The notes under the pieces are model-generated. The model searched no databases and had not been told where the DNA came from. It worked only from the letters and a program-made list of their open reading frames with translations. Shown here piece after piece: positions 1-43,248 of a stretch of DNA of 43,248 nt. Both the position numbers and the translations under genes were made by a program. The stretch lies in the NCBI GenBank assembly GCA_017472145.1, contig JAFUQX010000043.1, forward strand, positions 1 through 43,248. Reading direction: 5' to 3'. Numbering within the stretch: position 1 is the first letter of the stretch; every line of letters begins with the position of its first letter. This DNA comes from Ruminococcus sp. GTDB lineage: Bacteria > Bacillota > Clostridia > Oscillospirales > Ruminococcaceae.

Positions 1-1829
1 CCGGACACGTTGACTTCACTGTAGAAGTTGAGCGTTCCCTGCGTGTACTGGACGGTTCTGTAACTGTACTTTGTGCAAAGGGCGGCGTTGAGCCGCAGTC
101 TGAAACCGTATGGCGTCAGGCTGATAAGTATCAGGTTCCGAGAATGGCTTATGTCAACAAGATGGACATCATGGGCGCTAACTTCTACCGTGTAGTTGAA
201 ATGATGCGCGACAGACTGAAGTGTAATGCTGTTCCGATTCAGCTGCCGATCGGTGCTGAGGACGAATTCAAGGGCATCATCGACCTGGTTGAGATGCAGG
301 CTTATGTATATTACGATGACCTGGGCAAGGACATCCGTGTTGAGGAAATTCCGGAAGACATGGTTGAAAAGGCTGAGGAGTATCGTGAAGCACTGATGGA
401 ATGTGTTGCTGAGCAGGATGACGAACTGATGGAAAAGTACTTCGCAGGCGAAGAGATCACCATCGACGAAATCAAGGCTTGCATCAGAAAGGCAACCATT
501 GCAAACGAAATGGTACCGGTAGTTTGCGGTACTTCTTATAGAAATAAGGGCGTACAGAAGGTTCTGGATGCAATCGTAGATTATATGCCGTCTCCGCTGG
601 ATGTACCGGCAATCAAGGGCGTAAACCCGGATACTGATGAAGAAGTGGTTCGCCACTCTTCTGATGATGAGCCGTTCTCCGCTCTGGCGTTCAAGATTGC
701 AACTGACCCGTTCGTAGGTAAGCTCTGCTTCTTCCGTGTATATTCCGGTAGTGTACAGGCTGGTTCCACAGTTCTGAACGCAACAAAGGATAACAAGGAG
801 CGTCTGGGCAGAATCCTGCAGATGCACGCAAACCACAGAAAGGATATCGATGTAATCTACGCTGGTGATATCGCAGCTGCTGTTGGTCTGAAGAACACAA
901 CAACTGGTGATACACTGTGTGATGAAAAGCATCCGGTAATCCTGGAGTCTATGGAGTTCCCGGAGCCTGTTATTCAGCTGGCGATCGAACCCAAGACAAA
1001 GGCAGGTCAGGAAAAGATGGGTATTGCTCTGGCAAAGCTTGCTGAAGAAGACCCGACATTCCGTACCTACACTGACGAAGAAACCGGTCAGACCATCATC
1101 GCTGGTATGGGTGAGCTTCACCTGGATATCATCGTTGACCGTCTGCTCCGTGAGTTCAAGGTAGAGGCTAACGTAGGCGCACCGCAGGTATCCTATAAGG
1201 AAACCATCAAGGGCAGCGCAGATGTTGACTACAAGTACAAGAAGCAGTCCGGTGGTAGCGGTCAGTACGGTCACGTTAAGATCCGTGTGAACCCGAATGA
1301 GTCCGGTAAGGGCTATGAGTTCAAGAACTCCGTTGTCGGCGGTTCTGTACCGAAGGAATATATCCCGGCTGTAGATGCTGGTGTACGCGGCGCAATGAAG
1401 GCTGGTATCCTGGCTGGTTACGAGGTTGTTGACTGTACAGTTGAACTGTACGATGGTTCTTACCACGAAGTTGACTCTTCTGAAATGGCATTTAAGATCG
1501 CTGGTTCTATGGCATTCAAGGAAGCTATGCGTCAGGCAGAGCCGATTCTGATGGAACCGATCATGAAGGTTTCCGTAACGGTTCCGGATGATTACACAGG
1601 TACTGTAATCGGTGACCTGAGTTCTCGCCGTGGACAGATCCAGGGTCAGGAAGCAAGACCGGGTACTGTACAGGTTGATGCACTGGTTCCGCTGTCTGAA
1701 ATGTTCGGCTACACAAGCGATCTGCGTTCCAACACACAGGGACGCGGCCAGTATGCAATGGAGCCGCACAGCTATCAGGAAGTACCGAAGAACATCGCAG
1801 AAAAGATCATGTCCTCCAGAAAGAAGTAA
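1..1829 (+). CDS. fusA: Elongation factor G, 5' end cut off by the window edge
   Basis: EF-G is the cytoplasmic GTPase that drives tRNA-mRNA translocation on the ribosome. The reading frame is open from the first complete codon at position 3, which reads [11 protein letters not shown], the switch II/G3 region, so roughly 85 N-terminal residues including the P-loop lie outside the window. The 608 residues present contain the G4 motif NKMD (about codon 52), the G domain end, domain II, and the [10 protein letters not shown] and [11 protein letters not shown] stretches typical of domains IV-V. The total would be near 693 residues, normal for the family. tuf follows, as in the str operon (rpsL-rpsG-fusA-tuf). 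The identification is firm; the methionine at 144 is internal and not the start. Confidence 0.98.
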
Positions 1830-1837
1830 GACTTTCT

Positions 1838-1869
1838 GAAAAAAAGTTGATGAAAATCGCTCTTTTTTC
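1838..1869 (+). terminator. Weak A/T-only hairpin after fusA
   Basis: GAAAAAAAG at 1838-1846 can pair with CTTTTTTC at 1862-1869. The stem is almost only A-T and lies just before the tuf promoter. It may weaken read-through from fusA into tuf, but it is not a convincing intrinsic terminator. Confidence 0.3.
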
Positions 1870-1879
1870 AAAAAAGGAC

Positions 1880-1908
1880 TTGAAATTCTGTTTGAAATCT
1901 GGTACAAT
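1880..1908 (+). promoter_or_regulatory. SigA-type promoter of tuf
   Basis: TTGAAA at 1880-1885 and TACAAT at 1903-1908 are separated by exactly 17 bp. This predicts transcription starting near 1915, just before the hairpin at 1919. It gives tuf a promoter separate from fusA. Confidence 0.8.
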
Positions 1909-1918
1909 AGACTTAACA

Positions 1919-1942
1919 CGTGCAGTCTGAAGGGACTGCACG
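1919..1942 (+). promoter_or_regulatory. Hairpin at the 5' end of tuf mRNA
   Basis: CGTGCAGTC (1919-1927) and GACTGCACG (1934-1942) form a perfect 9-bp stem with a TGAAGG loop. No T-tract follows, so it is not a terminator. Its place within a few bases of the predicted transcription start suggests a role in stabilising the abundant tuf mRNA; this is inference. Confidence 0.6.
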
Positions 1943-1976
1943 GTAAGTTACTATAAAAAATAGGAGGAATAATCCA

Positions 1977-3176
1977 ATGGCTAAGGCTAAATTTGAAAGA
2001 AACAAACCCCACGTAAACATTGGTACCATCGGTCACGTTGACCACGGTAAGACAACTCTGACTGCTGCTATTACTAAGACACTGGCTCTGAAGGGTCAGG
2101 CTCAGTATGAGGCTTACGATATGATCGATAAGGCTCCGGAAGAAAGAGAGCGTGGTATCACAATCAACACTGCTCACGTTGAGTACGAGACAGACGTTCG
2201 TCACTATGCGCACGTAGACTGCCCGGGACACGCTGACTATGTTAAGAACATGATCACAGGTGCTGCTCAGATGGACGGCGCTATCCTGGTAGTAGCTGCT
2301 TCTGACGGCCCGATGGCTCAGACTAAGGAGCACATCCTGCTGGCTCGTCAGGTAGGCGTACCGGCCATCGTTGTATTCATGAACAAGGCTGACCTGGTAG
2401 ACGACGAAGAGCTGCTGGAGCTGGTTGAAATGGATATCCGTGACACTCTGAGCGAATATGAGTTCCCGGGTGATGACATTCCGGTTATCACTGGTTCTGC
2501 TCGTGCAGCTCTGGATGCTCCGGACGATCTGTCTGATCCGGCTTATGCACCGATCATCGAACTGATGGACAAGGTTGACGAATACATTCCGACACCGGAG
2601 CGTGACGACGCTAAGCCGTTCCTGATGCCGATCGAGGATACAATGACCATCTCTGGCCGTGGTACTGTAGTAACAGGCCGTGTAGAGAGAGGTAGACTGA
2701 ACGTTAACGAAACAGTAGAGATCGTTGGTCTGTCTGAGGAGAAGTCCTCTACAGTTGTAACTGGTATCGAAATGTTCCGTAAGACTCTGGATTCTGCTGA
2801 AGCTGGTGACAACATCGGTGCTCTGCTCCGTGGTGTTACTCGTGACAACGTAGAGCGTGGTCAGGTTCTGTGTAAGCCGGGCTCCATTCACCCGCACACC
2901 AAGTTCAAGGGCCAGGTATACGTTCTGAAGAAGGAAGAAGGCGGCCGTCACACACCGTTCTTCAACAACTACAGACCGCAGTTCTATTTCAGAACAACTG
3001 ACGTTACCGGCATCATCACTCTGCCGGAGGGCGTTGAGATGTGCACACCGGGCGACAACGTTGCTATGGACGTTGAGCTGATTTCTCCGATCGCTATCGA
3101 AGAGGGCCTGCGTTTCGCTATCCGTGAGGGTGGCCGTACAGTAGGTTCCGGCGTTGTAACTGCTATCAACGAATAA
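1977..3176 (+). CDS. tuf: Elongation factor Tu
   Basis: EF-Tu is the GTPase that delivers aminoacyl-tRNA to the ribosomal A site. The 399 residues match family length. The sequence shows the P-loop GHVDHGKT (residues 19-26), the switch I end RGITI (59-63), DCPGH (81-85) and NKAD (136-139), followed by the two beta-barrel domains. The ATG start is set by AGGAGG at 1962-1967, with 9 bases of spacing. The gene has its own promoter and leader hairpin upstream and a strong terminator downstream, so it can be expressed as a single-gene unit as well as by read-through from fusA. Nothing in the protein looks unusual. Confidence 0.99.
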
Positions 3177-3197
3177 TCATTCACTGAATGAATCAAT

Positions 3198-3229
3198 AAG
3201 AGGGGCGAGCATATGCTTGCCCCTCTTTT
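3198..3229 (+). terminator. Intrinsic terminator of tuf
   Basis: AAGAGGGGCGAGC (3198-3210) pairs with GCTTGCCCCTCTT (3215-3227) around an ATAT loop, with one G-T wobble, and runs into a TTTT tract. It closes the str-type unit before the dcw cluster. Confidence 0.9.
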
Positions 3230-3339
3230 GTATTCTGTGGAACAGGAAAGGATTTCCAAAGGGGAGCGGTTTGTTTGAAATGCACAAAAAGAGGATTGAT
3301 TTTTAGCGGAATTTTTTAAGGGATTTGAGGAGCGCCTTA

Positions 3340-3368
3340 TTGCAATTTTTTTTCATATCATGTATAAT
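3340..3368 (+). promoter_or_regulatory. SigA-type promoter of the dcw cluster (mraZ promoter)
   Basis: TTGCAA at 3340-3345 and a perfect TATAAT at 3363-3368 are 17 bp apart. Transcription should begin near 3375, so the MraZ-type boxes lie at and just downstream of the start site. This is the first promoter of the mraZ-ftsZ cluster. Confidence 0.85.
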
Positions 3369-3372
3369 AGGT

Positions 3373-3420
3373 ATAGTGGTGAAAAGTGGGCCGGATTCCC
3401 TGAAAGTGGGAGAAGGTGGA
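3373..3420 (+). promoter_or_regulatory. Putative MraZ operator: four GTGG boxes on a 10-bp grid
   Basis: ATAGTGGT (3373), AAAGTGGG (3383), AAAGTGGG (3403) and AAGGTGGA (3413) place GTGG at 3376, 3386, 3406 and 3416. The spacing is 10, 20 and 10 bp, with the fifth grid position at 3396 empty. MraZ proteins are known to bind short direct GTGG/TGGG repeats about one helical turn apart upstream of their own gene. Here the boxes overlap the predicted transcription start, which fits autorepression. The assignment combines visible repeats with known family behaviour. Confidence 0.75.
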
Positions 3421-3457
3421 AGCTTGTGCCGCAAATACCCGGGAGGAAAGGCGGTTT

Positions 3458-3892
3458 GTGAAAATGGCATCGTTGATGGGTACCTATTACCATACTGTGG
3501 ATGCCAAGGGACGAGTAAACTTTCCCACAAAGCTCCGTGAAATCCTGGGAACCTCCTTTTATGTGACCAAGGGCGTGGATTATCCTTGTCTTTCCGTCTA
3601 TTCCCAGCAGGAATGGGACAGGCTTTCTGAGAAGATCGATTCACAGCCGGAGGCCAAGGCCGCCATTCTCAAGCGGTGGCTGTTTGCAGGTGCGTGCGAG
3701 GTTACGCCGGACAAGCAGGGACGGATTCTGATCCCGCAGGATCTGCGTACCTTTGCAGGACTGACAAAGGATCTTGTAATCATCGGCGCAAGCAACAAGG
3801 CTGAGATATGGGACAGCCAGCGCTGGGAGGAAATGAACAGCAGTATTGATATGAACGATCTGCTGGCCACGATGAATGAGTTGGGCTTCTAA
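3458..3892 (+). CDS. mraZ: Transcriptional regulator MraZ
   Basis: MraZ is a DNA-binding protein of the AbrB/MazE-like fold that represses the dcw operon. Two copies of its signature DxxxR motif are visible: VDAKGRVNFP near the N-terminus and PDKQGRILIP in the second half. A GTG start at 3458 gives 144 residues, the usual size, and is favoured because GGGAGGAAAGG lies about 11 bases upstream. The in-frame ATG at 3464 is too far from that site, and a start at 3416 would fall in the operator boxes. It is the first gene of the cluster, 9 bases before rsmH. Its likely targets are the GTGG boxes at 3373-3420. Confidence 0.95.
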   Translation: MKMASLMGTYYHTVDAKGRVNFPTKLREILGTSFYVTKGVDYPCLSVYSQQEWDRLSEKIDSQPEAKAAILKRWLFAGACEVTPDKQGRILIPQDLRTFAGLTKDLVIIGASNKAEIWDSQRWEEMNSSIDMNDLLATMNELGF

Positions 3893-3901
3893 GGCGGTGG
3901 A

Positions 3902-4828
3902 ATGATGGAATTTGTACATATACCGGTTCTGCTGGATGAGGTTCTGGAGGGCCTGAATATCAGGCCGGATGGGATCTATGTTGATGGAACCGTTGGCGGT
4001 GCAGGGCATTCCCGTGAAATTGCAAAGCGCCTGACAGCAGGCGGGCTGCTGATCGGTCTGGATCGGGATCCGGATGCAGTGGCTGTGGCTCGGGAAAGAC
4101 TGGCGGATGCTCCGGCCAGAGTCTTTCATTGTAACTATGACGAAATGCGGAGTGTATTGGATGAGCTGGAGATTCCGGCGGCAGACGGTATTCTGATGGA
4201 TCTGGGGGTTTCTTCCCACCAGCTGGATACAGAGTCCCGGGGATTTTCCTACCATGCCGATGCGCCCCTGGATATGCGCATGAGCCAGACCGGGCTCAGT
4301 GCCGCCGACCTGGTGAATACCTGGCCGGAGAGTGCTATTGCGCAGATATTATTCTCCTATGGCGAGGAGAAATTTGCACGCAGCATCGCCCGGAATATTG
4401 CGGCGGCCCGTGCAGAAAAGCCGATTACAACCACTCTGGAGCTGGCGGAGATCGTGAAAAACAGCGTTCCCCAGCGAGTCCGGAGAGAAAAAAATCCCTG
4501 TAAAAAAACGTTTCAGGCCATCCGTATTGCAGTAAACGGTGAGTTTGAGCATCTGGAACAGGGGCTTGAGGCTGCATTCCGGTGTTTAAAGCCGGGAGGA
4601 CGTCTTGCGGTGATCACCTTCCATTCGCTGGAGGATCGCATTGTCAAAAAGCAGTTTGCAAAATGGTGTCAGGGCTGCATATGTCCGCCGGATTTTCCCC
4701 AGTGCGTCTGCGGGAGAGAGCCGGAGGGTCAGCTTGTAAACCGCAAGCCGCTTGTTGCTTCAGAGACGGAGCTGAATGAAAATCATCGCAGCCGCAGTGC
4801 AAAGCTGAGAGTGATAGAGAGGAGATAA
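3902..4828 (+). CDS. rsmH: 16S rRNA (cytosine1402-N4)-methyltransferase RsmH
   Basis: RsmH (MraW) uses SAM to methylate N4 of C1402 in the 16S rRNA decoding centre. The 308 residues match the family (about 310). Visible motifs are HIPVLLDEVL at the N-terminus, the SAM-binding VDGTVGGAGHS, DRDPDAV, the ILMDLGVSSHQLD block and the C-terminal ITFHSLEDRIVK. Two adjacent ATG codons (3902, 3905) are possible starts behind GGCGGTGG. It sits in its standard place between mraZ and ftsL, 9 bases after mraZ and 6 bases before the next gene, whose ribosome binding site lies inside the end of this gene. Confidence 0.98.
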   Translation: MMEFVHIPVLLDEVLEGLNIRPDGIYVDGTVGGAGHSREIAKRLTAGGLLIGLDRDPDAVAVARERLADAPARVFHCNYDEMRSVLDELEIPAADGILMDLGVSSHQLDTESRGFSYHADAPLDMRMSQTGLSAADLVNTWPESAIAQILFSYGEEKFARSIARNIAAARAEKPITTTLELAEIVKNSVPQRVRREKNPCKKTFQAIRIAVNGEFEHLEQGLEAAFRCLKPGGRLAVITFHSLEDRIVKKQFAKWCQGCICPPDFPQCVCGREPEGQLVNRKPLVASETELNENHRSRSAKLRVIERR

Positions 4829-4834
4829 TCTGTT

Positions 4835-5320
4835 ATGGCGGAGCAGCGTGAGGATCTGCAGAAGGAAAAGACGCCGCAGACCGCAGCAGAAGTTCAATCT
4901 GCACCGAATGGAAAAACGCAGAAGCAAAAAGGAATATTCTATATTGCGCCCAAAAAGAGAGGGCAGGCCTTTAAAATCAGTATTGTCAGCATACTGACCG
5001 TAGGCTTGTTTTATATTGTAATCAACAGCTATGTTCAGCTGAATGAGGTTTATTCGGATATATCTGAGGCTACAGCAGAGCTTAACGAGCTGCGCAGTGA
5101 AAATGTGCGTATGCAGACGGAGCTGGAGGGTCAGGCCTCCATCCGCAATATCAAGGAATATGCAGAGGAACGCCTGGGACTCCAGAAGATCGATCAGTCT
5201 CAGATACAATATATACAGATACAGACAGAGGACGAGGTAATCGTTGAGGAGCCGGAACAGAATATTTTTATCAAGCTCAAACGCTGGTTTGTGAATCTGA
5301 TAGAATATCTACGAGGGTAA
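4835..5320 (+). CDS. ftsL: FtsL-like bitopic cell division protein
   Basis: A 161-residue protein with a charged cytoplasmic tail (1-45), one membrane segment (about 47-66) and an extracytoplasmic coiled coil (about 68-105) rich in Leu, Glu and Asn. This is the layout of FtsL/DivIC septum initiators, which activate the FtsW-PBP synthase pair in the divisome. FtsL sequences are poorly conserved, so the call rests on topology and on the position between rsmH and the PBP gene. The ATG at 4835 is preceded by AGAGAGGAGA within the rsmH stop region, indicating coupling. The tail after the coiled coil is acidic and long (about 110-140), somewhat longer than in Bacillus FtsL. A DivIC-type role cannot be excluded. 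Confidence 0.8.
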   Translation: MAEQREDLQKEKTPQTAAEVQSAPNGKTQKQKGIFYIAPKKRGQAFKISIVSILTVGLFYIVINSYVQLNEVYSDISEATAELNELRSENVRMQTELEGQASIRNIKEYAEERLGLQKIDQSQIQYIQIQTEDEVIVEEPEQNIFIKLKRWFVNLIEYLRG

Positions 5321-5672
5321 CTGGCATAGTATGTACAGATCAGACTGTACGCTTTATTGATGCTGCTATCGGCAAGTGCTTATGCATAGATAAATATATT
5401 TGCCGTTAGTATAAAAAAAGAAAGAGATGCGAAATCGGGTGTCGGAAAAATGGGATCAAACCGTGCGGAGCGTGCTTGCGTCGGACAGACGGGCATGCTC
5501 TGCGGTATGATTCCGCAATAGGTTAAACAGGAAAGGAACCGTTTCCTGTTTAATGATGAATTCCTGTCTGAATGGGACAGTTTGTTTATAGGGGCGGGGT
5601 ATTTTCACGGATTCCCGCCTTATTCTATTTATTTTCAGATTCTGGAAATAAGCATGAGAGAGGAGAAAGAAC
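5321..5672 (+). other. 352-bp non-coding gap in the dcw operon with five hairpins
   Basis: No convincing gene lies here. Successive inverted repeats are: GTACAG/CTGTAC (5333-5350); a long imperfect stem 5460-5506 with an inner CGTC/GACG tip; a perfect 12-bp stem TTAAACAGGAAA/TTTCCTGTTTAA (5523-5553, 7-base loop); CTGTC/GACAG (5564-5580); and GGCGGG/CCCGCC (5593-5619) followed by a T-rich stretch. A 27-codon frame (5427-5510) overlaps the second hairpin but has no usable ribosome binding site. The stretch could be a structured leader of the PBP gene, a processing or attenuation site, or an inserted repeat. Confidence 0.6.
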
Positions 5673-8024
5673 GTGCCGAAAACAGAAAAGGACGAGGTTA
5701 TCAAGAACGGGGCCGCCAAGGATAACCGGCCTACGGCAAGAATGAAATCACATCTGAATATAGGTGTTATTTCACTGATGGTTTTGATCTGTGCAGCGGT
5801 TGTGGTCAATTTGTTTAAGGTATCTGTGATAGACCATGCAAAATATGAGGGCCTGGCGAATAATTATCACTTTGGAACGCTGACGCTGGAGGCTCAGCGC
5901 GGTGCGATCTATGATGCGGCCGGTACGCCTCTTGCATGGAGTGCCACTGTGTATAATGTATTCATCGATCCTACCCTGTTCCGCGAGGAAATGCAGGAGG
6001 TCGAGGAATCGAACGAAGCCAAGCGCAAATCTGCGCAGGAAAAGGGCGAAACGCCGGATAATCTGATCAACATTGAAAATCTGAAATCCTCCATTGCAAA
6101 CTATCTTGCCAATAAGCTGGATATTGAGGCCGAGGAGGTTCTGGAAGCCTTTGAAAAGGACGGCCGCTATTATGTGCTTCAGACACAGGTGGAGAAGAAC
6201 GTAGCGGATGAGATCATGGCTTATTTCAGCGATATGAATCTTGTGTCCTTTGCTACACAGGCCTCCACCAGAAGATATTACCCTCAGAATGAGCTGGCCG
6301 CCAGCGTGATCGGCTTTACAAACAGTGACGGAAACGGCCAGTATGGCCTGGAATATCAGTATGATTCCTATCTGTCCGGTGTGGACGGCCGTGTTGTATC
6401 GGCACAGGCGGCCAACGGCGAGGAAATGCCCTATCGGTACTCCACTACATACGATGCGGAGAACGGCGATTCTCTGTATCTGACCATTGATACCACGATC
6501 CAGTATTATCTGGAAAAGGCTCTCAGCGAAATGGTAACAGAGTTCAATGTGCAGGAGCGGGCCTGCGGAATCATCATGAATCCCAAGACCGGTGCGATCT
6601 ATGCAATGGCCACCTATCCTTCCTTTGACCTGAACAGCCCCTCTGAGATCTATGATGAGGCTACCGCACGGGAGCTGGCGGCTCTCAGCGGTCAGGACTA
6701 TACGGATGCCTATCTTGCGGCCCGGGAGCTTCAGTGGAAGAACAAGGCGACCCAGGAGATCTACTATCCGGGTTCTGTATTCAAGGTAATTACCAGTGCA
6801 GCTGCCTTTGATGAGAAGCTGATCGATCTGAAGGCGACCATGTTCACTTGTGATGGTGTATTCCCGGTTGAGGATGCAAAAATTCACTGCTCCAACCGAA
6901 GCGGTCATGGTACACAGAATTTTACCACTGCGCTGACCAACTCCTGTAACCCTGCATTCATGGCGATCGGCCTGCGTATCGGCGGTGAGCGTTTTTATCA
7001 GTATATGGACGGCTTTGGCCTGACAGAGGTGACTGGTATCGATCTGCCCGGCGAGTCCAGCAGTATTCATGTAAATGCTGACATGTCCAAGGTCGACCTT
7101 GCGTCCTCCTCCTTCGGGCAGGTAAATAAGATCACTCCGATCCAGATGATCACGGCTTATGCGGCCACTATCAACGGCGGTACGCTTGTTGAGCCTTATG
7201 TGGTGGATAAGATCGTTGATGAGGCCGGCAACGTGGTGGAGGAGCACCAGGTTGAGATCAAGCGTCAGGTCGTTTCTGCGGAGACCTCTGAGATCATGCG
7301 GGAGCAGCTGGAGGCGGTCGTTGAAAACAACAACGGACACAATGCGCATATTGATGGATATCGTATCGGCGGTAAGTCCGGTACATCTGAGAAGCTGGAC
7401 CTGTACAGCGCAGAGGACGAGGCCGGAATGGAATATGTTGCCTCCTACTGCTGCTTTGCACCGGCAGATGATCCGGAGATCATTCTCCTGATCATGGCAG
7501 ATGAGCCGGATAAGAGCATCAATTACTACGGCGGTGCGGTTGTAGCGCCCTATGCAAGAAATGTTATGGCCGATGTGCTGCCCTACCTGGGTTATTATCC
7601 TGAAACGGATAATATTGTGCAGTCCAATAATGTAACGGTTCCTTTGCTTCAGGATCAGTCTTTGACCGAAGCACAGGCGACTCTGACGGAGCTGGGACTG
7701 GAATATCAGGTCGTAGGAGATGGCTCTACGGTTATCCGTCAGTGCCCGAAAACAGGCTCCAGTGTATCCAAGGGCGGCGTTGTGCTGCTTTATACAGACA
7801 GCGAAGCAGAGCCGCAGTATACAGAGGTGCCGAACCTGCTGGGAATGACCGCAGCTGAGGCCGATGTGGCCCTTCAGGGGGCCGGACTCAATATTGTAAC
7901 CATTGGTGCATCTGCGGAGAATGCAGAAGCCAGGGTACAGTTCCAGTCTGAGCCGGAGGGAACGCAGGTCGAAGTGGGAACCGTAATCAGTCTGACGATG
8001 ACCATTAACGACCAGACGGGATAA
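5673..8024 (+). CDS. Class B penicillin-binding protein with two PASTA domains (FtsI/SpoVD type)
   Basis: A 783-residue septal or spore-type transpeptidase that cross-links peptidoglycan outside the membrane. Residues 30-50 form the single membrane anchor. A dimerisation/pedestal domain follows, then the transpeptidase domain with SVFK (368-371; the active Ser is 368), SCN (424-426) and KSG (568-570). Two C-terminal PASTA domains lie at about 653-709 and 715-777; these bind muropeptides or modulate the synthase. The start is GTG at 5673, behind AGAGAGGAGAAAG. Position between ftsL and murE fits a division PBP (pbpB/ftsI) or SpoVD; the cluster has only one such gene, so it may do the septal job. 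A 352-bp structured gap precedes it. Confidence 0.95.
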   Translation: MPKTEKDEVIKNGAAKDNRPTARMKSHLNIGVISLMVLICAAVVVNLFKVSVIDHAKYEGLANNYHFGTLTLEAQRGAIYDAAGTPLAWSATVYNVFIDPTLFREEMQEVEESNEAKRKSAQEKGETPDNLINIENLKSSIANYLANKLDIEAEEVLEAFEKDGRYYVLQTQVEKNVADEIMAYFSDMNLVSFATQASTRRYYPQNELAASVIGFTNSDGNGQYGLEYQYDSYLSGVDGRVVSAQAANGEEMPYRYSTTYDAENGDSLYLTIDTTIQYYLEKALSEMVTEFNVQERACGIIMNPKTGAIYAMATYPSFDLNSPSEIYDEATARELAALSGQDYTDAYLAARELQWKNKATQEIYYPGSVFKVITSAAAFDEKLIDLKATMFTCDGVFPVEDAKIHCSNRSGHGTQNFTTALTNSCNPAFMAIGLRIGGERFYQYMDGFGLTEVTGIDLPGESSSIHVNADMSKVDLASSSFGQVNKITPIQMITAYAATINGGTLVEPYVVDKIVDEAGNVVEEHQVEIKRQVVSAETSEIMREQLEAVVENNNGHNAHIDGYRIGGKSGTSEKLDLYSAEDEAGMEYVASYCCFAPADDPEIILLIMADEPDKSINYYGGAVVAPYARNVMADVLPYLGYYPETDNIVQSNNVTVPLLQDQSLTEAQATLTELGLEYQVVGDGSTVIRQCPKTGSSVSKGGVVLLYTDSEAEPQYTEVPNLLGMTAAEADVALQGAGLNIVTIGASAENAEARVQFQSEPEGTQVEVGTVISLTMTINDQTG

Positions 8025-8127
8025 TACGGAACAGGGAAGTCCCTGCTTGTGAAAATACAGAACAGTATATTATGCGTCTGCGGAGCAATAATACGATGGA
8101 AGCAAACGTATGAAAGGCGGTATACTT

Positions 8128-9570
8128 ATGCGGTTATATGAATTGCTGGAAGGCAGAGTGCAGACAGCACTGGAGAATATAGAAATTACCGGACTGACGG
8201 ACGATTCCCGCTGTGTCCAGGAGGGCTGGCTCTTTATCTGTGTAAAGGGCGGCCGCTTTGACGGCCATACCGTTGCAGAGAAAATGCTGGAAAAGGGTGC
8301 GGCCGCTGTTGTGGCTGAGCGGGATCTGGGACTGGGCGACCGGCAGATCCTTGTGGAAAATACGCGGGAATTCTATGGTGATCTTTGTGCGGCCTGGTTC
8401 GGGCATCCGGAGCGGAAGCTGCATTTCATCGGCGTGACGGGTACAAACGGCAAGACCACCATCACCAGCGTCATCAAGTACCTGCTGACAAAGGCAGGAC
8501 ATCGTGTGGGACTGATCGGCACGATTCAGAATGAGATCGGCGACAGAGTGCTCCACACGGACAATACCACGCCCATGGTCTATGACCTGATGAAGCTCTA
8601 TGCGGAAATGGCCGAGGCCGGCTGTGACTATGCAGTCATGGAGGTTTCCTCCTTTGGTCTGGTGCAGTACCGCATCGGCCCGACTCATTTTGATACTGCT
8701 GTGTTTACCAACCTGACCCAGGATCATCTGGACTATCACGGCGATATGGAAAGTTACTATCAGGCCAAGCGCATGCTCTTTGACCGCTGCGACTATGCCG
8801 TTGTAAATACGGATGATGTCTATGGACGACGCCTTTTTGAGGAGATCTCCTGCAAAAAAGCAAGCTACAGCAGCTGCGGACGTGCGGATTTCTATGGAGA
8901 TGCCATCCGGCTCCGGGCTGACGGCACCAGCTTCTGGCTGTGCTGTGGTGAGAAATCCTATCAGGTCAGCGTGCACATGACAGGCATGTTCAACGTGGCC
9001 AATGTCATTGCGGCCATCGCCGCAGGACTGAATTCCGGCCTGAACATGGAGCAGATGCTGGAGGCGCTCTCCGGATATACAGGGGTAAGAGGGCGGTGTG
9101 AGGTCATTCCCACAGGGAAGGATTTTACCGTGATCTGCGACTATGCCCACACGCCGGATGCAGTGGAGAATATCCTCAGCAGCGTGAAGGAATATACAGA
9201 GGGCAGGCTCATTGCGCTCTTTGGATGCGGCGGCAACCGGGATCGCACCAAGCGGCCGAAGATGGCCAGAGCGGCGGCTAAGTACGCAGACCTTCTGATC
9301 GTTACCTCCGATAATCCCCGTGACGAGGATCCGGAGGAGATTATTGCAGAGATCCTCACCGGTCTGACCGGAACGGATGTTCCCTATGAGGTGGTTGTGG
9401 ATCGTAAGGAGGCTATTTTCCACGGCATGAAGCTGGCTCAGCCCGGAGATGTCCTGGTTCTGGCCGGCAAGGGACATGAGGATTACCAGATTCTGGCCGG
9501 CGGGGTTCACGTTTCCATGGATGAACGTGAAATTGTAAAGGAATGGCTGCCGTTTCTGGATGCAGAATGA
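8128..9570 (+). CDS. murE: UDP-MurNAc-tripeptide synthetase MurE (meso-diaminopimelate type)
   Basis: MurE adds the third stem-peptide residue to UDP-MurNAc-L-Ala-D-Glu using ATP in the cytoplasm. The ATP loop GVTGTNGKTT is at 102-111. YQAKRMLFD carries the lysine region that is carbamylated in the family. DNPR at 395-398 is the signature for meso-diaminopimelate as substrate rather than L-lysine. The ATG at 8128 (480 residues) is preferred to the one at 8110, because AAAGGCGG lies at 8113-8120 and the residue order MRLYELLEG matches family N-termini. It lies 103 bases after the PBP gene and 21 bases before murF. Confidence 0.96.
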   Translation: MRLYELLEGRVQTALENIEITGLTDDSRCVQEGWLFICVKGGRFDGHTVAEKMLEKGAAAVVAERDLGLGDRQILVENTREFYGDLCAAWFGHPERKLHFIGVTGTNGKTTITSVIKYLLTKAGHRVGLIGTIQNEIGDRVLHTDNTTPMVYDLMKLYAEMAEAGCDYAVMEVSSFGLVQYRIGPTHFDTAVFTNLTQDHLDYHGDMESYYQAKRMLFDRCDYAVVNTDDVYGRRLFEEISCKKASYSSCGRADFYGDAIRLRADGTSFWLCCGEKSYQVSVHMTGMFNVANVIAAIAAGLNSGLNMEQMLEALSGYTGVRGRCEVIPTGKDFTVICDYAHTPDAVENILSSVKEYTEGRLIALFGCGGNRDRTKRPKMARAAAKYADLLIVTSDNPRDEDPEEIIAEILTGLTGTDVPYEVVVDRKEAIFHGMKLAQPGDVLVLAGKGHEDYQILAGGVHVSMDEREIVKEWLPFLDAE

Positions 9571-9591
9571 TAAATTTGGGAGAATGATAAC

Positions 9592-10971
9592 ATGGAAAAG
9601 CTATGTTTGACAGAAATTGCTGAAGCGGTGGGCTCATCTGCACCGCTGGAGGCAGAAATTACAATGATCAGTACCGATACACGCAATATGCCGGAGGGCT
9701 GTCTGTTTCTGGCCCTCAAGGGCAAGCACTTTGACGGCCACAGCTTTGCAAAGAGAGCTGTGGAAAATGGTGCGGCTGCGGTTGTCGTTGAATATGAGAT
9801 AGAAGGCTGTCCGTGCATCGTTGTGCCGGATACAGGCCGTGCACTGCTTCAGATCGCCGCCTGCTACCGGAAGAAGTTTTCTCCGGTGCTGGTGGGCGTA
9901 ACCGGAAGCGTGGGCAAAACCACCACAAAGGAAATGATCGCCGTGGTTCTTTCAGCTGCCTATGAAACGCTGAAGACACAGGGCAATCTGAACAATGAGA
10001 TCGGTCTGCCCAAGACCCTTATGGAGCTTGGCTCTCAGCATGAGGCGGCTGTCATTGAGATGGGTATGTCTGATTTCGGGGAGATCCACCGCCTGAGCTG
10101 CACCACGCAGCCCACCATTGGTGTGATCACCAACATCGGCTATTCCCACATCGAGCACCTGAAGTCCCAGGAGGGGATTCTTCAGGCGAAGCTGGAGATC
10201 CTGGACGGCATGGCAGAGGATGCGCCGCTGGTTGTGAATGGCGACGATGTGCGTCTTGCGCCCCTGAAGGAGCAGCTGACCCGTCCGGTGATTACATACG
10301 GTCTTGAGAATGACAAGGCTGATGTCCAGGCCGCTGATATTCAGGCGGAGGAAAGCAGTACCTCCTTTACCGTACTTGACAAGGGCCAAAAGGCCTGCCG
10401 GGTGACCCTTCCCTGTGTGGGAATGCACAATGTGCTGGATGCGCTGGCCGCTTACTGTGCCGGCCGTCTGGCGGGCGTTGAGCCTGAGAAGATCGCCAAG
10501 GCCCTGGGTACATACAAGACCGTAGGCTTCCGCCAGAATATCGAGCAGCACGGCCCCTATACCGTGATTGCTGACTGCTATAATGCAAGCCCGGATTCCA
10601 TGAAGGCGGCCCTGCATGTGCTGAGGGAGATGAAGTCCTCCGGACGGAAGATCGCTGTTCTGGGTGATATGCTGGAGCTGGGCGATCTGTCCCGGAAGCT
10701 CCATGAGATCGTGGGCGATATGACGCTCATGAGCGATGCTGACCAGATTTTCTGTTACGGCGATCAGTCCCGGTTCATTGCCGGGAAGGCCTCCGAGGGC
10801 GGTGCGTCTGTGTTCCATACAGAGGATGCGACAGAGCTTTGCTGTGCGATCCGTGCCTATCTGAGACCGGGTGATCTGCTGCTGTTCAAGGCCAGCCGCG
10901 GTATGCATCTGGAAGAATGCATCAAGGAAATATTCAGACAGGAGGATGAGCAGAATGCCGTTCTGGATTGA
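9592..10971 (+). CDS. murF: UDP-MurNAc-tripeptide:D-Ala-D-Ala ligase MurF
   Basis: MurF completes the cytoplasmic muropeptide by attaching D-alanyl-D-alanine. The protein has 459 residues, the usual length, with the Mur-ligase ATP loop GVTGSVGKTT at 102-111, EMGMSDFGEIH in the central domain and DCYNASPDSM in the C-terminal domain. The N-terminal domain repeats the pattern seen in MurE (LFLALKGKHFDGH). The last 17 bases overlap the start of mraY, and the mraY ribosome binding site lies inside this gene, so the two are probably translationally coupled. Confidence 0.97.
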   Translation: MEKLCLTEIAEAVGSSAPLEAEITMISTDTRNMPEGCLFLALKGKHFDGHSFAKRAVENGAAAVVVEYEIEGCPCIVVPDTGRALLQIAACYRKKFSPVLVGVTGSVGKTTTKEMIAVVLSAAYETLKTQGNLNNEIGLPKTLMELGSQHEAAVIEMGMSDFGEIHRLSCTTQPTIGVITNIGYSHIEHLKSQEGILQAKLEILDGMAEDAPLVVNGDDVRLAPLKEQLTRPVITYGLENDKADVQAADIQAEESSTSFTVLDKGQKACRVTLPCVGMHNVLDALAAYCAGRLAGVEPEKIAKALGTYKTVGFRQNIEQHGPYTVIADCYNASPDSMKAALHVLREMKSSGRKIAVLGDMLELGDLSRKLHEIVGDMTLMSDADQIFCYGDQSRFIAGKASEGGASVFHTEDATELCCAIRAYLRPGDLLLFKASRGMHLEECIKEIFRQEDEQNAVLD

Positions 10972-11986
10972 GATTATAGTGGGTCTGCTGTCCTTTGCGA
11001 TCGCAGCCATCGGGGGAAAAGCACTGATCCCGTTTTTGCATAAGCTGAAGTTCGGCCAGCCCATCAAGGTGGAGTTCGGCCCTAAGTGGCACGAGGGAAA
11101 GCAGGGTACGCCGACTATGGGCGGACTTCTGTTTATTCTCTCCAGCATCCTTGCGGTTGCCGCAGGCTATGTCCTGTTCCGGATGTTTGGTACACCCAAG
11201 CCGGAGGATACAGCCGGTCTGATGAATGGAGCTTTGCGCCTTCTGAGCTGTATCCTGTTCTGTATGATATTCGGCCTGATCGGCTTTATTGATGATTTCA
11301 CAAAGGTGGCCCGTAAGCACAACGACGGCCTGTCTCCCATGCAGAAGATCGTTTTTCAGGTGGCTGCGGCGGCCGGCTGGCTGCTGGTGATGTACCTGCT
11401 GGGGGATACAAGCACAGAGATCAACCTGTCCTTTGTATCCTTTGATATCGGATTTTTCTACTATCCGCTGATGGTGCTGGTGATCCTGTACCTGACCAAT
11501 GCGGTGAATCTGACAGACGGCGTAGACGGTCTGTGCGGAACGGTCACCATGGTGAATATGCTGCTGTTTACTGTAATTTGCAGCGCACTGAATCTGGCCG
11601 AGACCTCTCTGTTTACCATGGCCATTGCAGGAGGCTGTCTTGGCTTCCTGGTGTGGAATCTCCACCCGGCCAAGTGCTTTATGGGTGACACCGGTTCCAT
11701 GTACCTGGGTGCGGCTGTGACCTGTGTGGGCCTGGTTACCCGTCAGCATCTGGTTCTGGTGCTGATCGCATTGGTATATATTCTGGAGGCCTTGTCCGTT
11801 ATGATTCAGGTGACCTATTTCAAGTATACCAAGAAGAAGTACGGCGAAGGACGCCGCATCTTCAAGATGACACCGATCCACCATCACTTTGAGATGAGCG
11901 GCTTTAGTGAATATAAGATTGTTATCACATTTTCGTTGTTCAGCCTGATTGTCGGTCTGGGAGGCGTTCTGCTGGCTGTGCTCTGA
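10955..11986 (+). CDS. mraY: Phospho-MurNAc-pentapeptide transferase MraY
   Basis: MraY is the integral membrane enzyme that moves phospho-MurNAc-pentapeptide onto undecaprenyl phosphate, forming lipid I. The 343 residues contain about ten hydrophobic segments, the FIDDFTKV aspartate pair, NAVNLTDGVDGL and the HHHFEMSG loop, all diagnostic. The start is ATG 10955 (MPFWIE), because CAGGAGG ends at 10945; the ATG at 10946 sits directly on that site. The frame stays open further upstream inside murF, but those codons are not translated sensibly. The gene overlaps murF by 17 bases. Confidence 0.97.
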   Translation: MPFWIEIIVGLLSFAIAAIGGKALIPFLHKLKFGQPIKVEFGPKWHEGKQGTPTMGGLLFILSSILAVAAGYVLFRMFGTPKPEDTAGLMNGALRLLSCILFCMIFGLIGFIDDFTKVARKHNDGLSPMQKIVFQVAAAAGWLLVMYLLGDTSTEINLSFVSFDIGFFYYPLMVLVILYLTNAVNLTDGVDGLCGTVTMVNMLLFTVICSALNLAETSLFTMAIAGGCLGFLVWNLHPAKCFMGDTGSMYLGAAVTCVGLVTRQHLVLVLIALVYILEALSVMIQVTYFKYTKKKYGEGRRIFKMTPIHHHFEMSGFSEYKIVITFSLFSLIVGLGGVLLAVL

Positions 11987-12035
11987 GCACAGGGCAGCCC
12001 CTGCTGACAGAGGCGGAGATGCAAGGAGGTTGCAT

Positions 12036-13268
12036 ATGGCTGAAACCATAAGAGGTAAAAAAAACCGGATCAGTCTGCGGTTTCCCTTTGTGCAGAAGGG
12101 AGTTCGCTACGGTGAGGTTGACGTAGCCTTTTTCCTGATCGTACTTGCGCTGCTTGTAATGGGCATTATTATGATGTTCTCGGCCAGCTATGCATGGGCG
12201 ATTGCAGAGGGGCATTCCGGTACGTATTATGCGGTCGAACAGATCAAAACCGGCGTGATCGGTCTGGTACTCATGTATATTCTGTCCGTTGTGGACTATC
12301 ATTTGTATCAGACTCCGTGGATCGCTCTGGCCAGCTATGTTGTTCCGGTCATAATGCTTGTACTGGTGCTGCTGGTGGGAACGAGTGTAAACGGCGCTCA
12401 GAGATGGCTCTATATCGGCAGCTTCAACTTCCAGCCCTCTGAGCTGATGAAGATCGGCCTGGTTATCTTCTTTGCTTATCTGATCGATATGAACTACGGA
12501 CAGATGCAGAAATTCCGCACCGGAATCCTGCCTTACCTGGTGGCCCTGGGCATTATCGCCGTGCTGCTGATGCTGGAGCCGCACCTGTCCTGTACCATTC
12601 TGATCGGTCTGATCGGTATGACCATGATCTGGGTGGGCGGTGCAAGACCCCGGCACTTCCTGATCATGATCGGTGCAGCCATTCTGGCGGTTATAGCCAT
12701 TGTGCTGTTCCTGTCCCTTTTTGAGGGCTATGACTATGTGCAGACACGAATCCAGTCCTGGCTTGACCCGTTTTCGGATAGTCAGGGCGGAACATGGCAG
12801 ACCTGTCAGTCTTTGATCGCCATTGGTTCGGGCGGGCTGTTCGGACTGGGACTGGGCGAATCCCGCCAGAAGTTCCTGTATCTGCCGGAAACGAAGAATG
12901 ACTTTGTATTTTCCATCGTATGCGAAGAGCTGGGCTTTGTGGGCGCACTGACCATCGTGCTGCTGTTTGCTCTCCTGGTATTCCGGGGCTTCCATATTGC
13001 AACTCATGCCCAGGATAAGTTCGGCATGCTTTTGGCGGTGGGCTTTACCATGCACATCGGCCTTCAGGCCTTTATCAATATCGCCGTTGTAAGCAACCTG
13101 GTGCCCAATACCGGTATCAGTCTGCCCTTTTTCAGCTACGGTGGTACTGCGCTGATCCTGCAGCTGGCAGAAATGGGCGTGGTTATGAACATCTCACGTG
13201 CACGTTATCGCTCGGCCTCCACAGTGGTGGCCCGGCGTAAGAAAACAGAAGCAAGAGCCGAGAGCTGA
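12036..13268 (+). CDS. ftsW: FtsW/RodA/SpoVE-family peptidoglycan polymerase
   Basis: A 410-residue SEDS-family membrane protein that polymerises lipid II glycan strands together with a class B PBP. It begins with a basic cytoplasmic tail, then about ten membrane segments. Family blocks include MMFSASYAWA in the first segment, GAQRWLYIGSFNFQPSE, and VSNLVPNTGISLPFFSYGG near the end. The ATG at 12036 follows AAGGAGGT (12023-12030). The frame continues upstream into mraY but lacks such a site there. Its position next to murG and ftsQ, with a single PBP in the cluster, suggests the division paralogue; SpoVE cannot be excluded from sequence alone. Confidence 0.94.
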   Translation: MAETIRGKKNRISLRFPFVQKGVRYGEVDVAFFLIVLALLVMGIIMMFSASYAWAIAEGHSGTYYAVEQIKTGVIGLVLMYILSVVDYHLYQTPWIALASYVVPVIMLVLVLLVGTSVNGAQRWLYIGSFNFQPSELMKIGLVIFFAYLIDMNYGQMQKFRTGILPYLVALGIIAVLLMLEPHLSCTILIGLIGMTMIWVGGARPRHFLIMIGAAILAVIAIVLFLSLFEGYDYVQTRIQSWLDPFSDSQGGTWQTCQSLIAIGSGGLFGLGLGESRQKFLYLPETKNDFVFSIVCEELGFVGALTIVLLFALLVFRGFHIATHAQDKFGMLLAVGFTMHIGLQAFINIAVVSNLVPNTGISLPFFSYGGTALILQLAEMGVVMNISRARYRSASTVVARRKKTEARAES

Positions 13269-13303
13269 GTGCGGCTTCTGCTTCCTGTGATAGGAGGACC
13301 TAT

Positions 13304-14641
13304 ATGAGAGTTTTGTTAGCAGGCGGAGGAACCGGCGGACATATCAACCCGGCTCTTGCAATTGCATCGATCATCCAGGCTCATGACCCGGAGGCGGAAT
13401 TCCTCTTTGCAGGAACGCCCAATGGCATGGAGGCTCGTCTTGTGCCCCAGTCCGGATATCAGCTGGCTTCCATTGAGGTGGCCGGCTTTCAGCGGAAAAT
13501 TTCCCTGAATAATATAAAGCGCAATGCCAAGGCGGTGTACTATCTGGCCAAGTCCGGCAAGCGGGCCCGTCAGATCGTATCGGATTTCAAACCGGATATC
13601 GCCATTGGTACAGGCGGCTATGTAGCCGGCCCGGTCATCCGTATGGCCGCCAAGATGGGCGTACCCTGTGCCATTCATGAGCAGAATGCCTTTCCCGGCG
13701 TTACCAACAAGATGCTCTCCCAGAATGTGGATCATGTGATGCTGACTGTAAAGGAAGCACTGGAATATATGGAGTTCGATTGTCCTTATACAGTCACAGG
13801 ACTTCCGGTTCGCTCCGGTATTTCCCATAAGACAAAGGAGGAGGCCCGCCGGGAGCTGGGCTTTGATGACAATCTGTGTATCCTTTCCTTCGGCGGAAGT
13901 CTGGGTGCAGGCTGCATCAATGAGGTCATGGAGGAAATGATTCCCTGGCATGTGCGTCAGGATCTGAAGATCAACCATATCCATGGCTACGGCGGCATGG
14001 GACGGGATACCTTCCCGGCGGCGATGGAAGAAGCCGGCATTCCCATGCGCAGCAAGCGGCTGCGGATCACCGAATACATCAATGATATGGATACCTGTCT
14101 TGCAGCAGCAGATCTCGTCATCTGCCGTGCAGGTGCGTCCACTCTGGCGGAGCTGGAGGCAGCCGGCAAGGCTTCCATCCTGATTCCGTCTCCCATCGTA
14201 GCCGGCAATCACCAGTTCCATAATGCAAATGTGCTGGGCAAGGCCGGAGCGGCTATTGTAATCGAGCAGAAGAATGTTACCATCGAGGGTATGATCGGCC
14301 ATGTAAAGAAGCTCTATGAAAAGCCGGAGCGTCTTGCCGAGATGTCCCGCCGTGCGGCTTCCCTTCAGATCACAGATACACCGGACCGCATCTGGGCCGT
14401 TGTAGAGGAGCTGCTCCAGAAGGGAAAAGAGCGTCAGGAGGCTGCGGCTCTGAAGGAATCCGGCGAGGACTGCGTAAAAAAGAAAATGACCCTGAAGGAA
14501 TCGCTGGGAAAGGCCAAGGACGGATTTCTTTCCTGTGTGCCGCAGATATTCCCGGAAAAGGAAGACACCGGAAAAAAGACAAAGACACCGGAGACTGCTT
14601 CTGAGCAAAAGGATGCAGCCGAGGAGACAGCAAAGGAATAA
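13304..14641 (+). CDS. murG: MurG glycosyltransferase with an unusual charged C-terminal tail
   Basis: MurG transfers GlcNAc from UDP-GlcNAc to lipid I, making lipid II at the inner face of the membrane. GGGTGGH is at residues 7-13. IGTGGYVAGP, EQNAFPG and the acceptor/donor hinge GRAG-like CRAGASTLAELEA identify the two GT-B domains. The catalytic part ends near residue 370, normal for the family, but the protein runs to 445. The extra 70 or so residues are rich in Lys, Glu and Thr and look disordered. ATG 13304 follows ATAGGAGG. The tail could contact other divisome proteins or the membrane; no known domain is visible in it. Confidence 0.96.
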   Translation: MRVLLAGGGTGGHINPALAIASIIQAHDPEAEFLFAGTPNGMEARLVPQSGYQLASIEVAGFQRKISLNNIKRNAKAVYYLAKSGKRARQIVSDFKPDIAIGTGGYVAGPVIRMAAKMGVPCAIHEQNAFPGVTNKMLSQNVDHVMLTVKEALEYMEFDCPYTVTGLPVRSGISHKTKEEARRELGFDDNLCILSFGGSLGAGCINEVMEEMIPWHVRQDLKINHIHGYGGMGRDTFPAAMEEAGIPMRSKRLRITEYINDMDTCLAAADLVICRAGASTLAELEAAGKASILIPSPIVAGNHQFHNANVLGKAGAAIVIEQKNVTIEGMIGHVKKLYEKPERLAEMSRRAASLQITDTPDRIWAVVEELLQKGKERQEAAALKESGEDCVKKKMTLKESLGKAKDGFLSCVPQIFPEKEDTGKKTKTPETASEQKDAAEETAKE

Positions 14642-14695
14642 TCACAAAATGCACCGCCTCTGCATAGCATGAGAAAAAAGCAAGAGGTGATGCGG

Positions 14696-15955
14696 ATGCA
14701 GAAACTTGTGATCAACGGCGGCATTCCGCTGGATGGTGAAATGCCGCTGTACGGAGCCAAAAACAGTGCCCTGCCGCTTCTGGCAGCATCGCTGCTCTGC
14801 GGGGAAGAGACTGTTCTGGAAAATTGTCCCAGGCTCACGGATGTTTTTGCAGCCTGCCGGATTCTGACCCATACAGGCTGCCGCTGTACCATGCAGGAGC
14901 ACACCGTTTCTGTCCGGGCCGATGCCATTGTCCGCAGTGAGATCCCCGAGTCGCTCATGCAGGAGATGCGGTCGTCCATTGTATTTCTGGGTGCACTTCT
15001 GGGACGGACGGGTGCGTGTCAGGTCTATTATCCCGGCGGCTGTGAGCTTGGCCCAAGGCCCATTGATCTCCATCTGGAGGCACTTGGCCGGATGGGTGTG
15101 CAGATCGTCCGGCAGGAGGGACGGCTGGAATGCAGTGCACCCAACGGACTGCATGGAGCACAGATCCACCTGAAGTTCCCCTCTGTGGGTGCTACGGAGA
15201 ATGTGATGCTGGCGGCGGTTCTGGCCAAGGGTGAGACTGTGCTGTGCAATGCGGCCAGAGAGCCGGAGATTTGCGATCTGGCGGATTTTCTGCGGAAATG
15301 CGGTGCACGTATCAGCGGAGACGGAGAAAGCACCATCCGCATTCAGGGCGTTTCTGCCTTAAAGGGCTGTGTACATCGTATCAGGCCGGACCGGATCGCC
15401 GGACTGACCTATCTGTGTGCCGGTGCAATTACAGGCGGTATGGTAAAGCTCTGCGGTACATCCGGTGTACAGATGGAGAATGTACTGCCTGTCCTGGAGC
15501 AGGCCGGATGCCGGATCGACCGGACAGAGCATGCGGTATATTTGCGGGCCCCCCGGAGACTGCGGGCCGTATCCAGACTGAGAACCATGCCCCATCCGGG
15601 CTTCCCTACGGATGTGCAGGCCATCATGATGGCTGTGATGACGCTTGCAAAGGGCGTGAGCGTATTTGAGGAGAATATTTTTGAAAATCGCTATCGCCAT
15701 GTTGACGGACTCGTTCAGATGGGCGCAGAGATCTGTGTTTCCGGAAGAGTTGCCGTTGTCAGCGGCGTACAGGAGCTTTACGGCGCTCGTGTGGCCGCAA
15801 CAGATCTGCGGGGCGGAGCAGCCCTTGTACTGGCCGGGCTTGCAGCCAGGGGTACGACAGAGGTGCGGCAGATCCATCATATAGATCGTGGATATGAGGA
15901 GATGGAACAGGTGCTGAAAGGCGCCGGAGCTTGTATTTCACGCAGGGCACAATGA
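14696..15955 (+). CDS. murA: UDP-GlcNAc 1-carboxyvinyltransferase MurA
   Basis: MurA joins phosphoenolpyruvate to UDP-GlcNAc, the first committed step of peptidoglycan synthesis. The start at ATG 14696 gives 419 residues, typical of the family; AAGAGGTG at 14682-14689 rules against the ATG at 14690 and earlier in-frame codons. The substrate loop YPGGCELGPRPIDLH contains Cys116, the residue attacked by fosfomycin, so fosfomycin sensitivity at the target level is expected. The LYGAKNSALPLL block and the C-terminal DLRGGAALVLAGLAA match EPSP-synthase-like folds. A murA gene between murG and ftsQ occupies a place where murB, murC or murD is common in other bacteria. Confidence 0.96.
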   Translation: MQKLVINGGIPLDGEMPLYGAKNSALPLLAASLLCGEETVLENCPRLTDVFAACRILTHTGCRCTMQEHTVSVRADAIVRSEIPESLMQEMRSSIVFLGALLGRTGACQVYYPGGCELGPRPIDLHLEALGRMGVQIVRQEGRLECSAPNGLHGAQIHLKFPSVGATENVMLAAVLAKGETVLCNAAREPEICDLADFLRKCGARISGDGESTIRIQGVSALKGCVHRIRPDRIAGLTYLCAGAITGGMVKLCGTSGVQMENVLPVLEQAGCRIDRTEHAVYLRAPRRLRAVSRLRTMPHPGFPTDVQAIMMAVMTLAKGVSVFEENIFENRYRHVDGLVQMGAEICVSGRVAVVSGVQELYGARVAATDLRGGAALVLAGLAARGTTEVRQIHHIDRGYEEMEQVLKGAGACISRRAQ

Positions 15956-16033
15956 GAGACTACAACAAGAACATATCCGCAGATGTGCGGTATTTGCGGA
16001 TGTGCTCTTGGGGAAATAAAAAGGAGGACGGCC

Positions 16034-16954
16034 ATGGCAATGCATGACGTCGAAAAAACGACCATTCGCAGCGGCTATCAGAATGCCAAAAGAATGCGGA
16101 GACGAAAACGGCTGATGCCGCTTTATACAATAACAGTGCTCTTGCTGACAGTCTGTCTGGGCGTGGCGCTGTCAATGACGCTGTTTTTTAATGTGGCTGC
16201 CATTGAGCTGAGCGGATCTTCACCCCAATATACGCCCAGTGAGATCGTAGAGGCCGGCGATGTCCACAAGGGAGACAATCTGCTGAGACTGGATACCGAA
16301 AAGATCGCAGAGAATATTGAGGAAGAGCTGATCTATGTGGAATCGGCTGAGGTGAGCAAGCGGTATCCGGATGCAGTGACCATTGAGATCAGGGAGTGCC
16401 GGGAGGCCTATAACATCTTTTTTGATAACGGCATTCTGCTGACCAGCGCAAGCGGCAAGATCATTGCAAACAGTGCGGAAGCGGCGGAAAATCTGCCTGT
16501 CATTTACGGCTTCAATCCTACGGTGCTCACACCGGGAAAGCATGCGGCTTCCTCAGACAAGACCAAAAATGAGATCTTCACGGCATTTGCGGAAATTATG
16601 AATACAGAGCTGAGCATTCCCATTACATCCATCGATATGTCGGACAAGTATAATATTGTGGTGATGTTTGACGATCGGATCGAGTTTTCCATGGGTAACT
16701 GGAATGAGATCACTTATAAGATCACGCTGGCCGAAGCGGTCATCAGCCGTCTGGGGACAGACAAGGAAGGCTATCTGACTATGATCGGCAGCAATCAGTG
16801 CTCGTTCCGGGACAAGATATCTGTGGATCTGGAAAATCAGTTTTCCTCATCGATAGGTACAACCACTGCAGCGGCCTCCGGAGAGGGTCAAACGACCGAA
16901 ACGACCACGGTAACGACCGGTGCAGGAGAGGAAACTCCCTCTGAGAACGAGTAA
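16034..16954 (+). CDS. ftsQ: FtsQ/DivIB-type cell division protein
   Basis: A 306-residue bitopic protein: basic cytoplasmic tail (1-28), one membrane segment (about 30-52), a POTRA domain directly outside (from about AAIELSGSSPQYTPSEIV to near 125), then a beta domain. FtsQ/DivIB links FtsL and DivIC to the septal synthase. The last 30 residues are a Thr/Glu/Gly-rich low-complexity tail. ATG 16034 follows AAGGAGG (16021-16027); an upstream in-frame ATG at 15983 has no such site. Position between murA and ftsZ supports the call. FtsQ sequences diverge strongly, so fold and context carry most of the weight. Confidence 0.88.
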   Translation: MAMHDVEKTTIRSGYQNAKRMRRRKRLMPLYTITVLLLTVCLGVALSMTLFFNVAAIELSGSSPQYTPSEIVEAGDVHKGDNLLRLDTEKIAENIEEELIYVESAEVSKRYPDAVTIEIRECREAYNIFFDNGILLTSASGKIIANSAEAAENLPVIYGFNPTVLTPGKHAASSDKTKNEIFTAFAEIMNTELSIPITSIDMSDKYNIVVMFDDRIEFSMGNWNEITYKITLAEAVISRLGTDKEGYLTMIGSNQCSFRDKISVDLENQFSSSIGTTTAAASGEGQTTETTTVTTGAGEETPSENE

Positions 16955-16999
16955 TCTCTGCAAAGTCTGCTGAAAAAAGAAAATTTTTTTGAAAATCAC

Positions 17000-17028
17000 T
17001 TGAAATGTGGCGTAAAGTGTGTTAAGAT
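17000..17028 (+). promoter_or_regulatory. SigA-type promoter of ftsZ
   Basis: TTGAAA at 17000-17005 and TAAGAT at 17023-17028 are 17 bp apart in an A/T-rich stretch between ftsQ and ftsZ. This gives ftsZ its own transcript, about 95 bases upstream of the start codon, in addition to read-through from the dcw operon. Confidence 0.7.
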
Positions 17029-17127
17029 AAGAAGTGTATTTCTGACTAAGCAAATGAGAGAACGCGGGCAGTGGGTGCTGCATGCGGCTCTGTAACATAG
17101 AAGCGAATTTTAGGAGGAAGAAATAGA

Positions 17128-18300
17128 ATGACTGATTTCATTTATGAAGATGCATTTGAACCGGATGTTTGTATTAAGGTGGTCGGTGTCGGCGGCGCCG
17201 GCGGCAATGCACTGAACTGCATGGTGCAGTCCGGTGTGCAGAACATCGAATATATTGCAGTGAACACAGACGCAAAGGCTCTGAACAATTCCAAGGCCAG
17301 CACCAGGATCCAGATCGGTGCCAAGCTGACCCGCGGCCGCGGCGCAGGCAACAAGCCGGCTGTAGGCGCTGGCAGTGCAGAGGAAAATGCAGAGGAGATC
17401 GAGTCTGCACTGAAGGGTGCGGACATGGTATTTATCACCGCTGGTATGGGCGGCGGTACAGGTACTGGTGCTGCTCCGGTTGTGGCTCGTATTGCAAAGG
17501 ATGCAGGCATTCTGACCGTAGCTGTCGTTACCAAGCCCTTCGCTTTTGAGCGTGAGCAGAAGATGGTTCAGGCTGAAAAGGGCATTGAGGAGCTGAAGAA
17601 GTACGTAGACTCCCTGATCGTGATCCCGAATGAAAAGCTTCTGGACGGCGATGACAAGCCGCTGACCATGAGAGAGTCCTTCTCCCGTGCCGATGACATT
17701 CTGGAAAAGGGTGTTCGCAGCATTTCCGATCTGATCGTGGAGGAAGGCTATATCAATCTGGATTTTGCGGATATTACGACCATTATGCGCGGCGCTGGCT
17801 ATGCACATATGGCGATCGGTCATGGCTCCGGTAAGGACAAGGCCAAGATCGCTGCGGCTGAGGTTATTGCAAGCCCGCTGCTGGAGACATCCATTGAGGG
17901 TGCAAAGCGCCTGCTGATCAATATTTCCATGAGTGAGGATGTACTGTCCTCTGATGTGGATACAGCAACCAAGCTGATCACGGAGAAGGCTGCAGACAAT
18001 GTAGAGTCTATCTTCGGTACAGCCTTTAAGCCGGATATGCACGATGAGATGACCATTACAGTGATTGCAACTGGCTTTGAGGATCCGGATGCACCGGCTG
18101 AGGAAGAAGCAGCTGAAGCGGCAGAGGACGCACCGGCTCAGGAGGAACCGATCGTGGTTGAAAATCCGAAGGTAGCGGATGTGAAGGTAAGCAGCCCGAC
18201 TGCATCCATTCCGGCTCAGGAGCAGAAGGCCAGCACAGCATCCTCCATGCTGGATGCAGATGAATGGGAGACCATTTTCAAGATTCTGGATGAGAGATAA
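17128..18300 (+). CDS. ftsZ: Cell division GTPase FtsZ
   Basis: FtsZ is the tubulin-like GTPase that forms the division ring. The 390 residues include the nucleotide-binding GVGGAGGNALN near the N-terminus, the tubulin signature GGGTGTGAAP, and the T7 catalytic loop NLDFADI. After about residue 310 comes an acidic Ala/Glu/Pro linker, then a C-terminal peptide ending WETIFKILDER, which takes the place of the usual FtsA/SepF-binding tail. No ftsA is nearby, so membrane tethering probably uses SepF or another anchor. ATG 17128 is preceded by AGGAGG (17112-17117). It has its own promoter and a terminator right after it. Confidence 0.99.
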   Translation: MTDFIYEDAFEPDVCIKVVGVGGAGGNALNCMVQSGVQNIEYIAVNTDAKALNNSKASTRIQIGAKLTRGRGAGNKPAVGAGSAEENAEEIESALKGADMVFITAGMGGGTGTGAAPVVARIAKDAGILTVAVVTKPFAFEREQKMVQAEKGIEELKKYVDSLIVIPNEKLLDGDDKPLTMRESFSRADDILEKGVRSISDLIVEEGYINLDFADITTIMRGAGYAHMAIGHGSGKDKAKIAAAEVIASPLLETSIEGAKRLLINISMSEDVLSSDVDTATKLITEKAADNVESIFGTAFKPDMHDEMTITVIATGFEDPDAPAEEEAAEAAEDAPAQEEPIVVENPKVADVKVSSPTASIPAQEQKASTASSMLDADEWETIFKILDER

Positions 18301-18317
18301 GCAAACAGGACATAGGG

Positions 18318-18351
18318 CAGGTACGGAAGTGTATATCCGTACCTGTTTTTT
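18318..18351 (+). terminator. Intrinsic terminator after ftsZ
   Basis: CAGGTACGGA (18318-18327) and TCCGTACCTG (18336-18345) form a perfect 10-bp stem with an 8-base loop, followed directly by six T. It marks the end of the dcw transcription unit. Confidence 0.95.
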
Positions 18352-18448
18352 GTGGAGGGGATGTGTGCATTCTGACAGAAAATCGAACGCCAAAACTGTC
18401 TGAAATGCCGTTTTTTTCCGGATAGTTTTTGTTTTTGGTGGAATTATA

Positions 18449-18477
18449 TTGACAATAAATCGCTTTTTGGATATAAT
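18449..18477 (+). promoter_or_regulatory. Perfect consensus SigA promoter of the sigH-like gene
   Basis: TTGACA (18449-18454) and TATAAT (18472-18477) with 17 bp between them match the housekeeping consensus exactly. Transcription should start near 18484, so the sigma-factor gene must begin downstream of that point. Confidence 0.92.
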
Positions 18478-18523
18478 AAAAAGGTACAGACTGATTCAGA
18501 TGACAATGGTAGGGAGTGTGCAC

Positions 18524-19084
18524 TTGAATAAACCGGAACTGAAGGATTGTACTGATGAGCAGCTGGCCGTAATGGCGGGGAGCAGCTCGGAGGCCATGTG
18601 TGAATTGCTTGCAAGATACACAAAGTGGATTCGCTGGAAGGCATCGCAGATGAGCGGAGCAGTGGAAGCGGACGATCTGGCCCAGGAGGGTTTTTTAGGA
18701 TTTCTGTCGGCGGTAGCCAGCTTTGATGGGGAACGAAATGTAAAGTTTTCTACTTATGCAGGGGTATGTATTGTCAACAGGATGCGTTCGGTGGTGCGCA
18801 GCAGCAGCCGGATCCCCACACCAGTGGGAGATACGACGGATCCCGTCTTTGAGACAGAGGATACAGCTGCAGGGCCGGATTCTATTGTCATGCAGCGTGA
18901 GGAGCAGACCGCCTTCCGGCAGGATCTGATCCGGCAGCTTTCACCGCAGGAATATCAGGTGTGTATGATGTTCATGGGCGGAGCTGCATACGCAGTGATA
19001 GCGGAAAAGCTGTCCATTTCCGTGAAAACAGTCGATAACGCATTGCAGCGGGCCAAGCGGAAGCTCAGGCGGCGTACAATGTGA
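18524..19084 (+). CDS. Sigma-70 family factor, SigH-like
   Basis: A 186-residue sigma factor with region 2 (RYTKWIRWKASQ, DDLAQEGFLGFLSAVASFD, KFSTYAGVCIVNRM) and region 4 (LSPQEYQVCMMFMGG followed by a helix-turn-helix ending VDNALQRAKRKLRR). Size, the lack of region 1 and the DLAQEG core resemble SigH, the transition-phase sigma factor of Bacillus and clostridia; other group 3 sigma factors remain possible. The start is uncertain: TTG 18524 lies 7 bases after AGGGAG, but ATG codons at 18500 and 18506 are also in frame. A frame beginning at 18449 is impossible because that is the -35 element of its own promoter. The short RNA-like element downstream may be in the same transcript. Confidence 0.85.
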   Translation: MNKPELKDCTDEQLAVMAGSSSEAMCELLARYTKWIRWKASQMSGAVEADDLAQEGFLGFLSAVASFDGERNVKFSTYAGVCIVNRMRSVVRSSSRIPTPVGDTTDPVFETEDTAAGPDSIVMQREEQTAFRQDLIRQLSPQEYQVCMMFMGGAAYAVIAEKLSISVKTVDNALQRAKRKLRRRTM

Positions 19085-19092
19085 AGCAATAT

Positions 19093-19161
19093 GGTCCGGT
19101 AGCTTAAACAGCAGAGCAAGACGCAAGCGTCAGGTGTCGGTGTGAATCCGTTCCCGGTCCA
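19093..19161 (+). ncRNA. Candidate tRNA-like element without an anticodon arm
   Basis: GGTCCGG (19093-19099) pairs with CCGGTCC (19154-19160) with one T-T mismatch, like an acceptor stem. TA, then GCTT, AAACAGCA and GAGC (102-117 of the 19000 block) mimic positions 8-25 of a tRNA including the D arm. CGG-TGTGAAT-CCG (19138-19150) resembles a T arm with a T-loop motif. In place of the anticodon arm is a tight hairpin GACG-CAAG-CGTC (19120-19131) with only four loop bases. It cannot decode a codon. It is either a decayed tRNA or a structured RNA using a tRNA-like elbow. Confidence 0.35.
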
Positions 19162-19177
19162 AAACAACTCATGCAAT

Positions 19178-19199
19178 GCTGCTGTCAGGACGCAGCAGC
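19178..19199 (+). other. GC-rich hairpin upstream of the zinc-ribbon gene
   Basis: GCTGCTGT (19178-19185) pairs with GCAGCAGC (19192-19199) including one wobble, around a 6-base loop. It sits between the tRNA-like element and the ribosome binding site of the next gene. No T-tract follows, so it is not an intrinsic terminator. Confidence 0.5.
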
Positions 19200-19239
19200 G
19201 GAATTTTCCGGAGGGAAGATTCAGAAAGGAAAGGTCACT

Positions 19240-19527
19240 ATGTACGAAGATAAGACTTTAGTATGCAAGGATTGCGGCGGGGAATTTGTTTTCACAGCCG
19301 GCGAACAGGAATTCTACGCTGAGAAGGGCTTTGTAAATGAGCCGAAGCGCTGCAAGGCTTGCCGTGATGCGAAGAAGGTTGCAGCTGGCGGTTCTTCCAA
19401 GCCGGAGCGTGAAATGTTCATTGGAACATGTGCATCCTGCGGCGGCGAGGCCAAGGTTCCGTTCCAGCCGAGAGAAGACCGTGCAGTATACTGCAGCGAG
19501 TGCTTCGCAAAGATGAAGGCTGAATAA
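19240..19527 (+). CDS. Small protein with two four-cysteine zinc ribbons
   Basis: A 95-residue protein with eight cysteines in four CxxC pairs: C9/C12 with C38/C41, and C64/C67 with C85/C88. The first half (KTLVCKDCGGEFVFTAGEQ through KRCKACRD) matches the family annotated as probable zinc-ribbon domain (zf-trcl type). The second half is another ribbon of similar build. Function is unknown; proteins of this type are often nucleic-acid or metal-binding. ATG 19240 follows AAAGGAAAGG. It may share the sigH transcript, since no clear promoter is seen in the 155-bp gap. No hydrophobic segments are present. Confidence 0.85.
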   Translation: MYEDKTLVCKDCGGEFVFTAGEQEFYAEKGFVNEPKRCKACRDAKKVAAGGSSKPEREMFIGTCASCGGEAKVPFQPREDRAVYCSECFAKMKAE

Positions 19528-19563
19528 AAGGACAAAAGGATGGGGCATGGCGGAAGCTGTGCC

Positions 19564-19594
19564 TTGTCTTGCATAAGGCGCTGTGCCTTATAAT
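19564..19594 (+). promoter_or_regulatory. Candidate promoter with inverted repeat before the DUF1858 gene
   Basis: TATAAT lies at 19589-19594. The -35 is weak: TCTTGC at 19567-19572 (16-bp spacer) or TTGTCT at 19564-19569 (19-bp spacer). The spacer and start of the -10 carry the inverted repeat TAAGGC (19574-19579) / GCCTTA (19585-19590). Repressor operators often have this placement, but the repeat is short. Confidence 0.45.
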
Positions 19595-19615
19595 AAAAAC
19601 AGGAGGAAAAATAAA

Positions 19616-19828
19616 ATGGCTGTTACAATTACAAAGGATACCATTATCGGAGATATTCTGGATATCGCACCGCAGACTGCACCGACCTTCCTGGAGATCG
19701 GTATGCACTGCCTGGGCTGCCCGGCTTCCCGCGGGGAGACTGTTGAGGAGGCCTGCATGGTGCACGGTGTAAATTGTGAGGAGCTTCTTGAAAAGCTGAA
19801 TCAGCAGATTGCTGCTTCTGAAGCGTAA
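19616..19828 (+). CDS. DUF1858 domain protein (hybrid-cluster-protein-associated redox disulfide type)
   Basis: A 70-residue protein that begins with an IT-type strand and carries HCLGCPAS, a CxxC pair at C32 and C35, plus a later Cys in GVNCEEL. This matches the DUF1858 family, small cytoplasmic proteins with a possible redox disulfide that occur alone or fused to other domains. Its biochemical role is not established. ATG 19616 follows AGGAGG (19601-19606). A strong terminator follows the gene. A promoter with an overlapping inverted repeat lies upstream, which suggests that it can be regulated separately from its neighbours. Confidence 0.88.
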   Translation: MAVTITKDTIIGDILDIAPQTAPTFLEIGMHCLGCPASRGETVEEACMVHGVNCEELLEKLNQQIAASEA

Positions 19829-19842
19829 AGGAAATTCCAATC

Positions 19843-19875
19843 AGGCGGCTGTCGGCAGGACGGCCGCCTATTTTT
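19843..19875 (+). terminator. Strong hairpin terminator directly before trmK
   Basis: AGGCGGCTGTC (19843-19853) pairs with GACGGCCGCCT (19859-19869), with one T-G wobble, around GGCAG, followed by ATTTTT (19870-19875). The trmK ribosome binding site begins only five bases later, so it could act as an attenuator as well as ending the DUF1858 transcript. Confidence 0.85.
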
Positions 19876-19893
19876 GGTTAGAGGTGAGATTTT

Positions 19894-20574
19894 GTGCTGA
19901 CAAAACGACTGGCGGCCTGTGCGGAGCTGGTATCAGGCCGTGGAATTGCCTGTGATGTGGGAACAGACCATGCCTATCTGGCTGCGGAGCTGCTCCGGAG
20001 CAGACGCTGTAAAAGCGTGATCGCATCGGACATCGGGGAAGGCCCTCTCCAGGCTGCAAAGCGGACGCTGGAGCAGATGGGACTGCTTCAGCATGCGGAG
20101 CTGATCCTGTCCGATGGCCTGAGACAGATTCCTCCGGAGGGTGTGACAGATGTGATCATCGCCGGAATGGGCGGAGAGACCATGATCCATATACTCAGTG
20201 AATGCACGTGGATGCAGGCGGATGTAAACCTGATCCTGCAGCCTATGACAAAAGCCCCTCTGCTGCGGAGCTGGCTCACAGAAAATGGCTACAGCCTTGT
20301 GCAGGAGAAGATCGTGCAGGAGGGGCGTTTTTTCTATACGGTCATGCAGGTGCAGCAGGATGGAAAGGCACATTCTTTGGATGCCTTTGAGAGAGAGCTG
20401 GGCACAGTGGACTGGGACGAAGAAACCGTAAGGGCCTATGGACGATTCCGTCTGGGCCACTATCGCCGTCTTGCAAAGCAGATGCAGGCTGCACAGCCGG
20501 AGATGGCAGAGGAATACCGCAGACTGGCCGGGCAGCTGGAGGAGAAATGCAGAGCGGAGGAGGAAACGCAATGA
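19894..20574 (+). CDS. trmK: tRNA (adenine22-N1)-methyltransferase TrmK
   Basis: TrmK uses SAM to methylate N1 of adenine 22 in the D arm of certain tRNAs. The 226-residue protein has the family's N-terminal block RLAACAELV, the SAM-binding ACDVGTDHAYLAAEL, IASDIGEGPLQAAK and IIAGMGGETM, then a C-terminal helical region typical of YqfN/TrmK. The start is GTG at 19894 behind AGAGGTGAG. The stop overlaps the next start as ATGA. trmK followed by a Nif3-family gene is the arrangement of yqfN-yqfO in Bacillus. Transcription must pass the terminator at 19843-19875 unless a promoter not seen here exists. Confidence 0.94.
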   Translation: MLTKRLAACAELVSGRGIACDVGTDHAYLAAELLRSRRCKSVIASDIGEGPLQAAKRTLEQMGLLQHAELILSDGLRQIPPEGVTDVIIAGMGGETMIHILSECTWMQADVNLILQPMTKAPLLRSWLTENGYSLVQEKIVQEGRFFYTVMQVQQDGKAHSLDAFERELGTVDWDEETVRAYGRFRLGHYRRLAKQMQAAQPEMAEEYRRLAGQLEEKCRAEEETQ

Positions 20575-21356
20575 GAACTGTTGGAGAGATATATAAGGAA
20601 ATTGACCGGATCGCACCCTTTTGTACACAGGAGAAGTGGGACAACAGCGGACTTCTGGTGGGAGACAGAACCATGCCGGCTGACCGGATCTATATCAGCC
20701 TGGATATTTCAAATGAATCCATAGAAGCAGCAAAGGCGGCCGGGGCTCAGCTGATGGTTTCCCATCATCCGGTGATCTTTTCGCCCCTGAAAAGACTCGG
20801 GCCCTCTGATCCGGTGTGGCAGCTTGCAGCAGCGAATATAGCGGCCATCTGCGTACACACGCCCTTGGATATAGCAGAGGGCGGTATAAATACACGCCTT
20901 TATGATATGCTCAGAGAAGCGCTGTCCCTTGGTGAGATCATAGGCTCGGCTGACGGCCGGGGCTTTGGCTGGATCGCTGAAAGCGGCTGCGGCTTTGAAG
21001 CCGAAGAACTTGCGGTTGTTCTGAAGGATATCCTTGGCTGCTCCGTTGTACGCTATTGCAAAGGAAACCGTACCATAAGAAAAATCGCACTCTGCGGCGG
21101 AAGCAGCAGTACATTCCTTGAGGATGTTATAGCCGAGGGCTGTGATGCGTTTATAACAGGTGATATAAAGCATGACCGCTGGTATACTGCAAGAAATGCA
21201 GGGATCGCACTTTTTGACTGCGGTCACTATCACACGGAATGCATGGCTCAGGAGATCTTTGCGGAGAAGCTGAGAGAAGCCTTCCCGGATGCGGAGATCA
21301 TCTGTGAGACCCAGGGTGACCCGGTTTCCTATGTATGGGGAGGCGCAGGCCGATGA
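20571..21356 (+). CDS. Nif3-family protein (YqfO-like, dinuclear metal)
   Basis: A 261-residue Nif3/YqfO-type protein. Metal-ligand blocks are visible: SHHPVIFSPLK, CVHTPLDIAEGGIN and DCGHYHTE near the C-terminus, which hold a dinuclear metal site. Some members are annotated GTP cyclohydrolase I type 2, but the true substrate of most is unknown. The protein lacks the central extra domain that makes Bacillus YqfO longer (about 370 residues), so it is the short form. Its ATG at 20571 overlaps the trmK stop (ATGA) and the next gene starts in the same manner, so the three are probably translated in a coupled way. Confidence 0.92.
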   Translation: MRTVGEIYKEIDRIAPFCTQEKWDNSGLLVGDRTMPADRIYISLDISNESIEAAKAAGAQLMVSHHPVIFSPLKRLGPSDPVWQLAAANIAAICVHTPLDIAEGGINTRLYDMLREALSLGEIIGSADGRGFGWIAESGCGFEAEELAVVLKDILGCSVVRYCKGNRTIRKIALCGGSSSTFLEDVIAEGCDAFITGDIKHDRWYTARNAGIALFDCGHYHTECMAQEIFAEKLREAFPDAEIICETQGDPVSYVWGGAGR

Positions 21357-22177
21357 GTATCTGGAGCTGTCCCGTATGCGGAGGGGACATGGAGCGCCGG
21401 GAGCGAAGCCTTGTGTGCAGCAAGGGGCATATGTTTGATTATGCCCGGAGCGGCTATGTGAATCTCCTGCCTGTCAACCGCAAGCGGACGAAGGATCCCG
21501 GCGACAATGCCCTTATGGTACAGGCCAGGCGCTCCTTTCTGAATGCAGGCTACTATAAGCCGCTGTGTGATCGGCTGTGCGGTGTGCTTGTACCGCTGAG
21601 CCCTGCGCAGGGCGTGCTGCTGGATGCAGGCTGCGGAGAAGGGTATTATACGAAAAATGCAGCGGAAGCCCTTGCGCAGAGCGGAAAGCAGATGGAGGTC
21701 TATGGTGTGGACATTGCCAAGTGTGCCGTGGATGCAGCGGCCAGGAGCTGCAAGTCCGCCGGCTTTGCAGTGGGCAGCGTCTTTCATCTTCCGGTGAAGG
21801 ACGAAAGCTGTGATGTGCTCATGTCCCTGTTTGCACCCTATTGCGGCGGCGAATTCCAGCGGGTCCTGAAGCCGGAGGGAAAAATGGTGCTGGTCATTCC
21901 CGGAGAGATGCATCTCATGGGTCTGAAGCAGGCGATCTATGATAAACCCTATGCAAATGAGGTGCAGGATTATGCACTGGAGGGCTTCCGGTTTCTGGGT
22001 GCAGAGCGTGTGGAGGCAGAAATTTTCCTTGAAAATTCTGAGGATATCCGCAGTCTTTTCTCCATGACGCCCTATTATTATAAGACAGGACGGGAGGAGC
22101 ATCGGCGTCTGGAGGAGCTGGAAGAGCTTCGGACACAGATCTCCTTTGAAATATTACAGTATGAGAAAGAGGTGTAG
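21353..22177 (+). CDS. 23S rRNA guanine-N1 methyltransferase RlmA family
   Basis: A 274-residue SAM-dependent methyltransferase with an N-terminal zinc finger: CPVC (C6, C9), then CSKGH (C21, H25) and the segment FDYARSGYVNLL, all hallmarks of RlmA. The SAM site is VLLDAGCGEGYYT, followed by GVDIAKCAVDAAA. Family members methylate G745 (RlmAI) or G748 (RlmAII, also called TlrB, linked to macrolide tolerance) in 23S rRNA; which one cannot be decided here. ATG 21353 overlaps the previous stop as ATGA and is preceded by GGGGAGG. A start at 21335 would reach further into the Nif3 gene without support. Confidence 0.92.
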   Translation: MSIWSCPVCGGDMERRERSLVCSKGHMFDYARSGYVNLLPVNRKRTKDPGDNALMVQARRSFLNAGYYKPLCDRLCGVLVPLSPAQGVLLDAGCGEGYYTKNAAEALAQSGKQMEVYGVDIAKCAVDAAARSCKSAGFAVGSVFHLPVKDESCDVLMSLFAPYCGGEFQRVLKPEGKMVLVIPGEMHLMGLKQAIYDKPYANEVQDYALEGFRFLGAERVEAEIFLENSEDIRSLFSMTPYYYKTGREEHRRLEELEELRTQISFEILQYEKEV

Positions 22178-22180
22178 CCA

Positions 22181-23938
22181 GTGGCTTTAGATGGTGCGTT
22201 TTTATATGCCGTCCGGAAGGAAATGGAGGGTCTGATCGGTTCTCGTGTGGAGAAGGTCCATCAGCCGGCTCGTGAGGAGATCATTCTCTCTCTGCGCAGC
22301 CGTGAGGGCAGCTGCAAGGTGCTGATCTCCGCATCGGCTGACCGTGCGAGAATTCATCTGACCGATGTGACGGTGGAGAATCCCAAAGCGCCGCCTATGT
22401 TCTGTATGCTGCTCCGGAAGCGGCTGGGCAGCGGCAAGCTCCTTTCAATCCGCCAGGACGGGCTGGAGCGTGTGCTCTATCTGGATTTTTCCTGTGTCAA
22501 TGAGCTGGGCGATGTAGTGCAGCTGACATTGGCCTGTGAGATCATGGGGCGGTATTCCAACCTGATTCTGATCGATGAAAATGGAAAGATCATTGACAGC
22601 ATCAAGCGGGTAGATGCGGAAATGTCCAGCAAGCGTCTGGTACTGCCGGGCATGCTTTATGAGACACCGCCGAGAGATGAACGGCTGAATTTCCTTGAGA
22701 CGTCTCAGGATGCCCTGAGAGACGCTTTGAAGGGGCAGGCAGGGTCTCTCCTCAAGGTACTGCTGGGGACGCTGGAGGGCGTTTCTCCGGTGCTTGTGCG
22801 TGAATGGGCATTTTATGCCGGACGGGGTGCAGACATCCGCACCGAGGAGATGAGCGAGGAGGTCTGTGACCGCCTGTGCTATGCCATCGGCCGGACAAAG
22901 GAAATGCTCACAAAGGGCGAGTGCCGGTTTACCATTGCAGTAACAAGAGAGGGTCAGCTGAAGGACTTCTCCTTCCTGCCCCTTCATCAGTACGGTACGC
23001 TTATGATTACCCGTGAAATGCCGTCGGCCTGTGCGCTGCTGGATCATTTCTTTGCCCAGCGTGACAAGGCGGCCCGGATGAAGCAGCGGGCCAATGACCT
23101 GTTCCGGCTGCTGGTGCAGACCACCGAACGTATCGGGCGGCGTATCTCCTCCCAGACAGAGGAGCTGGAGCAGTGTAAAGAGAAGGAAGGCCTGCGCAGA
23201 CAGGCTGACCTGATTTCCGCCAATCTCTATCGCCTGCAGAAGGGCGATTCCGAAGCCATTCTGGAGGATTTCTACGAGCCGGACTGTCCCCGTGTGACCA
23301 TTCCCCTGGATGTGCGTCTGACACCACCCCAGAATGCCCAGCGGTACTATGCGGCCTATAAAAAGGCATGTACAGCGGAGAAAGTTCTGGCCGAGCAGAT
23401 CGCATCGGGACGGGAGGAGCTGCTGTATCTGGACAGCGTGCTGGATGTGCTGACCCGGGCCGAGACGGAGAACGAGCTGGAGCAGCTGCGGCTGGAGCTG
23501 GCGGAGCAGGGCTATGTCCGGGCGGTCCGTCTCAAGGGCAAGCCGCCCAGGAGTCTGCCGCCCATGGAATATATTTCCACAGACGGCCTGACCATTCTTG
23601 TGGGACGCAATAACAAGCAGAATGACAAGCTGACCCTCAAGGATGCAGAGAAGCTGGATTACTGGCTGCATACCCAGAATATTCCCGGATCTCATGTCAT
23701 CATCCGTACAGGCGGAGAGGAGCCGTCCATGCAGACCATCCTGGAGGCCGCCCAGCTGGCCGCCTATCACAGTAAGGCACAGACCTCCTCCCAGGTTCCG
23801 GTGGACTACTGTCCGGTGAAATTTGTGAAAAAGCCAGCCGGTACAAAGCCCGGCATGGTCATCTTCTCCAATCAGCATACGGTCTATGTAACGCCTTGTG
23901 CAGACCCTTCTGTCTTTGCAAAGGGAGGGAAGGCCTGA
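22181..23938 (+). CDS. rqcH: NFACT protein RqcH (Rqc2 homologue, ribosome quality control)
   Basis: RqcH binds split 50S subunits carrying stalled peptidyl-tRNA and recruits tRNA-Ala to add C-terminal alanine tails for degradation. The 585 residues show the order of the family: NFACT-N domain (DGAFLYAVRKEMEG onward), a helical and coiled-coil middle (about 290-430) and NFACT-R at about 455-560 (DGLTILVGRNNKQNDKLT, then HVIIRTGG). Older annotations call this family fibronectin-binding protein A. The start is GTG at 22181 behind GAGGTG, 3 bases after rlmA. The stop overlaps the next start as TGATG. Grouping with rRNA and tRNA methyltransferases fits a translation-related operon. Confidence 0.95.
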   Translation: MALDGAFLYAVRKEMEGLIGSRVEKVHQPAREEIILSLRSREGSCKVLISASADRARIHLTDVTVENPKAPPMFCMLLRKRLGSGKLLSIRQDGLERVLYLDFSCVNELGDVVQLTLACEIMGRYSNLILIDENGKIIDSIKRVDAEMSSKRLVLPGMLYETPPRDERLNFLETSQDALRDALKGQAGSLLKVLLGTLEGVSPVLVREWAFYAGRGADIRTEEMSEEVCDRLCYAIGRTKEMLTKGECRFTIAVTREGQLKDFSFLPLHQYGTLMITREMPSACALLDHFFAQRDKAARMKQRANDLFRLLVQTTERIGRRISSQTEELEQCKEKEGLRRQADLISANLYRLQKGDSEAILEDFYEPDCPRVTIPLDVRLTPPQNAQRYYAAYKKACTAEKVLAEQIASGREELLYLDSVLDVLTRAETENELEQLRLELAEQGYVRAVRLKGKPPRSLPPMEYISTDGLTILVGRNNKQNDKLTLKDAEKLDYWLHTQNIPGSHVIIRTGGEEPSMQTILEAAQLAAYHSKAQTSSQVPVDYCPVKFVKKPAGTKPGMVIFSNQHTVYVTPCADPSVFAKGGKA

Positions 23939-24453
23939 TGGTACGGCTGGATGGAACATTTTTCCATCGGGATTGTCTGGAGGTCGCCCCCGATCTGGTG
24001 GGCAAGGTGATCTGCCGCCGCCTGCCGGACGGGACGATATTGCAGGAGCGCATTGCGGAGACAGAGGCCTACCGTGGAACGGAGGATCTGGCCTGTCACG
24101 CCTCCAAGGGGCGCACGCCGAGGACAGAGCTGCTCTATCGGGAGAGCGGCGTGATCTATGTGTATCTGTGCTATGGCATGCACTGGCTGATGAATGTGAT
24201 CACCGGAGAACCGGAGCAGCCCCAGGGAGTGCTCATCCGGGCGGGAGAGGTGCACAGCGGCCCGGCCAAGCTGACCAGATATCTGCAAATTGACAGGAGC
24301 TTCAATGGCGGCAGCTTTGTCACCCATCCGGATCTATGGATCGCAGATGATGGCTTTCGTCCTGCGCTTCGTACAGATGTACGGGTCGGCATTGACTATG
24401 CAGGGGAATACTGGAAGAACAGACCCTGGCGATGGATCGCAGACAAGGGCTGA
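23938..24453 (+). CDS. 3-methyladenine DNA glycosylase (AAG/MPG family)
   Basis: An AAG-type glycosylase that removes alkylated or deaminated purines to start base-excision repair. The protein has 171 residues, slightly shorter than the usual 190-200. Key blocks are ETEAYRG, which contains the catalytic Glu; DLACHASKGRTPRT; the VIYVYLCYGMHWLMNVIT core with the residue that intercalates into DNA; GVLIRAGE; and GPAKLTR. ATG 23938 shares a base with the rqcH stop (TGATG), which implies coupling. A terminator follows. It shows no sign of recent transfer; the shorter length comes mainly from the C-terminal half. Confidence 0.93.
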   Translation: MVRLDGTFFHRDCLEVAPDLVGKVICRRLPDGTILQERIAETEAYRGTEDLACHASKGRTPRTELLYRESGVIYVYLCYGMHWLMNVITGEPEQPQGVLIRAGEVHSGPAKLTRYLQIDRSFNGGSFVTHPDLWIADDGFRPALRTDVRVGIDYAGEYWKNRPWRWIADKG

Positions 24454-24462
24454 AGAGAAACA

Positions 24463-24495
24463 AAAAAGGCTGTTGCATTACGCAGCAGCCTTTTT
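24463..24495. terminator. Bidirectional terminator between converging operons
   Basis: AAAAAGGCTGTTGC (24463-24476) pairs with GCAGCAGCCTTTTT (24482-24495), with one wobble, around ATTAC. A-tract on the left and T-tract on the right make it work on both strands. It ends the trmK-to-glycosylase operon (+) and the nine-gene minus-strand operon. Confidence 0.93.
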
Positions 24496-24514
24496 GCTTT
24501 ATTCAGTCAGATGC

Positions 24515-26470
24515 TTATTCAGCATCCTCTGCTTCTTCCTCAGCAGCTTCCTCAGAATCCTCCAGCAGTGCACGCATGGAGATGCTGATTCTCTTGCTCT
24601 CGATATCTACATCGATGATCTTAACCTCAACCTCATCGCCAACAGCAACGATGTCCTTCACATTGTCTACACGCTTGTTTGCCAGCTGAGAAATGTGGAT
24701 CAGACCATCCACGCCGTCGATGATCTGTGCGAATGCACCGAAGGGAGTGATGGAAACGATCTTAACGGTGATTACATCGCCGATTGCATAGTTGGCCTTG
24801 AACTTCTCCCACGGATTGTCCTCGGTCTTCTTATAGCCCAGAGAAATGCGGTTGCTGTCCTTATCCAGCTCCTTGATGTAAACTTCGATAAAGTCGCCAA
24901 CCTTAACAACCTCAGACGGGTGCTTGATGCGCTTCCAGGACAGCTCAGAGATGTGAACCATACCGTCGATGCCGCCCAGATCTACGAATGCACCGTAGCT
25001 TGTCAGGGACTTGACCTCACCCTTGTAGGTTGCGCCAACCTCAGCGGTCTCCCAGAACTTCTCCTTAGCAGCTTCCTTCTCAGCCTTCTGAACAGCCTTG
25101 ATAGAACCAACTGCACGTCTTCTGTGGTCGTTTACCTCCAGAATGACAAACTTAACCTTTGTCTTCAGGAGAACATCCATCTCAGCGTTTCTCGGCAGGC
25201 CGCTCTGAGAAGCCGGGATGAATACACGAACGCCGGCATAGCCAACGATCACGCCGCCCTTGACAACGTGCTGAACTGTACCTTCCAGAACAGTCTCCTC
25301 GTCCTTAGCCTTGATGATCTCCTCAAAGCCCTTCTGCTCGTCAACCTTCTTCTTGGAGAGCAGTGCAATGCCTTCCTGGTCATTGATCTTGGTTACAATC
25401 AGGTCGATCTCATCGCCAACCTTAACAACGTCGGCCGGTGTCAGTGCAGGGTCATCTGTCAGCTCGCTCAGCGGAACATAGCCGGTGTGCTTTGTGCCGA
25501 CTTCAACGATTGCTTCGTTGTTGTTGGTTGCGACAACAATGCCCTTAACTTTCTCTCCTGTATGTATTTTTTTGAAGGACTGCTCAAGCGCTTCTTCAAA
25601 ATTGATGTCCTCAAGTTCGATGATTTCAGTCATAGTGGTTTTTACCTCCTCAATAATATGTGCCGGTGTGGACGCCCCGGCGGTAATGCCGATAGCCCGG
25701 GCATTACGCAGGTCTAAAGTGTACAGCTCGTCCGACGTTTCGATGTGGTAGGATCTGCAGTTTTTCCGGCAGACATCAAACAGCTTCACTGTGTTGGAGC
25801 TGTGCTTTCCGCCCACAATCATCATCAAGTCTGATTTGCGGGAAAGAGCATCTGCATCGGACTGACGCACCTGTGTTGCGTGACAGATCGTATCATAAAC
25901 CATGATATTCGGATCGTCTTTTGGAAGAACCTCCATACACTTCTCCCATACTAATATATTATACGTTGTTTGAGCAACAATTGCAACCCTTTTCTCTAAC
26001 TTTTCATACTTTGTTTTAAAAAAGTTTATAAGTGACTGATCGTCCTCAAAGACGGCACAGTTTCCCTGGCAATGCCCCATAATTGCGGCTACTTCCGGAT
26101 GCTTTTCGTCACCGGCAATGAGCACATAGTCCCCCTGGGCGGTATGTTTTGCCACAATTTTATGAATCTTTGCCACAAAGGGGCAGGTTGCATCGATGTA
26201 TGGGTTGCCCAGTGCATGCAGCTGATCATATACGCTCTGGCTTACGCCGTGGGAGCGGATGACAGCACATTCTCCCGGGCGCAGCTCAGAAACAGTGTCA
26301 ATGATCCGTGCGCCCCGGCGGAGCATATCATCCACCACGTTGTTATTATGAATGATCGGCCCCAGTGTGGCCACAGCCGGGTATGTATCCAGTGCCTCAT
26401 AAGTCATTTTCACCGCACGGTCTACGCCGAAGCAGAAGCCGGCGGATTTTGCAACGGTAATGTGAGCCAT
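24515..26470 (-). CDS. Fusion of IspH (HMBPP reductase) with a four-domain ribosomal protein S1
   Basis: Residues 1 to about 285 are IspH, the iron-sulfur enzyme that makes IPP and DMAPP in the last step of the MEP isoprenoid pathway; the cluster cysteines are C13 (GFCFGV), C96 (DATCPF) and C196 (TICHATQ), with H41, H74 and H124 at the substrate site. From about 305 follow four S1 RNA-binding repeats (near 305-372, 393-460, 478-545, 562-633) ending in an acidic tail. The 651-residue fusion is known in clostridia. The start is ATG with AGAGGAG upstream, 3 bases after plsC. It is the last gene of the minus operon. How the two halves help each other is not established. Confidence 0.97.
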   Translation of the reverse strand: MAHITVAKSAGFCFGVDRAVKMTYEALDTYPAVATLGPIIHNNNVVDDMLRRGARIIDTVSELRPGECAVIRSHGVSQSVYDQLHALGNPYIDATCPFVAKIHKIVAKHTAQGDYVLIAGDEKHPEVAAIMGHCQGNCAVFEDDQSLINFFKTKYEKLEKRVAIVAQTTYNILVWEKCMEVLPKDDPNIMVYDTICHATQVRQSDADALSRKSDLMMIVGGKHSSNTVKLFDVCRKNCRSYHIETSDELYTLDLRNARAIGITAGASTPAHIIEEVKTTMTEIIELEDINFEEALEQSFKKIHTGEKVKGIVVATNNNEAIVEVGTKHTGYVPLSELTDDPALTPADVVKVGDEIDLIVTKINDQEGIALLSKKKVDEQKGFEEIIKAKDEETVLEGTVQHVVKGGVIVGYAGVRVFIPASQSGLPRNAEMDVLLKTKVKFVILEVNDHRRRAVGSIKAVQKAEKEAAKEKFWETAEVGATYKGEVKSLTSYGAFVDLGGIDGMVHISELSWKRIKHPSEVVKVGDFIEVYIKELDKDSNRISLGYKKTEDNPWEKFKANYAIGDVITVKIVSITPFGAFAQIIDGVDGLIHISQLANKRVDNVKDIVAVGDEVEVKIIDVDIESKRISISMRALLEDSEEAAEEEAEDAE

Positions 26471-26473
26471 AGC

Positions 26474-27202
26474 TTATTTCTCCTCTGTTGTGGTCTGAGC
26501 GGCCTTTGCAGCCGCACGCTGTTCTCTGGCCTTTTCACGGGAGGATTTTCTTTTCGGCTCATCGTGGAGAATGGGAAAGGGCGGATTCTCCTCCACCATC
26601 TCCTTGATGGAAGCCATGACATCCTCCTTCATCTTCCGCATCTGATGCGGATTGCTGTCAGGAGTCAGACCATATTCCTCCGGGTAGAAGGGCTTTCCGA
26701 AGCGCACACAGATTTTGCTGCGGAAATGCAGGTTGTTGGAATCAAAGACAAGACCCACCGGAACGATGGGCACGCCGCTCTTGGCGGCAAGTACGCACAT
26801 ACCGGATTTTCCTCGTCCCACCTTGCCGTCGGTGTGGCGTGTACCCTCGGGGAAGATGGTCATATAGCGTTTGCCCTTAAGGCGCTTGGTGGCTTCAGCG
26901 AGCATGTCATATTCCGGATCCTTTTCCCATGTGGTAGGGAATGCACCCAGAGCCCGGATGAGATGGCTGAAGCCCGGGGTCTTGAACAGCGCTTCCTTGG
27001 CCGCAAAGCAGAACATATGGGGTGTGCCCAGCACTACGAGCACCGGGTCGAGATAGCTCCGGTGATTGGAGGCAAAGATCGCAGCATCTCTGTCCGGGAT
27101 ATTTTCTCGTCCCTCAAACCGAAGGCTGTAGGTGAAGAACATGGCGATGCGCACCAGTACAATGGCGGTATAATAGAGTATCTTTGACAGAAATTTTTTC
27201 AT
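26474..27202 (-). CDS. plsC: 1-acyl-sn-glycerol-3-phosphate acyltransferase (PlsC family)
   Basis: PlsC acylates lysophosphatidic acid to phosphatidic acid at the inner membrane. The 242-residue protein has an N-terminal hydrophobic segment (about 8-27), the catalytic HxxxxD motif NHRSYLD (H47, D52), and FPEGTRH, the substrate-binding motif. The last 45 residues are rich in Lys, Arg, Ala and Glu and are probably disordered. Start ATG at 27202 follows AAGGAG; the frame extends upstream to 27265 but that part overlaps cmk and has no ribosome binding site. The position between cmk and ispH-rpsA is a common clostridial arrangement. Confidence 0.94.
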   Translation of the reverse strand: MKKFLSKILYYTAIVLVRIAMFFTYSLRFEGRENIPDRDAAIFASNHRSYLDPVLVVLGTPHMFCFAAKEALFKTPGFSHLIRALGAFPTTWEKDPEYDMLAEATKRLKGKRYMTIFPEGTRHTDGKVGRGKSGMCVLAAKSGVPIVPVGLVFDSNNLHFRSKICVRFGKPFYPEEYGLTPDSNPHQMRKMKEDVMASIKEMVEENPPFPILHDEPKRKSSREKAREQRAAAKAAQTTTEEK

Positions 27203-27215
27203 CGTTCTGCGCTCC

Positions 27216-27887
27216 TTACTCGTCCAGATCCAGACGGGTCCGGATGAGTGACAGGATCTCCTCACAGACCTCGTGGAAGCCCATGTCCGTGGAATCGATC
27301 AGGACTGCATCCTCGGCCTGCTTCAGGGGTGCGATGGCTCTGTGTGTATCGTTGTAGTCCCGTGCAATGATGTCCGCACGGATCTCCTCATACGTGGGGC
27401 AGTCGTCCTTTTCCTGAAGCTCCAGATACCGGCGGCTGGCACGCTCATCAGCCGAAGCGGTGAGAAAGATCTTCAGGTCGGCATCCGGCAGAACGACCGT
27501 GCCGATATCACGTCCGTCCATGATAACATTGTGCTCCCGTGCCATTTTCTGCTGAAGCTCAAAGAGAAATTCCCGTACCTCCGGAATGGCGGAAACGCTG
27601 GATGCGCCCATGGAGATCTCCGGTGTGCGGATGTCGTCGGTTACATTTTCGCCGTTCAGGGAGATGCACTGTGTACCGCCGATGAAATTCAGCTCGATCT
27701 CAATGTCATCCAGCTGCCGGATGAGGGACTGGTCGTCCAGTTCATGCATCTGGGCATAGAGGGCGATGGTGCGGTAGAGTGCGCCGGTGTCCACATAAAT
27801 AAAGCCCAGCTCAGAGGAGATCTCCTTGGCAATGCTGCTTTTGCCGGCACCGGCCGGGCCGTCAATGGCGATGTTGATTGTTTTCAT
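27216..27887 (-). CDS. cmk: Cytidylate kinase
   Basis: Cmk phosphorylates CMP and dCMP with ATP in the cytoplasm. The 223-residue protein carries the P-loop GPAGAGKSS near the N-terminus, YVDTGALYRTIAL in the CMP-binding region, MDGRDIGTVVLPDA and a lid region ending in SRRYLELQ, all typical. The start ATG at 27887 is preceded by AAAGGAG. It is 19 bases after the flavoprotein gene and 13 before plsC. cmk, plsC and ispH-rpsA together form a conserved clostridial block. Confidence 0.97.
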   Translation of the reverse strand: MKTINIAIDGPAGAGKSSIAKEISSELGFIYVDTGALYRTIALYAQMHELDDQSLIRQLDDIEIELNFIGGTQCISLNGENVTDDIRTPEISMGASSVSAIPEVREFLFELQQKMAREHNVIMDGRDIGTVVLPDADLKIFLTASADERASRRYLELQEKDDCPTYEEIRADIIARDYNDTHRAIAPLKQAEDAVLIDSTDMGFHEVCEEILSLIRTRLDLDE

Positions 27888-27906
27888 ATGGTTCTCCTTT
27901 TATGTT

Positions 27907-29157
27907 TTAATCTGTATCATCTGCCGCTTCCTGTGCCATGGCCAGCCCGGCACTATATGCGGTCGAAAAGGCGATTTGCAGGTTGAAGCCTCCTGTGAAG
28001 CCGTCGGCGTCTATGATCTCACCGGCAAAATAAAGTCCCGGCATGATTTTCGAGGCCATGGTTCTGGCATCGATCTCCTTGACCGGAATGCCGCCCCGTG
28101 TCACGATGGCTTCCGCAAGAGGACGTGTTCCGGTGATGTGCAGGGTCATTTTCTTCAGCTGACCGACCAGTGCGCTGCGCTGGATTTTTGTAATGCTGTG
28201 CCCTCTGGTATCCGGCGGAATGCTGCACAGCGTGCATACAGGTGCAATGAGCTGAGCCGGAAGCAGCCGGCGGAGGATCTGTCCCAGCGCTTCGTTGGGT
28301 GCATCGGAAAACTCCCGCAGAAAGCGCTGATCCAGCTGCTGCACGGAGAGTGCAGGCTTGAGATCGATCTCTGCGGTATACTTTCCCGGAACGGGGTCTT
28401 TCAGAAGAGTACTTGCGCTGAGGGTCAGCGGCCCGGACAGTCCATAGGCCATGAGCATCAGCTCTCCCTGCTCGTCGAACCGGCACTTGTTCTTTTCCAG
28501 AATGCGCAGGCGCACATTTTTCAGGGTCAGTCCCGGAGCCTCTGCGCACCAGTCCTCCTCCGCTTCCAGAGGAATCAGGGAGGGTACAGGTGGTACAAGA
28601 GTATGCCCGGCCTCCTGCGCAAAGCGGTAGCCGTCTCCGGTAGAGCCTGTTGCCGGATAGGATGCACCGCCTGTCGCCAGCAGCACATTTTTGGCCCTGT
28701 ATATTTTCCCGTCGGCCGTCACAGCTCCGGTGCACCGGCCGTTTTCAAGGCAAAGCCTTTTCACCTTTCCCCGGATGACCGGGATCCCGGCCTTTTTCAG
28801 AGCCTTTTTCAGAGCCTCTGCAATATCCGCAGCTCGGTCGCTGACAGGAAACACACGGTTTCCCCGTTCCGTCTTGAGCGGTACGCCCAGGGACTCAAAA
28901 TATTCCATTACATCCTGAGGGGAGCAGCGTGAAAAGGCGCTGTAGAGAAAACGTCCGTTCCGTGGGATTTTCGCAATGAGGGTGTCGGTACCGCAATTAT
29001 TGGTCAGATTGCAGCGTCCCTTTCCGGTAATGCGCAGCTTGCGCCCGATCGATTCATTCTGTTCCAGAATGATGCATTTTCCTCCGGAGCGTGCAGCAGT
29101 CAGGGCTGCAAAGACTCCGGCCGGGCCGCCGCCTATGAATAAATGATCTGTCTCCAT
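27907..29157 (-). CDS. HI0933-family FAD-dependent oxidoreductase
   Basis: A 416-residue flavoprotein of the HI0933/YhiN type. The N-terminus has the dinucleotide motif FIGGGPAGVFAALTAARSG, followed by the family signature RKLRITGKGRCNLTNN, and the C-terminus has the FAD-closing segment LYFAGEIIDADGFTGGFN. The physiological substrate of this widespread family is unknown. The start is ATG at 29157 with GAGGAA upstream; the frame is open for 60 codons further but that region codes the DUF3006 protein in another frame. It is seven bases from the DUF3006 gene and 19 from cmk. Confidence 0.93.
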   Translation of the reverse strand: METDHLFIGGGPAGVFAALTAARSGGKCIILEQNESIGRKLRITGKGRCNLTNNCGTDTLIAKIPRNGRFLYSAFSRCSPQDVMEYFESLGVPLKTERGNRVFPVSDRAADIAEALKKALKKAGIPVIRGKVKRLCLENGRCTGAVTADGKIYRAKNVLLATGGASYPATGSTGDGYRFAQEAGHTLVPPVPSLIPLEAEEDWCAEAPGLTLKNVRLRILEKNKCRFDEQGELMLMAYGLSGPLTLSASTLLKDPVPGKYTAEIDLKPALSVQQLDQRFLREFSDAPNEALGQILRRLLPAQLIAPVCTLCSIPPDTRGHSITKIQRSALVGQLKKMTLHITGTRPLAEAIVTRGGIPVKEIDARTMASKIMPGLYFAGEIIDADGFTGGFNLQIAFSTAYSAGLAMAQEAADDTD

Positions 29158-29164
29158 GCGTTCC

Positions 29165-29383
29165 TCACTTATCAGCCAGTCTTCTTGTGCGCTCAAAGAA
29201 GGCTCTCCGGCGGCGTTCGGTTTCCTCGATATCATAGATATATGTATCGTTTTCCCAGCGGAGAATACTGCCCTCACCGGCCCCGGCCGGGAGCATATTG
29301 GCCGGGATCTCTGCGCTCTGACTGGTATCGTCAGCAATCAGGACCGCCCATTCGCCTTCGATTCGATCGATACTGTAAAACAT
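29165..29383 (-). CDS. DUF3006 family small protein
   Basis: A 72-residue protein beginning FYSIDRIEGEWAVLIADD, followed by a short beta-rich core and a basic helical end (RRRRAFFERTRRLADK). This fits DUF3006, a small family often encoded directly after a ComEC-like metallo-beta-lactamase gene, as here (3 bases apart). Function unknown; a partner or regulator of the hydrolase is a fair guess from context only. ATG follows GAAGGAG. No membrane segment or cysteine is present. Confidence 0.85.
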   Translation of the reverse strand: MFYSIDRIEGEWAVLIADDTSQSAEIPANMLPAGAGEGSILRWENDTYIYDIEETERRRRAFFERTRRLADK

Positions 29384-29386
29384 TTC

Positions 29387-30463
29387 TTATTCTTCTCCTT
29401 CTGTTGTCCACGCCACATTGGTTCCGTCCGTGGTGCAGGTGATGATACCGTCCAGGTCGGTACGGTAAATTTCGTCTGTATACTGGTAGAAGCGTTCCAG
29501 TGCCTCCGTGTTGGGATGGCCGTATTTATTTCCTGCGCCGCAGGAGATGACCACATATTCCGGCTTCAGCTGAGCCAGAAGCTCCTCGGATGAGGAGGTG
29601 CTGCTGCCGTGATGACCAGCCTTCAGGACCGTGGCCTCCACGCCGCTGAGAAAGCCGCCCTCCAGGAGGTCATATTCCTCCGGATGCTCCATATCTCCCG
29701 TAAAGAAGAAGGACACATCTCCGCACACAAGGTTTGCGCAGACAGAATAGTCATTCAGGGAGCTGTAGTCCGCACCGGGAACAGGCGGATAGATGGTCAT
29801 CATACTGCTGCCCAGATCCAGCGTCATCTGATATTCGGCAAAGGTCACAGACAGGCCGTTTGCCTCCACGCCGTTAAGAAAATTTGCATAGACAGCCGTT
29901 GTAGGAATATCATTCTCCGGAATATCCGGGATGATGACCTGCTTGATCTCCAGGTCATCATATTCCGCTGCATATTCCAGCACATCCACAAGACCGCCGA
30001 TGTGGTCGGAGTGGGGATGGGTTGCAATGATACAGTCGATGGTCTTCACGCCGAACTCCTTGAGATCGGCCAGAACCACATCGCCCTGATCCCGTTCGCC
30101 GCCGTCGATGAGGACGGTCTTTTCTGTTCCGCAGATCAGCGTGCTGTCGCCCTGTCCCACATCTAGAAAGTGGACGGCCGTCATGCCGCCGTCCGTGCTT
30201 ACAGCCGGAGAGGGCGATTCAAGTCCGGGGATGCCGGTCATATCAATATAGCACCCGGCGGCCCGGTAGAGGAAGGCCACGCTCAGGATTCCGACAGTAG
30301 CCAGCATCAGGATCCGTGCTTCCGGGAGGCTCCTTTTGCCTTTGATTTTCTGCTTTTTTCCGTCGGACGGTTCGGCGTCTGTGCCGCTTTGCTTTTTTTC
30401 TGAGGATGTCTGCTGTGCGTCCTTGCTCCAGCTGAGGAAGCTTTTCCGGATTGCCTTTTCCAT
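29387..30463 (-). CDS. Membrane-anchored ComEC-like metallo-beta-lactamase-fold hydrolase
   Basis: A 358-residue protein: basic cytoplasmic tail (1-50), one membrane segment (about 50-68), then a metallo-beta-lactamase domain outside. The metal motif HPHSDH is at 149-154 and GHHGSS lies further on, as in the hydrolase part of ComEC. Stand-alone members are suspected nucleases or phosphodiesterases; the substrate here is unknown. The ATG at 30463 has AAAGGAG upstream and gives the membrane segment a basic flank. This start makes it overlap the YgiQ gene by 157 bases. A shorter start at 30307, sharing one base with the YgiQ stop, is possible but would remove that flank. Confidence 0.88.
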   Translation of the reverse strand: MEKAIRKSFLSWSKDAQQTSSEKKQSGTDAEPSDGKKQKIKGKRSLPEARILMLATVGILSVAFLYRAAGCYIDMTGIPGLESPSPAVSTDGGMTAVHFLDVGQGDSTLICGTEKTVLIDGGERDQGDVVLADLKEFGVKTIDCIIATHPHSDHIGGLVDVLEYAAEYDDLEIKQVIIPDIPENDIPTTAVYANFLNGVEANGLSVTFAEYQMTLDLGSSMMTIYPPVPGADYSSLNDYSVCANLVCGDVSFFFTGDMEHPEEYDLLEGGFLSGVEATVLKAGHHGSSTSSSEELLAQLKPEYVVISCGAGNKYGHPNTEALERFYQYTDEIYRTDLDGIITCTTDGTNVAWTTEGEE

Positions 30464-32292
30464 GAGCCGTTCTCTCCTTTACGATTTATATTTCCGCCTG
30501 CGGGATCCGGTGCAGCGAGACAGCCCGGGCCTGTACCGATCAGATCGTGACGGCCGGCCCGGCGCAGAGCCTCCAGAACCAGCTCCCGGTTCTGCGGACG
30601 GTAATATTGCAGCAGTGCACGCTGCATGGCTTTTTCCTTGGGTGTTTTGGGGACATACACCGGCTCCATGGTGTAGGGATCCAGCTCCGTGTAGTACATA
30701 CAGGTAGAGATCGTTCCCGGTGTGGGATAGAAGTCCTGCACCTGCTCCGGATGAATGTGGTGATCCCGGAGATACAGCGCCAGCTGGACGGCCTCCTGGA
30801 GCGTGCTGCCCGGATGGGAGGACATCAGGTAGGGAACAAGGTACTGCTCCTTGCCGATGCTCTTTGTAATTTCATAAAAACGCTTCTGGAAGCGGTTGTA
30901 AGTTTCAATATGGGGCTTGCCCATCTTATCCAGCACCGCATTGCTGCAATGCTCCGGAGCGACCTTCAGCTGACCGCTGACATGCTCCTTGACCAGCTCC
31001 TTGAAGAAGCTCTCATCCTCGTCGGCCAGCAGGTAGTCAAAGCGGATGCCGCTGCGGATAAAGACTCTTTTCACCTTTGGCAGCGCACGGAGCTTCCGGA
31101 GAATGCCGAGATATTCCCTGTGATCGGCCTTCAGCGCTGGGCAGGGACTGGGCGCAAGGCATTTCTTCCCCTTGCACATGCCGGCCTTTTCCTGTTTTTC
31201 GCAGGATGGATGGCGGAAGTTGGCCGTAGGGCCGCCCACATCGTGGATATAGCCTTTGAAATTGGGCATAGCCGTGATCTTCTTTGCTTCCTCCAGGAGC
31301 GATTCCTCACTCCGGCAGGTCACACGCCGCCCCTGATGGAGCGCAATGGAGCAGAAATTGCAGTAGCCGAAGCAGCCCCGGTTATGGGCGATGGAAAACT
31401 GCACCTCTGCAATGCCCGGTACGCCGCCCTCGCTGTCGTACATAGGATGCACCCTTCGTGTAAAGGGCAGGCGGTACACCGCATCCAGCTCCTCCTGGGA
31501 CAGGGCTGTCGCCGGAGGGTTCTGCACCAGCATTTTGTTTCCATGGCGCTGGATCACAGTCTTGCCGTAAATCTCGTCCTGCTGATCATACTGCTGACGG
31601 GTAGCCTTGGCATAGGCCTTCTTGTCGGCGCAGACCTGTGCAAAATCCGGACACTGTACCGCACCCCATGGCGTATCCGCCGGGTCGCACAGATAGCAGG
31701 TGCCCCGGATGTCGGTCAGTGCGGAGATCGGCTCGCCTGCGTCCAGCCGCCTGCAAAGCTCGGTGATCTGATGCTCGCCCATGCCGTACATGAGCAGATC
31801 AGCGCCGCTGTCCACGAGAACGGACGGCCGCACAGCATCATCCCAGTAGTCGTAGTGGGCAAAGCGCCGCAGGGAGGCCTCCAGTCCGCCGATGGCGATG
31901 GCCGCATCGGGGTAGGCCTCACGGATCTTTCTGCAATATACAGTCACCGCACGGTCGGGACGCCTGCCGGCCTTTCCGCCGGGTGAATACATATCGTCGC
32001 TGCGCTTCCTTTTGGCAGCTGTATAGTGCGCCACCATGGAGTCGATGTTGCCTCCTGTGACGAGAAAGGCAAGGCGGGGCTTTCCGAACCGCATAAAGTC
32101 CTTTGTGCTGTGCCAGTCCGGCTGAGGGAGCATGCAGATGCTGTACCCCAGAGACTCGATCAGACGGGAGACAATGGCCGCCCCGAAGCTGGGGTGGTCG
32201 GCATAAGCGTCTCCGGTGATATAGACGAAGTCCGGCTGCTTGATGCCGGCTTCCCGCATTTCCTTATAGGTAACCGGAAGAAATCCTTCCAT
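30307..32292 (-). CDS. YgiQ-family radical SAM protein
   Basis: A 661-residue member of the YgiQ (UPF0313) family. The radical SAM iron-sulfur motif RGCFGYCNFC holds C307, C311 and C314. An N-terminal cobalamin-binding-like region (GDAYADHPSFG) precedes it, and the C-terminal DUF3362-type block includes DFYPTPGTISTCMYYT. The reaction is unknown. After about residue 605 the tail is rich in Lys, Arg, Ser and Gly; its last 52 codons lie over the start of the metallo-beta-lactamase gene in another frame. The ATG follows AAAGGAG. It is 21 bases after ftsK. Confidence 0.92.
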   Translation of the reverse strand: MEGFLPVTYKEMREAGIKQPDFVYITGDAYADHPSFGAAIVSRLIESLGYSICMLPQPDWHSTKDFMRFGKPRLAFLVTGGNIDSMVAHYTAAKRKRSDDMYSPGGKAGRRPDRAVTVYCRKIREAYPDAAIAIGGLEASLRRFAHYDYWDDAVRPSVLVDSGADLLMYGMGEHQITELCRRLDAGEPISALTDIRGTCYLCDPADTPWGAVQCPDFAQVCADKKAYAKATRQQYDQQDEIYGKTVIQRHGNKMLVQNPPATALSQEELDAVYRLPFTRRVHPMYDSEGGVPGIAEVQFSIAHNRGCFGYCNFCSIALHQGRRVTCRSEESLLEEAKKITAMPNFKGYIHDVGGPTANFRHPSCEKQEKAGMCKGKKCLAPSPCPALKADHREYLGILRKLRALPKVKRVFIRSGIRFDYLLADEDESFFKELVKEHVSGQLKVAPEHCSNAVLDKMGKPHIETYNRFQKRFYEITKSIGKEQYLVPYLMSSHPGSTLQEAVQLALYLRDHHIHPEQVQDFYPTPGTISTCMYYTELDPYTMEPVYVPKTPKEKAMQRALLQYYRPQNRELVLEALRRAGRHDLIGTGPGCLAAPDPAGGNINRKGENGSWKRQSGKASSAGARTHSRHPQKKSKAAQTPNRPTEKSRKSKAKGASRKHGS

Positions 32293-32313
32293 ACAGGTAC
32301 TCCTTTTGTTCTT

Positions 32314-34947
32314 TTATATTCGTGCCTTCCGCTCGGCCAGCTGCTGCGGTGTCAGCAGTACACGGCGGGGCTTTGCGCCCTCATAAGGGCCGATCACGCC
32401 CAGCTTTTCCAGCTCATCCATAATGCGTGCTGCACGGGCATAGCCCAGCTTCAGCTTTCTTTGCAGGGAGGAGGTGGAAGCCTGTCCCATCTGCACTACC
32501 ACTTCAATGGCCTGTTCGATGAGTGCAGCATCGCCGTCGCTGTCACTGCCGGCTTCAGCCTGATGGGCGGCGGCCTTATCGGCCTTGGTCACAGGGATAT
32601 TCTGCTCGACTTCCTCCATGATGGAATGATCATAGGCCGTCTGTCCCTGCTCCTTGATGAAGCTTACGACCTGCTCGATTTCCGCAGTAGATGTAAAGCA
32701 GCCCTGCACACGGATGGGCTTGGGCAGGCCATTGGGCAGATAGAGCATATCGCCGTGTCCCAGCAGCTTCTCTGCACCGCCCATATCCAGAATAGTCCGG
32801 GAGTCGATCTGAGACATAACAGAGAGGGCGATACGGCTGGGGATATTGGCCTTGATCAGGCCGGTAATGATATCGGTCGTGGGACGCTGCGTGGCAATGA
32901 TCAGGTGCATGCCGGCCGCACGGGCCATCTGAGCCAGACGGCAGATGGCGTCCTCTACCTCCTTGGAAGCGGCCATCATCAGGTCGGCCAGCTCATCAAT
33001 GGCGATGACGATCTGAGGCATCCTCTCCAGCTCAGAGCCGGGGAAAGAGGCCTTTTCGTTATAATCATAAATATCACGGACATTCTGCTCCGCAAACTGC
33101 TTGTACCGGCGGAGCATTTCCTGTACCGCCCAGTTCAGTGCACCAGCAGCCTTCTTCGGGTCGGTGACAACGGGGATCAGCAGATGAGGAATGCCCTCGT
33201 ATATCCGGAATTCAACGATCTTCGGGTCGATGAGGATCATCTTGACCTCATCCGGAGCGGCATTCATCAGAATGCTCATGATGATGGAATTTGTGCAGAC
33301 GGACTTACCGGAGCCGGTTGCGCCTGCAATGATCATATGAGGCATTCTGGCCACATCCCCCACAATGGCTGTGCCGGCAATATCCTTGCCCACGGCAAAG
33401 GTCAGCCTGCTCTTGGAGCTGCGGAAGGCATCGCTTTCCAGAATATCACGGAGGGCTACCGTGTCCTTGGTGCTGTTGGGCACTTCGATGCCGATAGCAG
33501 CCTTTCCGGGAATAGGTGCTTCGATGCGGACGCCGCTTGCCGCCAGATTCAGAGCGATATCATCTGAGAGTCCTGTGATTTTGGAAACCTTCACGCCGGC
33601 GGCCGGCTGCACCTCATATCGTGTTACGGCCGGGCCGGGGTAGATTCCGGTAATGCGCACCTCCACGCCGAAGCTTTTGAGGGTATTCAGCAGAATGGCT
33701 GCCTTTTCTGAAAGCTCCTCACGGGCTTTTGCATCATTCGCACGGGACGTCCCGTTCTTCAGGAATGAGATGGGCGGGATCTGATAGAATCTTGCAGGAC
33801 TCTGCGGCTCTGCGGCTGCGGCCTTTTCATCCGGCTGGCCGTAGGGCATTCTGGAGGTCACATCGATGTCGATGCTGCGCTCCGGTTCGGTGCAGCCCGG
33901 CTGGTGAATGATCTCATCCAGACCGTCCTCCTGTACAGGCTGAGGCGCTTCATCATAGCAGGGGGCCATATCCTCCGGTCCGTACTCCTGCGGCTGTGCA
34001 GGATATTCCTCCTCCAGCGGATAAGGAGCATTTTCCGGATATTCTTCCAGGTATTCTTCCGGATAGTCCTCCGGGTAGGGGTAGGCCTCCGGCGGATCGG
34101 AGCCGTCCTCCTCGTCCTTGATCCCCAGGAAGAAATTGCGCATTCTTCTGCGGAGGGGCTTCTTTTTCTTTTCCGGCTCATCTCCATGCACATAGTCCAT
34201 GGGTACATCCGGCTGCTCGTCTGTGCCGCTGCCGTCCGGGTCCTCCGGGTTCTCCCGGCTGACAAAGGGATGGATCAGCATCATCAGCAGATCCCGGGGA
34301 CTTTTTTTGGATACCCAGAACATCAGCGTAATGAGCAGCAGAACCATGACAATGCGTGCGCCTGTCGTTCCCAGCACGGACAGCAGGGGAAAAGCCAGGA
34401 TCACGCTGACCACACCGCCGCTTCCGAAGGTATTTTCAATACCATCCTGGTAGAGATACTTTATGTATTCAGCGATGTTGTTTTCTCCGGTGCTTCCGTT
34501 GAACAGGACCTGGATCGCACCGGCCATGATGATGATCAGAAGAATATTCCATTTTACCGTAGCCTGGATGGAGTCGCCTTCTTCAGCATCGGCCTTCCAT
34601 GCAGCCATACCGAGAAGGATCGGTACGAGCAGCACGGTGATTCCGAAGAAACCCCGGACCAGCTCATGCAGCTTCAGCCAGCCGGAGCTTCCTTCTACAA
34701 ATACAAGAAGGAGGAACAGGATCATAATTACAAACAGAACAGCCGCCCGGAACTTGTCCGGACGCTGATCCTCGCTGCTGTCCTTGCTGCTGTCTTCGGA
34801 GCCGGCCTGATCCGCAGGCGGGGCGGAGGATTTTTTCGCCAGTCCTTTTTTCTGGAGCTTTTTGAGGGCCTTTAGTCCCCGCTCCTTTTCCGTTTCTGCA
34901 CTTTTCTCAGGAACGGCTTGGGTTTCATTTTCGTTTTCGTTTGCCAC
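32314..34947 (-). CDS. DNA translocase FtsK/SpoIIIE
   Basis: An 877-residue DNA pump that clears chromosomes from the septum or moves them into the forespore. The N-terminal quarter has four or so membrane segments. A linker of roughly 170 residues (about 210-380) is acidic and rich in Tyr, Pro and Glu. The motor holds Walker A GATGSGKS (542-549), a Walker B block ending AIDELADLM, and a C-terminal winged-helix gamma domain (ALIEQAIEVV to the end) that reads DNA polarity sequences. The start is GTG at 34947 behind AAAGGAC. Being next to a TepA-type protease gene matches Bacillus (tepA-spoIIIE). Whether it acts in vegetative division, sporulation or both cannot be told. Confidence 0.96.
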   Translation of the reverse strand: MANENENETQAVPEKSAETEKERGLKALKKLQKKGLAKKSSAPPADQAGSEDSSKDSSEDQRPDKFRAAVLFVIMILFLLLVFVEGSSGWLKLHELVRGFFGITVLLVPILLGMAAWKADAEEGDSIQATVKWNILLIIIMAGAIQVLFNGSTGENNIAEYIKYLYQDGIENTFGSGGVVSVILAFPLLSVLGTTGARIVMVLLLITLMFWVSKKSPRDLLMMLIHPFVSRENPEDPDGSGTDEQPDVPMDYVHGDEPEKKKKPLRRRMRNFFLGIKDEEDGSDPPEAYPYPEDYPEEYLEEYPENAPYPLEEEYPAQPQEYGPEDMAPCYDEAPQPVQEDGLDEIIHQPGCTEPERSIDIDVTSRMPYGQPDEKAAAAEPQSPARFYQIPPISFLKNGTSRANDAKAREELSEKAAILLNTLKSFGVEVRITGIYPGPAVTRYEVQPAAGVKVSKITGLSDDIALNLAASGVRIEAPIPGKAAIGIEVPNSTKDTVALRDILESDAFRSSKSRLTFAVGKDIAGTAIVGDVARMPHMIIAGATGSGKSVCTNSIIMSILMNAAPDEVKMILIDPKIVEFRIYEGIPHLLIPVVTDPKKAAGALNWAVQEMLRRYKQFAEQNVRDIYDYNEKASFPGSELERMPQIVIAIDELADLMMAASKEVEDAICRLAQMARAAGMHLIIATQRPTTDIITGLIKANIPSRIALSVMSQIDSRTILDMGGAEKLLGHGDMLYLPNGLPKPIRVQGCFTSTAEIEQVVSFIKEQGQTAYDHSIMEEVEQNIPVTKADKAAAHQAEAGSDSDGDAALIEQAIEVVVQMGQASTSSLQRKLKLGYARAARIMDELEKLGVIGPYEGAKPRRVLLTPQQLAERKARI

Positions 34948-34977
34948 TAGCTTGTCCTTTCTGAAGATCGATATCGT

Positions 34978-35712
34978 TTAACTGTTTCTGTCCGGATAGC
35001 GCATAGGTGCTTTTTCGATCAGGTCATAGAGCTCCTTCAGTGCGTCCCGGAGAGAACCGACCTGATCGATGAGTCCCAGCTCCACCGCCTCTGCGCCGGA
35101 CAGGATCGTTCCCAGATCAGTAGTCAGCTCATCCTTATTGTGCATAAGAGCGATGAGCTTTTCCTCTGGAATACGGCTGTTCCCGGATACGAATTTTGTA
35201 ATGCGATCCTGGATCTGATTGAGATAGGCCATCGTCTGGGGCACACCCAGCACCAGCCCGCTTGTCCGTACAGGATGCAGCGTCATAGAGGCCGAGGGCA
35301 CGATCATGGAACGCTTTGCACAGACGGCCAGGGGTACGCCGATGGAATGGCCGCCGCCCACTACAAGAGATACGGTGGGGATCTCCATGCCGGCGATCAT
35401 TTCTGCAATAGCAAGACCTGCTTCCACGTCGCCGCCGACTGTATTCAGCAGGATCAGCAGACCTTCGATACTCCGATCCTGTTCGATGGCAACAAGAGCA
35501 GGCATAACATGCTCATACTTTGTGGTTTTATTCTGAGACGGCAGCACATCGTGTCCCTCTACCTGTCCGATGATGGTCAGACAGTGAATGAGATGCTTTG
35601 CATTCTGCGCACGGACACTGCCGGTCTGTTCAATGAGATCCGCCTGGTCGAGCTGCTTTTCTGCATCCTCAGACGGCGGATTCTGGCTGTTATCTGAAAT
35701 CATATTTTCCAT
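34978..35712 (-). CDS. TepA/ClpP-like serine protease
   Basis: A ClpP-fold protein like Bacillus TepA (YmfB), linked to protein translocation and degradation of spore proteins. With the start at 35712 it has 244 residues. The ClpP core begins near [18 protein letters not shown]; the nucleophile is in [12 protein letters not shown] and the catalytic His in MTLHPVR. A hydrophilic Gln/Asp-rich N-terminal stretch precedes the core. AAAGGAG lies close to ATG 35712 (2-base spacing) and 11 bases before ATG 35703, so either may be used. It is the first gene of the minus operon, 30 bases before ftsK. Confidence 0.9.
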
Positions 35713-35756
35713 TGCTCCTTTCGCGAAAAAAAACGGGGTCTTTATAGTTTCCGCTG

Positions 35757-35768
35757 TTTTGCGCAAAA
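35757..35768. repeat. 12-bp palindrome TTTTGCGCAAAA in the minus-operon leader
   Basis: A perfect 12-bp palindrome about 25-36 bases after the predicted minus-strand transcription start and 45 bases before the tepA start codon. It could be an operator for a dimeric repressor or chance in an A/T-rich leader; only one copy is seen. Confidence 0.35.
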
Positions 35769-35799
35769 TATACAGAGCGCTGGATCGATACACATAATC

Positions 35800-35828
35800 A
35801 TTATAGCATTCTCACATTATAATGTCAA
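35800..35828 (-). promoter_or_regulatory. Perfect consensus SigA promoter of the nine-gene minus operon
   Basis: On the minus strand TTGACA (35828-35823) and TATAAT (35805-35800) are 17 bp apart. No other clear terminator is seen until 24463-24495, so it probably drives all genes from tepA to ispH-rpsA. Confidence 0.92.
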
Positions 35829-35862
35829 GACGGACATGCAAAGAAAAATGGCCGTTTTCCCG

Positions 35863-35892
35863 TTGACGCATTCAGCAGAAATGTGCTATAAT
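35863..35892 (+). promoter_or_regulatory. SigA-type promoter of the acetylesterase gene
   Basis: TTGACG (35863-35868) and TATAAT (35887-35892) with 18 bp between. The start site should be near 35899. It points away from the consensus minus-strand promoter; the two -35 elements are about 34 bp apart. Confidence 0.85.
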
Positions 35893-35931
35893 ATAGGCAA
35901 AATTATAAGCACAGAAAGGCAGGAGCTGATG

Positions 35932-37458
35932 ATGATTCAGGCAGCCGCAGTTTTCAGCAGTCACATGGTATTGCAGCAGGGCAAGCGCATTGCTGTTTTT
36001 GGTACAGGTACAGCGGGGGAAAAGGTTCTGGTGTCCGTTCCGGAGCGGAATATCACGGTATCCGGACGGGTACGGGAGGACGGTACATGGAAGGTGTATC
36101 TTCCGGCTCTGGAGGGGAGGCTTTCTCTTACCATGATCGTTTCCGGTGAGGATACGGAGCAGGTATTCACCGATGTTGTTACCGGTGAGGTCTGGCTGGC
36201 CGGAGGTCAGTCCAACATGGAATTTTTCCTGATGAATGCAAAGGGCGGAGTAGAGGAGCTGAAGGTATGCAGTCGCTCTGATGTCCGCTGCTATAACGTG
36301 TACAGAAGCATTATAAAAGACGAAAATTTTGAAAAGACCGAGCGTACCAACAGCTGGAAGCGTGCCTCTGAGGAGAACGCACGGGAATGGTCGGCGGTAG
36401 CCTACTGGGCGGCTAAGGAGCTTTCCGAGAAGCTGGGTGTACCGGTGGGTATCATCGGCTGCAATCTGGGGGGGACCTCCGCAAGCTGCTGGATGCCTGG
36501 AGAGGATCTGTGCCGGCATACGGAGATCCAGCCCTACTGGCAGGACTATCTGGAGGCCTGTGCGGGCAGGACCGATGAGGAAATGATCGCAGCCTATGAC
36601 GAGTATGTGGAATATCACACCGCATGGGAAAAGCGCATGCAGGCCTGCTATCAGGAAAACGGCAATATGAAATGGCCGGAGATCATCGAGCGCTGCGGTG
36701 AAAACCGCTGGCCCGGGCCTATGGGCATCAAGAATCCGCTGCGGCCTTCGGGTATGTATGAGACCATGCTGTCCCGTGTCAGTCCCTATACCATCCGGGG
36801 CTTCTGGTACTACCAGGGGGAAAATGATGATCACAGACCGGATACCTACTACACGCTGCTGACCAGTATGATCTATCGCTGGAGAAGGGATTGGGAGGAT
36901 GAGCGTCTGCCCTTCCTGCTGGTGCAGCTGCCCATATTCTGCTATGAGGACAGACCGGATGACCAGAACTGGTGCATGATCCGGGAGACCCAGCTGAGAG
37001 TTTATGAGAACCTGAAGAATACCGGACTTGTCGTTCCGCTGGAGTGCGGTGAATTTGACAACATCCATCCTGCGGATAAGCAGCCTGTTGCCCACAGACT
37101 GGCCCTTCAGGCTCTGTATCAGGTATATGGCGGCGGGGAAAAGGCTGCCTTCGGGCCGATGTACAGGGGCTTTTCTGTGGAGGGAGACACTCTGATCCTG
37201 GAGTTTGATCACGCTGAGGACGGACTGTGCCTGAATGGGGACGGAGCTGGCTTTGAGATTGCGGCTGAGGAGGGAGCCTATGTTCCGGCCAGGGCGGAAA
37301 TCGCTGGAAATACCGTGCGCCTTACAAGCCCGGAGATCACTGGCCCGGCCCGTGCACGCTATGCATGGAGGAACTTTACACCGGTTACGCTGTATGGGAA
37401 AAACGGTCTTCCGGCGGCACCTCTGCGCACCGACCGCACAGAGTCCTGGGCCTTGTAA
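35932..37458 (+). CDS. Sialate O-acetylesterase-like SGNH hydrolase
   Basis: A 508-residue carbohydrate O-acetylesterase. The nucleophile Ser94 sits in AGGQSNMEF, WYYQGENDD is the middle block, and Asp376/His379 in DNIHPADKQ complete the triad; an N-terminal and a C-terminal beta domain flank it, as in sialate 9-O-acetylesterases. Related enzymes also remove acetyl groups from xylan or other glycans, so the true substrate is open. There is no signal peptide, which suggests an intracellular enzyme working on imported sugars. The start is ATG 35932, 6 bases after AGGAG; ATG 35929 is less likely. It has its own promoter and stands alone, with no sugar-uptake genes next to it in this window. Confidence 0.9.
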   Translation: MIQAAAVFSSHMVLQQGKRIAVFGTGTAGEKVLVSVPERNITVSGRVREDGTWKVYLPALEGRLSLTMIVSGEDTEQVFTDVVTGEVWLAGGQSNMEFFLMNAKGGVEELKVCSRSDVRCYNVYRSIIKDENFEKTERTNSWKRASEENAREWSAVAYWAAKELSEKLGVPVGIIGCNLGGTSASCWMPGEDLCRHTEIQPYWQDYLEACAGRTDEEMIAAYDEYVEYHTAWEKRMQACYQENGNMKWPEIIERCGENRWPGPMGIKNPLRPSGMYETMLSRVSPYTIRGFWYYQGENDDHRPDTYYTLLTSMIYRWRRDWEDERLPFLLVQLPIFCYEDRPDDQNWCMIRETQLRVYENLKNTGLVVPLECGEFDNIHPADKQPVAHRLALQALYQVYGGGEKAAFGPMYRGFSVEGDTLILEFDHAEDGLCLNGDGAGFEIAAEEGAYVPARAEIAGNTVRLTSPEITGPARARYAWRNFTPVTLYGKNGLPAAPLRTDRTESWAL

Positions 37459-37654
37459 AAGGGAAAAATATTCCACAATGACAAAATCTGCGTAAAAACG
37501 AGGTTTTCCACTCTTTCCACAGAGTTTTCAACTGAATTTTCAAGAGTTTCAACAGCCGGATGTTGAAAACGCATCTGAAAGGGATGATTAAAAGCCGGAA
37601 AGCTGGTTCATACTTCCTGCACTGGAGAAAAAATCAGAACAGGAGAGGACGATC
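37459..37654 (+). other. 196-bp intergenic stretch with TTTCCAC and TTTTCAAC repeats
   Basis: Three DnaA-box-like 9-mers (each 7 of 9 to TTATCCACA) lie at 37469-37477, 37504-37512 and 37513-37521; the last two are directly adjacent. GTTTTCAAC (37524-37532) and GTTGAAAAC (37562-37570) form an inverted repeat, and GTTTCAAC (37546-37553) can compete for the same partner, forming a shorter hairpin. No gene and no T-tract. It may hold an operator or a weak transcription stop for the acetylesterase. Confidence 0.45.
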
Positions 37655-37909
37655 ATGGTAAAAGGCGTGCATAAAAAAATCATTGAGGTGCGGAATCCGG
37701 GGAGCGAATATTTTGAGAAGGCGGTATTCTATCTGAAGCCGGGTGTGAGCCATCTTCCGCCCCAGATCGCAGAGGCGGCGGCGCAGATGCTTCTGGAGGA
37801 GCTGGAGCAGCCGCCCGCTTACCGGTGTGTCTGGAAAAAGGCCGCAGTCCTTGCAGGAGCAGGGCTGCTCATTACAGCGGTGTGCGTGTGTGCAGTTTTG
37901 CTGAGATGA
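37655..37909 (+). CDS. Small tail-anchored membrane protein, unknown function
   Basis: An 84-residue protein that I do not recognise. The first 58 residues are hydrophilic and include an NPGSEYFEKAVFYL segment and SHLPPQIAEAAAQMLLEEL; the last 22 residues (about 62-83) form one hydrophobic segment after a Lys-Lys pair, so it should be a C-terminally anchored membrane protein with its N-terminus in the cytoplasm. ATG 37655 follows AGGAGAGG. Codon use and the strong ribosome binding site resemble the neighbours, so it looks like a genuine gene. It lies alone between the acetylesterase and rlmB genes. Confidence 0.75.
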   Translation: MVKGVHKKIIEVRNPGSEYFEKAVFYLKPGVSHLPPQIAEAAAQMLLEELEQPPAYRCVWKKAAVLAGAGLLITAVCVCAVLLR

Positions 37910-37946
37910 CGGAGAATGCACAAAGAATGCGCTCTAAAAGCGGTTT

Positions 37947-37978
37947 GTTTTCACACATTCCGAAAAGTTTGTGAAAAC
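37947..37978. repeat. 9-bp inverted repeat upstream of the rlmB promoter
   Basis: GTTTTCACA (37947-37955) and TGTGAAAAC (37970-37978) are perfect complements 14 bases apart, ending 14 bases before the -35 of the rlmB promoter. It can act as an operator or as a hairpin at the end of the 84-residue gene; no T-tract follows. Confidence 0.5.
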
Positions 37979-37991
37979 GGGGAAAAAAGCC

Positions 37992-38020
37992 TTGTGCTTT
38001 TGGGGCAATCATGGTATAAT
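37992..38020 (+). promoter_or_regulatory. Promoter of the rlmB-LCP unit
   Basis: TATAAT (38015-38020) has a weak -35, TTGTGC (37992-37997), 17 bp upstream. Transcription would start near 38027, inside the terminator-like hairpin that follows. Confidence 0.6.
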
Positions 38021-38022
38021 TA

Positions 38023-38066
38023 AAGTCGCAGTTCTGTGCTTTTTTGCGGACTGCGGCTTCTTTTTT
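38023..38066 (+). terminator. Terminator-like hairpin in the rlmB leader
   Basis: AAGTCGCAGT (38023-38032) pairs with ACTGCGGCTT (38050-38059), one wobble, followed by C and six T (38061-38066). It either ends transcripts from the 84-residue gene or attenuates rlmB, whose ribosome binding site starts 9 bases later. Confidence 0.7.
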
Positions 38067-38088
38067 AATCAATCAGGAGGATGGAAAC

Positions 38089-38868
38089 ATGAGCCAGAAC
38101 AGACGAAATTCCCGCAGCCGGGATGCAGCATTACAGGAATCAGAGCAGCTGATTGCAGGACGCAATCCGGTACTGGAGGCGCTCAGGAGTGAGACGCTGC
38201 CGGATACAGTATATCTCAGCGGAAACGGCGGTGTGCTTCGTCAGATCTCTGAGCTGGCCAGGGAAAAGGGAATTCCCGTGAAAATGGTATCCGAGACCAA
38301 GCTGTCTCAGATGACAGGCAATGCCAACCATCAGGGTGCGGCGGCGTCGGGGTCCTGCGGCACCTATGTTTCCGTGGAGGAGATCTTACAGGCTGCGGCT
38401 GAAAAGAATGAGCCGCCGCTGATCGTGATTTGTGATGAGATCCAGGATCCGCACAATCTGGGTGCGATCATCCGTACGGCCGAGGCCGCCGGTGTTCATG
38501 GGATCATCATTCCAAAGCGCCGCAGTGCTTCTTTGAATCTGACAGTAGGAAAAACTTCGGCCGGAGCTGCAAGCTATATGCGTGTGGCCAGAGTTTCCAA
38601 TCTGGTTTCGACTATGGAAAAGCTGAAGGAAAACGGCGTCTGGATCTATGGAACAGATGCATCCGGCACAAACTATACGGATGCAGACTTCCGGAGCGGC
38701 ACAGCCTTTGTGATCGGCTCGGAGGGCTTTGGGATCGGACGTCTTGTGGGAGAAACCTGTGATGCAATGCTTCGTCTGCCTATGATGGGACGTGTGAATT
38801 CACTGAATGCATCTGTGGCAGCCGGAATCTTTATTTACGAGGCCGTCCGCCAGCGTCAGAAGGGCTGA
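38089..38868 (+). CDS. rlmB: TrmH-family 2'-O-methyltransferase, RlmB type
   Basis: A SpoU/TrmH-class enzyme with a knotted SAM site; RlmB methylates the ribose of G2251 in 23S rRNA. The 259 residues comprise an N-terminal substrate-binding domain (GRNPVLEAL, NHQGAAA) and the catalytic domain with DEIQDPHNLGAIIRTAEAAG (motif 1), FVIGSEGFGIG (motif 2) and MMGRVNSLNASVAAGI (motif 3). ATG 38089 follows AGGAGG (38075-38080). Other 2'-O targets are possible for this class, but the DPHNLG and NSLN pattern is typical of RlmB. It precedes the ATPase-like gene by 43 bases and may share its transcript. Confidence 0.93.
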   Translation: MSQNRRNSRSRDAALQESEQLIAGRNPVLEALRSETLPDTVYLSGNGGVLRQISELAREKGIPVKMVSETKLSQMTGNANHQGAAASGSCGTYVSVEEILQAAAEKNEPPLIVICDEIQDPHNLGAIIRTAEAAGVHGIIIPKRRSASLNLTVGKTSAGAASYMRVARVSNLVSTMEKLKENGVWIYGTDASGTNYTDADFRSGTAFVIGSEGFGIGRLVGETCDAMLRLPMMGRVNSLNASVAAGIFIYEAVRQRQKG

Positions 38869-38911
38869 GCGGCCGGAAAAGAGAGAGCCTAAGGAGTGTT
38901 ACCAGCAAAAC

Positions 38912-41398
38912 ATGGCAAAACAGAAATTTACAGTAGAGGATATCCTCAGCGAGTACGGAGGGAATGACCCAAAAACGCCGTCAAAAACATCGACGCCCTC
39001 CGGAAAGCTGGAGGTGCATAAAATGCTCAGCCGTACTGCCGCAGGCACAGCACCGCAGTATGGCTCAGAGCGGCCGGCTTCCTTCCGGCGTGCCGAGGAG
39101 GAGTCGAAGATCAACCGCATCAAGCGTGAGGTGCGCTCAAACAGCAGCCGGCAGGACATCGAAAACAGCCGTGCTGCTGCCTTCCAGACGCTGGAGCTGA
39201 TGCGGGAAAAGGTTTCCTTTGTCAATTCACCGGCGGTGAATCCTCAGACAGCTCCGGCTCAGAAGAATGACCGGATCGAGGGCTACGAGGGTGCCGTCCG
39301 TGTGGAAGGGACAGCAGAAAAGGAAGGCTATCAGCCCCGGATCCGCACAATGGAGGATTCCACCCGGGCCAGGGAGGAGAAGGAGCAGTCGGGCAAGCGC
39401 CGCAGACAGCCGGACAATCGCCATCAGTACCGGAAGGATTCCTTCAAGGAGGAGGAAACCAGGGAAGCCTTTGAAGATACAGACGATGAAAAGCCCTTTT
39501 TCTTTGATCTGCATCATGCAGGTGCAGCGAAATATGTCAGCCGTGAGGCCAGAGAGGAGCGTGAACGCCGCCGCCGTGTGGCAGCCATTCACCGTCTCCG
39601 TCAGAAGCGCATGAAAATGCGTGAGCTGGAATCCGGCGATGAAAATGACGGACAAGCGGTGCATATTCCGAATAACGATTCGGAGATCCGTGCCAATATC
39701 AAAATTCTCACAAAAACAGTCATGCTCCGGACGGTGACCCTGGGTGTACTGTTTCTCATCGGTCTTGTGCTTTCTGTAGCAGAAGGCTCGGACAGCGCAT
39801 TTTTTCATGGCTTTGTGGATCTGATCGGCCTGCATGCCTACAGCCTGATCCATCTGGTTATGGGCATGACGGCGCTGATGATCTCGTTTCCCACTGTGGC
39901 CAATGGCCTGCGGTATATGTGCACCAAGCAGGCCGACAGTGACAGTATGGCGGCTGCACCCATTGCCGTTTCTACCCTGGGTGCGGCCATCATGACCCTC
40001 TTCCCGGAGAGCATGGAGCGGGGAGAGGCCCATCTGTTTGTTCCGGCAGCGATATTCATTCTGCTGATGAATTCTGTGGGCAAGCTGCTCATCATCCGGA
40101 GAGCAACGAGGAATTTCTCTGTGATCGCCAATGAATATGAGCAGTATGTGCTGACCTATGTACAGAACGAGGGCGATGCTGAAACGCTGACACGGGGCGT
40201 TATGAGAGACTATCCCATTCTGGTGTCTATGCGGAAGGCTCGTCAGATGAGCGATTTTCTGCGGTATACCTATTCGTCGGATCTGGGTGACCGGTTCTGC
40301 CGGAAGGCCGTTCCGATCATCGGAATTGCCGCTCTGCTGATTGCAGCCGGCATTACAGGGATCCGCTCCACGGTTATGCCGGGCACAGCGGTTCCGGGCT
40401 TTTTCTGCTCGGTGCTGTCTATGCTGCTCTGCGGCGGATGCTGCTCCGGTGTGATGCTGGTTGCGAATGTACCGCTGCTTTCTGCGGCGAAAAAGCTGTC
40501 TCCCCGGAAATGTGCCCTGCTGGGTTATCAGAGTGTAGACGAGTTTTATGATGGCAATTCCCTGCTGGTCAGCGCTTCGTCCCTGTTTCCGGAAACAGCT
40601 GTGATCATTGAGGGAATGAAGCCTTTTGCCGATGCAAGAATCGAGGATGTCATCCATGAGGCGGCCAGCCTTGTAAAGCAGGCAGACAGCATTCTGCAAT
40701 ATGCCTTTGACAAGATGGTGGACGAGGAAAACGGCCGGCTGTATCCGGTGGACAGTATCCTCTATGAGGAGGGACTGGGTCTGAGCGGATGGATTCAGAA
40801 CCGCCGTGTGCTCCTGGGCAGCCGTGAGATGATGCTGGCGCATAATATAGAGGGACTGCCCTCTCCGGCCAGAGAGGCTGACTATGCGGCAGATGGCTGC
40901 GATGTGCTCTATTTCTCTATCAGCGGCGTGCTTTCTGCGCTGATCCAGGTGCAGATCTCGGCCAATACCAAGATGAAGCGTCAGCTGCATCGGCTGATGG
41001 ATGAGAATATTTCATTGGTCGTGAAGTCCTGTGACTGTTTCCTGACCCAGCAGCGTCTGGCGGCGCTGTATCAGCTTCCGGAGAGCAGCATGAAGGTGAT
41101 CCCCCTTGCGCTTCATGAGACCTTTGATAAATACACTGAGCCTGCGGAGCGTGTGAGCGCCTCCATTATTGCTTCCGGTAAGATGGAGGATACAGTCGAT
41201 CTTCTGCTTCAGTCGAGAAAGATCCGCCGCAGTGCGATGACCGGTGTGATCTTACAGGCAGTGGCGGCGATGATCGGATTTGCCATTGCACTGATTTATA
41301 TCGGACTCAGTGCCTATACCAGCGTTACTTCAGAGATGTTCCTGTTATTCCAGATTGCAGCTTCGGCGATTACCGCTGTTGCAGTCCGCCTGAAGTAG
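38912..41398 (+). CDS. Large membrane protein resembling a P-type ATPase without catalytic motifs
   Basis: An 828-residue protein. Residues 1-265 are charged and probably disordered. About eight membrane segments follow (near 270-291, 305-328, 345-365, 375-395, 467-483, 492-520, 775-800, 806-826). The cytoplasmic part at 540-750 resembles the P and N domains of heavy-metal P-type ATPases: YEEGLGLSGWI, RRVLLGSREMM and ISGVLSALIQV align by eye. But DKTGT is replaced by SASSL near 554, TGES is missing from a shortened A domain, TGD reads SCD and GDGxNDAP is absent. It should not pump ions. Start ATG 38912 has AAGGAG 15 bases upstream. It may be a regulator or scaffold for the LCP gene next to it. 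The homology is a by-eye judgement. Confidence 0.65.
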   Translation: MAKQKFTVEDILSEYGGNDPKTPSKTSTPSGKLEVHKMLSRTAAGTAPQYGSERPASFRRAEEESKINRIKREVRSNSSRQDIENSRAAAFQTLELMREKVSFVNSPAVNPQTAPAQKNDRIEGYEGAVRVEGTAEKEGYQPRIRTMEDSTRAREEKEQSGKRRRQPDNRHQYRKDSFKEEETREAFEDTDDEKPFFFDLHHAGAAKYVSREAREERERRRRVAAIHRLRQKRMKMRELESGDENDGQAVHIPNNDSEIRANIKILTKTVMLRTVTLGVLFLIGLVLSVAEGSDSAFFHGFVDLIGLHAYSLIHLVMGMTALMISFPTVANGLRYMCTKQADSDSMAAAPIAVSTLGAAIMTLFPESMERGEAHLFVPAAIFILLMNSVGKLLIIRRATRNFSVIANEYEQYVLTYVQNEGDAETLTRGVMRDYPILVSMRKARQMSDFLRYTYSSDLGDRFCRKAVPIIGIAALLIAAGITGIRSTVMPGTAVPGFFCSVLSMLLCGGCCSGVMLVANVPLLSAAKKLSPRKCALLGYQSVDEFYDGNSLLVSASSLFPETAVIIEGMKPFADARIEDVIHEAASLVKQADSILQYAFDKMVDEENGRLYPVDSILYEEGLGLSGWIQNRRVLLGSREMMLAHNIEGLPSPAREADYAADGCDVLYFSISGVLSALIQVQISANTKMKRQLHRLMDENISLVVKSCDCFLTQQRLAALYQLPESSMKVIPLALHETFDKYTEPAERVSASIIASGKMEDTVDLLLQSRKIRRSAMTGVILQAVAAMIGFAIALIYIGLSAYTSVTSEMFLLFQIAASAITAVAVRLK

Positions 41399-41420
41399 CC
41401 CTTCAGAGAAAGGAGCTTTT

Positions 41421-43022
41421 ATGGATTTACGAAGAAACAATCAGAACCGTTCGGATGATAAGGAGACACAATATATTCCAGCACAGGCTCCGGTGAAAAG
41501 ATCCACAGACGGGTATGATACCCAGGAGCTGAGTGCAGCAGAGATCCGCAGACAAGCCCAGCAGGGGGGCGCTTCTGCTCAGAGACAAAGTCCGAATGCG
41601 TCCCAGCCGGGAGCACGGCCCTACCCTCAGAGCGGCGGCTATGCTCAGAATGGATATGGAAATGTGCCGCCCCAGCCGGGAGCACGGCCCTATCCCCAGA
41701 GCGGCGGCTACACTCAGAATGGATACGGAAATGTGCCGCCCCAGCCGGGAGTACGGCCCTACCCTCAGAGCGGCGGATATGCTCAGAATGGATACGGAAA
41801 TGTACCGCCTCAGCCGGGAGCACGGCCCTATCCTCAAAGCGGCGGCTACGCTCAGAATGGATACGGAAATGTGCCGCCCCAACCGGGAGCACGGCCCTAT
41901 CCCCAGAGCGGCGGCTACGCTCAGAATGGATATGGAAATGCGCCGTCCCAGCCGGGAGCACGGCCCTACCCTCAGAGCGGCGGTTATTCCAATGCACAGT
42001 CTTCTCATCGTCCTCCGTCCGGCGTACAGGGGCAGGGACAGCGTCCGGTGAAAAAGAAAAGATCCGGAACGCCTTTCTGGCAGAAGCTTTTGAAGGGACT
42101 TCTGTCCGTGATCATCATTGTATTCCTGCTCTATTCCGCAGTGGCCCTGGTCGGCATTTTTCGTGCGAATATCGTAACCACAGGTGTACGCAGCCGCACA
42201 GCGGATGCAGTGACATCCTCATCGGTGAACAACATCCTGGTGATCGGCACGGACTCCCGTGATATCGAAACGGATCCGGGGCGTTCGGATTCCATGATTC
42301 TGCTGTCTCTCAATTCTGAGACGAATACGATTTATATGACGTCCTTTCTGCGGGATGTATATGTTTATATCAGTGACGAGTATGGCTATGGTAAGCTCAA
42401 TGCCGCCTATTCCTATGGCGGCGCGGAGCTTCTGATGGACACCATCGAATCAAATTACAGAGTGAAGATCGATGACTATGTGACCATTTCCTTTGCGGCC
42501 TGTTCGGCGATGATCGATGCAGTGGGCGGTGTAGAGGTTACCCTTTCGGATGCGGAAGCCCAGGCGCTCAATGAGATCCTCATCAGTGAGGTGAATGAGC
42601 TGATGGGTGACGGCCGGAATGACGATCTGTTGGGCGGCGGCGGCACATATACTCTCAGCGGCAAGCAGGCCTTGTCCTACAGCCGTATCCGGTATGTGGG
42701 CAATGCGGACTTTGAGCGTACCAGCCGTCAGCGGGAGGTATTTTCCCAGGTGCTTCAAAAGGCCTCGAAGAATCCGGTTTCTCTGGGTGCTATGATGGTG
42801 AATGCGCTTCCCCAGGTAACAACCAATATATCTGTGCCGGAGCTGTATGGGTATTCCCTGAAGGCTCCGTATCTGCTTCTGGCCTATGATACAGCGCAAC
42901 AGCAGATTCCGGCGGAAAACACCTTTTATGCGGATACCATCGGAGGGGAGTCGGTGCTGGTGGCGGATTTCACCATGAATCACAATGTACTCCTCAGTAC
43001 GATTTTCAACGGAGAAGAATAA
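41421..43022 (+). CDS. LytR-CpsA-Psr (LCP) family cell-wall glycopolymer ligase with tandem repeats
   Basis: LCP enzymes transfer teichoic acids or polysaccharides from undecaprenyl carriers to peptidoglycan. The 533-residue protein has a long cytoplasmic tail containing five full and one partial copy of a 23-residue repeat rich in Gly, Pro, Tyr, Gln and Asn (62-189), a basic stretch, one membrane segment (about 226-247), and the LCP domain outside (from NNILVIGTDSRD near 269). Typical LCP blocks are GRSDSMILLSLN, MTSFLRDVYV, KLNAAYSYGG and the Arg-rich YSRIRYVGNADFERTSRQREVF. ATG 41421 follows AAAGGAG, 22 bases after the ATPase-like gene. The repeat tail is unusual for this family. Confidence 0.95.
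   Translation: MDLRRNNQNRSDDKETQYIPAQAPVKRSTDGYDTQELSAAEIRRQAQQGGASAQRQSPNASQPGARPYPQSGGYAQNGYGNVPPQPGARPYPQSGGYTQNGYGNVPPQPGVRPYPQSGGYAQNGYGNVPPQPGARPYPQSGGYAQNGYGNVPPQPGARPYPQSGGYAQNGYGNAPSQPGARPYPQSGGYSNAQSSHRPPSGVQGQGQRPVKKKRSGTPFWQKLLKGLLSVIIIVFLLYSAVALVGIFRANIVTTGVRSRTADAVTSSSVNNILVIGTDSRDIETDPGRSDSMILLSLNSETNTIYMTSFLRDVYVYISDEYGYGKLNAAYSYGGAELLMDTIESNYRVKIDDYVTISFAACSAMIDAVGGVEVTLSDAEAQALNEILISEVNELMGDGRNDDLLGGGGTYTLSGKQALSYSRIRYVGNADFERTSRQREVFSQVLQKASKNPVSLGAMMVNALPQVTTNISVPELYGYSLKAPYLLLAYDTAQQQIPAENTFYADTIGGESVLVADFTMNHNVLLSTIFNGEE
41604..41987 (+). repeat. 69-bp tandem repeat inside the LCP gene
   Basis: Five complete 69-bp units (41604-41948) and one 39-bp partial unit code QPGARPYPQSGGY followed by AQNGYGNVPP. 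Units differ mostly at silent positions, plus a few residue changes (A to T, A to V, V to A, P to S). Being in multiples of three, copy number can change without breaking the frame. Confidence 0.97.
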
Positions 43023-43031
43023 AAAATAAGA

Positions 43032-43071
43032 GGGCTGCTGCAACGCTCAGGATTGCAGCAGCCCTTCATTT
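43032..43071 (+). terminator. Terminator after the LCP gene
   Basis: GGGCTGCTGCAA (43032-43043) and TTGCAGCAGCCC (43053-43064) form a perfect 12-bp stem with a 9-base loop, followed by TTCATTT. It ends the unit that includes the LCP gene. Confidence 0.88.
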
Positions 43072-43163
43072 GCAGTGTTCTGCTTGTCGAAAAACCTCCT
43101 CATCAACTTAAGCAGGTATAAAAGCTTTTTGGTGCAGCAATTTCTCGAAAATGCTGCCAGGGT

Positions 43164-43229
43164 CCAGGGACAGCGTCCCTGGTCGCTCTCCGCAGAGAGC
43201 GAAATCCCCTGCGCCGTACTTCCGGCGCA
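43164..43229. repeat. Three back-to-back hairpins, REP-like element
   Basis: CCAGGGAC/GTCCCTGG (43164-43182, 3-base loop), TCGCTCTC/GAGAGCGA (43183-43202, 4-base loop) and TGCGCCG/CGGCGCA (43210-43229, 6-base loop) follow one another almost without gaps. The stretch has no coding potential and resembles dispersed intergenic repeats of Gram-positive gut bacteria. It may continue beyond the window. Confidence 0.6.
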
Positions 43230-43248
43230 CGGAGAAAGGGGGAATGAA

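Follow-up and report, generated by a model that had tools for sequence, protein, structure and literature searches.

A single-copy relative of heavy-metal P-type ATPases that has probably lost its pumping role in the Oscillospirales

Heavy-metal ATPases and degenerate P-type proteins

P-type ATPases are defined by aspartyl-phosphate chemistry, and what their motifs and those of HAD enzymes do is general knowledge. The closest described systems to the protein family considered here, which we call pseudo-P1B-ATPases, are the P1B pumps represented by CopA and ATPase-IB_hvy (PRK10671, TIGR01525; 3rfu), with which it shares the eight-helix layout, the domain order, the N domain and the aspartate of the TGD motif. 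In contrast to these pumps, the family lacks DKTGT, CPC, TGES, GDGxND and HP, most of its actuator domain and the second part of its P domain have been deleted, and it possesses a charged N-terminal tail with a short motif.

P-type proteins that depart from the standard pumps have been described elsewhere. For instance, the animal protein ERMA/TMEM94 reportedly carries the degenerate motifs DKQGI and GSSANL and lacks TGES; its nucleotide pocket is reported to be closed to Mg-ATP and the protein is reported to be a Mg2+ transporter (PMC13322241). ERMA/TMEM94 and the bacterial family both combine a P-type architecture with degenerate catalytic motifs, by which no kinship of the two is implied. 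However, the eukaryotic protein keeps the A domain and the Asp, whereas the bacterial family has lost the Asp in about half of its members. ERMA/TMEM94 serves as a warning that transport can outlast degenerate motifs (PMC13322241). A second case is the guanylyl cyclase alpha of Plasmodium, whose P4-ATPase-like domain keeps the Asp and is taken by the authors to be catalytically active (PMC7858053). The point of likeness is the use of a P-type ATPase domain together with signalling; unlike the bacterial family, the Plasmodium domain keeps the Asp and is fused to a cyclase. A bacterial family of pseudo-P-type ATPases was not found in the open-licence PMC literature and may be published elsewhere.

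Ancestry, architecture and catalytic motifs

The window, i.e. the whole stretch of DNA that was analysed, comprises 43,248 nucleotides of contig JAFUQX010000043.1 from Ruminococcus sp. (Oscillospirales; Ruminococcaceae). Its positions 144-10971 (+) have the appearance of a cell-wall and division cluster, with genes for EF-G, EF-Tu, a MraW methylase, a PASTA-type penicillin-binding protein and two Mur ligases. The pseudo-P1B-ATPase gene, assigned by profile, alignment and motif evidence, occupies 38912..41398 (+) and encodes 828 aa (coding sequence 38912-41395, stop codon to 41398). An AGGAG-type ribosome site precedes its ATG, which lies 43 bases past the stop codon of rlmB, and the gene ends 22 bases ahead of an LCP-family gene. 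A promoter scan found 4 sites compared with 3.9 expected, and a phage origin was rejected, the PHROGs search having given no match. An antisense open frame of 587 aa at 39227-40990 (-) inside the gene is probably a codon-usage shadow.

For the protein alone, no Pfam family gives a match at the cut-off of that family, the best NCBIfam match is CopA (PRK10671; E 2.2e-6, residues 569-724), far below the PRK10671 cut-off, and in the PDB the copper ATPase 3rfu is matched at E 1.7e-3. A profile of 43 family members (A1) matches 3rfu at E 4.6e-42; the alignment is collinear for helices 1-4 and for the part from M3 to the P and N domains, but weak for the last two helices. The best PDB matches of this profile are P1B ATPases, and other P-type ATPases rank below with short and weak matches. 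Moreover, when 89 members were aligned by HHalign to 27 genuine P1B ATPases of the same order, the probability was 99.9% over 533 columns, versus 0.1% for a control with an RlmB alignment. Among the 43 profile members, 31 match PRK10671 and 27 match TIGR01525 at E <= 0.001, and no Pfam family matches more than two of them (E <= 0.01). The family thus almost certainly descends from P-type ATPases, to judge from these comparisons, as the sequence-only reading of this stretch had proposed from the membrane layout and the N-domain-like blocks YEEGLGLSGWI and RRVLLGSREMM, both of which are found in the translated ORF.

A tree was calculated from 31 members (30 random ones and that of the window), the 27 P1B ATPases and 2 other P-type ATPases. 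All sampled members of the family fall into a single group (support 100/100), and the family, the P1B ATPases (support 87/59) and the two other P-type ATPases come out as three groups with long branches. The tree is compatible with an origin of the family inside or outside the P1B branch. The case for a P1B origin is made by profile scores and layout, which make a descent from this heavy-metal branch very likely.

The protein can be divided along the lines of a P1B ATPase. Its charged N-terminal region (about residues 1-262; 38912..39697, +), which is probably disordered as judged from its composition, has a basic stretch at its end before the first membrane helix. The first four hydrophobic segments (residues 263-398; 39698..40105, +) match the segments MA, MB, M1 and M2 of P1B ATPases. 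They are followed by a remnant loop where the actuator domain would be (residues 399-460; 40106..40291, +), from which TGES and most of the domain have been deleted; the M2-to-M3 span has 78 residues compared with 143 in genuine P1B ATPases. The M3-M4-like helices (residues 461-530; 40292..40501, +) have lost the CPC metal site, and at the degenerate phosphorylation site (residues 554-560; 40571..40591, +) SASSLFP replaces DKTGTLT in the joint alignment. Alignment and conservation delimit an N-domain-like region (about residues 575-684; 40634..40963, +), in which SI replaces HP, and Asp708 (41033..41035, +) aligns with the TGD aspartate. The last two hydrophobic segments, which are M5-M6-like (residues 774-828; 41231..41395, +), were recognised by hydropathy, the alignment with 3rfu being weak there. 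Altogether, hydropathy and alignment predict eight hydrophobic segments that fit the 4+2+2 layout of P1B ATPases, a count obtained by grouping 14 overlapping raw hydropathy segments, one pair of which lies inside the N domain. The same simple scan gave varying segment counts among other members, and only the protein of the window was used for the count. The labels MA, MB and M1-M6 are those that we take to apply to these segments.

The joint alignment allows the motifs to be followed through the family. The 89 members were fetched from the matches and chosen for spread, and are not a random sample. The genuine P1B set consists of 27 frames from 27 genomes of the same order (L118-L144) that were picked as holding DKTGT; none of the 27 genuine loci tried was discarded for lacking it, and the partial loci L145-L147 were excluded. 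DKTGT is in place in 0/89 members and in 27/27 genuine pumps, picked for it as they were, and the string DKTG occurs in 3/89 members, only within the N-terminal tail. TGES is in place in 0/89 members (89/89 gapped) versus 25/27 pumps, and the Mg-binding loop GDGxND in 0/89 (89/89 gapped) versus 27/27. The CPC-type metal site of the sixth helix (0/89 versus 27/27), the HP of the nucleotide-binding domain (0/89 versus 26/27), the full TGD (0/89 versus 27/27) and the Lys of HAD motif III (1/89 versus 27/27) are lost as well. In the protein of the window, SASSL is aligned at DKTGT, and TGES and GDGxND have no counterpart. It had indeed been noticed from the sequence that DKTGT, the TGES loop and GDGxNDAP are missing. 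For TGES one correction applies: its absence follows from the loss of most of the actuator domain and is not confined to the motif. Compared with genuine P1B ATPases, two deletions are apparent, of 62 columns in the actuator domain and of 32 in the vicinity of GDGxND, the alignment being approximate in the deleted regions and individual gap borders uncertain.

Other positions have been kept or newly acquired. The DKTGT Asp column holds Asp in 43/89 members and Ser in the protein of the window, an assignment that is uncertain in that 71/89 members have an Asp close by. The TGD Asp is kept in 86/89 members. At the end of the phosphorylation loop, a new pattern, (L/I/V)FP, is present in 71/89 members (53 + 11 + 7), with its Phe kept in 81/89. 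The first half of the P domain (mean 1.98 bits) and the N domain (1.99 bits) are the best-conserved regions, compared with 1.1-1.6 bits elsewhere. The HAD motifs are eroded too: Asp of motif I is found in 43/89 members and Lys of motif III in 1/89, and motif IV is deleted in 89/89, which is why an activity as HAD phosphatase was rejected. With the actuator domain mostly gone, the Mg loop gone and, in the protein of the window, the nucleophile gone, neither the P-type cycle nor HAD chemistry as known should be available, and we consider it very probable that the family performs no P-type or HAD catalysis.

This leaves two further ways in which the retained parts might work. The protein could still transport a metal or another solute as an unconventional carrier or channel, either without a phosphoenzyme cycle or by different chemistry. 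The eight P1B-like hydrophobic segments, the TGD Asp in 86/89 and the motif-I Asp in 43/89 members are compatible with such a function, as is the Mg2+ uptake reported for ERMA, which has DKQGI and GSSANL and no TGES (PMC13322241). However, CPC has been lost from all 89 members and the motif III Lys from 88/89, GDGxND has been deleted, with Ser at the Asp position in the protein of the window, and ERMA keeps the A domain that the pseudo-P1B family has mostly lost, so that transport appears unlikely. Alternatively, the retained N domain could bind a nucleotide or another small molecule and signal via the motif of the tail. In favour of such a ligand sensor, few parts of the protein are as well conserved as the N domain (mean 1.99 bits, 49/109 columns above 2 bits), with the second Gly of GxG in 87/89 and the Gly of GN in 89/89 members. 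On the other hand, the ATP-contacting His has been lost in 89/89 members and the first Gly of GxG in 57/89, and the retained glycines may be structural. We therefore regard a sensor as improbable, too.

Distribution, neighbourhood and selection

The family is an almost constant feature of the order. A profile search at E <= 1e-45, with up to 6 candidate places scored per genome, matched 184 of 197 sampled genomes of the order, with one match each, and among the matches listed nearly all are full length. Strong matches are present in 150/155 good-quality genomes and missing from 5/155; the 13 genomes of the order without a match at this threshold include five that are at least 90% complete. In G125, a genome 97% complete and without a clear copy, a 71-bit profile stretch with an internal stop (G125:C4:28479-29495) is possibly a remnant of the pseudo-P1B-ATPase gene, or it belongs to another ATPase. 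A search with the single protein (E <= 0.001) gave matches in 193/197 genomes of the same family, Ruminococcaceae, and in 178/197 genomes of the order; these matches are weak and not every one was inspected. When 23 genomes that were negative by single protein were searched again with the profile, 6 yielded full-length matches and 17 did not.

Beyond the order, the picture changes. In a sample of 245 genomes of the class, 9 genomes of the order match over the full length (375-699 bits), and the other 236 have no strong match (at most 139 bits, at profile positions of about 190-504). Likewise, 3 genomes of the order match fully in a sample of 299 genomes of the phylum, and the other 296 have no strong match (at most 131 bits). 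The two samples overlap partly, and at most 5 and 4 places were scored per genome, respectively, so that a weak copy could be missed. The weak matches outside the order were not counted as members, since the region of about 190-504 is the ordinary P-type ATPase signature. The genome of the window has 4 PF00122 matches, which represent genuine P-type ATPases, and TIGR01525, which also marks genuine P-type ATPases, exceeds its cut-off in 29/30 genomes of the order.

The most constant neighbour is rlmB (38089..38868, +; TIGR00186, E 1.9e-68), which encodes a 23S rRNA 2'-O-methyltransferase and lies directly upstream on the same strand in 85/87 loci, two of the 89 loci having too little upstream sequence. 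The exceptions are L072, with a broken frame, and L102, where the genes are 181 bases apart. L106, which was counted with rlmB, has a frame of 915 aa that matches RlmB less well and is preceded by a second RlmB frame. Over 85 loci, the RlmB and core distances are correlated (r 0.82; 0/1000 permutations as high), as expected if both genes have been inherited together, and the link to rlmB may reflect history rather than function. In pairwise comparisons, members share a median of 20% identity over the core, compared with 48% for RlmB, indicating that the body evolves fast. Upstream of rlmB, the window encodes a small protein (84 aa; 37655-37909, +) whose C-terminal part contains a single hydrophobic segment. 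Relatives of this small protein were found as 28 matching frames (E <= 1e-3), with some loci counted twice, and 26/28 precede rlmB on the same strand by at most 600 bases. L031 encodes a longer relative, for which Pfam gave no match.

Downstream, the LCP-family gene (41421..43022, +; PF03816, E 8.3e-36) is a local neighbour only. Ahead of a membrane helix, the encoded protein contains several nearly identical repeats, each about 26 residues long and of the PGARPYPQSGGYAQNGYGNVPPQ type. The sequence-only reading had correctly placed the gene 22 bases downstream and had taken the pairing as a clue to function at the envelope. The short distance, the presence of an LCP gene close by in near kin and the lack of a terminator-like site between the two genes on the + strand would suit a partnership with the LCP enzyme in the attachment of wall polymers. 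However, although 86/89 loci have at least 600 bases downstream, an LCP gene adjoins in just 10/89, all from the same genus or near kin in the same family, compared with rlmB upstream in 85/87. In seven other annotated loci, the downstream genes encode EF-G, an Era-like GTPase, YebC, Lon, a nitroreductase, a 4-alpha-glucanotransferase and a sortase (second in line), and a constant downstream partner was not found among the loci annotated. Thus, the pseudo-P1B-ATPase gene occurs throughout the order without LCP, a general LCP partnership was rejected, the pairing loses its value as a clue, and a function tied to the LCP enzyme is quite unlikely; a role of the protein at the envelope is conceivable.

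The gene has also been maintained by selection. Compared with the nearest relative, L031, the core has a dN/dS of about 0.14 (0.151/1.054) and the N region one of about 0.13 (0.143/1.127), from which it follows that the N region is under selection as strong as the core between near relatives; synonymous sites are saturated in comparison with L032 and L033. With the three near relatives, the protein of the window shares 69-76% identity in the core, along the whole length. The observation that the protein stays full length is thus borne out by purifying selection, and with DKTGT in place in 0/89 fetched relatives its absence is no local defect. One in-frame TGA is present in the pseudo-ATPase gene of L072 (G218). 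This TGA and the absence of every catalytic motif are what a decaying pseudogene or an assembly error might show, but the open frame in single copy throughout the order, the low dN/dS of about 0.14 and the full-length near relatives with 69-76% core identity leave hardly any room for it, and a local loss was refuted by the order-wide conservation.

The N-terminal tail and possible roles of the protein

The tail is one of the parts in which the protein differs from P1B pumps. The charged N-terminal region had been noticed before, and residues 1-255 indeed contain 38% D/E/K/R. In many members, the sequence starts with (F/Y)-x-(V/I/L)-acidic-acidic-I-L-x-E-(Y/F/H) or with a less stringent variant; in the window, the motif is FTVEDILSEY (residues 6-15; 38927..38956, +). 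The N region was defined as the open frame minus the last 575 residues and may include residues ahead of the true start. In 82 members the N region is at least 100 aa long. Among these, a strict motif rule is satisfied by 44, compared with 2/16400 shuffled regions, and a relaxed rule (VDDILxEY type) by 65, compared with 99/8200 (1.2%), with the reservation that both rules were written after inspecting the sequences, so that the comparison with the shuffles is somewhat too favourable. The relaxed-rule motif is missing in the remaining 17/82, and 7/89 members have an N region shorter than 100 aa or none. For instance, the open frames of L049 and L050 (family f10) comprise 554 and 553 aa without any tail, whereas the tails of other members comprise several hundred residues; the tail is therefore not essential everywhere. 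Among 3102 other frames of at least 100 aa at the loci of the family, the motif was not found (0/3102).

The conserved retention of a protein without P-type or HAD chemistry points to another use, and a conserved role other than pumping is likely on this basis. Among the possible roles, that of a membrane scaffold or regulator fits best, given that a membrane body is combined with a soluble domain that is conserved and a tail that bears the motif at its tip. We thus favour, by a little more than even odds, the reading that the pseudo-P1B-ATPase is a non-pumping membrane scaffold or regulator kept since before the order diversified; that it would act as such through the N-terminal motif is, on the available sequences, an evenly balanced proposal. 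According to this scaffold or regulator reading, the loss of pump chemistry from an ancestral P-type ATPase beside rlmB, most likely a P1B ATPase, would have preceded the diversification of the order, and the protein would since then have been kept as a single-copy, non-pumping membrane protein. The 8-helix body and the N domain could form a fixed platform, from which the cytosolic tail would reach out and bind a partner, or the protein's own head, by its FxV(D/E)DILxE(Y/F) motif. The N domain would then serve as a binding surface and not as a nucleotide-hydrolysing unit.

A more specific version is offered tentatively. In the ancestor of the order, a P1B ATPase may have become a docking platform in the membrane, the vacated head of which, with the LFP loop replacing KTGTLT, would hold or release the FxVDDILxEY motif, either its own or that of a partner. 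If this docking platform exists, it would be the P-type ATPase counterpart of the pseudokinases, and one that defines a clade.

Since Pfam matches are scant and the NCBIfam matches are to pumps, the gene may appear in databases as 'hypothetical' or as a misnamed metal pump. The organisms also carry genuine P-type ATPases, and the family thus offers a clean test of a pseudo-pump role. Moreover, an order-wide single copy without aspartyl-phosphate chemistry would mean that the P-type scaffold can be selected for something else.
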